The position numbers were made by a program, and so were the translations under genes. This document shows, one piece after another, positions 1 through 64,000 of a stretch of 64,000 bases of DNA. Under the pieces are notes generated by a model. It made no database searches. It saw only the letters and a program-made list of their open reading frames with translations, and was not told the DNA's origin. The stretch is taken from positions 4,092,001-4,156,000 of the forward strand of contig BJKQ01000002.1 in the NCBI GenBank assembly GCA_006538405.1, written 5' to 3'. Every line of letters begins with the position of its first letter. Within the stretch, counting starts at the first letter, position 1. This DNA comes from Hansfordia pulvinata. Lineage: Eukaryota > Ascomycota > Sordariomycetes > Xylariales.

Positions 1-83
1 ACGAGGCTCGAGGTGGGTTGCCTGTAGCCACCCGAGAGCCTTCCAAACTTGGTACCTACGGTATCTAACCTTAGGTAGACTCC

Positions 84-139
84 AGTGGAAGGCAAGCAGT
101 ACCTTGCCGATAGTGGAAGGCAAGCAGTACCTTGCCGGT
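84..139. repeat. 28-bp direct tandem duplication
   Basis: Two adjacent 28-bp units starting AGTGGAAGGCAAGCAG (84-111 and 112-139) differ only at the end of the unit. They lie in noncoding DNA upstream of the DNA ligase gene. This looks like a simple local duplication. Confidence 0.9.
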
Positions 140-1059
140 ACCGTGTCGAAGCACTGGCTGCGTGGTGGTGGTGTTGGCGACTGTTGGCGGTTCCACGCCC
201 GTCCGTATCGGGTCCGCACTCAGACGAGGGACCGTACAGTGCATCCAGCTGATGGCAGTGTAGCTCAATCACAGTGCGTTCTTTCGCGACACTGTATCTA
301 AAAGCGGAGCAAGCCGTGCAGATTCGGGCGCGTCAGTGAAAGGGATGCAATCTACGCGGGTCGCGTCTCGTCACGTCACGTCACGTCCGAGAACCAAGCC
401 CCGGGCCATCGCGCTGGAAGCCGCGCTAAGGTACTGTAGGTACCTACATGTGGGAGGCAGGTAGGTACGGTACCTAGCAGGTAAGTGCGGCTGCATGTGG
501 GTGGCAACCGCTAGGCTTCCACGCGGGTGGGCTTGCCATGAAGCAGTCATCATCACCACCGACCTCACTCACTCTCCCTACTCGTATCCGGTCACACGTG
601 ACACCAAAGGCTTGCAGGCAGACGTGCCCTGGTAGATCCGCATTGAACGACACCTACCTTACATACCTACCTATGTAGTCTCACTACATTCTCCTCCACT
701 GCCTGCCTGAAAACACGCATCTCGTTGCCTGCTGCTCGTCGCTTTCCCTTCATCATATCCCACGCATAAGTACCTAGGTAGGTACCTGCGCATTCGCAGT
801 CGCAGTCGCTCCCCGCTCGCCGCTTCCTGGCTTGCCTGTTCTTCGACCCGACTCCTGCGCCTTCCTCTCCGTACCGCACCGCAATACCGCGCTCTCGACT
901 CGTCTCTAATCTGTCCCTTCGACAGCTCAGGTGCCCGACTGGACCTATCTCGTCCCCGCCCACCTTACCTCCCACTGTTCCACCGCATCCCCGCTCATTG
1001 TGGCTTCTCTTGCGTCCGCTCTGCGCATCGCGACCCTCGTGTCGCGCAGATACTCCAGG
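140..1059. other. Intergenic DNA with GGTACC/TAGGTAGG motifs
   Basis: I see no supported gene here. The stretch holds several copies of the short palindromic words GGTACC, TACCTACC and TAGGTAGG (about 430-490, 650-675 and 768-790) that recur in other spacers of the window. The last 250 bases before the ligase start are pyrimidine-rich, as fungal promoters and 5' leaders often are. Confidence 0.6.
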
Positions 1060-4006
1060 ATGCCTCCCAAGCAAGCAACTTTGGGGTATGTTAAGCCCTC
1101 CCAGACCACCCTCGGGTAGGTCTCCCTCCTCCCTTCCCGCGCTCTAACTGACCCCTCCTGCTTCCTAGCAAATTCTTTGGCCAGCCCAACGGCTCCAAGC
1201 CCGTCCCTCAGCAGCAGTCCAAGCTCTCCTTTGCCACCAAGGCCGCCGCGAAACCTAAACAAGACCCTCAAGATGCCCCTGCCGACCTCAAGACGGAGCC
1301 GGACGCTCCCGAAAGCCAGCCCCCGTCGCCAGGTGAGTCGCCTCCTGTCTTCTCGCTTCACAATGGTCCCTCAACGCGTGCGAACACCGGCTGACTGCCC
1401 TCACACACAGGCAGCAGGAAACGCCCCCACTCGACTCCGTCTCCCAAAACCACCCCCAAACCTACAGCCACCCAGATCAAGCTCGAAGAGACCGATCCTG
1501 ATCACGAGGCTGATGCCCCCATTGCCAAGAGACCTCGAAGGGGCCGCCCTAGAATCGAAGAGGACGACGAGGATGACGGCATGGACGGCGCAGACGACCC
1601 CCCCAAGCCCGTTCGCAAGTCCAAGGTAGCCAACGATGGTGCCAAGGACGCTGACAAGACTCCTGCCGCGAAGCCCAAGTCCAGCTCACCGAAGAACAAG
1701 AAGAAGGGCTCCGCCAAGCTGCAGCCCGAAGAAGCTGACGATGGCTCTGATGGCAAGCACGAGGACGCGGCGGCCTCATCTACGTCTGAAGGCGAGGAGG
1801 AAGATGCCGCAGACGAGTTGGAGGAGAAGCCCGAGGTCAAAGCCAAAGCGAGAGCCAAGATCCAGTCTACACTCAAGAACACCGCCAAAGACCCTTACCC
1901 TGACTGGAAAGCCGGTGCTCCCGTACCCTACGCCGCGCTTTGCACCACCTTCTCGCTCATCGAGCTGACTACGAAGAGACTGGAGATTACCGAACACTGC
2001 TCGCTGTTCCTTCGTCAGGTCCTCCGCCTGACTCCCGAAGATTTCCTCCCCACCGTCTTGCTCATGATCAACAAGCTGGCCCCCGACTATGCCGGCATCG
2101 AGTTGGGTATCGGCGAGTCACTCATCATGAAGGCGATTGGCGAGACAACGGGGCGCAGTCTTCAGATCATCAAGGCTGACCAGAAAGAGATCGGTGACTT
2201 GGGTCTTGTCGCTGTCAAGAGCAGGTCCACACAACCGACAATGTTCAAGCCCAAGCCCCTAACCATAAAAGGGGTCCACAAAGGCCTGATGGATATCGCT
2301 ACCCTCACAGGAAACGGTGCTCAGGGTAGAAAGGTCGATGGCATCAAGAAGCTCTTGTCGGCGGCTGATTCGCAAACGACCGGTAAAGTCGACATTCATA
2401 AAGACAAGGGTGGGCCCAGCGAAGCCAAATACCTCATTCGATTTTTCGAAGGAAAGTTGCGTCTGGGACTTGCCGAGAGAACAGTGCTCGTATCTATTGC
2501 TCAGGCCGTCATCGCCCACGAGTCAAGTCAAAAGGGGGCCGCTCCCAGCCCCTCGGAGATCGAGGCGGCCGAAGCTGTGCTCAAAACAACATACAGGTAA
2601 GTTTTCTCTTTCCTCCGGCCTGGATTTGGTTCTGATTCCAGTGCGACAGCGAACTGCCCAGTTGGGATGTCATCATTCCTGCCATGGTTACAAATGGCAT
2701 CATGAGGCTACGAGAAACCTGCAAGCTTCGCCCCGGTGTACCTTTGAAACCCATGCTCGCCAAGCCGACCAAAGCCATCACCGAGGTTCTGGATCGGTTT
2801 GAGAACCAAAGGTTCACCTGTGAATTCAAGTACGACGGTGAGAGAGCACAGATTCACTACGTCGCGAAGGACCATTCGGACGAATACATCGACGCGCTAC
2901 CAGGCGCCACCAAGGAGGCCGCAAAAGGCGTCGCCTCCATCTTCTCGAGGAATTCGGAGGATCTCTCCAAGAAGTACCCGGACATTCTGGAGAAGCTTCA
3001 CACCTGGGTCAAGGACGGCACCAAGAGCTTCGTGCTCGACTGCGAGACGGTTGCATGGGATGTCGCCGAGAAGAAGGTGCTGCCCTTCCAGCAGCTGATG
3101 ACGCGCAAGAAGAAGGATGTCAAGATTGAAGATGTCAAGGTCAAGGTTTGCGTCTTTGCCTTTGACCTACTATTTCTAAATGGAGAAGCTGTGGTTGAGA
3201 AGTCACTGGGCGAGCGTCGCGAACTGCTTCACGGGGCCTTTACTCCAGTCGAAGGCGAATTCGCTTTCGCTACGCACATGGATGGCCAGGAGCTTGAAGA
3301 AATCCAAGTCTTCCTCGACGAAAGTGTCAAGGCGTCTTGTGAAGGCCTAATGGTCAAGATGCTGGACGGGGCCGAGAGTGGTTACGAGCCCAGCAAGAGG
3401 AGTCGAAACTGGCTCAAGGTTAGTCCGTTGTCCCTGAGCAGGTTTGCATCATACTGACGATCCACGCAGATCAAGAAGGATTATCTGTCGGGCATCGGCG
3501 ACTCGCTCGACCTGGTGGTGCTGGGAGCGTATCACGGCAAAGGAAAGCGGACTTCGGTCTACGGAGCGTTCCTCCTGGCTTGCTACAACCCCAATACTGA
3601 CTCGTACGAAACGGTCTGCAACATTGGCACTGGCTTCTCTGAGCAGGTTCTGGAGGAGCTTCATAAGCAGCTTTCCGAGATTGTCATTGACCGCCCCAAG
3701 CCATTCTATGCCCACTCGTCGGGTGGCCAGCACCAGCCGGATGTGTGGTTTGAGCCTCGCTACGTGTGGGAAGTGAAGACGGCAGACCTCACCTTGAGCC
3801 CTCGATACAAGGCAGGCATGAAGGAGGGTGTCGACCCTGCTGGCGAAAAGGGGATCAGTCTGCGCTTCCCCCGCTTCATCAAACTTCGCGACGACAAGAA
3901 GCCGGACGAGGCAACCAGTAGCAGACAGGTGGCGGACATGTACAGAAAGCAGGAGGCCGTTACCAAGAACAAGGGGCCCTCAGCCGACGATGACTTCGAG
4001 TACTAG
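1060..4006 (+). CDS. cdc17: ATP-dependent DNA ligase I (replicative ligase)
   Basis: Five exons: 1060-1115, 1169-1332, 1411-2596, 2650-3418 and 3470-4006, giving 903 aa. The protein seals nicks, joining Okazaki fragments in the nucleus, by way of a ligase-AMP intermediate. The adenylation motif EFKYDGERAQ is present with the lysine at about residue 529. The DNA-binding and OB-fold regions on either side look complete, and the WLK / DLVVLGAYHGKGKR region matches the usual C-terminal motifs. The N-terminus carries a PCNA-binding PIP box, QTTLGKFF (residues 15-22), which intron 1 splits after Gly19. An acidic and basic linker with KRPRRGRP follows, probably a nuclear localisation signal. The intron before exon 4 uses the acceptor GACAG at 2649; the CCAG seven bases upstream would break the frame. 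Length and order match the fungal Cdc9/Cdc17 family. The symbol follows the S. pombe name. Confidence 0.95.
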
Positions 4007-7000
4007 CTGGTGCGTACCGCTAGAGCAATACAAGATTACAAGAAGAACCGCGGTTACCATGTGCTCACGGGGCAGTAGCTCGTGCATGCGAGGACCAGTG
4101 ACGCCGAATCGGCTTTCCCCGTGTGCCATTCCCACTGTCGCCAACTCGCGCCTTTCGTCATCCCGCCGGCGCGCTCACTGACCCCGATAGACTAGAGACG
4201 CCCTGAATTCGTCGCTGCAGCTGGGCAACTCTGGATCAGCGGCAGAGACCCCGGCTAGTTCCTATTCTATCTGCCTGTGGACGACTGCACGAGGGAATGC
4301 ACGCGGCAGGAAGACACGGGGTGGCGGCTCGACCCCGAGAGCCTACCACCTCATGCCAAGCATGGCGACGGCCAAGCTGACTGCTCCCCCTGAGGAGTCA
4401 GCGAGCTGGGCCTTGCTCTCCATCCAATACTCCCGCCCACTTGCCCCGAGGCAACGCAGTGTCGCATGGACACGGGCCCGCGCGCACACGACGCAGCCTG
4501 TTGAAACGCCCAGCAGCGCATCGTGTCCTGCAGGTTGCCTTGGGTGGGCTGGGGCTGTTGGAGACGCCGCTCTGCGCGGTCGCCGCGGGGCCTCTTTTCC
4601 GGACTATGAAGAAGAGGGGGTCCAGCAAGCTGATGAACGGATACCCGCGTCCCCGGCCGTACTCGAACTCGAGGGATCGGGAATTTCTTGAGCTAGCTGG
4701 CTGGTGTGCGCACGACCCCAAAACTACGTACGGCACTCGTCGTCCCATCGACAGGGGAACGCTGTCGACGCACGTTGCGACAGGGTCCTGGGGTTCTGCA
4801 GGGAGGTCTGCGCTTCTGGAAGCTTTCTTTCTGTGTGCTCAGGACCATGCGAATGCTCTTCGTGGCGCCCATCCTCGGCCGCCCACTCCGGCTTGCACCA
4901 ATCGTGGACGATTGGCCAACGACACTTCTAGCGCTCTGCATGGAAGCCCGTGCCTTACATGTACGAGACTGCTTGCTGGCGCAGTTGTCGGCTCAGCCAC
5001 TATGAGTATGTTGACAGACTCCTCCTGTTGCTGGTCGACGCTGCAGATGACGCTGCATGAGCCATGGGCACTCTCCTGGACAGCGCGGGCTAGGGGTCAT
5101 AACCCACCCACTGGCTCTTCATCTCTCCGAAATACCCACAGCAATATATACTGCATGGCGCCGGCTTCAACTTGTCAAGTTCCTGGCGTGACCGCTTTCG
5201 CCTGGTCGTGGTGCCTTGCCGCTTTCCCCTTTTGATTGCATCAAAGGCCGCCGTCATCAGTCGACGCACTCAGTCGATGTCCTGTGCGCAATCGCTCCCG
5301 GGTGAGAGCATGGCTTCTTCCGTGGCCGCGCGAAGCCCCTTGTCACCGGTAAGCGTTCTGGTGTTCTCGGCGTGGCCCCACTGTGCTCTGGCTTCGGCCT
5401 GCTCCCCCGATGGTTTGGGTACGCCACACCTATAGAGTGTTGATTTGGTTATGTCGTCTGGTCCGTGGGTCCATCTGCTGGGGTGGCAGGATGGCGTGGT
5501 GTGATGCCGTTCTCCAGGTTATCGCAGCATCTTCCTGACCTGGCATATTTCGCGACACACAATGCTTTCTGTATCATAATGGTTCGATTTGATCGGGAGG
5601 GATCGAGGATTTATATATGATAAATCGCTGCTTCAGGTTCCCGGGCTGAGCTGTTGTTAAGAGGTGCGTGCCAGATGATCTGTTGAGGTGACCTGTCCTA
5701 CGCAGCGTCGGTGGCATTTCGGTATCCAGCTTCTGAACAGCTGGTTTCAGCACTGCATAAGCTCATGATGCCGCATTAGGGCTGCTCGGGCTCACTGGAA
5801 CACTCACTGTATGTACAGATGCAGTTCAGGGAAGATATGCAGTGAACAGGATGAAGATGGGTGACCTTGTCCATGTGATCATTTCACTGGCGCTGCTGAG
5901 GTGACGGCGAGACCTTCCGCTAGGCTTCGGGGTGTCCTTGCTATCACGGTTAACGCTCGTATGTCGTGTGGTTATCCCTGTGAGATCACATCGCACTTTG
6001 ACTCTTCGGGGTTGGGGACGGCAATCAGGCACAAGGCGGCCCCGCGGGTGCCTCTCTTCTGATCCCGCCATCGTATCGAGGTGATAACGGAGCGACCTGT
6101 AGAGACCGACCGGGGGGGGGAGGGGGCGCATATTGTGTGATTTGTACTATATGCAGGCCGGCGCGCGTTGGCGAAGAGAAAAGACCCCGTGCGCAAGGAC
6201 GTTTCTGCCGGTCTACATGGATGATGCTGTCGTCGATCCTCAGGCGGACGGCGTGGCAGACGTGCTTTGACCATGTTCCCCCGTAGATGTGAGAGTAGAA
6301 TGGCCAGAGGGGTAAGCGCAAAGGATTTTGTCAAGGTGAGAGTGCGTTTAGTGCGGACGTGGAGACAGCGGCAACAGAGGCATGACAAGGATCTTGGAAG
6401 CGGCAAGTCTCCCCACCTCTCTCTCTCTCTCTCTGTGCTGAAATGAGATGTACGCAGAAAAAGCACGGGCGATTCACCGAGGAGGACGATCCTGCCAGCA
6501 TCTTGTCGGAGATCTGGGAGGAGCTCGATTTATGAGGGGGATTTGGAGAGAAATCGATCTCGGACAGACGGTGAAAGCGAGAGAGTCAGGAGGATGGCGA
6601 TGTCTCGGATGCGTGTAGAAGGCGACGAGGGACACATGGCGAGATTTGGGAGGGAGACGGGACCCGTGCCGGCTCGGGGTTTTGCGATGGGTGTTGCCTG
6701 TCTTGCGCGCGCGGGCTTTGACGGAGTGGATGCTTGATCCGCGTGGACAGAGCGCGGCGGTGCGATGCACAGGTGCATGTATCTCAGGGGGTGAATGTGA
6801 AGGTGGACGACGGATTGATGGCGTCGTCCTCAGTACGGGCGACGGCCTGGCGCGGTGGTGGTGGTGGTGGTCTGAACGACTGGAGTGGACGGGAATGAGC
6901 TACGAGTACTCGTACGGCTGCTACCTGCGAAAGGTGGTACGTACTCATAAGCACAAACGGAATTGCCGAGCTGGGAAGGCGCAAGAGCCTTGATTGGCTC

Positions 7001-9144
7001 GGCGGGAGCAGGATCGCCACTGCTACTGCTAGAACCTGATCTGAGGACAATGGATGGGAGCACGGAAGGTACCTGAGCACGAAGGTATCTCTGTACTCGT
7101 GATCATGTCTGTTGCACCTTCCTACGAGCAGATCGACTTCTGCTGATCTGCACAGCAGTTCCGGTAGTCGAGGCAGGCGCAGTCCACTGACTGAAGTAAG
7201 ATACCCCAGGGAAGTACGAGTCACCAGCCCCGGACACCGGCAAGAGACAGCCCGAACTGCGTGGCAGTTGAGGAGCTGGAGGTATTACGGGGGCTCGGAG
7301 TCCTTCGTCAGTGCCCACAGGGCACTGTGCCGTCTGTGTGCTATCCATGGGTGATAATGGATCCATCTCCCCAGCCCAGCCTTCTTCGGCACTCTTCCTC
7401 ACCACCATCGCCGTCACCAACGCCAACACCACTGCCACCGTCACGCAAGGATCAAGCGCGGCCCGTCCTCGATCAATCTACAAGTCCCTGTCAGCCACAG
7501 CCTACACTTCTACAGAGCCCCAGGGCGGTGGTCGGTGACGGCAAAAAAAGACGACAAGAGGGAGGCGAACGAGAGAGGGGAAAGAAAAAACAGTTCACTA
7601 CACATCGCTGGCTGACGTGGAGCTGCACGCTGGCCGCCCGAGAAACCAGCCGCCACCATCGCTGCCGCCCGCACAGCGATCCCTGCCGCAATCTATTCTT
7701 GCAGCCGTCTGCATCGCGAACAGACGTTTTTCCAAGATACAGACTCGCATTGCCGGTCGGCCCCCCACGCCCGCGTCCGCCACCCCCGTCCAACCCGGCC
7801 GTCTGGCAGGGAAGCCCTGGCCTCCCCGCGATTGACAACTAAGGCACCACGCGCCCCAGCCGCCTAGCAGGGGTCCTGCAACCCCTCCGAGTACTCGTAG
7901 GCCCTTACCCTGCCCCGGCCTGCACCGCCGATCTCCCTCTTCCCTCCACGCCGCTCTCTCTGTCTCTCTCTCTCCACCACAACGATAACGTGCGACCCCA
8001 TGGATCGTGGATAGGGCTATTCGTATACGAGTAGTCGCCCGCATGCAGACCTTACTCTACCTACGAGTATCGTATGCGCACTCTCAACCTGCCCACACGC
8101 CCCTGCACCATCGCCACCCCGCCGGCCCCGTTTCTCTCTGCACCTTTTCCGTCATACGCCTCTCCCATTTGCTGTCCGCTGCCGCCTACTGCTGCGAACG
8201 AGTCCTCCTGGGAGCTGCGGCGCCGGCCACATTCCTGACAGCAGAACCACCCCACTACCACCGGTAACAGGGACCCCATCGCCCGTCCAGATGCACACGC
8301 TCGCCTGCCCAGCGCCTCTGGCCCCTTTCGACACCACCAAAGGGCCCTCGCGCTTCGACGGGGATCTTCCCAGGAGACAAGCATCAGGCCTCATTACGAG
8401 TCATGACAACCCAAGGCCGACGCCACTGCCGTTCACGGCCAGGCTAATGCGCGCAACGCGCGAGCCTCGTTTCACTCCCTCCTTGCTTGCCTGCTTGCCA
8501 CCATGTCTTCTATCTAGACCCTCAGCACAGCAGCGCCAGTCTGCGCGACCTCGCCCCCGTGTACTCTCCCCGGCTCTCCGTTCCCTAGCCCGCCCCTCTC
8601 GGCCTTCACCAGGGCCTGTCCTGGCCACTGAGCTGTCCAGAATCCGCTTGAGACACTGGCCGTATAGTCGGCCCTGCGTCCCACCAATACCTGGCAAAGA
8701 CGTCACTCAATACTCTGCCCCGGCTCAGACATGACAATATCGACGCTGCCAGCAGCATGCTCGTCCCGTGCATTCCTCCTCGTGGGGCCGCTAGCCGTGG
8801 CATCAGCCGCGCCCGTCGGCTTGCATGGTTCGCGAGCCCCGCGTAACCGCCTGCTATCGTCATTTTCTTTTTTTCGGCACAGCCAGGGGTCGCTCAGGCC
8901 TCGACAGCAGTTGACAGAGACAGCGAGTTGCAGAGGCGAGCCCTATTTGAACTTTGACCATCCCTCTCGAACTGTTGTTGCCGGCTCATGTCAGTCACCA
9001 CGGACCAAGCTCTCTCTCCTTTCCATCCCCCTTTCCCCTTCTCATCACGCTTTGAAAGCAGCTCTCCTTTTCTCGGTGTACCACCCCACCCTCACTCTCT
9101 AGTTTTCTTCTCCGCGCCCCCGGCTGCGGATTTCTGTTGGCAAA
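4007..9144. other. Long spacer without a supported gene
   Basis: About 5.1 kb between the ligase and the MFS exporter. Several open frames of 80-260 codons exist on both strands, but none gives a recognisable domain, protein-like composition or convincing introns. Contents include a CT run near 6415-6435, a G-rich run at 6111-6126, an exact TACGAGTACTCGTA palindrome at 6901-6914 and a one-mismatch copy at 7886-7899. The stretch from about 7300 to 9140 is strongly pyrimidine-rich and probably holds the promoter and leader of the transporter. Confidence 0.6.
6901..6914. repeat. Dispersed palindrome TACGAGTACTCGTA, copy 1
   Basis: A perfect 14-bp palindrome in intergenic DNA. Exact copies also occur at 14865, 39192 and 51156. 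One-mismatch copies occur at 7886, 15179, 38899 and 48732. Confidence 0.95.
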
Positions 9145-11052
9145 ATGAAAGACATCTTCCGAGAGTCTAGCATCGGCCAAATCGTGCGACTCTTCTCGAA
9201 AAATTACATCACATCCCACCCCGAGGAACTCGAAAGCTTCTACATGCCAGATGACTTGAGCTCTGGCTCCCTCAGCCAAGCCTTGGTCAGCAGCCACGCT
9301 CTGAGATCAAAGCTCACCGATCTTCAAAACATTCGCCTCTCCCGGCTTGCATCAGGCTATGAATCTTCCTCGTCGGATGATGTATCCGTGAACGATGGCA
9401 GCAGCAGCTGGGAAGCGTGCAGCCGCGTCGAGTCTGGCGGCGCTGCCTCCATTCCTTACACCACTGCCGAGGAGACGGCCGGCACAACCGCTGTCGCGAC
9501 CCCTCGCAATGTTGCCGATGAGGAGGCTGGTACTCCTTACGAAAAAATCCCCGAAAAGGGGCCAGTCCTGGTTGACTGGTATCCCACCGACCCCAAAGAC
9601 CCCGCGAATCCTCAGAACTGGTCACTCACAAAGAAGATATGGGTAACAGCCCAAATGGGCTGGTACAGCTTCGCCGTCTATATCGGAAGCTCACTGTACG
9701 CCCCTGCTGAAGATCAAATCATTGAAGTGTTTGGCGTCACCAAGGAAGCCTCCGTGCTCGGTATTGCGCTCTATGTGTTTGGATACGGCATTGGCCCTCT
9801 TCTTTGGGCTCCTCTATCCGAGATCCCGGCTATTGGCCGCACTGGCATCTATGTCATCACCTTCTTCATCTTCGTGCTTCTGGCAGCCTGGGCAAGCTTC
9901 ATCAATGACTTTCCTACGCTCATGGCCATTCGATTCTTCCTCGGCTTCTTCGGCTCGCCATGCTTGGCCACTGCTGGGGCCACGCTCGAGGACATGTATG
10001 CCCCATGGAAACTCGCCTATGCTTTGACAACTTGGTCCGTGAGCGCGACTTTGGCTCCCGCACTTGGCCCCATCATCTCTGGTTTCGCGGTCGACAAGAT
10101 GGGCTGGAGATGGAGTTCCTACGAGCTTTTCTGGCTTTCGGCCCCCATCTGGGTCATGCTCTTCCTGACCATGCCGGAGACAAACGCAGACACCATCCTG
10201 CACCGCCGAGCGCAGCGTATTCGCGCGCGCACCGGGCGTCGGGACCTACTCTCCGAGTCCGAGATTCGACAACAACACATGTCATGGCGCCAGATCACCG
10301 TCGATGCCCTCTACAAGCCCTGGCAAATCAACTTTTGCGATCCTGCCGTCCTCTTCACCACCATCTACGCGGGGCTCATCTACGCGACGTATTACTCATT
10401 CTTCGAGTGCTTCAATCTCGTCTACCCTGCCATGTACAACTTCAATCTTGGAGAAACTGGCCTTCCCTTCCTTGCCTTCATTCCCGGCCTTTGCGTTGGT
10501 GTCCCATGCTACCTGATATGGTTCAGGCTTCGCGTCGAGCCTGTCATGCGCAAATCGTCCTGGCCTCTGTACGGATGCCCGGAGGACCGGCTGCCTCCTG
10601 CGGTAATTGCCACCTTCATGTCTCCCATCGGCCTATTCATCTACGGTATGTCGCCCTTCCCCAATAGCTACTTCGATTCTGTGGGATCATGATGCTGACC
10701 GACTTTCCTCTGTGCAGCCTTTACCGCCCGACCCGACATTCACTGGATGGTCAACATTGTCGGTCTCTTCATATTCGTCATCTGCATTTACCTGGTCTTC
10801 CAGTGCATGTTCTTCTACATTGCCCGTTGCTACCCTCGCTATGCAGCCTCGCTCTTTGCTGCCAACGACTTTGCCCGCAGCACTATGGCAGCTATTTCCA
10901 TCCTCTGCTCGCGCTCCATGTACGAAGCCCTTGGCGTTGCGGGAGGAGTGAGCATCTTGGGCGGCCTGGCTGTCATCTGCGCCTTTGGCATGCTTTACCT
11001 GTGGCTGCGCGGTGACAAGCTGAGGGCTAAGAGCCGATTCGCTGCCATATGA
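9145..11052 (+). CDS. MFS multidrug/polyamine-type exporter (DHA1 family)
   Basis: Two exons, 9145-10645 and 10718-11052, giving 611 aa. The splice joins ..LFIY to AFTARPDIHW and restores a transmembrane segment. A cytosolic N-terminal region of about 170 residues ends in NPQNWSLTKK (about 155-164), the usual lead-in of fungal DHA1 drug:H+ antiporters. PLLWAPLSE...GR (about 218-232) is the loop 2-3 signature of the group, and ALGPIISG (about 306-313) corresponds to antiporter motif C. About twelve hydrophobic segments follow, with a long central loop around residues 345-390. It should be a plasma-membrane exporter of drugs, polyamines or small metabolites. The substrate cannot be read from sequence. 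The ATG at 9145 is the first in frame after the pyrimidine-rich leader. Confidence 0.9.
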
Positions 11053-12989
11053 CTGGCGGCGCCAGCTTGCAGAACATGCTCATCGGCATCAATGCATAGC
11101 TGGGGTTACGAATTACTTGTCTCATACGCTCCTGAAGGGGCCTTTTTCTTGCTTCATGCCTGGGACTTGGTGTTCAGTTCCAGCGCATATTCCTGGCCGA
11201 GAGCTTCTGGCCGTGTTGTCTCTCTGTCTTTCTCCCCTTGTCCGGTTTGTTTCCCCCTGAAGGAGGACAAAATGGACTCAACCCACATTGCCAAACCCTT
11301 GCATCCATGACCAAACGCCATATCATCTCCCAATTCTGGGCTGTTGGTTTCCTTTATAGCTTTCTTCTTTCCTTTTTTCAGCTTTCACGATAATGTCATG
11401 CGAGGAGCCACCAGTCGCTCAGGCACGGGATGGATGCATTTCACGATAACGACTTTCACGAGGGCGGGCTTCAACTCAGCGAGATTCGAATTCCGGCGCA
11501 CGCACTGCACGCCGTGCCGCCACGGCCGTCACGCGCTCTCTGTACCATTTAGCATAGACACCAAAACTCCCCATAGCGTTCTCAAATTTTCAACACATTC
11601 CTTCCTTCCCTGGACAGCAAACCCGGCTTAGTCATAGCCGCCTGTGTCTTCCGTTATCCTGAGTGACACAGCTGGCATTTCATTGGCCACGATTCGCATG
11701 CCTAGCTTTGCGCGTTGTGCCGCTCGCTGTCTTTAAATCGCAAGCAAGGCGTTTTATTTTCCATGCCTAGGCACTCAGCCAGCCGCTGAACGAGTGTGGG
11801 AGCCGACCGTGGAAAGGACGAGACACGGAATTGCCCCCGCGCGCTAGACGGCAGTTCAGACACTTTAGCCAGTCAAGGTGAGTCAAGATGAAGAGCGAAG
11901 CTGGCCCCCAAGCGCCCAGCTCGCAACGACCGAGCTTCATTCACCGCGCGCGCGAGGAAAAGAGAAATGGGTGGTTTGTCAGATGGTCGAGTCTCAGATG
12001 GCAAGTATGGTGCACATGTCTCGCGCGGGCCGCGGCGCCGAACGGGGCCGGGCCAGTCCGAGAAAGCCCTTCCCGCCCCGCCGCTTCGCCGCAACCCTTT
12101 CTCGTCACTGGCGAGACATCCCTCGCCAGGGAAGCAGAGAAACGAATTCCAGTCGAATAATTGCCGTCCTTCCCCTCTCACCCAGGACCCCCAGCCCCCT
12201 CCCCCTCCCCCCTCTCCTTACCCTCTCTTCGGCTCCTCTCTTTCCCTTCGCCACGCAAGGTACGGAGGCGGGACAACGGAGGCAGGAGAAGGCGCAGAGA
12301 TGGTTGGAGAAGCGTGGCGAAATAGGGAGAATTGAGCCATCAGGAGGATTTGCCAGAAGTTCGATGCTGCCGATTGCAAACACCCATGGCGCCTTGCATT
12401 TGCCAGATTCTCTGCTCCATCTTGTTGGGCTCGTTGTTAGTATGTATACACCAGCAAGCAAAAACTATCCCTTCGAGTCCCTTTGCCGCCCTGGTTTGCC
12501 TCTCAAGCATTTGAGAACTCGGATATCAGTCTTGCATGAAGACGTGTGCGAGCTTTCGCGGGATACAGCGAGCTACTAGGAGAACGAGCCCGCAGCTTCA
12601 GGACTGAATTGGATACTGGGCCCTGATTCCAAGCGATGTTGGGCAAGAAGAGACAATGCCGGGTCACGTCGAGGAGACAAGGGCCCAAGCGAGCGCGTTT
12701 CACCACGACGTTGGCTCTGCTACTACAGCAGCCGCCGCAGCCGGAGCCTGTGAGGGGGAATGTCCCCCTTGGTTGGCCGATAGTCTCACCAAGACGTTCA
12801 CCACATCGAGCTGGGTTGGAGATCTTGGGTAAGGTAATCGACCGCCGCATGATGAGAAGGGTGGGCTTTGAGGCTGATGACACACTTCGCAGCTCCTGAT
12901 CTTCATCAGCTGTATTGTAGCTGTATTGTGCGAGTTTGCGAAAGTTGGATGCGAGGAGGCTCATGCTTCTCACCAAAGTCTCACACGAC
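11053..12989. other. Spacer, nothing supported
   Basis: About 1.9 kb after the exporter. The first 600 bases are T/C-rich and plausibly hold its 3' UTR. The open frames around 11878-12579 have arginine/proline/serine composition typical of GC-rich noncoding DNA. I see no gene or RNA. Confidence 0.55.
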
Positions 12990-12994
12990 TAAAC

Positions 12995-14537
12995 CATGGC
13001 CGAGGTGCTCGTCGGGACCGCAGCGGGGTCGGCATAACATTTTCTGATCCGCGATCTTGGGGAACCAGCCGTTGTTGGATGGATCATTCAGGTAGGTCGA
13101 CGCCGAAGAACTCTCCAGAACTGACTGAAATGATGCTGACCCGGTCGGCAATTCATCTCCAGTTCCGCCTACTCATGCAGAGCGTTCCCTCGCCTGTCGT
13201 TGGGCGCCTTTCAGACGTGCTTGACCTCAAAATCCTAGCAACCGTTTTTCTATTGGTATCCTTCATCGGCGCCATTCTTTCTAAGCCAAGGTAGCTTCAA
13301 TGAGCATCCTTTTTGGCGAGGGTATCCTCATCGGAAACACTCTCCCGACGATATCAGCCGTGCAGGCCATACTGTCTTAGACTCTGCCTCTGGAGTGGCG
13401 AACGCTTGCCAATGCGTTTGCTATCGGCGGCGCCATTGCGGCCTGTAAGTCTCTCCCGCCAGCCGTGGCCTTCTTGATAAGATCCCTCCGACTGACAGTG
13501 CGCCTCGAGAAACGGATCTTTGGGCTCGGGTGTGGTGGCCAACGTAGACAGTGGAGACTGGAGATATATTTTCTGGTTTCAGGCAGCGTTCCACGGGCTT
13601 AGGGCCGTGGGGATTTCTGGCTTCCGCTGGACTCCAAGGAGATCAGGCAGCTAGGCGATGTTCCTGAAGGGGTGTTTATGGGGTTTGCGACTCCATCAGA
13701 ACTTGTCTGTTCGTCAATGGTGCCCCGCTCAATATTGCTGGCCCTGGATTGGGTTGGCGGATCGTGCGGCCCGCAAGATCCCCATGTGGCAGTGCCTTTG
13801 AATTTCGGACAGCCTCTCCTGGTCATGTTCGCGCTGAATGGTGAGCCTGCAGAGTCAGCTTTAGGAAACGGCAGATGGGTAACTAACTGACTTGGCCGCC
13901 GCATCACAGGATGGAGAGGACGTGCGGACGGACTCGTGGTGCACGCCTTCCTTCGCAGCAACACCAACTTTGCGCTGTCCGCATTCGCCTTCGCTGTTGA
14001 AGGGTTGATTTTCCACAGCGCCGTCGACTCGGTGGTGCTTTAGATTGTGCTGAACCTCGGTTTTGAGGATGACGCGTGGGCCATCTCGGAGCGGCAGCCC
14101 AGTGCACAGCTCCCGACACTGCTGGCTCCGCTGCCCATCATCTGGTACTCGCAACACCTCAAAGGATTTGAAGTCACCGCTGCTGGTGACATTCGGGCTG
14201 TTCCTGGTCGTGTAAGTGTGAAGGCAGATTTGACCGTCGCTGACGTGGCACCTGGCGGGCCACCCGCAGGTGAATATTGACTTGGGCTCGCCCCCAGTTG
14301 CACACTTGGGGCTAACGGATATGGGGCCAGCTCACCGAGGCGTACTACGCGGAGAGCGTGTGGCGAGCGGCGCCACAGGCAGGGCTGGCAGCGGACCAAA
14401 TCGTTGGCGTGTCGGCCAACCGGTGGGCGCACACGCAGGCGTATGAGAATCGTATGGTATGGGCCAGCGTCATGCCGTTCGTGGTGGTGGCCATGGTGGC
14501 CATGTGCCTGCTGCGGGGGATGGAGCAGCAGCAGTAG
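12995..14537 (+). pseudogene. Decayed TRI12-type MFS transporter
   Basis: Pieces of one MFS protein of the fungal TRI12/siderophore-exporter type lie in order but in changing frames. They are an N-terminal WIIQ segment near 13080, SPVVGRLSDV (loop 2-3) near 13190, LPLEWRTLANAFAIGGAIAA near 13385, DWRYIFWFQAAFHG near 13555, ALDWVGGS...DPHVAVPL near 13740, a NFALSAFAFAVEG segment near 13970, IVLNLGFEDDAW near 14044, and a C-terminal end running to GMEQQQ-stop at 14537. In-frame stops occur at 13035, 13292, 13378, 13652 and 14041, with several frameshifts, and the region around 14220-14330 appears to have lost transmembrane segments. At least two stops look like CAG to TAG, as RIP would give. 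It is not functional as it stands. Whether it ever sat in a metabolite cluster cannot be said. Confidence 0.85.
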
Positions 14538-17184
14538 CAGGGTCAGAAGCCGTAATTATCATCGACAAGAACGGGCTAAGTGGAGGATGCATGGTATTGA
14601 AGAGGGCAGACTGCCTGACTGGGTCGGGTGCGGGTTTTCGTCAGAGCTGTGGTGTACGTGTGTCACGTGCTGCTCATCGCCGCGACGGCAGGCAGGTACG
14701 ATCTGAGGTAGGTAAGGTACGTACGGAAAACACCTGCCCCCTCTTCGTACTTCCAAGGTGCCTTTCCAAGTTCTACATCAGGCAACATAGCCCTGTGTAC
14801 CTAAGGTGGGCAGGTATGCCAGTGTACCTAATGGGCGTGCGTCCGGAGCAAGGTTGGATGGCAGTACGAGTACTCGTAGATGAAGAGCACATGACCTGGC
14901 TGCCATTCGCCATGTTGGTAGGTACAATATGTTATGGTGAAGATGGGTTTCTGGATTGATCATACATGTACTCTTCATTGAACGCGCAATACCGAGATCA
15001 GGGGTAACTTTACAGTTCGCCTTACGCTTATCTAATTCGAAAGTCTGGCCTGACATCTAATGGGTGTAAGAACTATGACGCGTCGTGTGATCTCACCAAT
15101 AAAGCCGCGTGTCCTAGCATATTCTCGTCACTGGATATCCGGGGCGCCCCAAGACACTTGTGGTTAGTTGAGGCGTGGTACGAGTACTCGTGGTCGGAAG
15201 TCTGCCTTTCTGCCGAGGTACGAAAATAACTCTGACTATTGCCTTGGCAGCGGTTCGCCTCACGCCAGGGCCCTGACTGGGGAGGCCTATGGATCCGGCT
15301 GTCATCAATTCGCCAGAGGGTCTGCGTGGGGAGGCGGCTGCAGGAGGAATCGCCAATCTGCCGTGTCGGGCGTCGGCGGTCGCGGGGGCCAAGAAACAGA
15401 AGCCCATATCCGTACATGTGCCACTGCCGCCGCATCAATGCAACCTGGTCATAACAAGCGGTAGTTTCCGCAGCATCGTTCCGTTACCTCTGTATACGTG
15501 ACTTTGTTTCGGTTCTTGCCTGTCACGCTGTGCCGTGCTTGGGTGGTCCGTCCCCTGCCGCTGGTGGTGGGTGACCCCTGTTACACTCGTTAGCCACCCC
15601 GTCGCAAACCCTGAAGATCAGGTCCAGGACGTGAAGAAAAGTGGCGATCTCATGCAGAGAGGGGGTCGGGTGGTAATGAGCCCGTAAACCCTCTTGACGA
15701 TTGCCGGGCGGGCTGGGGGAAGGCTGCAAGCCCGGGGGTGCTCGTATTGCTGGGATATGGATGTGGCACACGAGTCGAAAACCGAGTCTCGTGTACGAGT
15801 GCCGTACAATGCCGTCGCCAGCCCTGAGTACCTTAAATTTATAAGCACGGCACCGTCGTTGGCAGCCCTCTAGGGCTGGAGGTGTTCTGCCGTCCGACTC
15901 ATTAATCCATTACCTAACTCAGGACTGGGCAGTCACGTACCTTGTAGGTAGGTACCTGATATTGCGAATAATGTACCCTCCGCGCGTCTCAAACGGATCG
16001 TTACTCTACCGGGCCAGAGCCGGGTCCTGTGACAGGGCGGCGGCCCACCAGCCCAAAATTCGATCAGCGCAGCCGCTGCCCATCTCACTCGCCTCGTTCA
16101 CTGCCCTCGTCCTAGTTTCGGGACTCATAGGACTCTTTGTCCAAGCAAGTAGGTCGACGTGATGGGTACAGTGGGTTGCGACCCCTCTAGTGAAGCGACG
16201 ACAGGACCGGCGCATTGATGAGCATGAATGATTCCAGATTCTCGATGCCTTGAGTGGCGGGCACGACTGGGTGACTGGCACTGGCGACTACAGCTGTCGG
16301 ATCGCACCGTTTGAAATGTCGGACCTGGCGCGTAGCCCAGTGCGGCTAGTGCTGGAGCGCCAGACTTGACGTTGTCGTCCAGAGCGAGCGAGCCACCAGC
16401 CATGGGAACTCTAAAGATGGGACCCGGCCGTCCCAGAATAGCGTAGGATTCACGGCAGGAGCGCCCCTTGCCGGTCGCGCACTCGCGGCACCGATGTCCA
16501 GTACCGTCCACTCCCAGCAGCAGCAGCGACAGGCGTGCCTGCGTGCCTGCCTGCGTGCCTGCGTGCCTGCTACGCCTGCTTCGCCGGCCTACCCGTAAAG
16601 CGGCAACAGCGACCGACAGGGGCGGCAGTGTACTCGTAGAGCGAAAAAAAAAGGAAGTGGAAGATGGGGACGGACGGGCGGGCGGCACTTGCCCTCACGC
16701 CATGGCTGGGGCGGAGCACAGCGCGCGCACCGGCAAAGCACGACAGGGTCTGTCCAGTGGTCCATCTGCCTGCATGGATTCCCACACGCAGAGCCGGGTC
16801 TGCTCTGCGGTCTGCCTCGATGTGCGCCGCCTCGCCCGCACCGCACCTGCCCGTGCTGCCCTGACTCGATCCAACCCAACGGCGGCGCCTTCCTTGTCAA
16901 GCCCTCGTCTCCATTTCCGCTCCCACTTCCGTCCATCTATCGATCGTGCCGTTTCGACCGCCACACTGCCTTCCCTCTCCTTCCCACCACACACCCCCCC
17001 CCTTCCCGCCAGTCTCGACGCCGCTCTCTCTGCGCCCTCCGCCTGTGCGCCCTCCGTCACCAACTGTCGCCAACATCGACGCCGACCCGATCGCCTGCCA
17101 CGCGCCCCGTTGATCGCACGGCGGCGCTGGCCGCGCCGTTCAAACTCGATGGGTTAGATCTTGCGCCTCCGGGATACACCTCTT
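14538..17184. other. Spacer with palindrome copies
   Basis: No supported gene. It holds an exact TACGAGTACTCGTA palindrome at 14865-14878, a one-mismatch copy at 15179-15192, a GTAGGTAGGTACC word near 15944-15956 and a TGCC/TGCG repeat at about 16537-16568. The last kilobase is C/T-rich and probably holds the promoter and leader of the four-TM protein gene that follows. Confidence 0.55.
14865..14878. repeat. Dispersed palindrome TACGAGTACTCGTA, copy 2
   Basis: Exact 14-bp palindrome about 330 bp after the decayed MFS transporter. Intergenic. Confidence 0.95.
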
Positions 17185-18201
17185 ATGGAGGCCCAGCCCG
17201 CTCAGCCGGCCCCAGAGTCGGCCACGACGCCCGTCCCGACCACAGCGCCATCCACAATGGCCTCGGCAACGATATCACCGGCTTCTGCATGGCCCATTGC
17301 TTCGCCCCCGACCCACCAAGAACAACCGCCCCGTCCGCATCACCAGCCTCCACACTCGTCACCCTCGCATAGCCAGTATGACCCCGCGCACCGACCACGG
17401 ACAAGTCGCTCCCAGCAGCCGCTGGCGCAACCTCAACCACAGTCGCGCACTGAATCCACTGCTCCTTCGCCCGTCAGCCGTCAGCCCTCCAGAAAGTCGC
17501 AGAAGAAGAAGAGGAGGAGAAGGAGGATCCCTTCGTCCTCGCACGAGGTGACCTGGAATCTGGTCAAACTCATTCTGCAGTGTCTGTCTGTGGTGCTGTG
17601 TGTTGTCTGTCTGGGCCTCAGCATTGGCTTGGCCACATCGTTCTTCAGCAGCTTCACAGCCGTCAACATTGTCATTGTCTGTATCATCATCCTGTGGAAT
17701 GTGGCCGACTTCGTCACGCTCTACTTTCGTGGCAGTGCCAAGGGTGGCATCCACCCAGCCGCCCAGCTCGGCGTACACCTCCTGTTCTGGGTTGCCATCC
17801 CGTTCAGCATCTACATCACCACCATTGCCACCCGTAATGTGCAGACAGCCATCTCCAGTTGCCAATGGGAGCACCAATCGCGAGGACGATGGCACTCGAG
17901 CGGCGACTATGATCACTCGTCCTGCCCGGACGAGATGGCCCATCAGCTGGCCAATCCTTTTTTCCACGTCGGCCCTGTCACGGCCATAGTAATGTTCTGC
18001 TTCCTGTGGTACGTGTAGTCCTGCCTCCCTCCTTTCCGCCGTCGAGCGGATCCCGTAACTGACCTTGGATGCGACAGGATGGTGCACTTTCTGCTCTTCT
18101 TTGCTGCCTGCATTGACACAGCGCGATGGCATTCGAGACGACGCCGCGCTGCGATGCGCAAACTGTCGGAACACTCGTTTGAGCTGCACGACATGTCATG
18201 A
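17185..18201 (+). CDS. Predicted four-TM (tetraspan) membrane protein
   Basis: Two exons, 17185-18008 and 18078-18201, giving 315 aa. The splice joins FCFLW to MVHFLLFF across the fourth membrane segment. The first 100 residues are Pro/Ser/Gln-rich and probably disordered. A basic cluster, KKKRRRRRR (about 107-115), sits just before the first membrane helix, which suggests a cytosolic N-terminus. Four hydrophobic segments lie at about 125-152, 158-184, 193-216 and 262-288, with a short extracellular loop between 3 and 4 containing two cysteines. The layout resembles MARVEL-like or other fungal tetraspan proteins, but I recognise no diagnostic motif. Its function is unknown. The open frame extends to 17161 without an ATG, so 17185 is the first usable start. 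Confidence 0.75.
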
Positions 18202-20218
18202 CCCATTTTCTTTGATTCTCTTACTTGCTTGCGAGCGCTCTATACCAATAATATGACTGAACGAAGATACCCTTTTGCGGGATGTTGCGGGGAGGAATGG
18301 AACGTGCGGACCGCACCAGTATGCGGCCATGACCGCTGTACGATGAGAGAGGGGCGCGCCGGTTGAGGGCAAGGCCCGTTCACAGCGTCGAGGATTCTGG
18401 TAGCCGGCTTTGTCGTTGGACGACAGGGCAACAGCTTCAGGACGATAATCTCGAGAGCTGTGTGGAAGCTCTTCTGAAAGAAAAGCGACGTGCGGATGCG
18501 CCGCTCAGTTGCTGTAATTGACGGCGACAGTATCGATGCGCAAAAACCGCACTATTCTTGCGTAGATTGAGCGAGCGCTATCTGCTGGAAATCTGAATAG
18601 AATCGAACATAGAGGCTGCCCATGGAGGCTCAATTCCCGCTTGCCGCTCTGCATGGTTGATCGAATGTGCCGTGCCTCTGTCACCCGCGGAGGGACAACC
18701 GACGTCCCCCTCATTCCCTTCTGCCTTTGGTGCATGGTCGTCGTCTGAGCGTGTGGAGAACCGCGTGGTTCCGCGGTCTAGATCCCAGGGCTGTGTCTCA
18801 TCGGCGACGAGCGCTGAGACACTGTCTCCACGCCGTGAAACCAGCGTGGTGCGTTATCCGCCGAGCCGCCTCTCGCCTGTGCGCATTGCATTGCTCGAGA
18901 CGCGGTCAGGCAAGATGCTTTGGGACACCGGGCTGTGTCAAACAAGGCTGGTAAGTACTGGGAATCCTAACTCGTGAAAAGGGAGCAATGGGAATAGCTG
19001 TATACCCAAGGTAGCGAAAGAATGATGCGAAGAAGGGGAAGTTTTCCGGTCGGCCCCCGGTTGGCCATTTCCGCCGAAATAGCCCTAATGACGGTCGCAC
19101 CTTCCGGGACACGAGTCTCCATGAATACATACATGGTGGTCAAACAGACACACTCCGCCTCCCCAAGGCCATGTCGGCACTTGCCCATCACTCACTCCAT
19201 GACGAGCCTCAAGCACCTTAACTGAAGAATCTCGAAGAGCGACATGTGAAAGCTCTCACATCGATCGAGATGATGGGGGGAATGCGACGGCGAGGTTGGC
19301 CACATGGGCTCTAATTAGGCGGCGGCGAACAATGGAGAAAGAAAGAGCGCGGCGCTCCAAGGCGCGAGCCGCCACGTGGCACAGGCGGATCGCAGTCTCG
19401 TCAATCACAATGCATCAAATAACACAACGTGAACATTATGCTCCCGCCTGAAAGACGGTGCTTCTATCATTGAAATGCGACGGCAGGTCGCACCTATCAT
19501 ACTAGACTATCTTGGCAATCCACGAGAACGGAGGGGTGGAGAAATACAATTATCCGAAGGAGCCTCGGCGGGGTCTACTGAAAATTGCGGCTGCAAAATC
19601 ACACGGACGAGGTGGTGGTGGTTACTCACCGAGAAACCGGGGCCGACTCACGCAAAGAGCCGCCGAGAAACTCTTAGGAGGTATGAGGCGCTAAATGCAG
19701 CATTGATGAAGAAAATCACTTTTAAACGCCGCGGTGTAACCCAAACTTCTGATGCCCTCATCATACAACAGCTCCAGACACGACAAGTGGCACCTGACCC
19801 GTTCGACAGCGACGAAGGGAGCAGAGGGCTACCGTGACCAAGTCGAGTCCAAGAGCGTCATGTCCAAGAAGCCCACGAAACCCACAGAGCCCACAGAGAT
19901 CCGAGTATCAGCCCACTTGGTTCAGACGTAAGTCTGTCGAGTAATGGGGGAAGATGTCATGGGCCAACGGAACCCAGACTTCATCACCTCGGCGATGTTT
20001 CTTCAGTACCCCGGCCCTCAGCGCCCTCATGTCTACCCGAAGGACCACCTTGGTAGCCCTCCGGATCAAGCCCACAGGTGAATCACAGCTTCGGGAAGAA
20101 GCTTAGCCCTCAAAGCCCACTGGCCCCTCCGACGAGGAGAGGCCGATAGTTTTGGAAGCCGACAACCCACAAAGCCAACCGACGTGTCAACGAGCCCTCA
20201 TAGTGCGGATGGATCCCT
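18202..20218. other. Spacer, nothing supported
   Basis: About 2 kb between convergent genes. There are short open frames only. The 19870-20200 part is probably 3' UTR of the nucleolin-like gene on the minus strand. I see no repeat family or RNA gene. Confidence 0.5.
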
Positions 20219-21865
20219 TTAGAAGGTGATCTTCTTGCCCTCGAACTTGGCACCTCCACGGGGAGCACCGAAACCACCGCGACCGCCGCCACGGCCACCT
20301 CTGCCGCCGCGGTCACCGAAACCACCACGACCACCACCGCGGCCGCCAAAGCCGCCGCCGCCGCCACGGCCACCGAAGCCGCCGCCACCACGGCCGCCGC
20401 GACCGCCACCATCGCGCTGAGGCTTCTGGCCGGCAAAGTCAAGACGGACAGCACGAGAGCCACGGCCCTCGCCAATGTAAGCGCCGTTCTTGGCCTCCAG
20501 CGCCGACTTGGCCTCCTCGATGGAGTTGAAGGTGACGTAACCGAAACCCTTGCGGTTGCCGCTCTCCCTTTGAGGTTGTCAGCAATGTATTCTCCCGATG
20601 CTTGTTGGAGGGGCTCAGACTTACATATCGGTGGGCAGGCGCAGACTCTTGACCTCGGCAACTTCGCCAAAGAACTGGGAGACGACGTCCTCGTCGGCCT
20701 CAAAAGGCAGGTTGCCGACGAAGAGGGTGTCGCTCTCGGGGCTGGTCACGTCGCCGTGCTGCTGGGCACGGGCATTGGCGCGAGCCGGAGCGCTGTCGTT
20801 GGAGGGCTTGGAGCTGGAAAGGTCGAGGTTCATGGCGCGACCGTCAAGCTCGGTGCCGGCCATGCTGTCCAGAGCGGCCTGGGCAGCGTCAGGGTTGGCA
20901 AAGTCGACGTAGCCAAAGCCACGAGAACGCTGCATCTGCTTGTCGGTGACGACGCGAGCGCTGGTGATGTCGGCGCACTCGCTGAAGGTCTGGTAGAGCT
21001 TGTCATCGTCGACACCCCACGACAGGTTGCCAACGAACAGAGTGGAGGAACGGTCATCGGTCTTGGTCTTCTTGAAGGGAGTGGCAGCCTCGTCCTCGGC
21101 CTTGCGCTTCGCGACACGCTCGGGCAGCTGGGGCTCTTCGGCGTCCTTCTTCTCCTTCTCGTCAGAGTCCGAAGAGTCGGAGTCGTCAGAAGAGTCAGAG
21201 TCAGAGCCGGAACCAGAGTCGGAGTCAGAGTCGGAGTCAGAGTCAGAGTCGGAAGACTGTGGTGGGTTAGTACTGAGACTTGTCGCGAGTCGGTGAAGGG
21301 GACTGCTGACCTTGGCCTTGGCCTTCTCAGCCTTGGGCTTCTCCTCCTTGGCAGCCTTCTTGGGGGCCTCCTCTTCCTCACTGTCATCGCTGCTGTCGCT
21401 GTCCTCCTCGGAGTCGGACGAGTCAGAGTCGGAGGACTCGGCCTTCTTCTTGGACTTGCCGTTGGTGGCAGGGGCGGCAGGCTTCTCGGCCTTGGCCTTG
21501 GCCTCGGTCTTCTTGGCCTTAGGGTCAGCCTTCTTGGCCTTCTTCTTGTCGGCCTCGGAGTCGGACGAGTCAGAGTCGGAGTCAGAAGAGCCAGAGCCGG
21601 AGTCGGACTCGGCGTCGTCGCTGTCGGAGTCGCTCTCAGACTCGGACTCGGACTCGGATTCAGACGACGACTCGACCTTCTTGGACTTCTTGGACTTCTT
21701 AGAGTCCTTCTCCTTGGCGGCAGCCTTGGCCGCGATCTCCTTGGCCATCTTCTTGGACTGGGCCTTGGACGAGTCGGCGGCCTTGGTGACGCCGCCCTTC
21801 TTGACGGAGGCCAGAGGGTCGGCGGCCTTGGAGGCCTTGCCGTTCGCTTGCTTGGTCTTGCCCAT
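20219..21865 (-). CDS. Nucleolin/Nsr1/Gar2-like nucleolar RNA-binding protein
   Basis: Three exons on the minus strand: 21865-21311, 21256-20625 and 20567-20219, giving 511 aa. It is a nucleolar protein expected to act in pre-rRNA processing and 40S assembly. The N-terminal half alternates Lys/Ala-rich stretches with long Ser-Asp/Ser-Glu runs, probable casein kinase 2 targets. Two RRMs follow. RRM1 (about 254-330) has LFVGNL and RGFGYVDF as RNP2 and RNP1; RRM2 (about 360-440) has LFVGNL and KGFGYVTF. The last 65 residues are an RGG/FGG-rich tail. Order and length match yeast Nsr1 and S. pombe Gar2. Intron 1 (21257-21310) is 54 nt, a multiple of three and free of stops, so retention would add 18 residues. 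Its TACTAAC branch site makes it a true intron. Intron 2 (20568-20624) interrupts RRM2. Confidence 0.93.
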
Positions 21866-22660
21866 TGCAAATAAAATGTGAAGATGTGATGGGAATATGG
21901 AGGAGGGGAGGGTAGAAAGTGGGATGTATGGGGGAGAGAGGGTGGGATGAGAGAGATGGGAAAGTCGCAGTTTTATGCGCTGGAGAGGTGGTTGGTCGGA
22001 TGGGCGGCCAGCCGCAGCGCAGCGCAGCGCAGCGTAAAGCCTAGCTCTCCGAACAAGGCAGGACCCTTCGACTGGACTTTTTTTCCATACTGCCGGTGGG
22101 GCCACGCGGGCGGTCAGCGTTATCGGCGGCGATAAGAACTATCGATACGCAAGGCTCATGCAGGATGTCCCTCGTTGCAGACAGAACTAATCCTAAAACG
22201 GTGCTAGACCCGGATACTGCTGCACTACCTATCGACGAGGCTGGTCAGGCGCGACAAATGGCTGCCTCCTCCCGTCTGCGAGCGTATCTTCCAAGTCTGC
22301 TGCTCGTGGGCGCGCCGATTCAACTGCCACCTTTTCATTGGTCGCCATCAAACGTCGAGTCCACTCCAGCCAGCAGCACCCGGGTGCCGGCAGCCACAGT
22401 AACGTACCGAGTAAAGCCACGCACCAGCCCCAGCCCGCGAATTGGCTCAAGCTTGGCCGTCCAATTGAAGTGCCTTGGTTGATGACCGCTCTGAGCTCAT
22501 CACCACAGCGAATCGCCAACCGCATCCCACCACACTCCATCGACGACTGCCAGCCACGCGCGAACCACTGCTCGCGCGCCGCACACCGAGACGGCCAAAC
22601 ACTCTCGACCGAGCCACCTCTACTCTCCACACACACCATCTTTCACGACACGCAGCCGCG
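21866..22660. other. Divergent promoter region
   Basis: About 0.8 kb shared upstream DNA between the minus-strand nucleolin-like gene and the plus-strand complex I subunit gene. It contains a short CAGCG tandem run at about 22014-22034. No gene is seen. Confidence 0.6.
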
Positions 22661-23028
22661 ATGCCGACCCCCGAGTCCCAGGCCTTCCTGGCCAAGAAGC
22701 CGACCGTGCCCCCGACGTTCGACGGCGTTGACTACGACGACACCAAGGCGCTCAAGCAGGCGCAGGACGCCGTCGTGCGCGAGCAGTGGGTGCAGGTCAT
22801 GATGGGCCGCCTGGTGCGCGAGGAGCTGAGCAAATGCTACTACCGCGAGGGCGTCAACCACCTGGAGAAGTGCGGCTCGCTGCGAGGTGAGTCAAGTCTC
22901 GACACCGCACTCTCATCCAGTCTTGCTGACCGTGAACCGATGCAGAGAAATACCTGCAGATGCTCAAGGACCACCGTGTGAGGGGCTACTTGTTCCAGCA
23001 GCAGAACTACGACGACAAGAAGTTGTAA
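22661..23028 (+). CDS. Complex I 12 kDa subunit (NDUFB10/PDSW-like)
   Basis: Two exons, 22661-22886 and 22946-23028, giving 102 aa, the size of the fungal NADH:ubiquinone oxidoreductase 12 kDa subunit. The start MPTPESQAFLAKKPTVPPTF and the core REELSKCYYREGVNHLEKCG are as I recall them from filamentous fungi. Two cysteines separated by 11 residues (CYYREGVNHLEKC) fit an intermembrane-space protein with a disulfide. It is an accessory subunit of the membrane arm of mitochondrial complex I; I place it with the NDUFB10 (PDSW) group by motif recall. The splice restores LR-EKYLQML. It neighbours another mitochondrial protein gene (mL54), but with its own promoter. Confidence 0.88.
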
Positions 23029-24031
23029 AGCGGCACAGCCAGACAGACACGTAACGCCCGTGCTGCCTCTCGAGATTCCGGCACACGAATCTGCGTGCCA
23101 TTGCCATTGGTTCCCAGTCGTCCGGCCACTCGAGCACATGCGAATGGGTCGTAAGGGGCGGCCACGCCTACAACAATCTGAGGGACCGGGGCTGGCTCGA
23201 CGGAGAAACATCACGACAAGGAACAGCCCACTAGGCGAAGAGGCAGGCAATTGGAGGGCCAGAAATGGAGTGTGTATCATCTAGCTAAACTGTATATAAA
23301 GCAGGAAGGGGGGGAAACCAAGGCAAATCAGAACGACCATCCAAATCTCTCATGTGCCGGGCCAGCGCTTCAGCCCGCGGATTTGCGGCAGTGGTTCAAT
23401 TGTGACTTGAACAAGCGTTCGTTGCTCGGGCTGGTGCACGAGTAGTGAGACTGGCCCCATGGGTCGAAGTCTTGAGGTTTCTTTGGACTTCAGTCGTTAC
23501 CTCAGTGTCGACATCCAGAACCCCCGGATCGATTGGCCGCTGTCCGAGCCCGCCCACGGTGCCACGGTACAGCTACAAGTACCAATAAGGCGCTTGCGCG
23601 GACGCCAGCCAGCCTGCACGGAGTGCACTACATGTATGTACATCTTCTTCTACTCATAGGTACAACCCAATACGGTACCCAGGTAGCTTGCCCGCCGGTA
23701 ACTCACCAGCTCTCTGTATGTAGCTCCGTACCTGAATCTGATGCGAGTACCTACCCTCCTGCCTCCCAGCTACGAAATTTCTCTCCTCGTACTTTCCAAG
23801 AGAGGCGGCTCGTACTTTTTTACCTCAACGCGTGCAGGGTCGTCGCTGCCTCCCCAAGCTCGTCCGCCCTTCACGAAAAGATCCGCCAGATCAGATCTTG
23901 CTCTCCGGCCGCACTACGTCCTGCCACCCGCCTTCCGAGCCCCCCCCTCCAAACTCCTCGAACTTCCAGCGCGTGCTGTCTCGTCTCTCAATCCAGTCAT
24001 TAGGCACACCCAACACGCCCCCGTCGCCATC
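23029..24031. other. Spacer between two mitochondrial-protein genes
   Basis: About 1 kb with no supported gene. The 3' half is pyrimidine-rich and leads into the mL54 start. Confidence 0.55.
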
Positions 24032-24861
24032 ATGATCTGCGGCCGCTGTCTGCAGCGCGCCTCGTCCGGCATCACCACGACGACGCTGGCGCGCCCCTTC
24101 TCGACTGCCCTCTCGCCCGCGGCCCCTTCCACGTCGACTTTCTCCGCATCGGCCTCGGCAGCCGCCCGCCGCACCTTCGCACACTACCGCCCCCTCCAGG
24201 CCTCCGCGGCGCCCCCGACGCCCCCCAAGAGCGGCCCCGAGGGCGACAAGGCGCCTGCCTCCGCCGCTGCCGCCCAGGCCCAGGACCCTGTCGCCGCCGC
24301 CGCCAACGACACCGCAGCCACTGCGCCCCTCTCCTCCTGCCCCGAGGGCACCGTCCTCGCCGGCCTCAACTACTTCAAGGGCCGCGCGGACCCCGTCGCC
24401 CTCGCCGACAGCGCCTACCCCCCTGGCTCTGGCGCTGCCTCGACGTGACAGTCAAGCGCGAGGATGACGCCGTTGACGACGACGCCGAGGCTGAGTTCTG
24501 TAAGCACCCACCCTTGGCCCCCCCTCCCCTCCACATTGCACATCGGGTCTATTTGAGAGACGCCTGGGAACAGGACTGACGCGACCCGCTTTGCCACGAA
24601 ACAGCCAAGTCCAAGAAGCAGCGCCGCCTGGCGGCCAAGCGCCAGCGCGCTCAGGAGGAGCGCCTGCTGGCCGAGGGCAACATGGAGGCGCTGGCGCCCA
24701 AGGTGCCCCTGACGCAGCAGAGCATCAACCTGCCCGGCAACGAGGAGGGCACCCCCGAGGGCGCCCTCGAGGCCTCGCGCGCCCGCGAGAACTTGCGCGG
24801 CGCCCTGCGTCGCGAGCGCAGGGCCAAGATCAAGGAGAACAACTACCTCAAGAGCATGTAA
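24032..24861 (+). CDS. Mitochondrial large-subunit ribosomal protein mL54 (MRPL37), with apparent frameshift
   Basis: Two exons, 24032-24499 and 24605-24861. The first begins MICGRCLQRAS, an arginine-rich presequence for import into mitochondria, followed by an Ala/Pro-rich linker. The conserved core is CPEGTVLAGLNYFKG...DP then YP-WLW, and exon 2 is a basic C-terminal half (KSKKQRRLAAKRQRAQEE to NNYLKSM). As read, the frame breaks after the tyrosine of the YP motif: six C (24418-24423) stand where seven would keep the frame, and translation would end at a TGA a few codons later. On the -1 side the frame is open, runs WLWRCLDVTVKRE and splices cleanly, so the gene is otherwise intact. I infer an undercounted homopolymer; a real frameshift or recoding is possible. 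The corrected length would be 241 aa. Confidence 0.82.
24418..24423 (+). other. Apparent -1 frameshift in C6 run of mL54
   Basis: The codons TAC CCC CCT are followed by GGC in the upstream frame, but the conserved tryptophan needs TGG, one base back. One extra C would restore the family YP-x-WLW motif. In the upstream frame the site reads C CCC CCT, which also has the form of a -1 slippery heptamer. Confidence 0.8.
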
Positions 24862-25891
24862 GCCCGCCTTGGGCTCGAGCCAACAACCCGAGTACCCCCC
24901 GGTCGCACTAGGCTGGGCGCGGAACGCCGTTTGGGGCTTCTACACATGTCCCCAATCTCATCCGACCCGACTGGATTCGCTTCATGTTGGGAGTCGGGAA
25001 GGTCATTCTACCCACGATGCACTCACCTCGCGTGCCCAATTTCCCGGGCGATCGGGGTTGCTACGCTACTCTGTATTGGGAAAGGATATCGACCGAGCAA
25101 GGGACGAGAGCAGAGACAAACCCAGGAAGCCGGCCGTGTCCGTTCACGTCGTTGTAAATTTGTACCATCACCTCCGCCTGGCAGCCTCTCTTCGTCATAT
25201 TGATCTGGAAGACCACATGGAAGGTCGCCACCACCGCCATGCGCACATGCACATAGGCGCGCAGGGACGACGGCTGGGCTGCTCTGCGCGAGCTTATACA
25301 TGTACTATACCGTCGTGCATCATGTACTGTACCATAAAGAAAATTAGACCGATATCCAAGAATCGGATTGTGCCCCAAGACAGACAGGAGAATTCGTGGT
25401 GACACTGCGCAGTCAGTCCGCCGACCAAGGCGGCAGCTCGCACACATTCCGCGTCCCGGCACGGAGACATTTACGGAACCAGAGCAGCGACTTCACACCG
25501 AGGGCTAGAACCGGACATGGCGTGGCACATACAGTACGTGATCTCGCCATGCATGATTTCTTGGTGAAGTACTAGTGGTAGAACGCAACACATACGTGCG
25601 TCTTGTGATTGAGTCTATAGCTAGAGAAACGGGTATCTGTGTCATGGGCGACTCGAAATCATAAGTGGGAACTCCAGCTCCCGTGCTGCAACAACTCGCC
25701 GCCCCTTTCCCTCTAGTCAGAGGCGCGCCTCGCTCATGGCACATCCTCATCAACGGAAACTGCACTGCAAGACCGTGGTTGTACCCTGTGAGAGTATCGC
25801 ACTGGGACTGTAAGCCATTGGACACAGGCAACAGATGTCGCGCAATGGAGGGGTGCGACAGGTGCTCGGCCCTGTCATCGGATTAACCCCT
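24862..25891. other. Spacer, nothing supported
   Basis: About 1 kb between convergent units. Only short open frames are present. It probably holds the 3' ends of mL54 and of the minus-strand TAF7 transcript. Confidence 0.5.
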
Positions 25892-26536
25892 CTAGATTGC
25901 ATGTTGGAGCAGTTCTGTTAGACGGCCCACGCCATCCGTGTCCGACTGCGGTTCTGCATGCGGCTGCGGCCTAGGTTCCAGCTCCGTAATGCACTCCAGC
26001 ACAGGATGCGTCACGCTCTCAGACTCTGGCTCTTCCACGAGCCCTGTTTCGGCATCGGATCCGGACGCTGACGCTGACGCCGACTCGCTCTCGGCATCTT
26101 CGTTCTCCTCGGAGTCTGAACTGGCCTCGAGTTGCTCAAGACTGGCTCGGGCCCTTTCCAAATTTTCCACAAGAATAGTCGTGTCAACACCGCGCCCCGT
26201 TGCGGCAGCAAGTTCCTGCTCCCCCAGGAGCAGTGCTTTGGTGGCTTTGAGCTTTTCATAGCCCCTCTTCCCTTCAATGCCGTGCAACCTGAAGAAAGCA
26301 TAGACCTCCTGTTGGAGCTCATGAGCCTGCGCTTCAGCCTGCAATCGCGCGCTTGGCTCGAGATTGCCCCTGGATGCTTCCTGGCTTGCGGAGGTGTAGG
26401 CAGCGACTCGGGTCTCTAGCCCGATGAGTAAAGTTTGAACATGTTCCAACGTGCCCCAGCCGCGGCTTGCTGGACCGGTCTGCTGTTGTTGGTGGTTTCC
26501 TGCCTCTTGGCTCTCCCCCTGGCAGACGGGATGCTC
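25892..26536 (-). CDS. Met-less ORF in frame after the TAF7 stop
   Basis: Directly after the TAG of TAF7 (26537-26539) the same frame stays open for 214 codons to a TAG at 25892. It contains no ATG, so it cannot be started independently in the ordinary way. The conceptual product starts with a Gln/Gly-rich stretch, then has a helical, probably coiled-coil region (RLQAEAQAHELQQEVYAF near residue 65, then LENLERARASLEQLEA-like heptads). It ends in an acidic Ser/Glu/Asp tail, so composition is protein-like. I recognise no domain. It could be a C-terminal extension of TAF7 made by stop-codon readthrough or by splicing I could not identify, a 3' exon of another gene, or chance. Confidence 0.4.
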   Translation of the reverse strand, partial: EHPVCQGESQEAGNHQQQQTGPASRGWGTLEHVQTLLIGLETRVAAYTSASQEASRGNLEPSARLQAEAQAHELQQEVYAFFRLHGIEGKRGYEKLKATKALLLGEQELAAATGRGVDTTILVENLERARASLEQLEASSDSEENEDAESESASASASGSDAETGLVEEPESESVTHPVLECITELEPRPQPHAEPQSDTDGVGRLTELLQHAI

Positions 26537-28159
26537 CTAGTCTTCATCCACCATGCCAAGGGCCGCCTTCTTGATGGCAATCTCCTTCTTGTAGCTGTCG
26601 ATGCTCTTCTTCAGGCGACTCTTCAAGATGGGGTTGCTTTGCGCGTTGTAATTCGACTCGGCTTCTTGAAGCTGGTGTTCGTAGTTGCGCAGGTCCGACA
26701 ACTTTTCTTTGCGCTCCTTGTCTGCGGTCTTGTGGTCCTCGTCGTCGTCATCATCGTCATCGTCGTCCTCGTCTTCTTCAGACACCTCGCTGTCTTCCTC
26801 TTCAGAAGCCGGGCCTTCCGCGTCTGCCACAGCAGGCGTCGTAGGATCAACGGTGACAGGGGTCGTGGCTTCAAGCTGCGTAACAGGCGTGGCGGCCGCG
26901 GTCTCGGTGGTGCCGAGTTCGGCGTGCAGCTCGGCCAACAAGTCATCCTCAACTTCAGCACCATCCATGTCCGTCTCGTCGTCACCCGCACGGGGGAAGT
27001 AACCGTCAGCTTCTTCTTCGCCTTCGGCATCTTCCTCCTCATCGTAACCGGCATCGGCATCGGCATCGGCGTCGGCGTCGGCGTCGGCATCAGCATCGCC
27101 CTCCTCTACCCAGTCAACGGTCGTCTCGAGAGCCTTGGCGTCGTCTTCCAGTAGTTTCTTAAGCGTGGCGGCCTTGGTCTTCCACTGTTTCTCGGTCATG
27201 TTCTTGCGGAATCGGCGGTTCTCGGCATCGTGCATGGGCGGGGTGAGGCCATGAGGCCACTTGAAGTCATTCTTGACAGCCATGGCGGGCAGGGGAATGG
27301 TTCTGGCCTCGGCGTCGTTGCGCACCTCGGCGAAGCAGAGGAGCATTTCGACGAGGTCCGAATTCTTCATCATGGTTTTGCGATCCCATGTCTTCATGGT
27401 TTCCGTGATTGTCGGCAGGGTGACGAGAACAGCAGCATAGAGCTTGTTGTTGACGCCCACGACGGCGCGATGCTCTTTAGCGTCAATGAAGGTGACGGAG
27501 AAATCAGCACCGCCGTTTGCCTTGTGCAGGCCAATGGTGCCGTCGGCAATAGCCTTGCGGAGATACTCGGTAGATGGACCCGGGAGGGTGCGCAGGATGA
27601 AATGCTGCTCGCGGACGGGGTCTTCCTCCTTGTCACTCGCCTCGGAATCGTAGGCATCGCCAGGTGTGTGTTCGAGAACGTCGGGCTTGGGCTTCAACCG
27701 GATCGAGTTGACGCCGGCTCCACCTGGGAGGACGGTGACGGGACTGTTCTTGTTAGAGGGCTTGATTTTGATGAGTTTGGCTGGGCGGCCGGAGGCGGAG
27801 TCGGATCTGGAATGAGAAGGGTTTCGGGAGGCAGCCATGGGGCGATCCTCGTCGTCGCTATCGTGAGGGCGCTTCTGGGAGGCGGCCAGCTTGGCGGAGG
27901 GCTTGGTGGCCCTGCCGGCCTTGGTCTTGATGATGGGCGAGGCCTGTGAGGAGGGGGTGGTAGGAGTGCTGACGACACGGAACTTCTGCTTCTTCTTCTC
28001 ATCGGAGGGGGTGGGGCCGCCACCGCCGCCGATGGAGGCCTTGCGACTGGTGTTGAGCTTGAGGATCGGCCTTGGGGTATTTGCAGTGGTTGCCGGCGGG
28101 GGTGGCATTTCGCGGTCGATGTCGAGCTTCAGGGAGGGCTTCTGATCGGCGGGAGCCAT
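26537..28159 (-). CDS. TAF7: TFIID subunit TAF7 (TAFII55 domain)
   Basis: Single exon on the minus strand, 540 aa. The TAFII55 domain lies at about residues 183-290: EQHFILRTLP, a central HRAVVGVNNKLYAAVLVTLP, then TITETMKTWDRKTMMKNSDL and MLLCFAEV. These are the family's hallmark segments. The product is a TFIID subunit that binds TAF1 and checks its acetyltransferase activity during promoter binding. The N-terminal 180 residues are Pro/Ser/Lys-rich. After the domain come an Asp-Ala dipeptide run (about 354-372, coded by a GAT/GCC repeat) and long acidic stretches. The C-terminus is a basic helix ending KKAALGMVDED, which looks like a natural end. The ATG at 28159 follows an open stretch without an earlier ATG. 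The gene is divergent to the TAF3-like gene 3.2 kb away. Confidence 0.92.
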   Translation of the reverse strand: MAPADQKPSLKLDIDREMPPPPATTANTPRPILKLNTSRKASIGGGGGPTPSDEKKKQKFRVVSTPTTPSSQASPIIKTKAGRATKPSAKLAASQKRPHDSDDEDRPMAASRNPSHSRSDSASGRPAKLIKIKPSNKNSPVTVLPGGAGVNSIRLKPKPDVLEHTPGDAYDSEASDKEEDPVREQHFILRTLPGPSTEYLRKAIADGTIGLHKANGGADFSVTFIDAKEHRAVVGVNNKLYAAVLVTLPTITETMKTWDRKTMMKNSDLVEMLLCFAEVRNDAEARTIPLPAMAVKNDFKWPHGLTPPMHDAENRRFRKNMTEKQWKTKAATLKKLLEDDAKALETTVDWVEEGDADADADADADADADAGYDEEEDAEGEEEADGYFPRAGDDETDMDGAEVEDDLLAELHAELGTTETAAATPVTQLEATTPVTVDPTTPAVADAEGPASEEEDSEVSEEDEDDDDDDDDDEDHKTADKERKEKLSDLRNYEHQLQEAESNYNAQSNPILKSRLKKSIDSYKKEIAIKKAALGMVDED

Positions 28160-28880
28160 GGCTGGTGCAGGCGACGCCAAATAGGTTGGGATGAGGTGAG
28201 GTGATCGATGGTACAGTACAGGGCGACAGGTGATGGCTCAGTAACGGGAGGCGAGACGAGCAGGGTCTGTTCATCGAGAAGCTCAGTCGAGCAAGACCGC
28301 GTCGCGCCGCGCTGGACTCTGGAGGGTGGTTTCCTATCCGGGCGCGAAGATCATGGTGAGGATGATGCTGAATGGACTGTAGGGCGCGAATGGACGAGGG
28401 TGAGCCGAGTGGTGTGTTTGATTGCACCCAGCGTGAGACGGGCACCGGGCGACAGCAAGGTCGAATCAAGCCACAAGAGTTGCGATCATCGGTCGGCGAT
28501 GGATACAACGGGGCCAGGGCCGGGAGTTGGTGCGGGATGGGATGTTAAACGCTGACTGAATACGGCACATTGGATGGGCTCGGCGCAGAGGCGTCATGTA
28601 CGTACCTTCCGCCTTACCTCGCGCGCAACACGCGTCCACCTGCAGTGAGGTCAGACTTCAACTCATTAGGAGTGGAGGCTTGGTACAGAGGTATCTTCCT
28701 AGCTCAGAAATGCTTGCCCCACTGAAGCCAGGGCGGGTCACAGCAGGGCTGGATGATGGGTACGAGTACTTGGGTACATCTGGATCTCTCAGAGAATATA
28801 TGCATCTATCCGTTAGCTCGTCCAAGTCCATCGTGCACCTTGGACATGTACCTTGAACTCTCACTTACACGACTTACACG
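28160..28880. other. TAF7 upstream region
   Basis: Ordinary CpG-containing DNA with TAF7 promoter sequence next to the gene. A TACGAGTACT half-palindrome lies near 28760. CpG-bearing sequence stops abruptly after the CG at 28879-28880, where the CpG-null island begins. No gene is seen. Confidence 0.6.
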
Positions 28881-29211
28881 GCCTACACCAACCATCTAAG
28901 GGCACAGGCTCACATGGTGATTCCTTAGCAAGCATCCTGCCTGGCACATACACACTCTTCTTGAAGAAAGATGTCACTGGCTGGACCTAGTCAAGTGGTG
29001 CTAAGCAAGGCATGCATCTCATTGTTCCAATTAATCTATCTTTGGAAGCATCTGATTCTCATCATCAATCATTCATCTCATAATACAAGCAAAAGGGTGC
29101 TGGGCCTGCTTTCAATCCATCTCTTCATCCATCTGTGCCTATCTCTGGTGCTTTCCAGAAGACACTTTGCTGAAAAACATGCTCTGGGATGTGTTGGGTT
29201 GACCTGTGCCA

Positions 29212-30204
29212 TCACTGGGGAGCCTGGTACTGAGTCTGCTGAAGGAAAGCCTGGAGGCCTTCATCATCCTCCACAAAGAGGCTGTCATCTTGAACCATCT
29301 GCACTGGGGCAGTCTGAATCATCATCCTAGCAGTGTCCTCCAGGCTCATCCCTTGTTGGGCTACAGGGAATCGAAGCTGAAAAGTAGCCTCTTCATAAGG
29401 GTACTCTCCCTGGTCAAGCTCAGGATAGTCAGAGTGCACTTGGGGCTGCAAATTGAAATCTTGATATTGCCAAGCTTGAGCATGGTCCTCATGGCCAGTT
29501 TGGTAGTTGAACTGACCCATACCCATGATGGGTTGCATGCCAGCCTGGGTCCTCTGAGCTTGCTGCAGCTCCATGTCCAGCTGAGCCTGCTGGCTTGGGT
29601 AGAGCTGCTGGTTGGGCTGGTGGGAAGGTTGCTGATTGTCTGTGCCTGTCTGAGGGTGCTCATGCAGCTGAAGCAGCTGGCTTGGCTGCTTGGAGGCCTG
29701 GGACTTGGCTGCTTGAGCCTTCTGGCTCTTCTGGCCTGGCTGACTCTTCTTCTTCTTCTTCAATGATTTGTGGCTGCTACTGTGATGAATAAACCCCCAG
29801 TCAGCCTGGAAACCTTGGGATATGGAAGATGATGAAGCACTGCTTGGACTGAGTACTTACTTGATGATGCCTTTGCCAGTTCTGGTATGATCAATGATGT
29901 GGCGGGATTTTCCTCTGTAGTTATGGACTCTTCTCTCATGTCTGTCCACCTGCTCCTTGGAGTCAAATCTCTTGCCACAGTCCTTGCAGAACCAGTCCCC
30001 AAGATCAGTGCTCATTGCCTGAGCATAAGCACTCTCAGACTTGTGCTTTTTTGACCTGTGGGAGCCAATGTCATGTTTGGAATTTTTTGTGATGGCACCA
30101 CAGATGGTGCCATCCTTGTCAGTGATCTGACATGTGACAAAAGCAGGCTCAGCTGGCTCAGGAGTATTCTCCTTGCTGTTGGTGTTGGCTGCTTTGGGAG
30201 GCAT
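29212..30204 (-). CDS. C2H2 zinc-finger protein of the CpG-null island
   Basis: Two exons on the minus strand, 30204-29861 and 29779-29212, giving 303 aa. The intron (29780-29860) has GTAAGT and CACAG ends and removes an in-frame TAA. The N-terminal third has a non-canonical Cys/His cluster (CQITDKDGTIC...HDIGSHRSKKH) and then a standard C2H2 finger with C73, C76, H89 and H94, followed by a basic stretch. After the splice come a Lys/Ser/Gln-rich linker and a Gln/Pro-rich region with an acidic, hydrophobic end. This is the layout of a sequence-specific transcription factor with an activation domain. I recognise no named family. Codon use differs sharply from its neighbours: almost every Arg is AGA/AGG, and the only two CpG in the coding region are in Arg codons (RHII and QLRF). 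No stops or frameshifts are present. Confidence 0.82.
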
Positions 30205-30310
30205 TGTCAGGAGGCTTGAGTGGGTGATGGGCTGTGAGAAAGTGTGTGTGGTTGTGAGGGAGAGTGTACTTTGGGGAGTACTTGGGTGATGAAGAGGGTG
30301 ATGTTTGTAT

Positions 30311-30334
30311 CCGGAGTATGCAACTGCCGGAGAG
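30311..30334 (-). promoter_or_regulatory. Paired CCGGAG motif near the transcription start
   Basis: Two copies of CCGGAG (plus-strand reading, around 30311 and 30327) lie 20-45 bp downstream of the TATA box of the zinc-finger gene. They hold two of only seven CpG left in the island. Retention at a repeated motif suggests, but does not prove, a constrained binding site. Confidence 0.4.
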
Positions 30335-30350
30335 TGTGATGGGGGCCCTG

Positions 30351-30358
30351 CATTTTAT
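30351..30358 (-). promoter_or_regulatory. TATA box of the island zinc-finger gene
   Basis: The minus strand reads CTATAAAATG here, about 150 bp upstream of the ATG at 30204. Spacing suits a leader of about 110-120 nt. Confidence 0.6.
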
Positions 30359-30910
30359 AGGGAAAAAGGATGGGGCTGCCTGAACAGAATCAGCCAGCCT
30401 GGGTGCCTTGCTCACTGGGCTCACTGACTGTAGCACTGCACATGACTGCTGCCCCAGATGACCAATCAGAAGTGGAACTGGTGGTTTGGCTGTTTGCATG
30501 TCTCCCTGGGTAACCAACTTGCTGGGTGTGCATTGAATGTGAATAGGGACATATGTGAGGGAGCACAATGCAACATGGCACGGGCTTGGCTTGGTGCCTG
30601 CCTTGATGGGTTTGTGTCACTGGGGTTACCTTAGGTCACCTTCACTGGAGCTGTCAGCCTGCAGGCTTTGCCTGGCCCAGCTGGCTCAGCCACTGTAAGG
30701 GAGCCCTCAGGTGCCTCCACCAGGTGAGGAGTGACAGCCCAGTGGAACATTGGACAGAAGCTGTAGCAGGCACTCACATACATCCATTCACAGCACTCAA
30801 TTTAGAGAGCCCCCAAAGCACTGCAGGTGCAGGTGACAGCTGAGCCCGGCACCCTCAGGGCCACCTCCACTACAGCACTGGGCTCCCAGCTGGAGCAGAG
30901 CCCTCACTCC

Positions 30911-30950
30911 CAGTGAGCTCCACTGTCACACAGTGAGCTCCACTGTCACA
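30911..30950. repeat. 20-bp tandem repeat inside the CpG-null island
   Basis: Two perfect adjacent copies of CAGTGAGCTCCACTGTCACA at 30911-30930 and 30931-30950. The unit itself is partly palindromic (CAGTG...CACTG). Confidence 0.95.
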
Positions 30951-31046
30951 GCACCACCAAGGGAGCTTGCAGCCCACCACCTATCCACCACCCACGCCCA
31001 CCACCCACACTGGAGTCATAGCTTGTAGGTAGGTACCCTCCTCCAG

Positions 31047-31309
31047 CGCTCTTGATCCCACCTACAACGACACCTTCACCTCGGGTTTGCGGCCTCGAAC
31101 GCCATCACCACCAGCACCACCGAAAAAAAGACGCCTTCACGCCCCTTCGTGCGCCGCATCTGCTCGCCTCGACTTGCGATCTCCTATTCCCCCCCCCCCC
31201 CCCCCTGTCTCGACTCCTGCCGACGGGGAGGCAGGCTGCTGCCGCTGCACCTGTCGCCCCTCCTGCGCGCCCGCCGCCGCCGCCCTTGTCCCGCGGTTTC
31301 GTTCGGTCG

Positions 31310-31353
<44 letters not shown>

Positions 31354-31399
31354 ACAGCAGCACACCCTCGCAAAGCCTCTTTCTCATACCGCGCCCCCC
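31047..31399 (+). promoter_or_regulatory. Pyrimidine-rich promoter/leader of the TAF3-like gene
   Basis: The stretch contains a run of about 17 C (31189-31205) and a CT microsatellite (about 31315-31352), followed by the ATG at 31400. Pyrimidine tracts just upstream of the start are common in core promoters of filamentous fungi. The homopolymer lengths may be unreliable. Confidence 0.5.
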
Positions 31400-32324
31400 A
31401 TGGCCTCGGCCTACGCCGCCTCGTCGGCCCACCGCGCGCACACGGCCTCGGAGCTGCACCTCGCCCTGCTGCGCCCGGCCGTCCTGCAGATCCTGCGCGC
31501 CCAGGGCTACTACTCGAGCACCTCGGCCACCGTCGACGCCCTGACCGAGATGACCGGCCACTTCATCTCGGCCATCGCCCGCCAGACCGCCCTCCACGCC
31601 TCCCAGAACAGCCCCCTCACCGGCAGCCCCTCCCTCGTCGACGTCCGCATGGCCCTCGAGGACTGCGGCGCCCTGTGGCCCGACCGCGACCTCGCCGTGC
31701 CCCTGCCCTCCCGCCCCCCGACGCCGACCCCGCCGCCGACCCCGCCGACGACGTCCGCGGCGTCGACGAGTTCGTCCGCTGGGCCAAGGGCCCCAAGAAC
31801 CTGCGCATCCGCCGCGTCGCCGGCATCCAGGCCCCCGCCATCGGCGACGACGGCGTCGAGCAGGAGCGCGAGACTGACTACCTGAGCTGTGAGTAGCCTC
31901 CTCCTTCCTCTTTCCGCGCACACGTTGTCACCCCCTCCCATGTCTCAAACGCACAACACAATGTGATTACCTCCGATCCCGCAAAACCAAAAGGAAGAAA
32001 GAGAAGAAAGGCTGATCGATCTCCCCTTCTCCTCCCCTCTTTCTAGCTCTCAAGAAGCGGCATAACAAGGGCGACCAGGAGGACTCCAAGTACGCCGGCA
32101 CCATCCTGGGCTGCAGCATCGACCACGGCGAGGTCACGGTCGAGGGCGGCAAGGCCGACACGCTGCAGGCCTGGGCCCGCATGATGCGCGACGCCTCGGT
32201 CAGGTCCCCCGACGAGCTGCGCCGCGGCGACGACGACGGCGACGACCGCCCGCCCAGCTCCGGCCTCAGCTCCCTCAACGACGCCGACGTCGGGGACATG
32301 GACATGATGGACGTCGCGACGTAG
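31400..32324 (+). CDS. TAF3-like TFIID subunit (histone-fold), with apparent frameshift
   Basis: Two exons, 31400-31888 and 32047-32324. The first 85 residues form a Bromo_TP-type histone fold: LHLALLRPAVLQILRAQGYY, then VDALTEMTGHFISAIARQTA and VDVRMALEDCGAL. A later block, GVDEFVRWAKGPKNLRIRRVA, is what I expect in fungal TAF3, and the acidic C-terminus ends DMDMMDVAT. It would pair with TAF10 in TFIID. TAF8 or another Bromo_TP protein is the main alternative. In the frame of the ATG, translation leaves the conserved frame at a C6 run (31714-31719); one more C would join the histone fold to the conserved block (255 aa in total). The splice joins ..DYLS to SLKKRHNKG in the restored frame. 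Confidence 0.75.
31714..31719 (+). other. Apparent -1 frameshift in C6 run of the TAF3-like gene
   Basis: The codons CGC CCC CCG ACG leave the conserved frame, which continues GAC GCC GAC one base back. The geometry, C CCC CCG, is the same as at the mL54 site. One missing C in a run of seven explains it. Confidence 0.8.
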
Positions 32325-33369
32325 CGGGTTCGGTGCTGGCGAGCTCGCATCGCGTGCGCGGCGGCGGGACCCCCCATCGCTGTTGCCACTCGACCACGTC
32401 TCTCTGAGTTTCCTCCCTACCACCATCCCCTTTTTCGGTGCCTCGCCCAGTCGCCTGCGATACCCGCGCGACGGCAGAAGGCTGTTTTTGTAAAACTTGC
32501 ATAGCCCCGGCGTTCCGGTTTAGACCCATTTCTCTCTCTCTCTCTCTCTTTTACATGTCTCTCTTCCGCCCTCTTGAAAGCAGGAAGAAGAAAAACAGCC
32601 CATTCTCCGCGGCTCTTGTACATAAGCCTTAACGCGTAGCATCAGAGCGGGGGAGCTGGAGGTTGATATCTCCCCCAGCGGAAGGAAGAAAAGCAGCTCG
32701 GTGGCTCCCATCGCTGCGTGGCACCTTGGAAGAAGAATGCAGAAGTGTAGCTCTACCAGACGGTCGGCCGACCCTCTTTCCACGCCACTCCTCGCCTCGT
32801 CCTCGTCATGCTGCTCGATTGCGTGACACTGTGAGACAAGCCCCGGGGCCACACTGACGGGATATTACAGGGCAAAACAGGAAGCGAAACTCGCGCCAGA
32901 ACAATGCGCTCAGGCACACACAGGCAGCCGGGCGGGCGTGTCGCCGCGTGCGCAGCAAACCGACAAGAGCGAGGCACGCTTTCCCGAGTGGCAGCCTGGG
33001 TCTGCCAAGCCTGTTGTGTGCAGTACTAAGACGCAGGGTGATGGCTCCGTGTGGACGCGCGGGCCCCCCTTATGACATGACGCTCTCACGCATGAGTTTC
33101 CACGAGCAACCGGGTCAGGGGAGATGGAAGTAGTAATGACGGCGCAGTGGCCCTGTATTCGGTCCGGGGTATGATGATATATGTCAAAAAAGAGAAAGAA
33201 AGAAAATTTCGCCCAAAACCCCTGCACGGAAAGGAGAAGCGAGTGTAAATGCTCTGAGAACCCCGTGTCGCTGTGTAGAATATGCAAAGCCCAGTGTGCT
33301 TCCCTCGGAAAGACCATCACTTTGCCACCCAACTCATCTCCGACCAGACAAATGGGAAAAGAGCCACGA
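32325..33369. other. Spacer between convergent genes
   Basis: About 1 kb that must hold the 3' UTRs of the TAF3-like gene (plus) and the F-box gene (minus). A CT run lies at about 32531-32549. No further gene is seen. Confidence 0.55.
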
Positions 33370-36300
33370 TTACATAATGACACACTTCTTGTCCTTCTTG
33401 GGCTGTTGTGTGGGATGGTATGAATGGGGAGCGCCATCCGCAGCCCACGTCAAGTCCGTCCATCCCGCGGCGCTCAGCGAGTCATCCTTGTTCTGCTTCT
33501 TCTTGTCCTTCCGCCGCAGAGTCCACCCCCTACTCTTGGCGTCGAGCATGTTCTTGGCCGCGCTCCGTCTAGCCCGGCTCTGGCGCCGCGTCAGGCTGGT
33601 GTGATGTCGCAGGCTCGTCTCCGTCAACTGGACTGAAGGCGGAGCAAGTATATGGCCCTCGCTGCGGGCTGCAGGTGCCCCGTCCACGCCGTAGACACCT
33701 TGGAACGGGGCCGTCGGCGGGGGGCGCAAGACCCCATGCTGTGTGGCTGGGCGGGGATGGCGTGGCACAGGGGCAATTATGACTGGACCTGCAGACGCCG
33801 CGCGCGGCCCAGGCACTGCGGCGCTGTCAAAGGCACCCGAAACTCCAGTAGGCGTGCTGATGATCAATGGTTGTTCCGGTTCGCAGGTCATCGGACGGGT
33901 GGCGGGCGCCGCCATGCTGTGACGGGTCGATGTGTAATCTTGGGATGCGCGGCTGCCCACGGGCACCCGAGGGACCTGAAAGATACCAGAAGCTCGGTTT
34001 GGGGGGTGGCTGTCTTGTCGTCTGTGCAAGCTGGCGACTTGTTCTTGCCGTGGGGGAGGCGGCAGCGACATTGTGCTGCCGTTTGGCATGTTGTTCTGGA
34101 ACCGAGAAGAGTGAGCCGCCCCACGATGCCCTTCGTTCTCCTCTATGACCGTTCCTGGCCGCGGTTGCCCAGGCATGTATGGCCACGTGTAAGCATTAGA
34201 GAGACTGGGAACGGCCGGGCCTGCTGTCACGTAGGCTGTCGATCTTGGCGACATCGTCGCACCGACGGGGATAGCTCCATGACCTCCAGCATCAGGTGAC
34301 CAAGCGGACCTCTGTGAGGAACTCGTCTGATAGGACACCGACGAGGCTGGAGTTTGCTCCGTTGCGGACGATGCTGCAGCAAATGGAGCATGCTGCGGGC
34401 TCGGCCAGTGGGGCTGAGAGCTGGGTAGGATGGCGGAATGCGATGTAGCAGCTCTTCGGGGAGGCGCAACGGGAGACACGTCGTAGATGTCGTCCTGTCG
34501 GGGGATTTCGGGCACGGGCGGGACAGGGGGGGCGTTCGGATCCACGCCAGAACGCATGATGGGCGCAGGGTTGGAAACACGCCTCTGAGCATAGTTGGCT
34601 CGGGCACTGGAAGTAGGCCCGCCGACGAGGGAGCCACTGGATACCCGGTTCTGAGGAGCTCCGGCGCCCCATGTCGCCCTGTTTTGTCTGTTTTGTGTGG
34701 GAGAGGTTTGAATCCGAGGAAGCTGCGGCCGGCCAGTAGAGCTCCCAGACGGCGGCGAAGGCACGGAGACGCTGGCAGTAGGGGTTGCTGGCGGCTGTGC
34801 GGCCGGCTGGGTGGCTCCAATGGCAGCCATGGGGGCATGGCGCAAGAAGTCGGGGGTTTCACCAGGGTCTTCTTTGGCATATGGCGGCGGAGGCGGCACC
34901 CAGTTGTCAGCATCGCTCTCGTGCGGGTGCTCACGGCGACCATCTGCCCGCCGGTATGTGACCTGCCCAGCAGTGGCAGGTTCGGGGTTCCGTCGCCGAT
35001 TTACGGCAACAGCCGTCGCGGCTCTGCGCAGTGTGTTGCCTGACCTTGGGCTGGCGTGCGCGTAAGGAGCATCCAGGGCTTCTTGCGCTTCCTCGAGCGA
35101 CACATCCTCCAGCTCCACGGGCGCAGTCATTTCTGCGGTGCTCCGCGCTGCTGGCATGCGGCGCGGTACGAGAGGATCTTCCGAGTCGGCCGCTGAAGGG
35201 CGAGGGCTTCGCAGCAGACTGTCGACTTCATGAGCCGACGCAGATGTGGATGCCCGCAACCCTGGAGCCCTGGCTCCTCTGCTCTGGGCCACAGTCCTGC
35301 GACGAACGATGGCCACCTCGGTATCCATGTCCCTGGATTCCTCCTCCAAAACCTCTGGCTCTTTCGTTCCGACTTCAATGGTGATCTCTTTGGTCTCGCC
35401 GTCGCCGGTTCCGTAGTCAAAATCGAGAATGGTGAGCCGACCACCATCCACAAAATCGATTCCGTCTTCTTCGGTAATGGGCTTCGGGGGCAGGATTCCC
35501 CGGGCAGCGACGATCAGGCGTTCCTGGAGTTTGGTGTCTCCCACATCCTTGACCCATTTGACCATGCTCACGCTCCTGAGCTGTGTAATCTTGCGCCCGC
35601 CAACAAAGGTGTTTCTCATCTTATCGCACAGCAGCTGCCACTGAGGGACGCGCCCCTGGTCGTTGCCTCGGGGCCGAGAGGATGAGCGTAGTGACCGGCC
35701 GCTACCTCTCCTGTGCAAGTCCTCCTCGGACGAGAGTTCGGTAGAGGGGTTGCTTTCGGGAACGGCTTCCAGATCCTCCGGGACTCCGTACAGCCAAACA
35801 TCCTGCCCTTCGAAGCCTGCAGCCACCAACTCGCCGAAATAGCTGGCAGCTGGCAGAGTGGATGGCAAAAGGGGTGCGCCCGAGGTTCTTGTGGGTACCG
35901 GGCCAGGGAAATAGGTCGTGCCGTTGCGCAGGTCATCGATCCGGACGGCACGGAATGTTTCGAAACTCCGGTCGTACGTAAAAGTCCAGGCAGCCTCTAG
36001 GGAGCTTGATTCCTGCAGTAGCACAGCATGGCTGCAATCGCGGCTGGTGTTTGGGAAAAGTATCGAAGTCGTCCACATGGCACTGATGTCATCCTCGGTC
36101 ATCTGGGCCCCAGGATCATAATAAGGGGCAGTCAGGATAACCGTGTTCGGTGCCTGCGATGCACCGGTCGTCCCCAGCAGCTGCGTTCCGTCAAAGGAAA
36201 AGGCCAGTGAGTCGACACTGTCGCACTTCACAGCTCGGCGGTCCGTTGGGAGCGCCCCGGGATTGATAGACGAAACCTCAATCCCACCTTCGTATGCTGC

Positions 36301-37152
36301 AGCCAAGACCTTACCACACGGAGAGAGCGCAATGGCACGGGGTGTATTGTCGAGAATCATCGACTGCTTCCGGCATGGGGGTGACGTTTTCAGGTCGTAA
36401 ATGTCAACTTGCAAGTCGGGCGAGAGGACGGCGAGGAGACTGCCATCGTCCAATATGCAGACGGAAACAGGTCGGCGGAGAATTTTGAGTTCCCTTTCCA
36501 CGGCAATATCGGGTTGCCTAGCATCGATGATGTAGATGCGAGACGAATTGTAGGCCAGCAGGTGGTGGCCTTTGGGAGAAGGGCTGAATTGCAGACCCTC
36601 GCCGCCTGGGGCCGAGGAGGCACTGATCGAGTTGGATATCAATTTGATGGTGGTCGTTTTGGGGCGCAGGTAGGCTTCGAAAAGATTTCTCTTCACCTCG
36701 CGCGCAAATAGAGGTCGCAACTTGGAGAGGCCGCCGCCATTGGCCGAAAGCCCCAGCACCGAGCTGTTGGCAGCAGCGAACGACGCGCAGCGACTGAGAT
36801 GCAGGGCGTACAGATGAGTCTGCTGCGATACCCGCCTCCATTTCGAGTTGAGGAGGACGAGGGAAGCGAAAGAGTTGGGATCTGTGACTTCGAGGATTCT
36901 GCGCGGTGAAGAGCGCGTCAGCATGCTGGAATGAGCGGCGCGGGGAGCCGGAGGGACCATGGCCACTTACTGCTGGATGATTTCATCAGGCAGCCTGGAG
37001 AAGGCAGAGGGCGGGCCTGTGTGATGCGTGTCGGCCATGGACGCGACAGGCGAGGAGGGCGAGATGGGCGGTTCATCGTCCAGATGGGTTGGGGGGCCCG
37101 AGGAGACGGGCGAAGGGGCCAACTGCGCCTCAGCAGTCTCCAAAGACGCCAT
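33370..37152 (-). CDS. Large F-box protein with beta-propeller-like region and C-terminal CaaX box
   Basis: Two exons on the minus strand, 37152-36971 and 36898-33370, giving 1236 aa. The intron splits the F-box: FSRLPDEIIQQ in exon 1 continues as ILEVTDPNSFASLVLLNSKWRRVS in exon 2. Residues of about 150-480 contain repeats such as GLQFSPSPKGHHLLAY and VSVCILDDGSLLAVLS, like divergent WD40 blades. The last 700 residues are Pro/Ser/Arg-rich and probably disordered. The protein ends PKKDKKCVIM. A basic stretch followed by CVIM is a good CaaX prenylation signal, most likely farnesylation because of the final Met. The expected role is substrate receptor of an SCF ubiquitin ligase held at a membrane. 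The substrate is unknown. A start inside the intron (near 36960) would lose the first half of the F-box, so 37152 is chosen. Confidence 0.85.
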
Positions 37153-40100
37153 GGCGACAGTCGACCGACGTGAGCGGTTGCACCTTGTGGGAGCTCAGGC
37201 AGGCGATCGTGGCGCGGCGCGTACGCACACGCCGGAGGGCGAGCAAGTCAAAGCAGTAGGCACTTCGCGGGATTCGATCTGTGCTGTTTCAGTGATCGCG
37301 CGATTGATGAGATCTAGCAAGCACGCCAAAGATGGTGGGCTCGCTGGAGAGGAGGGGTCGGTGTCGAAGTCGAAGGTGCCTCTGGGTGTCGGGTAGATGG
37401 GTTGTCGGGGATGGTGCAACGCGGCCTGGTCTTTACTGACGACCTTGGCTCTGGGGTGGCAGGTGCAGCTGTGCCATGATCGGCAGCGGGCGCGAGATTT
37501 GGAAAGCCTCTTCTTTGTTCGGTAGCGCCGCGGACCTACGGCGGACCAAGATGACGAAGAGTGGTGTGCAGGATCGCGGCGGGTGGATAGACCGGGTCGA
37601 GTGAAAGCCCACCGACTTACGTATGTGGCATGCGTACTTAAACCAGGCGGGCTCGATGTTAGCGTCGGCTGGGCGGCGAGCGTGACAGGCGTGGGACGCG
37701 AGGCAGTGACGAGTGCTGGCGTTGGCGTCGCTAGGCGTGTCGAGATGTGAGGGAAGCACAAAGGCAGGTCAACGTGTGGAAAGCGACGGGTGGCGCGAAT
37801 GGCTGAGGAGTCGGGGAGAGAGTGTGAGGGGCCTGTTATTGCTGCTGCCGGCTCTTCTCTCTTGTCTGCTGCGCACGTCGAGGGTTGCTTCTCCTGATCG
37901 ACCTAGCCGGCTACGCGCTCGTACAGCGTAAATCGAGAAGGCTCTACTCGTACTTCTTGGTAGCGGGAGCCAGGGGGGAGCGCAGTCTCGATTGATGGCG
38001 CAGGTCGGGATCCGGGGGTGAAGAAGATGGAAACGACACGGGCACAGAGGCAGAAGGAAGTAAAGGGCACGAAAGCACACGCACGCAGGTATGCAAGACA
38101 GATGATAAGACGAGATGGATTCGGGCCGGGTCCTGTCGACGAAGCGAACCCTTGGCAGCGGGAAAAGCCACCCCCTTGTGATGGTGCGAGGAGACGAGGG
38201 ACATGAGTGGACGAGTGCGTCGGGTCAGGTGAAGTGGGCAAGGATCTATTGGATCTTGGTGATGACTGCACTGCACTGCACTGCACCCCGGCCCAGCCCG
38301 GCCCAGCCCAGGCCGCCGTCAGCTGAAGGGGAAAGCCGCCCGTTCTTGCTGCGGGAGGCCGGGCTCGTTCGCACCTTCCTGCCGTCTGGTGCCTGTACTG
38401 GGCTGTGGTACGATGGACAACCTCTGTGCGGTAATCTACATCAATGTATCTACTTCCGCTGTACTCGTACATCTAAGATATCGTATGCTAGGTGATTGGC
38501 CGCGATACTGAGATATCCATGGATGTTGAATACGTAGGTATGGATGTCTGGTAGGTAGGCAGCTGCGTGCAAGGACCATGAGCAGAATCAAATGTAGATA
38601 CCTCTAAGCAAGTTCACCAAGCGCTCTCCGCACTAATTAAGAGCTTTAATTGGTTAAGGGGATACGAGTGTCTTAGGTAGTAAAAAACATGCACGACGGG
38701 AAAGTTGAGTCCATGAAATACCGTTCATGTACTTCTTTCGTGCCAACAGCCAACCAACCTGCAACTCACTTATATGACTGCCTGTGCACTGGAAAAAGAA
38801 AGCGGCGCAAGAGGGCCTTTGCATCGGGATTGGCAGCACAGCCTGCTTTTGGGCGGTTCGAGCCCGCTTGTACGGACGGAAAGGGGGGTGGGCACATGTG
38901 CGAGTACTCGTACGCGTACTGCCCGGGTCCGTTAGATGAGTGCAGGTGCGGTACCTGGGGTCGTCCATGGAAGTATCTTCAACGTTACCTTCAACTGCAG
39001 AGTCTGTGCCACATGTCCAATAGAGGCGTCGGTTCGCGGTACTGAGGCCAGGCATGCAATATCCAGGGTACTTCTTGCAGGGGTGGGAGACACTTCAACG
39101 TTGGCTGCGAGCACTGCTGAATGTCAGATGCGGAGAAGTCCTGCTGGAAATGACTCGCGTTTCCCTGGGCCCCCTCCACCAAACAAGCACCTACGAGTAC
39201 TCGTATTTCATTCACCTCACTTCCAGTTTGTGTTGGGCGGAGAGGAGAGGAAGCCAACATCCTAACCAATATTGGCTGGCCCCTGTTGACTGCGGGCGAG
39301 ACTGACGAAACCGGACCTGCACATGCTCGTCCCGAACAAGGAGGTTGTCAATTTTGTGACGGAAAAGGAGTGAGCCGTCGTCCGGTCCGCACCCGCACGT
39401 ACCCAGGCACGCCAGGCACGTACTCGTAGGGCAGAAGGGCGGGTTATTAGGTGGTCCGTAGACCAGACCAGGCGGAGGTGTTGCCGAATCGGTGCACCGG
39501 CTCTTCCTTGGACGCTTCCTTCGCGGACCGCCGGGGAGCTGCCAGACGACGGCGGGAGCGGAGAGAGCTACGAGTGCGCGTGCCTCCAGTATCAGCTGCA
39601 AGGGGAAGATCACGACTTGCACTCCGGTCGGGCCGTAGGTGTCCGTCTAGTTGGTGCCTTGGGCGTAGTATCAAGGATGGACCGGCGCGGGAGCGAGTAC
39701 GGAGTAATGAGAGCACTGCGCGTAGACGGGTGACAGGGACGGCTTGTGGGCTTCTCTTGTGCATCTGGGATCTAATTAGGCCGAGATCCCCCATGTGCTA
39801 ACGGAGCCGTCGGTTTCCACTACCGGGCATGATTGACCGGCAGTTTCCCTTGGAGCTGCTCGCAAGCATGCAGGCTTCCATTAGAGCGACCAGCTCTCCC
39901 ATCTCCAGGCAGGCTCTCCAGCTGCCATTGGATGTCTCTTTTCTTTTTTTTCAAGGGTCAAGATCCAGGACATGGGATCAGACACGGCATGGCATGACAG
40001 AACGCTGTCATCACCGCCGCGCCGAGATCTCAATTCGTGGTGCCGTTCTCCTCAACCCCTCCCTTCTCGGATGGATGCGAATGCAATGCACAGTACGCGT

Positions 40101-41799
40101 ACCGGTAGAAGTACTCGTGACGCCCGAATCGCACACACGCGGTCGAACGCGGGCCGCGGCAGCTGCTACATACGGGTACGAGTACCTACCAAAGTTAGGT
40201 ACCTATATCTAGGTACCTCACAAGGTACGAGAGGTAGGTAGGTGCCTATGTATTCGTAGAAAGAAGCAGCCAGACGGGCGGGGCCGCGTCGTCTGTCACG
40301 TTGCAGCGACCGCCGAGCCGCGAATCAAAAAAGAACGGGGCAGCAGAGGGCCAGCAAGACCCCAAGAGCTGGACCAACACTGCCCGAACGTTAGGTAAGG
40401 TAGACAGAACGAACGGAAGAGCGAAGCGTGCATTTCGACATTGACGTCCATCTCGGTCCATCACCTGCCTTGAGAGGTACATGTGCATAAACCCGTACAT
40501 GCATGGCACACCAGGTGCAGCTTGAGGCCGAGAGACGTGCAGACCGGTTAGGTACATGTAGCTACCAACTGTATGAGGCCAGCCTTTGTACACGAATTTC
40601 TGTACACGATACGGATACCTGGAGATAGATCTTGGAAGCGCAACTCAAAGCGTGCTGAGGAGATTGGGTGTTACCTTTGCTCAGCAGACGGGCCGGGATA
40701 CTGTACGCGCACTGTCAACGCGCTGTGACGGGTCAATCTGGAGACTCGTACGTACGAGATCGATACCTACCTTTATTCACCTGGGTTTGGAACCTAACGT
40801 AAAAGGTACTTAGGTATCTAGATAGGCACTTACTCCGCAAGTGCGGCCCGCCTGTGCACGTCCAATTGCTGCTCGGGCGCCCTCCGTACGAGCAGCCGCG
40901 CAGTTCTTTCCTACGGGTATCAGCATGGAACACTGTGTCTATTCTTAGATTGGCCCCCCTCTTGGCCGGTTCGTCACATGCTCCAGTGGATGTCCAGAAA
41001 CGTGGAGCCGATGTGGGAGCAGCCCTTTTCGATGCCTGGGTGCCTGGGAATCAAGCAAGTGTGTGTTCTACGCGCCAAATGCGAAGTACCCGACGCGCTC
41101 TGATTTCGTAGGTACCTGAGCGGTCATCGACTGGAGTAACCCAGGAGATCCAATGGCATGGCCAAATCCCACCGACCACATGATCGCAATTGCACCTCCA
41201 ACCCATCCGATGCGCGGTCTGTCCCAAGACGAGCCTGACGTCATTGTATTCATGTCACCGCCTCACCGGCGATGCAATGGCGCTCCCAACTCCCTCCGCT
41301 TCTTCGGCCCCTTCCGCAACTCGATTTGAACTAAGGACTGACTCGATCATTCTAGTTGCCACAAGTCCTCGAGGGAGACAAGGGAAAGTGCAAGCGGATC
41401 AGAAACGCCGTTGACGATGCGACGACAACCTGCCTCTTTGATGAAGCTTGATGAATGGGTGGTGCAACATTAAGTTCACCGAGAGAAAACGCACTCTGAG
41501 TTGAATAACATCAATCGTCAGACGGTCATGAACTTGGCAACATACCCAGGCCAACAGCTATAAGTGTCCTCGAGAAGAAGAACACGCGGTTCTAGGATGC
41601 ACTCGAAACTACCAGGCCTATTCTGGAAGTGATCAAGTCTCAGCGCGAGCTGATGGACTACAGGATCGTGGCCAACAGCCACTTGATCCCAGGAGGTCGC
41701 AGCGAACACCGATGGAATCTTTCTTCATCGTCAGGGGCCATTCGCACACGGTCTCGGGCAGCATGGTAGGCTCCAGCTAGGCCGAGGGCGGCGGCAAGT
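37153..41799. other. First part of the gene desert
   Basis: About 4.6 kb with no supported gene. The first kilobase is probably the F-box gene promoter. An exact TACGAGTACTCGTA palindrome lies at 39192-39205 and a one-mismatch copy at 38899-38912. Many GTACC/TAGGTA words cluster near 40170-40250. Open frames are short and of noncoding composition. Confidence 0.55.
39192..39205. repeat. Dispersed palindrome TACGAGTACTCGTA, copy 3
   Basis: Exact 14-bp palindrome in the gene desert, about 280 bp from a one-mismatch copy at 38899-38912. Confidence 0.95.
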
Positions 41800-41812
41800 T
41801 TCCTGTGACCGG

Positions 41813-42620
41813 CCATGGTCAAAGACCAGAAAGGCAGCGACGTCTGCATTGTCCAGGCTGCTATGAAGTAAGACCTTCTCGCGTAGACCGATGCCTCGCG
41901 AGACCAGCACCTCCGAGCCGAGATGTCATGCTGATCAGAGACAATGGCCAGTATCTTGGCAGAGTCAAGATCTGTCGGGATGATGACGGGAAACCCAAAG
42001 ATTGCGAAGGAAAGTGCACGGCCCCCGGAAAATGGACAACCCCCGTAAAGGGGGCTCCGGAGGTCAAGCAGGTTATTAAGATCATTGGCGAGGTTGAGGG
42101 GCCTTCGAAGAGAAGAAAGGTCAAAGTCAGCGTGGCCGGCGAGGACATCACTCGAGACCCTGGCCGATTACGGGAAACCTCGGACCAAGCAACCAGTACG
42201 CCGAGTAAGTTTGCGGCTTTGCTCTCCGATCTGATATACATGACTGTGTCTGATGGGCGCGTCTGACTGACATTGTGGACAACAGTATCATCTACGAAGC
42301 GGCCAAGGAGAGGGACAAGGACGTCGACTCCTCCCCCCCTACGTTGCCGTTGGCCAGGCATCATCCTCCCCGAGCTGGCGCGTCAGCTCGAGGCGCGTCA
42401 GTCCCGGGACTGGAGGACGGGGGACTGCCAGAGGAACGCGCTGTGGGAACCTCGAGGCCATGTTCACGAGCTATATGACTGGCACGTACAAGAAGGGCGA
42501 AGCGGCCGAGGCCGATCACACCGACAGAGGCTCGGAAAGTACGGCCTCTAAGACAAGGCGAGATCTATCAAGGATAGGGCGAAAACCACGCCAAGGATAA
42601 AGGGCCTTGCTGCATCCACC
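41813..42620 (+). other. Possible degenerate or unrecognised gene
   Basis: A block with more protein-like frames than its surroundings. One open frame (ending 42266) contains QYLGRVKICRDDDGKPKDC and KQVIKIIGEVEGPSKRRKVK. A GTAAGT at 42209 and a CTGAC...ACAG at 42268-42286 look like an intron. A second frame after it reads YEAAKERDKDVDSS before a C7 run (42331-42337), beyond which another frame holds NLEAMFTSYMTGTYKKGEAA. No single continuous model without frame changes was found and I recognise no family. It may be a decayed gene, or a real gene broken by homopolymer errors. Confidence 0.3.
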
Positions 42621-43458
42621 AGGCGCATCTTGATGGCTCTGACAGCACCTCTTCTTCATGGGGGATACGGTCAAATCTTGTACCGGGAGACTTGGGTAGA
42701 CAACAACGGAGAGAACATATGCGCTGCGGAGATTATTGTAGTTAGATTGTGCGAGATAAAAGCCAGACAAGAATCGGAAGGACATGGTGTATAGAGCATA
42801 GAATAGAGAAAAGCTGTCTACGTAAATACAAGCATTCTCATTCAGAAGCCGATTCCCGGTCAGAATCGGTGCCGCGCCGTCTGGACTCGGGGTTTGGGAA
42901 GTGCAACTAGAGCTCCTGTGGACCTACTTTGCCGCCGGCTTGCAAGAGCTGTCTGGCTTCTCACATTTCAGCGGGATGGCGGGAGACGGCGCGCAGCTCT
43001 GTCGTGTTGTGTGTGTGTCTGTGTGTTACCGGCCCAGGCAGCAGCAGCATTCAGGAGGCCGGCGTTCCAAACTTTTCCTCCTCTTAGAAGGCTGGCAGCG
43101 CTCATCATGCCGGGGGCCCTCGACGGAAGGCCGTACACGGAGCAATCTTGTCCTGCCCACCATCCTCTTCCTCGCGTACTAGGGACAGGATGGAAAGCCC
43201 CTTTCAAGCTCCGAATCTGCTCCCAGCTCCCAAAGGCTGGCAAGCAGTACCTACTGTTCCGAACGAGGATGAACCAAAGGGAGAAAAAAGAAAGGCATGT
43301 GAGTTAGAACTCCGCAACTGCGCTCCTCGTACGCGGGAATGCAAGATGGGTGGGTGGGTGGGCGAGCTGAAACGCGGAGCGGCCCTCTCCCGGAAAGGGG
43401 CGTCTGCGCCGTGGCCGTGATGCCTTCAGAAAGAGGAGGAGGAGAGGGAGTGACGTAT

Positions 43459-43463
<5 letters not shown>

Positions 43464-43521
<58 letters not shown>
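43464..43521. repeat. (CA)n microsatellite, about 29 units
   Basis: An uninterrupted CA dinucleotide run. A shorter CA run followed by GA repeats lies nearby at about 43611-43646. Confidence 0.95.
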
Positions 43522-43523
<2 letters not shown>

Positions 43524-43611
43524 AAGCTTCTTGCTTGATCTGGGCTGTCTTGCATTCGCAGACTCAGTGACGGAGTCAGGGGGGGTTTGCAAGAGGGGCG
43601 GGGGGTGTGAA

Positions 43612-43646
<35 letters not shown>

Positions 43647-44103
43647 AGCCCGCATGATAAGCTTTCGTCTTCTTCCTTTCCTTCCACCCGTGACCACGTT
43701 CCATTACCAGCTGCCCGGCGCAACCACCTCCAGCTGCTTTTTTGGGGGGCGATCGAGGAGATACTCCAGAGTTCGCCTTTCAGGAAGACGAAGAGCTCAA
43801 GAGGAGGGGCGCGGCGCTGTCAGTCATGGATCCCAAGGCAGGGCAGTCAGGGCCTTGGGTCCAGCTTCCCGAATGTGGAAGCTCGTTATCAGGCCTTCGC
43901 TGCCAGGTGCCATCCCGCATGCCCGAGTCCAGTCGAGCTTCCGCTTCAGGAAGTAAATAAGGTACGAGCAGGTCGTGATCCAGGCTGCCACCTGCTGCCC
44001 GTTCCTTGGTCTCGGATGTCGTTGTCCGCGCGTGCAGTCTTGCAGAAGGCGGTCCGGCGAGGCACTGGAGAGCAGTGGTACGTCCAAGCAGGGCTTACGG
44101 AGT

Positions 44104-44105
<2 letters not shown>

Positions 44106-44141
<36 letters not shown>
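44106..44141. repeat. (CA)n microsatellite, about 18 units
   Basis: A second uninterrupted CA run, about 600 bp from the first. Confidence 0.95.
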
Positions 44142-44144
<3 letters not shown>

Positions 44145-45307
44145 AGCAAACGCATCCGGCCCTGGCTGCTGCCTGTCAGCGCCCCGAGTCGCAACAACAT
44201 GCCCCTGCCTGCCCCGGACTTTGGCAAAGGTCGGTCTCACGGCGCGCGCAGACCGAAGTGGCAACAAAGAAGAAGACAAGTCCGAGTATTCGGCCCGCCA
44301 CGTCCGGCCCTGAGCATCGATTCCGGGCATTGTGCCGCGCGGGAGGCACTCGTCACCAGCACGCAGGGCAGACCCGGATCGTGCTTGAGAAGGGCAGTCG
44401 TGGGCGCGGCCGGGGTCCCCGTCTGGATGATGCGGCAGACCTGCACAGAGCGGCGTACGCGTTCTGGAACGGATGGGGAATGGGTATGCCCCTCCCCCCC
44501 TTGCCAGGGCCCTTCGCTCCCCTGGTTTCCTGTGCAAGCCAAGGCCTGCAAGGTCCCTGCTGCGGTAGCAGCAGAGCTCCTAGAAGATGTAGTAGTAGAA
44601 GTGAGCGATGCCATATCATTTCGCGGTCAGCCCACACAGAATGAGAGCAAAGGAGAGAGAGACAGAGAGAGAGACACTCCCCGAAAGCCGACCGCAACCT
44701 ACCCACAGGAGTACATGGACCAAAATCAAACTCACGCCCCCGGACTCAGTGTCTGTCGCCGGGATGAGCGCCTCGGCCCCGTCTTCTTCCACAGACTGTC
44801 TGCAACCAACGAACCAACCAACAAACACAAAAGCAAGAACCGCTCACGCGTGGGATGCCCGTACGGGCCCCGAGGTTCGGCGGGGCGGGCATTCGTCCCG
44901 GTTGCAGTGGTAGTGGGTCTGATAGCGAGCTCTCTACAGGGATATGTTCACGCTTCTCTCTGTCTCTCTCTCTCTCCCTCGCGCGCGCAAGGGTTATATG
45001 CCGGCTGCGTAATGACCTCGCGCAGACTCATGAGAAAAGGCGAAAAGTCAAGACTGCGGGCGTGATCCGGGATGATGGCCCCTGCGACCTTTGAAATTGG
45101 CCGGCTGTCCTCATTGTGAGTCTTATCCCAATGCCGACAAGGTGCGTCGAATCCAATGTTCAGCTTCATGTTGTTTACTGGTTGGGCGGAGGAGACAAAG
45201 GGACGGCAGACTCCGCAGACTTCAGTAGCCACTCCCTTGGTTGGTTCCCGTCGTGCCCTTTCCCATGGCGGTGCGAGCCATGACAGTGTCCCTGAAGCAA
45301 CGCTCCT

Positions 45308-45352
45308 CACTTGTCAGTATAGAACGGACTTCACTTGTCAGTATAAACGGAC
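45308..45352. repeat. Imperfect 22-24-bp tandem duplication
   Basis: The word CACTTGTCAGTATA followed by ACGGAC occurs twice in tandem, with a two-base indel between copies. Confidence 0.8.
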
Positions 45353-45491
45353 CCCTGAAAAAGCATCGAGCACCGGCAGGGAGGGCCGGGTGATCCTCCT
45401 GTCTCCGATATTCGTGGGAACCGCTTAGGCTGGTTGCGGACCTGTACTCGTACCAGACAGACATGTCGAGAGTATCAGCCATACAACGGAG

Positions 45492-45516
45492 GACAACAAC
45501 AACAACAACAACAACC
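45492..45516. repeat. (AAC)n trinucleotide repeat
   Basis: Eight AAC units followed by CCACCACAACCAC. Confidence 0.9.
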
Positions 45517-48500
45517 ACCACAACCACAACCACGTCAGATCTCCGACTTCGCACGCGCTTGTAGGCCATGCCGCCGAGCCCACCAACGAGAACAAAAATC
45601 CACCTGCGGCTCGCGGCTCGCGCGAGATCACAGTTGGGGTACAGAAATTGCTGTGGGGTTCTGTCGCTGCTGGGGACAGGCTCTGGAATTAATTTTTTTC
45701 CCCGCAGGGGACAGGAGACAGGAACGAGACGCGGGATGAGCGGACATGGACGGACATGATGTGAAGCGGGATCGCGGAACGAGAGCTTTGGGCGACGGCA
45801 TCTGTTCGCGTCGCATCTGACCGTACGAGTATGACGCCTCGCCTCGGTTTCTGCGAGCAAAGGAGGGCGCTGACGATCCATCCCAGCCGCGTCGTTCCCA
45901 TGCGAGCCGACGTGAATGGCCGTCCCGTCTGGCCTAACGGCCGAAAGCCCGAAAATGCCCGGCGGCCCTGCAGAGTGCAAAGACCATAATATGAGTATGA
46001 CAGTCACTCGGCTACATGAAGTGTATGATGTAGAGAGCGATGGCGATGCGTACCTGACCTTGCCTAGGAGGCTGCCCCATCTGGTACGTGCCATGTGCTT
46101 GTGCTTGGCGCACAGTACAGATGTGCGTCCGTCATACAACCACCATCTCGTACGGATATATCTAGATGAGGCTCTCAGTAGCGTGTCTGCGGTCCCTCGC
46201 GCCGAAGCCGGAACCCTGCGCCAGGAAGCCGCCGGCACGTTTCACCAGAACCTCGGGAGCTCAAGCTGACACTGGAGAAGAGATCGCCGTGCAGCCCAAG
46301 CTCGGAGCTTCTGCTGGAGTGGAGAGCACGGGCCGAAAACAGGAGCGCTCCAGGTACCATCCCGGCCTGAGCGCCCCCGGGCACATCCTTGTCCGTTCGC
46401 AGGGGGAGGAAAGAGAGAGGGAGAGAGAGGGAGAGGGAATAAAAACAAGTCTTTGCGTGAGACAATGTCGAGGCTATTCGCAGACGGCCTCAAGGGCAGC
46501 CATCCTTATCGTACTCGTGGGACCGCCCTCATCGCCCATGTATGGAGCACCGCCGAGACGACCTGAGGCTCTGTGCTGCAGTCTGTGCGTCTGCAGTGAG
46601 TAGCGAGGCGATGCGATGCGATATCCACTCAACCGGGGCGATCATGCGGGTGGTGTGCTCTGTACCGTGGACCACCACTCACACACAAGACGGCAAGTCT
46701 TCCAAAGCCTTGTCCCGGCTGGGCCCAAGTCACAGTCACGGCACTACCATCGAGGCCAGTCCGGTAGACACGCCCCGCCGATCCCGTCCCGAGCCGAGCA
46801 CACGAGCAGGCCATGATGCGACCCATCATCGCGCTGCCGTTGTCAGGCCGGGGCCCTGGCTGACCCGGCTCGGTCTCTTCGCTTCCATGCCTTGGATGGC
46901 CAAGTTCGAGAAGAAGGGGGCAGACTCGCCTCGCTGGGTAGTCAAAGCAGAGCCAAGGGAACAGAAGAGGTGGGAAACACAAAAAAAACGAGCCAAACCC
47001 TTTCCCCCGCCCGCGAAGAATGCTGACATGACAATCCTGAGGGCTCGCAAACGCCTGAACGGCAGTGTTTCAAGAATCCTGCGCTTGTCCACAAGTTGCC
47101 AAGTTTGTGCAAATGCCGAGAAACCACGTCACGAAAAAGCCTTTCCCCAGAGGATCGTGGCCCTCTGTCTCTCTCTCTCTCTTTGCTCCCCTCACGCGCC
47201 AGTGAGCCGGGGACAGCCCGGATAGGACACGCCCCGATGGATCTCGGGTAAGCCCAGGTCGTGTTTCGGAATCCCGGGTCCACAGCCGTTTTGCGCAGGC
47301 GTGGCAGGACAGACAGGACAGCACAGAGGCTCTCTCGTTCACTCTTTGAGGAAGGGCAGGGCCGGGGGTTGAACCTCAATCTGGCTGGGATCTGCGTTTC
47401 GCCGGCGACGCCGCCGACGCGGTGCTTTCAGGAGGGCCGCGTAGCTAAGCGGCCAGGTCGCCCACGAGGCCTTGTACGAGTAAACAACCTTATATCGTCG
47501 TGGGACCACCGCAAGACCTTCCTCCCCGGCTATGGGCGTGGCCGCGGCAACCACAGCGACGGCGCGTGGGATGCCCCGTGCTCGCTCGTGGGCCCCTCCC
47601 GGCTGGCTTGCTTCTCGACAAGGCCTCTTCCCCGCCATCGGTGGCGCCAGTTCCGCTATCCTGGTGAGCAACGAGAAAGAACCCCCCAAAAATCAAAATA
47701 CTGCCGACCGGGTCCCCAGCCGTTCGGCTGTCAGGCCGTCTTGCTTGTTCTTGTTCCTCAGGACCTGGCTGTACTCTCACGACTCGAAACGCACGCGGGA
47801 CTGCGCCTCTCCCCGCGAAGGAGCATACTACGGGGCAGCACCTCGCCACCCGATCAGCGTGCGCAGAAAGAGCATCAGTGCCCGTTCAGGTCTCGGGAGA
47901 GGAGGAGGCGGCGACGACGGCGGCCAAGACCGCCGAGACGGGAACCGAGGCGACTGGGAGTCCCACCCACGCTTGCACGCGAGAAACCGCGCGGGGCAAG
48001 GGAGGAAAAAGCTGACAGATGTAGGAGTATCAGGAGGTGGCAATGCGTTGTCCGAGTTGGTTGGCCGGCCGGTTGGGATTGGCGAATCGTCGACTTGAGC
48101 CGCTTTAGCCTTTGCAATGAGTTGTGACGGCGGCCACCCAATCAGCAACACCCAGCGACTGCGTAGGTTGCGCGTGTCCCGAAATCTCGTAGGCGTCGTG
48201 GGAAGGACTGCCGCTCGACGTCGCCCCCTCCTGGCGCTGTCCTACGAGAGGGCTGGTCGGCCTGGGCTTTCGGGTGGCGCATTGATCATAGGGCAAGGTC
48301 CGGCCACTCGGGTTTTTTCTTCTCCTTTTTCTATTTGCCAATCCTCTCTGGCGTCGCTCCCGCAGAAAGGATGGGTTGCAGCGCGGCTTGCCATCGGTCA
48401 TGCTTGGGGCTTCTTGTGTTGGCGCGTCGACCGACGCATAGCATCGTCCGCCGAAAGGGAAGCCCTGGCTGGCTCGCCTCTGCACCCCGGGGTGCCCCAG

Positions 48501-48669
48501 CTGGAACGTCCCGCCATTGGCCAACGAACTCCGGAAGTGGCCTGGAAAGGGGAGGTTCTTTTTCGGCGTCGGTCCGACAGCAGTGCGTGACCAGGAGCCC
48601 GAAAGCTGCCTCGAGGGCCCCGGTCTGCGGTTGGTGCAAGTACTCATACGCCTAGCCGGGCCTGCCTGG

Positions 48670-48729
48670 CGAGGGCGGAACCGCACGCATACTCGTAGGC
48701 GAGGGCGGAACCGCACGCATGGTCGTACA
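48670..48729. repeat. 30-bp tandem duplication carrying a TACTCGTA word
   Basis: Two adjacent 30-bp units beginning GCGAGGGCGGAACCGCACGC (48670 and 48700). The first unit ends in TACTCGTA and the second in a variant; a near-palindrome follows at 48732-48745. Confidence 0.9.
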
Positions 48730-51155
48730 CGTGCGAGTACTCGTAGAGCTTCAGCTGGGCCCGGCCTGGAGTGCGCAAGCCTGTGAAATGAGAACCGAGG
48801 CCTCTCTGCAATACTATTCGCTCGCCTGTAGCCAAAGCTGCAAGGGCCCCTCTGTGAAAGGTCTGTGTTTGGAGTGGCTGTTGGTGCAGACGTCGGGGTG
48901 ATCGGCCTCGGACCCCGCATCTAGACCCAAGGGTCTCCTCTCGCTGGCTCGCTCGTGCCTGGCGCCGCCTGTCCCACTCGCAGAGTCGAGGCCTGTCTGG
49001 ATGACAGCCGCTCAACGTTTTCCCTTCGTCCTGCACGCGTTCCTGGCATGGCCGGAGGCGGGGCGACTCACAGGGCTCGTGTGCTTAGGCTTGGGTCTTC
49101 AGACGAAGCTGATAGGCGTGGCTGTAAGACATTGGGCGGTTAGAAAACGTGCTTGATCAGAGACAAGCCTCTCCAGATCCGAGACCTTTACGCGCACGCG
49201 CGACCGGGGTCTTGAGTGGCTCGGCTGACTGACCACTCACGATCCAAGAAGGGGCACTCACCCACATGTTGAGAACAACAGTGGCGAGGGCAGTGGCTGT
49301 TGGCTGCTGTCGTGCAAGTCAACGTGAGCATGTAATTTCCAAAAAACCACAATACGAGACGCGCGCGCCGGGCCGCACGCCGATGTTCTCGAGAAACCAG
49401 CCTCTCAGCCTCTCAGCCTCTCAGCACATGAAGACCCGATCTGGTCATCTCACGTGCATTTGCTGACCGACTGATTGACATGGCCACATACATTTGGGCC
49501 AACTATCGCGCCGCGTGTCGGCAACAGTGAACGTGACCGGTCGCTCTATTGGATGTTTGGAGATTGCCTCATAAGACTGAGTGATCGCCACAGACCGGGG
49601 CGACAGCAAGTGAGTCGTGCGTCCTTTGCGGGGGCGGCTTGCCCGTGTGCCCCTATTCTCGTGAGGCAGCAACCGGCGTGGCCTGCAAACCAGCATGGAT
49701 ACCCTGGCACAAGGCGAGAGCCGACCCCAGTTGCACGCGCCAGCACGGTTATTGAAGCAGCCACTGATGGCTAGCACCTGTGCCACCAGGGTTACCTGTG
49801 CTCGGAGTATAGTGTTTTATTAGCATCATGTAGGTGCGGGTAGAGAGGCATGAGAGGGTTGCCCAGATCCAAAGCCCGGATCTACGACTACACTTACTAG
49901 TAGTAGGAAAAGTCGACTGGGGTGCACCCACATCCAAATCGACGCCCCACCACGGCTCGACTCGACTCCACGGACACCGCGGGCAGAGAGCAGCCCAGCA
50001 CGTACCAGCCAGCAGTCTGTTGCAAGACCAGCAAGAAGGATTTTCCCTTGGCGATCGATAGCATTTGTTGATCACACAATGACACGACTACCGATATTTC
50101 CCTCATCGGGAGCCCACGAGCCCAAGACACCCCACGACTGCAAGTGAACCACCACGTGCGGGTACTCGAGGGCACTGCGGGCAGATAAACTCGCAGGTCC
50201 TTGAGCGCTTTAGGTTTTCGAGAGTGCGCCAGTACGAGTGTTAGACGACGCCGACGATCCAAGGCTACTCCAACAGGGGGGAGGGTTCACACAAGTACCG
50301 ACTCGTATCAGTATTGGCTCCCATGTATTCGTTTGCCGAGTGCTGTGGAAAGCCGAGACGACAGTGAGGGTGATCCATATGGCTGATCAGCAGACAGCAA
50401 CTGGAACTAGGTCGGCAGGTCGGGATGATTGAGGCAAGCTGACAATGGACGTGGCAGGGGAAGGATTGGAAGCCAAGTACTTGCAGGATGAAGCAGAAGC
50501 TTGAGCTGGTTTCGATGGCCTTTTTTCTCCGTCGGTATGGCTCAGTCACTGCCATAGAGGGCTAGCCTCCCCTGCCGATGGGAAGATGCTAGTGTAGATG
50601 CAGATAGGGTCGAAGAACGAGGGATTCTGGCGCCGATTTGACGCTATCTCTGGCGTGTCTCGCAACGGCCGACGGCGGACCGCCGTCTGTGCGTACGTAC
50701 TCGTACTGTGCACTGTACGGAGTCGGGAGCCGAGCTCGCAGCTGTCTTTGGCTTGGATGATGGGCAGCTACCTGTATTTCAGGTGCTTTGCTTATTAGCT
50801 TCGAGTACTCCTACCTGCCACAGTTGGTAGGCTATGAATACACGTATCAAAAATAGAGAGGATCCTGTCATCGAGCTCCACAGAGGAAAAAGCTTACCTG
50901 ATGGTTACGGGTGGATGCGACTTGGCCCGCATGGCACGAGGGGAACCGTATCCGCTGTCTTTTTCGAGCACTGCTGACTCGGGATTCTCGTCGCAGAAAG
51001 ACCAGACCAAGGGAAGGTCTGAGCTCGAGAGCCAGAGCCCAGCCCCAAAGCCATGGCCAGGACGGATAGTGGCGCACGACTACCCGGATAGCTTACGAGT
51101 AAAGGGGTGAGAGGTCGCGAGCGGGCTCACCGACCCGGTCCTTGCCTGTGAGGTG

Positions 51156-51169
51156 TACGAGTACTCGTA
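51156..51169. repeat. Dispersed palindrome TACGAGTACTCGTA, copy 4
   Basis: Exact 14-bp palindrome in the gene desert. Confidence 0.95.
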
Positions 51170-51984
51170 AGACGGCCAAGGTTGGTGCGACGGGAGAGTG
51201 GTTGGAGGCAGTAGAGAGAGGGGTCCTTGTGCGGCCGGAGAGAGCCGTGGCGAGGGCGTCCGTGTTGCGGCTTTTAAGGCGCTATTGACGCACACGGAAG
51301 GGTGGTGATCGCAGCATCAGACGGAGAAGCCCGCGCTGTCGCAGGGGGGCCGGCGGGAGGCAGTCCCGAAGATCGCCGTCGGTGTGCGATGCTCACACAA
51401 CGCCGCATCCAGCTGGAGATGGGGGGAAAGGGGCGCTCTGGGGCTAAACGACGCCGCGGCGGCTTGCCCGCACACGGCGACCTCAGCCATCCATAGGCGG
51501 AAGGGAAGATGAGAAGAGTACGCGACGATACCATTGTGACGCTGTAGTGCGGGACGAAGTGCGAACTCGCGGTGCTGGTTGCCATGTCGTGGTGAGTGGT
51601 AGAGATTGAAGATGGCGACGATGGTGGGGGTGGGGCCCGCAGAACACGAGTACGAAGAAAGGCATCCAGCCAAGGTACCGTGCCTTCGATTGCATTAGGT
51701 ACCTCACATGTACGGCGCAGCATGGCTCCTGTCGGCAGCTGCAGGTGTCTCATCTATGTGCCTCTTTACCTACATGTAGGTGGGGACACTTCCACGGCGG
51801 GCTCTAAAGACGGCAGCCATCCATTGCAGGTACTCGTACGCCCTTCAACTGCTCCCGCAACCTGTGATGGTCAGAACTTTCAAGGTTCGGGTATCATGGC
51901 ACAGGAATCCGCCGCATCGAGCTACTGTACGAGCACCTGAGGACCTCACGCTTCAGGCTTCAGTCGAGGGCTCCGGAACTACGA

Positions 51985-52018
51985 GTAAGATACATGTATA
52001 CGTAAGATACATGTATAC
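51985..52018. repeat. 17-bp tandem duplication
   Basis: Two perfect copies of GTAAGATACATGTATAC in tandem. Each contains the palindrome GTATACATGTATAC in part. Confidence 0.9.
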
Positions 52019-54525
52019 ACCGAATTGGTGATCGTCTTCAGAGATACATATGGACCTGGGAACTCACTACCGTGCCTACCTTTCGCGCTAGGTACCTCTA
52101 ACCTTTCACCTACTCGTAGTGCCCAGCCGCCCGGCGCAGGTCTCTAAAATAGCACATACCTCGAGTACATGTATGGAGCCCGGTACAGCCTACATGTATC
52201 TCGTAGATGTCTGCCGATGTAGTCCTCCCCACGTCTCTACTTCCAGCCTCTGACCGACACCACCACACATTAGCTCCGAGGCGTGTCGGTTTCTTCGAGC
52301 ACCACGTACCGACGACTGTGCCGGTACGCATAGCTCCCGGCCACTCGGGACGATAGTGGCCGACGGATCCCATAGAGCCCACACCACAGACGGGCACTCA
52401 CTCTCTCATCAACCACACTACGAGTACAGTCATCAGTCTTTCTCTTCCGACGTTGCGGCAACACGCCCACATGCCGCCGATGCGAGTACGGCGTACACAC
52501 CTTCGTCCAGCCTTCGACGATGGCGCACGGCCCGGCGGACTCGTCTCGTAAGCGTACAAGCCATTGGCACGGCGCCACGGCGAGCCTCATCCGTGGACAT
52601 GATACCATCACGTCCATGGCACCCACGACAGCCTCTCACCAAGCAAACCCTGGCCGACCCGGCCAGACCGGCACGATCTCGTCTTCAGCCCGCTTCGCAC
52701 ACGAGCTCTTGGTGCGGCGCCCTCCCGCTTCATGCGACGTCAGCTGCGCAGGTTGTAGTGGTGGCACCCAATGGGCGGACGAGCGGGGTGACTGGCAGCG
52801 GTCGTCTGGCTGGCTGGCTGGCTGGCCGGCCGTGGCGCGCTCTGCCTTGCAAGCACTTTCTCTCCTCGCTCGTTGCCTGCCGAGTCTAGCATCATCAGTG
52901 TCGCATCTCTGATGAACCCACCCCGGACGTCCCTGGCACCCTGGCACACTGGCCAACTTGAGCCCACCACGCCTGCACCAAGCGGGCGCAGGTACGACGC
53001 CATGCACCGCATCCGCATCTCGACTCTCGATTCCTTCGCACCATTCCTGCGGCCGACCAGGGCCCCCCGGTCACGATTCTCGACGCCCGCAAGCACGCAC
53101 GCACGCACAGTGGCACGCTATCAAAAACCCCCCTAACAACGGGCCTTTCTGTACGAGTATGCCGGGATCGCGTCTACTCGTACGTGGAGGAGAGAGCCTA
53201 GGGCAGAACGGGATGCCCGGGTGGGCCTCGGACCGGGGCTGGCTTGGTCTCAATCGGCCACTCACCAGCCCCGGTTGTCTGTGCCTGCGCCTGCGCCCGC
53301 GCCCGTGCCCGAGTCGTGTCTGGTGCTTGGGTGGGAGCCTCCGGGCGGGTGGGTTCTGCTGTCATGCCCCCAGGCCCTCTCTGTGCTCGATAAACCACCC
53401 GCGGGCCACTCGTGCCTCTGCGGTGCGTGGGAGCCCCTTCACAGGCCTTCTTCCGCAGCTCATCCACTCGAACACTCGCCTCCGGCCAGGGGTGTCCGCA
53501 GAAGCGGCTCCCGCGCGACACACGGGGGGGTGCGCGAGGGAGGCCCGCCGATGTCGTTCCTCCATTGGGCCGTCACCCTGTCACACCCACGCCTTCACGG
53601 CGCCATAGCCGGCCCTGACGAACCCGGCGATGCTGCCCCACCCTGGCCATCCCACCAGCCCACCCGGCACAGCTGAGATGTGATGTGAGCTGCCCATCGG
53701 TCGACCTGCCTGGAGCCCTGCCTCCTCGCCGGTGGGGCCCCCGCTTGAGGTGGCCAGCCGTACAAGCGTGGGAGAAGCGCCGGGGGCGGCCAAGTACCCA
53801 GGCACGGCCAGGGCGCGAGTCCGGCCTCACCAGAAGGATCCTGGCCTCTACGGCCCCATTGGTCCCGACCCTGCTTGGCTTGGCTCGTCCCTATCAGCGT
53901 CGATGCCCGCTTCTCTCACCCACTGCGCCGCTGTTCGTGCCTGCGAGTACATGACCCTACTCGTACATATGTAGGTGCCATCATCCTTCCCGCCGCTCGT
54001 CGTGTCTCCACGGGCTCGATTGTTCCCTCTTCTGCGCCGACGTCGCATTGTATTTTCCTTCCCTCCTCCGTCGCACAAAACTAGCCGGCCTTCCTTTCTC
54101 TATTGTTCTTTCTTTCTTTGTGCTTTGCGCTGCCCAAGAGCGGCCTGTGTCTGTCGTGGAGGCTTCGCCGAGTCCTCATTACCGGAAAGAGAAGGCATCG
54201 TCGCTGGGCGTTGCTGTGTGTGTCCATACCGTGCTGGCGCGTTCACGATTCAGCTTCCGCTTCCCCAGCCGAGGCTCAGGGGCGTTTCTGGGCGGGATAT
54301 TAACTGTTGGTGGTCGACATAACCCGACTAATACGATTTCATGACGCCGCCTGCGAACTGGCCGACAATCCAAACACCACCCGAATAGTACGAGTCGCCC
54401 AGGCTAGCGAGTCCCGGACCGCGCGCCAGCCTGCCCCCAGTGGCTCGACAGATACTCGACAGCGAAACGCCCGGTCCATTACCGACGGAAAACCGCCATA
54501 TCGTGTGCAACCGGGATAGGAAATC

Positions 54526-56552
54526 ATGGCCAACTCGAGCATCGAGGCCCTGCGGGGCTACTGTCCGCCACCCTTCTTCCAGGAAGACATGTTCGCTGGA
54601 TCCGACGGATGTAAGTTCGGCACGCATTGTCGCATAACGAAGCTTGAGTTAACAAGAACAGATGTCGATGGCAGAATATGCTCGAGCGTTGGCTCCATCT
54701 CTTGCTGTCTCCCGTGTCCCTTGACAGAGGTGCGCCCTCCCCAGAACACGCTCTCGTCTTATGGTATAGCTTCTTGGCCGACTAACTTTGCGCGCAGTGG
54801 GCTTACTCGGACTTTCCAACAATGGAGCTGGCGGCCGAATGGATCAACGTCGCCAGCTTGGTGTGCTGTGTCTTTCTCATGTTGTCATGGATATTCCTAC
54901 CGGTCGAAAAAACCCACCGTCACTACCTCAGCATATCTCTGACCTGCGCCGTCATCCTGCTAAGTGTAAGCCGGCCTGACTGTTCGACTTGAAGATGTAC
55001 CTTCGCTAACATGGCATCAGCTGGGCTTCATTGTTCCCCTGGCAGCCAAGCCAGACCAGTGCAGCGACCAGATCACACCCCACGGAATGGACACGAGTTC
55101 CATCTGCGCCGTCTCGGGCGCCTTCCTCCTATTCGGCGGCTGGGGAGGCGTCATGTGGGTTTTCCTGAGAGCCTTGTCTCTGCATCTTCAAATCGTCTGG
55201 ACCATGGTTCCCGGCCGGCATTATCTCTGGTTCTCCCAGATTGTCGGATGGGGCGTCCCCGTGATCGGACTTATAGGTATATTGTTCTCCGCCCTCGCCT
55301 CGCTTCACAGCCGTTGCTAACCTGCCACTGCAGTGCTTATGGTCTTCTCTGGCGTGTCATTCCGCTTTGGTGACACATGCCACATCAACCACGAGAACAG
55401 TTTGGGTACGTGTGCCTCCCCGCGAGGCGACAATTCAATCGGCTAACACAGTTCAGCGGACTTTTGGATACCGCTCCTTTGCTTTGCCGGTCTCACTGTC
55501 ATCATTCAGTTTGCGACGTTCGGCTACTGTATCAAGGTGTACATTGCCTCGTTGGCCGACAACTCCACCACCACCGAAAACTCGGGTCTGCCCTCGTACG
55601 CCGCCAGTATCCAGACAATGACGCCTCGACAAGCGTATCGCCGGGCTCGACGCGTGATGGAGCTTCAGTGGAGGGGCATCGTGATCGTCCTGATCATCCT
55701 GTGCGACGTCATCCTCTTTGCGTCGGTGTTCGTTTTCCAAGACAAGACTGTTGTGGCAGCCAAAGAGAACCCGCAACTCGCGATGCCGTGGATCCAGTGC
55801 TTGGGAGAGACCGGAGGTGACAAGAATGCTTGTTTGTCGGAGGCTGCCGAGCTTGTGGTGAGCCTGCCGTCAGTGTCCGCCACGTTCATCCTCTTGGCCG
55901 TAAGTAAAAACAAACGAAGAGCGTCACGGTGGAAAGGTGGCCCGCTAATCTGAGTGTACAGATGAACGGACTTTGGCTGGTGCTGCTCTTTGGACGCTGG
56001 TCTATGGTCACTGGATGGATCGAGCTCTTCAAGGAGCCGTCCAGCAACAAGGACAGGAAGGATGTTGTGAGGATCGAAACACGGCCTGAGTATGCCAACG
56101 ATGGCAGGCCCTATGAAATGTTGTCGCATGACACCGGCAAGGCAGAAGTTATGCTGACGCCTGTCAGTCCCATCAAAGCACCCGAAGAGAGCTTGGAAGA
56201 CGGGCGACGCACCCCAGACTATTTCGGGCAGCCACCTGAGACTTTCGGGCCGACGGCGCGGTATCAGCCTCACCAGAGGTCATTCTCGTCACCGCGGCCG
56301 CCGCAGATGAGCAGCTGGGACGAGGGCAAGATGGGCGGCAGATCACCACCACCAGGGATGACATGGGATGAAGCGAGATCGCCGCCTTCATCGCCGCCGA
56401 GGGCAGCCGGCTGGGACGGAGGCAGGTCGGCAGCGAGGTCGCCGCCGAGGGTGGCAGCGTGGGAGGAGGGCAGGTTCCCGCCGGCATCACCTCCAAGATC
56501 CCCTCCCAGGGGAGGTGAACACATGAACCCTCTGGGGATGAACCGATTCTAG
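54526..56552 (+). CDS. Seven-TM receptor-like membrane protein
   Basis: Seven exons: 54526-54610, 54662-54729, 54798-54965, 55021-55276, 55334-55405, 55457-55899 and 55962-56552, giving 560 aa. All junctions keep the frame, and several introns have a CTAAC branch site. A short Cys-rich N-terminal region (GYCPPPFF...ICSSVGSISCCLPC) precedes seven hydrophobic segments. TM1 begins at WINVASLVC, TM3 is followed by WVFLRALSLHLQIVW, TM5 starts DFWIPLLCFAG, and TM7 ends LWLVLLFGRW. This is the architecture of a fungal family-2/Frizzled-like G-protein-coupled receptor; ligand and coupling are not readable. The cytosolic tail of about 170 residues ends in repeats of W-(D/E)-x-G-(R/K) followed by SPP-rich text. 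It could also be a non-GPCR seven-TM protein. Confidence 0.82.
56380..56515 (+). repeat. Coding repeat: W-D/E-x-G-R then SPP units
   Basis: Near the C-terminus of the seven-TM protein, four to five diverged units of about 17-20 residues each contain a tryptophan, two acidic residues, Gly-Arg/Lys and an SPP block. The DNA unit is GGGA-rich. The tail may be a phosphorylation-rich docking region. Confidence 0.6.
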
Positions 56553-57917
56553 GCGACCTATCTCGAGCGAGGAAACCGAATCAACCCAAGAAAGAAAAGA
56601 AAGAAAAGAAAAGAAAAGAAAAGGACGAGAGGAGGATGCGATACCCAACGCGCCGGTGACGGCAGGACGTAGCGATAATACCCATGCAGCGACAGCGCAT
56701 GGCCTTTGACATGCCATAATACATACTTCACGAACCATATCCCAACCGGACCGAAGCGGCTCCGCACACGTATCACCATGGAGCATTACATGAAAGAGAC
56801 ATCGCCACGCAAAGAAGGGTTTAGGGCGACAACGCTGCAGCAACTTACCGTTGAGGATGCTGTGTGTTCGCCTCACGTATCGCTCTCATTCAATTGTACT
56901 ATGTCCATCCATTCTCTCAACCTGGAGCACTTTCCTCTTGAATTTGCTACGTTAATCTCTCTGCTGCGAGTCCAGGCACAAGCTCGCGCGCTTTATCAAC
57001 ATTCAATACATCATACATGTAAATTCTACAGGATGGGATTCAAAGCTGGGCTGTTTTGACCTAACTGAGTGGCAGGTATCGAAGTCGGCGGAATCAGGGT
57101 GTAGACGTCTCGCTTCCACAGTGGTGCTGGTTCCAGCCCAGGAGGTCCCTCTAGGTACCCCTGTACCTTAGTTACGCCATTGGAGTGGGCTGAACGACGT
57201 CACTGCGCTGAAGCAATTGAAGGTGCCAGGCACGTACTCCCCAGCACTAATAACGGTCCCGTTCCGGTCTTGCCGTGTGCTGCCGGGACATGCAGTACGC
57301 GGCGGGCACCGCAGTGGGCTTTGCGGGTACTTCACCTCTCGCCCGAAGCCCGCACTGACTCAGACATGTCTTTGCTGTCCTCAAGTACTCGATCCTCCCC
57401 CCGCGTATCTTGCATGTGCTCCGTTTTGAAGCTGGCCTCATTGACGACGTACCAAATTCCGTCCGCCTGCATCCCACCAGCTTCAACTCTATCTCCATTA
57501 CTCGCGCGCGCGGTCGTTTCTTCTTCACCATCCGCAGGCACGCGCCCGCCGAGATCACATTGCTCCTATTCCCTCTCTGGTTGCCCCCTCACCCCTTTAC
57601 CCACCGAATTGCTATTACGAGCACTCGCCGGTAATTGCGACAACGGCCACCACCTTACATACGGCTTGCGCATGGATCCCCGTCATGGGCTGAACTCCCT
57701 GCGGCGCTGAATTTGTATACGATACCGCAGAGGCGATAGCTTCTGGTACGAGTGAAGCCGGACTACACTCATCAGTTCTCGCCATTGCTTCGTTCAATTT
57801 GTTCTTGGTCACTTTCTTGGCTTGTCAATCGACCCTGACCTCGTCCGCCCGACACCACCTGAGCTATCAAGCGCCCTGCCGACCTTTCCGTTCCTCCCGA
57901 GCCCGATACCCAACGCC
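56553..57917. other. Spacer, nothing supported
   Basis: About 1.4 kb. A run of AAGAAA units lies at 56591-56623, directly after the seven-TM gene. A 117-codon frame (56706-57059) has no recognisable features. The last 300 bases are C/T-rich and lead into the GH5 gene. Confidence 0.5.
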
Positions 57918-59192
57918 ATGTTTCCCGTCCTCCTCCTCAGTATCCTCCTCATCGGGGGCTTCTTCCACTACATGTGGAGGGCCGAGGCTGCTCTAGGCCA
58001 GCCTTGGATCCCCGACGCCAGCGCCCGCCTCTTCAGCCAGCGTCCTTTGCCGCCTCCGGTCGAGGAGCTGAGCATCGCCAACTACCAGCTGCCGTTGCGC
58101 GCCGAGGGCCGCAACGTTGTCGACGCCCATGGACGCCGCTTCAAGCTTGCTAGTCTGAACTGGTACGGCGCCAGCGATGAGCTCTTCATCCCCGGCGGCC
58201 TCGACATCCAGCACCGCGACGTCATCGCCGCCACCATCCGCAACATGGGCTTCAACAGTGTGCGGATGCCCTACGCCGACGAGATGGTCGTCAAGAACCC
58301 GCACATCCTGCCCCATATGTTGACCGCCAACCCCGACCTGTACGGCATGCGCGCCCTCGACATCTTCGAGGCCTGCGTCAACGCCCTCACCGACGCCGGG
58401 ATCGCCGTCATCGTCAACAACCACATCACTCATGCCACCTGGTGCTGCGGTGCCGACCCTTGCGACGCCGGCTGGGCTAATGACCACCTCGGCGGCCTGT
58501 GTCGCATCAAGCAGTCCGAGGAGGACTGGATCCAGAACTGGGAGATGGTCATGCGCCGCTTTCTCGATAACCCCTACGTCATTGGCGCCGACCTGCGCAA
58601 CGAGGTCCGCGGCCTTTGGGGCACCATGACCTGGGACCGCTGGGCCACTGCTGCCGAGAAGTGCGGCAATCGCTTGCTGAAGCTCAACAAGGACTGGCTG
58701 ATCATCATTGGTGGCACCGAGTCTGGCAACGACCTCTCCGGCGTGCGGAACCGCCCGGTCCGACTGGACCAGCCGAGCAAGGCCGTCTACTCGGCTCACG
58801 TCTATGGCTGGTCTGGCTGGGGCAGCCGCGAGGGCCGCTTTGCCAAGCGCGCCTACGACTCCTTCGTCGAGACCATGCGCTACAACTGGGCTTACCTCAT
58901 CGAGGATAACATTGCGCCCGTCTGGGTCGGCGAGTTTGGCGCACCTCACCATCCGGGCCTGGGCGATGTCAACTACTGGGACAACCTCATGCGCTTCCTC
59001 AAGCACATTGACGCCGATTTTGGATACTGGGCGATCAACCCGCGCAAACCGCACGACAACGTCATCGAGACGTACTCTCTGGTCGAGGACGACTGGATCA
59101 CACCGGTTCTCGACTACCGCATGCGCGACATGACGGAGTTGATGGCTGGGCCAGCAGGCCACCAAAGTAAGGAGTCGAGCAGCGAGCTTTAG
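57918..59192 (+). CDS. Membrane-anchored GH5 family glycoside hydrolase (endoglucanase-like)
   Basis: Single exon, 424 aa. The N-terminus MFPVLLLSILLIGGFFHY is a hydrophobic signal-anchor without a clear cleavage site, so the enzyme is probably a type II membrane protein or a secreted one with an uncleaved signal. The catalytic domain shows the GH5 marks: FKLASLNWYGASDE near the start, GFNSVRMPYAD, NNH (about residue 173), the acid/base in ADLRNE (Glu229), HVYGW (His294) and the nucleophile in WVGEFG (Glu339). A WAINPRK motif near the end would line the substrate cleft. The family hydrolyses beta-1,4-glucans and related polysaccharides; the exact substrate is inferred only. The open frame reaches back to 57822 without an ATG, so 57918 is the start. 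Confidence 0.92.
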   Translation: MFPVLLLSILLIGGFFHYMWRAEAALGQPWIPDASARLFSQRPLPPPVEELSIANYQLPLRAEGRNVVDAHGRRFKLASLNWYGASDELFIPGGLDIQHRDVIAATIRNMGFNSVRMPYADEMVVKNPHILPHMLTANPDLYGMRALDIFEACVNALTDAGIAVIVNNHITHATWCCGADPCDAGWANDHLGGLCRIKQSEEDWIQNWEMVMRRFLDNPYVIGADLRNEVRGLWGTMTWDRWATAAEKCGNRLLKLNKDWLIIIGGTESGNDLSGVRNRPVRLDQPSKAVYSAHVYGWSGWGSREGRFAKRAYDSFVETMRYNWAYLIEDNIAPVWVGEFGAPHHPGLGDVNYWDNLMRFLKHIDADFGYWAINPRKPHDNVIETYSLVEDDWITPVLDYRMRDMTELMAGPAGHQSKESSSEL

Positions 59193-60478
59193 CACAGCTT
59201 ACTCCGCAGGAGCCTTTGCACGATTTATCACAACATTTCCCATGTACATAACAAACCACCTCAGAGAACCTGGGCACCCTGTAGACCGCACTGATGGCTC
59301 GAGCCTTCCGCTGCCGGACCTGGACGCACCCGGATATGTCTCTCAAGGGGCATCATAGATTCAAGAGACATCTTACGACGGTCTTGTATTGGTCAAACTG
59401 CTAACAGTGTGCGGGGCCCGTCGGTGAGATAGGGGATGGGTTGACTTCAGGGGTCGACTTGGCGGCTATCGCGAGAGGATGCCGAAGAAAGCGCTCCAGC
59501 CGTCATGTTCAGGATACAGGCATCCATAGAGACTCAGGCTATTTGGGAATGTGTAGAACTTCAGGTCAACCTCTACAGTGTAAATTGATAAAGTTAAGCA
59601 TACATCTTATCTGAGCGGCGAATGCAATCCTCAGTTCAAGGCGTTTTTTCTAAAGACCACACCAATGTGTCTGTGCAGAACAAAGACATGCGGCTGCCCC
59701 GCGCCCACCCATTGACCAAGGGAGGCCATGAAAACACGACGATGGTCATATTGAACATGGAAACGGCCGCTTGAGCAGAGACCCATGTTTCGGTGACGCA
59801 TGTCGGTCTCTGCCCTGTGTCTGCATTTCCCGAGAACGCCAGAGTGGCGCACGCAACACCTTCCTAGGACGATCAATCTGTAAAGTCCCGAGGCGTTCTT
59901 GAAAGCCTTCGCGCTCTTGTTTGTTCGATCATCCTCCCGAGCGATGGGGTAGAAACGCTCGACCCAATCAGTGCAAGGTTGTATGAAAAAAGACAAGGGA
60001 GGTGGAGGGAGGAGACAATGCCCGGGGAAGCCGATCACAAAAGAAAGAAGGAAACGAGCCGCAGCCACCACAAAGGACAAGCCGCCTACCGGCTTTTGGG
60101 CGGCCGAACAATGGCCAGGGCCGGCGACAATGAGAGCGCGCTCGGCCACACAGGCAAGGGGGGAAGATTCGCTCAGGGCACCAGGAACAAAGACGCGCGC
60201 GGCCCAGCAGCGCGGCCTCTTATATGTAGGGGTGCCACCCAGTGCGGGCGTGTTGCTGCGATTGACGATGTTCTAAGTCACGTTCGCAGACCACCTCCCA
60301 ATCACTACCTACTTACGCCTCGACTGAATTGTATGCAACCTACCGGAGCGCGTCGTTGTCCTCAATATTCCCGAAGTGCACCCAGAGCCGCATTCATTTC
60401 CCTCGTCTGTGGAAAGAGAGAGAAAGCTCCCGCAGCGATAAAGGTGCCTGAAGTCACAGCCAAACATCCCAGGCAAAG
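59193..60478. other. Spacer, nothing supported
   Basis: About 1.3 kb. The first part is probably the GH5 3' UTR. Open frames on both strands show no domain or protein-like composition. Confidence 0.5.
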
Positions 60479-61997
60479 ATGGACAGAAGCACCGCTCACC
60501 TCGAGTATCAACGTAGGCCTGACAAGCGGCATGAACGGTGGACGCAGCAGGATGACCGTCCGCAGCTGGAGGAGCAGGTCGACGAAGCGACCAAGCGGCC
60601 CGAAACGACGATTGTGACCAGCAACTACCTGCCCGACATCAGGCAGCATCTGAGCGCGGCGGTGGCTACAATCCCCGAAGACCCCCAAAACGGGGCATAT
60701 GTGACGGGGGAAGAAGCGTCCCGCGAAGGGACCGCAAAGCTTGAGATAATGTGCGCATGCTGCAAAGAGCGCAAGCTTGACATCTCTCACAGCGCGATGG
60801 CGGAAGCAGCAGAGGCGGAAGCGCAGCAAAACAGGACCGCTCGCGCCCAGACCGTCAACGGACATGGCAACTATTCGCTTTCGCACGTGGCCGGCTGCAA
60901 CACTGACGCAACCACGAGACGGAGCAGCCGCAGCAGCGATGATCAAGCACTACCTACCGCGCCTGACCCATCCAATTGTGACTATTCACAACAATATCAC
61001 TTGCTGAAACAAGCGCCGACGCGCCCCGATCGGCACAAAGGGAAAGACGAGCCCGGCGAAGGTCGGCTGACCAGGCTGACCCGCAGACCAAAGGGCTGGC
61101 AACCGCAGCAGCAGCAAGAGCAGCAGTATCAGCAGAGGCAGCATCACGTTCCTTCCCGTCCGCCCCCTGCCGAGCGCACCGTCGTGCTGCCCTGCGGCCA
61201 CCTGCTCGGGGCGCGGTGCATGGGCGCGCTCGCGGCCGAGGCGGCGCGGTGTCCTCCGCCCTCACCCAGCAGCGGAGGGGGTGGCAGCGTCCCGTCGTGT
61301 CCCACCTGCGGCTTCCGCCTCGCGTACGGCGGCTGCGGGCACGCCATCGCGCCGGTGCTGGTGACGGCACCGTCTGCCCTTGTCGACGACTGCTCCGCCG
61401 GCAGGGGCTCCCGTGTCCCGCCCGCCCCCAGCCGTCGGCCTGCAAAGAGTGTCGGTGGCGGCGGGTGGCGGCGCGCGCGCGGCACGCGCTGCGGCTCGAG
61501 TGCGTTCTCTGCCAGATGCGGGCGGTCGCCGGTGCCGACTCTGGCGCTGTTCCTGCTGCCGCCGGGGGCGACAAGAACGTCAATGGGGACGCGGTGCTGG
61601 GGCGGCGGCGGGAGCACGAGCGGCACCGGCGGGAGCACTTGGACGCGGGCGTGCGGGCCGCGCTGGGCGAGCTTGTGCGACTGCTGTGGCCGGGGCCGGA
61701 GCCGGGGCCGGGGCCGGGGCTAGGAGGAGCGGGGGCTCCGACGAAGACGGAGACGGCGGCAAAGGCGGTGACGACCGGCTGGATGACCGGCGGGCGGCCA
61801 ACGCGGCGCTGCTGGGGGCTTTGGTGCGAGAGGGCAAGCTGGACGAGACGGTCTGGTCGGTGGCGGCGACGAGCAATCATGGTAGCGGCGGCGGTGCGGA
61901 GGGCGTTCGGCGGGCGCATGCCAAGGCGCTCGATGCCTTTGAGCTTGAGCTGCTGCGGTGGCTCATGAGGCCGGACGAAGGCAATTGGGGCCGATAG
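60479..61997 (+). CDS. RING-like zinc-binding protein, with two apparent frameshifts
   Basis: One exon as read. A first Cys cluster, MCACCKERKLDI (Cys92, Cys94, Cys95), is followed by a Gln-rich insert. Then comes LPCGHLLGARCMGAL (Cys239, His241, Cys247), then CPTCGFRLAYGGCGH (Cys274, Cys277) and a further Cys pair block with ACKECRWRR and ECVLCQM. The order fits a RING-type E3 domain in which one usual ligand (after CGHLL) is glycine. I recall similar hypothetical proteins in Hypocreales, but no function is known. The conserved text changes frame twice, each time by -1: at a C5 run (61425-61429) and a G5 run (61731-61735). Adding one base at each gives 506 aa ending ELELLRWLMRPDEGNWGR. The start at 60479 is the first ATG in frame; an upstream exon is possible. 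Confidence 0.65.
61425..61429 (+). other. Apparent -1 frameshift in C5 run of the RING-like gene
   Basis: The upstream frame reads GCC CCC AGC. The conserved PQPSACKEC block lies one base back and is restored by one extra C. Confidence 0.7.
61731..61735 (+). other. Apparent -1 frameshift in G5 run of the RING-like gene
   Basis: The frame GCG GGG GCT CCG gives way to the SDEDGDGG...RAANAALLGALVREG frame, one base back. One extra G restores it. Confidence 0.7.
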
Positions 61998-63556
61998 GCG
62001 CTGGACATGAGCCTTTGAGAGCCTTCAAAGGTGTGGTTCAGATCGGGAGATCGGGGCCGGGGTCTAGAGGGGAAGAGAGCGGTTGGCATAGGGAACAGGA
62101 AGGAATTTGGAAGAGGTGAGGAGCTCGGCTTAGCTCCCACAGGTACAGGTGCCTGTAGATGATTCGACACGACGCGCGCAACTCCTCCATCAGGTGTTGT
62201 TTTCTGTGATATCCATTCCTGGGCTGATGGATGCAATGTACTGTACACATGTACTTGAGGCGACCTCAACAAATAGAAGCGGTACCTACCTACCTACCTA
62301 CATGTGCCCATCCAATCTTACCTACATGCACGTACCGTATGGACAGGACTGAACCGTTAATTAGGTACCTTACTTACCTATAAACTTTCGAGTTCATCCA
62401 TTAGGTTCCCACACAAGCTTGGCCATCACGGGCAGGGGGAAGGTGCGATGAGGAGAGCGAGCGGGGCGTCGTGCTGGAGGAGAAAACCCGTCGAGCTGAA
62501 GGCGGTCGCCTTGAAAACCCTCCCTTCTGCGTCCTGTTTTCCGCTGTCTTCAGTTGCTTCAACACCCGACGCCGCGGAAATCGTCCAAGTTGGTCATTTG
62601 TCCCTTCATCCACACAGGCTTGTCGAACATGCAGGTTGTGCTGTTTCCGGTGAGTGACAAGAACTACTCAATCTTCCTGTTGATGGCGACGCCGACCTCC
62701 CCCCTCCCACGTTGTATTTTCCACTGAGACTCCCCAAGTATATGATCCATGCTCTCATAACGGTATCAGTCTGTACCAACAAGTGCGAAAGCTTTTGTGT
62801 CGATCTAGGCACGCCCCCGGCAATACAGGCTTATTCGAGTGAAAGGCACAGGCGCGTGCACCCTGAGGCCGTCTCGGATTATTTGCTATAACCCAAGGCC
62901 CATTGACTCCGATTCGGAATCGTGTTGCAGGCTTCTGTGAATGCCACCGGCATCATCCTGATAGAGTTGGCGTGGTGCCACCGACAACCCGAAAGTTTGA
63001 CGCAAGCAAAATCCCAATGCAAGCAAGACGCCGGAACAGCACGCCACTGGCCCACGACCCGGGTCCGAGACAGCCTGCTACGAGTACGCCCGCAATCCAG
63101 GAGCATCGCTGCGTCATGGATGGCAGCCGCGCCAGTGATGTGGCCGGCGTCCTCCGTCGGCGTCAGTGCCGTCTCTGCGTCTGCGTCTGCAGGTAAGCAG
63201 CGACGGACACCACGGACCGCCACACGGTTTTCCGACCTGTTCCACACACTTCGACACGGCATACTCGTACGAGTACCTCCTGCATACCTTCCTACCTGGC
63301 TTCTGGCATGGGCGCCTTAACCTTCCTTCTAGGAGGGGGGTCTGGAGCCCCCGGCTGGCCCTGCAATCACGACGGAAGTGTAGGAAGACACCCGGCGTTT
63401 GCTCATGCAGGTCATTGAAGAGGTTGTGCGTATTCGTGGCCCCTCTAAGCGGACGGATGTCAAGCCCTCCTCTCCCAACAACACACACTTACCAGAAAGA
63501 CACTCGATAACAGATTGTGCTCGCAGCGAGGCAGGCAGACACGACATATACCAATT
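61998..63556. other. Spacer with TACC repeats
   Basis: About 1.6 kb without a supported gene. A (TACC)n tract lies at about 62283-62303, with more GGTACC/TTACC words to 62385. TACGAGTA words occur near 63079 and 63262 upstream of the SDR gene. Confidence 0.55.
63262..63275. repeat. Shifted-register palindrome TACTCGTACGAGTA
   Basis: A perfect palindrome built from the same two half-words (TACTCG and CGAGTA) in the opposite order. It lies upstream of the SDR gene. Confidence 0.9.
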
Positions 63557-64000
63557 ATGGACACCTCCAAGCTCTTTCGAGTCGATGGCATGATAGCCGT
63601 CGTGACCGGCGGCGGCTCGGGTGAGCACCCACATGGCTCTCTTCAGCTTTCAGCTTAGCAGCATCCCACCCGCGACCCCCCCCCCCCCCCCCCCCCCCCC
63701 CACCCAAAAAAAATAAAGAATAAACACTGACAGGCGGCACGTCAAGGCATCGGCGAGACAATGGCTCTGGCGCTCGCGGGCAGTGGTGCGCGGAGGGTTT
63801 ACATCCTCGGCCGGCGCGCGCAGGCGTTGCGAGCCACGGCGGCGAAGGCGTCTGAGGGGGTCCTGCGCCCGCTGGTATGCGACGTGACAAGCAAGGAGTC
63901 GCTGCAGGGCGCGGTGGACGCCATCGCGGCCGAGTCTGGCCACATTAATCTCCTCGTCGCCAACGCAGGCGTTCTGGGACCGGCAGGGCGGTTCTCGCCC
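63557..64000 (+). CDS. Short-chain dehydrogenase/reductase, 5' part
   Basis: Exons 63557-63620 and 63747 to beyond the window end. The splice restores the NAD(P)-binding motif TGGGSGIG (the intron falls between SG and IG). Then come VYILGRR, typical of the second beta strand, a CDVTS motif with the usual Asp, and NLLVANAG, the NAG motif of classical SDRs. The catalytic Ser-Tyr-Lys lies past the window edge. It is an oxidoreductase of unknown substrate. The ATG at 63557 is the first in frame. The intron is unusual for a 26-base C run (63676-63701) followed by an A-rich stretch. Confidence 0.88.
63676..63701 (+). repeat. Poly-C run inside SDR intron 1
   Basis: A run of 26 C in the 126-nt intron, about 45 nt before the acceptor. 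It is the longest homopolymer in the window; its true length is uncertain. Confidence 0.85.

Follow-up and report, generated by a model that had tools for sequence, protein, structure and literature searches.

The locus and its genes

The window analysed here is a 64-kb stretch (C2:4092001-4156000) of a 4.4-Mb contig, in a 46.8-Mb genome assembled into 63 contigs. Gene content and RIP suggest a filamentous ascomycete; a search of the assembly for 5.8S gave no match. It contains a gene of 303 codons, on the minus strand and with its open frame intact, which lies in a segment nearly devoid of CpG dinucleotides. The features of the segment and its two neighbouring genes are as follows.

28880..31047, no strand: CpG-null island, from log-odds segmentation; GC 0.525, TpG and CpA in excess
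28881..29211, minus strand: downstream flank, 331 bp; 0 CpG vs 17 +/- 3 in shuffles
29212..29779, minus strand: exon 2, glutamine-rich with an acidic C-terminal part; TGA stop at 29214-29212
29780..29860, minus strand: intron, 81 bp, GT..AG; 0 CpG vs 4.4 +/- 1.6 in shuffles
29861..30204, minus strand: exon 1, ATG at 30204; a classical C2H2 finger and a variant C-x9-C finger by eye
30205..31046, minus strand: upstream flank, 842 bp; 5 CpG vs 67 +/- 6 in shuffles
30353..30359, minus strand: TATAAAA, some 150 nt before the ATG
26537..28159, minus strand: TAF7-type neighbour (TAFII55_N, E 2.6e-44); normal CpG
31400..32324, plus strand: Bromo_TP neighbour, TAF3-like (E 2.3e-7), in CpG-normal DNA; from ATG to a stop, exons by eye

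The first-pass annotation of this DNA had described an undamaged two-exon gene with a TATA box (30359-30353) and normal splice sites, set between two TFIID genes. Both descriptions hold: the 303-residue frame and the GT..AG intron are in place, and the gene is bordered on one side by the TAFII55_N protein and on the other by a Bromo_TP protein whose sequence is consistent with TAF3. The frame of the latter seems to shift within 31714-31750, near a run of six cytosines (C6, 31714-31719), perhaps through a sequencing slip or a short intron.

The island gene probably encodes a DNA-binding regulator, a prediction based on a clear C2H2 finger, a further variant finger seen by eye, and a glutamine-rich acidic tail. 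The spacing C-x2-C-x12-H-x4-H is recognizable by eye, the profile PF00096 (zf-C2H2) scores 20.1 bits against a curated cut-off of 25.2, and solved zinc-finger chains match the finger region, the best being ZNF568 (E 1.8e-9, residues 64-94). Glutamine makes up 14.9% of the product vs 3.1% in six local frames, and arginine 3.6% vs 7.5%; this excess and deficit may partly reflect decay of CGR to CAR.

A segment nearly devoid of CpG

Between 28881 and 31046 (2166 bp) there are 7 CpG, an observed/expected ratio (o/e) of 0.047. Mononucleotide shuffles of the same segment contain 148.8 +/- 9.2 CpG, with a minimum of 117 (n=3000). The median o/e of 500-bp windows over the 64 kb is 0.92, and the adjoining DNA, about 2.9 kb on each side, stands at 0.95 and 1.01. 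Log-odds segmentation places the edges of the island at 28880 and 31047 with a score of 108.6, and reports one further CpG-free segment in the 64 kb, of 121 bp and score 8.3. Outside the island the lowest o/e, 0.59 at 43501-44000, is ordinary variation. The near absence of CpG had been the central claim of the first-pass annotation, and the counts confirm it. The same annotation had CpG returning abruptly on both sides; the left edge is less abrupt than that, as CpG is sparse already from 28633 to 28880.

The coding sequence contains 2 CpG vs 52 +/- 4.9 in simulated sequences that encode the identical protein under local codon usage; when codons ending in G or C are down-weighted to 0.3, the simulated mean is still 32 and the lowest value 18 (n=2000). 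Amino-acid composition and codon bias are thereby ruled out as the cause of the loss. Contamination and misassembly are rejected as well, since the island is embedded in a contig of 4.4 Mb and islands related to it occur in two other large contigs. So is a transposon insertion: no repeat of at least 20 nt joins the two island edges within 28000-32000, and no second copy of the 842-bp upstream or the 331-bp downstream flank was found in the genome. Each edge region alone contains short local repeats only, and the test leaves room for short terminal repeats. The island is real, well measured, and unusual; its mechanism is plausible but unproven.

CpG apparently replaced by TpG and CpA

We compared the island with 78 host background windows of equal length. 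It is short of 168 CpG and of 135 G/C bases, and has 152 TpG and CpA in excess; the summed frequency of CpG, TpG, and CpA per base is 0.208 vs 0.216 +/- 0.010 in the host, a difference within 1 sd. In the non-coding flanks, with the intron left out, 90 CpG are missing and 90 TpG and CpA are in excess. On the gene strand the flanks contain 122 TpG and 126 CpA, i.e., both strands are equally affected, and their G/C deficit is 61 bases (43 downstream and 19 upstream, rounded) against an expected 90. The coding part lacks 72 CpG and has 59 TpG and CpA in excess; here CpA outnumbers TpG on the gene strand (118 vs 64), partly because of many CAG codons. TpA is not raised (0.0249 vs 0.0268 in the background), and cytosines in other contexts show no sign of having been lost.

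Because of the near mass balance, the symmetry of the flanks, and the unraised TpA, the island looks like host DNA whose CpG, on both strands, became TpG or CpA. Restoring the missing CpG would bring its GC to about 0.60 vs 0.588 +/- 0.024 in the host. The balance is drawn from composition and not from aligned ancestors, such that a donor of the same composition with similar decay would look alike. Strand-symmetric loss confined to CpG is the record left by 5-methylcytosine at CpG.

Fragments of the same family on two other contigs

DNA and protein searches of the genome found relatives of the island gene in two places, on contigs C1 and C7, and none beyond them. These are fragments of the same gene family, previously unnoticed, and both lie in CpG-poor islands; all three family sites found (C1, C2, C7) are therefore in such DNA. 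Two exon-2-like pieces lie on C7 (locus L006), one of 610 bp and, immediately following, one of 123 bp. C1 (locus L007) has two exon-1-like pieces in head-to-head orientation, about 190 bp and 125 bp long. The depleted segments around them are listed below.

L006 3422-4380, on C7: CpG-poor segment, o/e 0.21
L006 4747-5514, on C7: CpG-poor segment, o/e 0.10
L006 6020-6126, on C7: CpG-free stretch of about 107 bp
L007 3402-5241, on C1: CpG-poor segment, o/e 0.19

The C1 segment lacks 125 CpG and has 111 TpG and CpA in excess; for the two C7 segments the figures are 56 and 41, and 63 and 47. The second C7 segment fits the homologous block at 4770-5502, with edges within 23 and 12 bp, and CpG o/e is 0.65 in the DNA immediately preceding it and 0.79 in the DNA that follows. 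It follows that either the block arrived already depleted or the targeting stops near the homology. A shared targeting motif was considered and rejected, since no 11-mer or 12-mer is common to the three islands; TATGA[AG]CC is present in the C1 and C7 islands and absent from the entire window.

The remainder of the C1 and C7 islands is single-copy in the genome except for two short matches on C13: DNA downstream of the C7 block resembles CpG-normal C13 DNA over 71 bp (80% match) and 34 bp (97% match). The 71-bp match falls in an HMG-box gene (Pfam HMG_box E 2.2e-15, L024). Around it, L006 5500-6280 is a mosaic of gene pieces resembling the C13 genes of L024 and L025, together with a tandem repeat of about 49 bp. 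On C1, a short tandem repeat, CATCACGACCTCCAACC, lies behind a TATA-like site at L007 4104-4250 and holds 10 of the 24 CpG of the C1 segment. Just beyond the C1 island, at L007 5551-6123, is a small gene with three C2H2-type fingers by eye, one of them C-x9-C; its Pfam finger match (E 0.00037) is under the cut-off, and it has no sequence match to the island gene.

Selection and probable continued loss as the copies diverged

In the exon-1 copies, 11 of 13 and 16 of 20 mismatches fall at third codon positions. This bias suggests that the copies were working genes for most of their divergence; judged by these patterns, the protein was selected. The C7 copy has one stop and frame slips, and its 56 changes are spread over the three codon positions as 12, 20, and 24.

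Between copies, transitions that create or destroy a CpG are about four times rarer than expected: 3 were counted at 181 sites, where the rate elsewhere (49 at 692 sites) predicts 12.8 (p = 0.0023). The test pools four of the six pairs (C2-C7a, C7a-C7b, C2-C1f, C1f-C1r); the two outside the pool, C2-C7b and C2-C1r, have 1 and 0 such changes with about 2 expected in each. One pair in six, C2-C7a, is significant on its own (0 vs 6.3 expected, p = 0.003). The pairs share branches and coding constrains the changes, such that the result is supportive rather than proof. Exchanges of TpG and CpA number one in C2-C1r, one in C1f-C1r, and zero in the other four pairs; their near absence implies that most of the CpG loss preceded the separation of the copies. 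CpG loss seems, from these comparisons, to have continued during the divergence.

RIP acts elsewhere in the genome

RIP is active in the history of this genome, and its products are the mirror image of the island. A genome search with the RVT_1 profile gave 49 matches, most with several TAA stops and some with up to 14. Among 30 reverse-transcriptase loci measured, 22 are RIP-altered, with GC 0.18-0.36, CpG o/e 1.7-2.9, CpA o/e 0.07-0.46, TpA o/e 1.13-1.30, and TpA/ApT 1.20-1.56; the remaining 8 have GC 0.52-0.61 and CpG o/e 0.76-0.98. In the island, CpA o/e is 1.63, TpA o/e 0.45, and TpA/ApT 0.48. Canonical RIP is thus rejected as its cause: CpA is not depleted, TpA is not raised, and the 303-codon frame is free of stops. 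The earlier reading that the island is not a product of RIP is borne out by these opposite signatures within one genome. None of the 30 transposon loci shows a CpG depletion like that of the island, the lowest o/e being 0.76.

Some retroelements are free of RIP: two copies identical over 3297 bp, on C3 and C26 (L031-L034), keep an open frame of 1286 aa. Contig C23 has four RVT_1 loci of near-normal composition.

Rarity of such islands

Segmentation of the window, of three arbitrary 10-kb stretches, and of 37 other loci (127 kb) revealed no island beyond those of the gene family, apart from two short CpG-free stretches just above 100 bp in length, one in the window and one in L006; many of the 37 loci are AT-rich transposons, in which the CpG test has low power. 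The arbitrary stretches have CpG o/e 0.94-0.96. We also sampled the genome with a pattern whose enrichment in the known islands is about 35-fold, an optimistic figure since the pattern was calibrated on them. It occurs at 112 places vs 96 for its reversed control. Among the 100 rows listed, 13 (12 places) had a CpG-free match, namely the window and 11 others, and all 11 others are CpG-normal (o/e 0.77-1.11). A genome-wide class of islands is rejected on this enriched sample, with the pattern barely above its control and 11 of 11 candidates normal. As a rough bound, further island DNA in the genome amounts to less than about 40 kb, and other, unrelated islands may exist. The first-pass statement that such a segment would be unusual in this genome stands for the small part sampled, which contains no comparable island outside the family. 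Among the matches listed in a search of titles and abstracts, mainly of open-access literature, none described an isolated CpG-null gene in an ascomycete.

Methylation and deamination as a proposed mechanism

The genome encodes three cytosine methyltransferase candidates. The first is near the solved chain 9baq (E 1.9e-193), which we take to be DIM-2; the second, of 754 aa, is presumably RID-like; the third is near 7r76 (E 6.6e-28, over part of the catalytic domain), a chain deposited as Rad8 that we assign to the DNMT5 group. The available text of PMC7862722 equates the Rad8 and DNMT5 groups, and there and in the portion of PMC13297926 drawn on here DNMT5 is described as a CpG-specific maintenance enzyme. 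In the partial sources available, DNMT5 adds little methylation in Verticillium dahliae under the conditions tested, and mutation linked to DIM-2 in Zymoseptoria tritici is at CA and not at CG.

We propose that the island is native DNA of unremarkable base composition, where a mutation process specific to CpG and acting on both strands would have changed nearly every CpG to TpG or CpA. This process would have affected only the DNA of a single small C2H2 gene family and have lasted into the divergence of the copies, while selection preserved the protein. Its likely cause would be symmetric CpG methylation held for a long time at the family loci, followed by deamination of 5-methylcytosine; the DNMT5-type maintenance enzyme would be the best candidate. 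We give this reading, a long-lasting, family-confined, CpG-specific mutation, most likely by methylation and deamination with the protein kept by selection, a probability of about 0.5. Long-term methylation and deamination under selection for the protein was one of two origins offered by the first-pass annotation, and it fits best with the mass balance, the rarity of CpG changes, the third-position bias, and the methyltransferase genes; methylation itself, the enzyme behind it, and whatever restricts it to the C2H2 family are inferred.

The densest fungal methylation is usually found in RIP-altered transposons. In this genome such transposons keep their CpG (o/e 1.7-2.9), such that no general decay of methylated CpG acts there. 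Two possibilities follow: methylation maintained at the locus itself, or a past homology-guided CpG process directed at the family. The latter is the strongest rival, though we consider it unlikely: a CpG-preferring variant of RIP or MIP would have struck an old repeated gene family, with the remaining copies too short and too diverged for canonical RIP and the flanks once homologous to copies since lost. The three family sites and the fit of the second C7 segment to its homologous block speak for it, as do the RID-like gene and, separately, the CpG-type repeat mutation reported in Tuber and Microbotryum (in the part of PMC4352252 available). Against it stand the 22 of 30 reverse-transcriptase loci with strong CpA-type RIP and CpG retained, which imply that the same defence would need two opposite specificities, and the flanks of 842 and 331 bp, single-copy now yet equally depleted.

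The other origin offered at first pass, horizontal acquisition from a genome with methylated, CpG-depleted DNA, is unsupported by the results and now looks less likely; we rate it somewhat below the homology-guided process. In its favour, the island edges are fairly sharp, the flanks have no second copy, and the genome has no relative outside the three places. However, the sum of CpG, TpG, and CpA and the restored GC both match the host, the 81-bp intron is of fungal size, CpG stayed rare as the copies diverged, and the family sites are spread over three contigs. No close relative appeared in viral or prokaryote contigs, which says little on eukaryote donors. An o/e of 0.047 is also below the roughly five-fold human depletion given in the available part of PMC13297926. 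Selection against CpG itself, e.g., to evade DNA methylation or a CpG-binding silencer, is improbable: arginine is encoded by AGR in 9 of 11 cases vs 27% in six local long frames and CpG was kept out during divergence, but the intron and both flanks are depleted too, the TpG/CpA balance is predicted by a mutation process and not required by selection, and the strongest suppression (0 vs 6.3 expected) is in the comparison of the gene with the broken C7 fragment, on which selection is not expected.

Comparison with known systems

Methylation with deamination, as proposed for the island, has partial parallels. Methylated vertebrate DNA is depleted of CpG genome-wide, with CpG turned into TpG and CpA on both strands. 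The island differs in being one locus family and in being more extreme (human figure from the part of PMC13297926 available). Canonical RIP of the Neurospora type (RID/DIM-2) shares with it a dense regional change of C to T, and such enzymes are encoded here; it depletes CpA, generates TpA and stop codons, and leaves CpG alone, whereas the island shows the reverse in an intact frame.

A C-to-T bias of the CpG type is reported for the repeats in Tuber melanosporum and Microbotryum (PMC4352252), and for Rhizoctonia solani AG8 a hypermutation biased to CpG (PMC4014442). In the available portions of these papers, the change of CpG to TpG or CpA is attributed or compared to methylation and deamination, and it is transposon- or genome-wide, unlike the island, which covers one gene family in a CpG-rich genome with CpA-type RIP. 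The transition itself is seen in the island as a near mass balance, read from composition; the repeat targeting of the basidiomycete and Tuber type is not seen, since the 30 transposon loci are undepleted and the island flanks are single-copy.

Methylation maintained by DNMT5 in Cryptococcus is CpG-specific and long-lived, and a DNMT5-like gene is present here. As described in the excerpted text of PMC13297926, that methylation covers transposon remnants and centromeres, whereas the putative methylation here would cover a gene in gene-rich DNA. The disiRNA loci of Neurospora resemble it in that methylation lies in gene-rich DNA around promoters; they differ in that most cytosines are methylated in methylated alleles, in an on/off manner triggered by convergent transcription, and the available part of the source describes no CpG loss and never uses the term CpG (PMC3764098).

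Implications

In fungi, cytosine methylation is usually associated with transposons, and the role of DNMT5 in ascomycetes that also have DIM-2 is described as unsettled in the partial sources consulted. We tentatively suggest, as a possibility we think less probable than the mutational history above, that this ascomycete has a heritable, locus-specific domain of CpG methylation over a gene family in gene-rich DNA, which would have erased about 95% of its CpG and would be separate from RIP and opposite to it in specificity. The island is also an unusual case in which a protein is kept while its DNA loses a whole dinucleotide. A gene family with CpG-only mutation, beside CpA-type RIP, would mark a second, separate methylation activity on genes.
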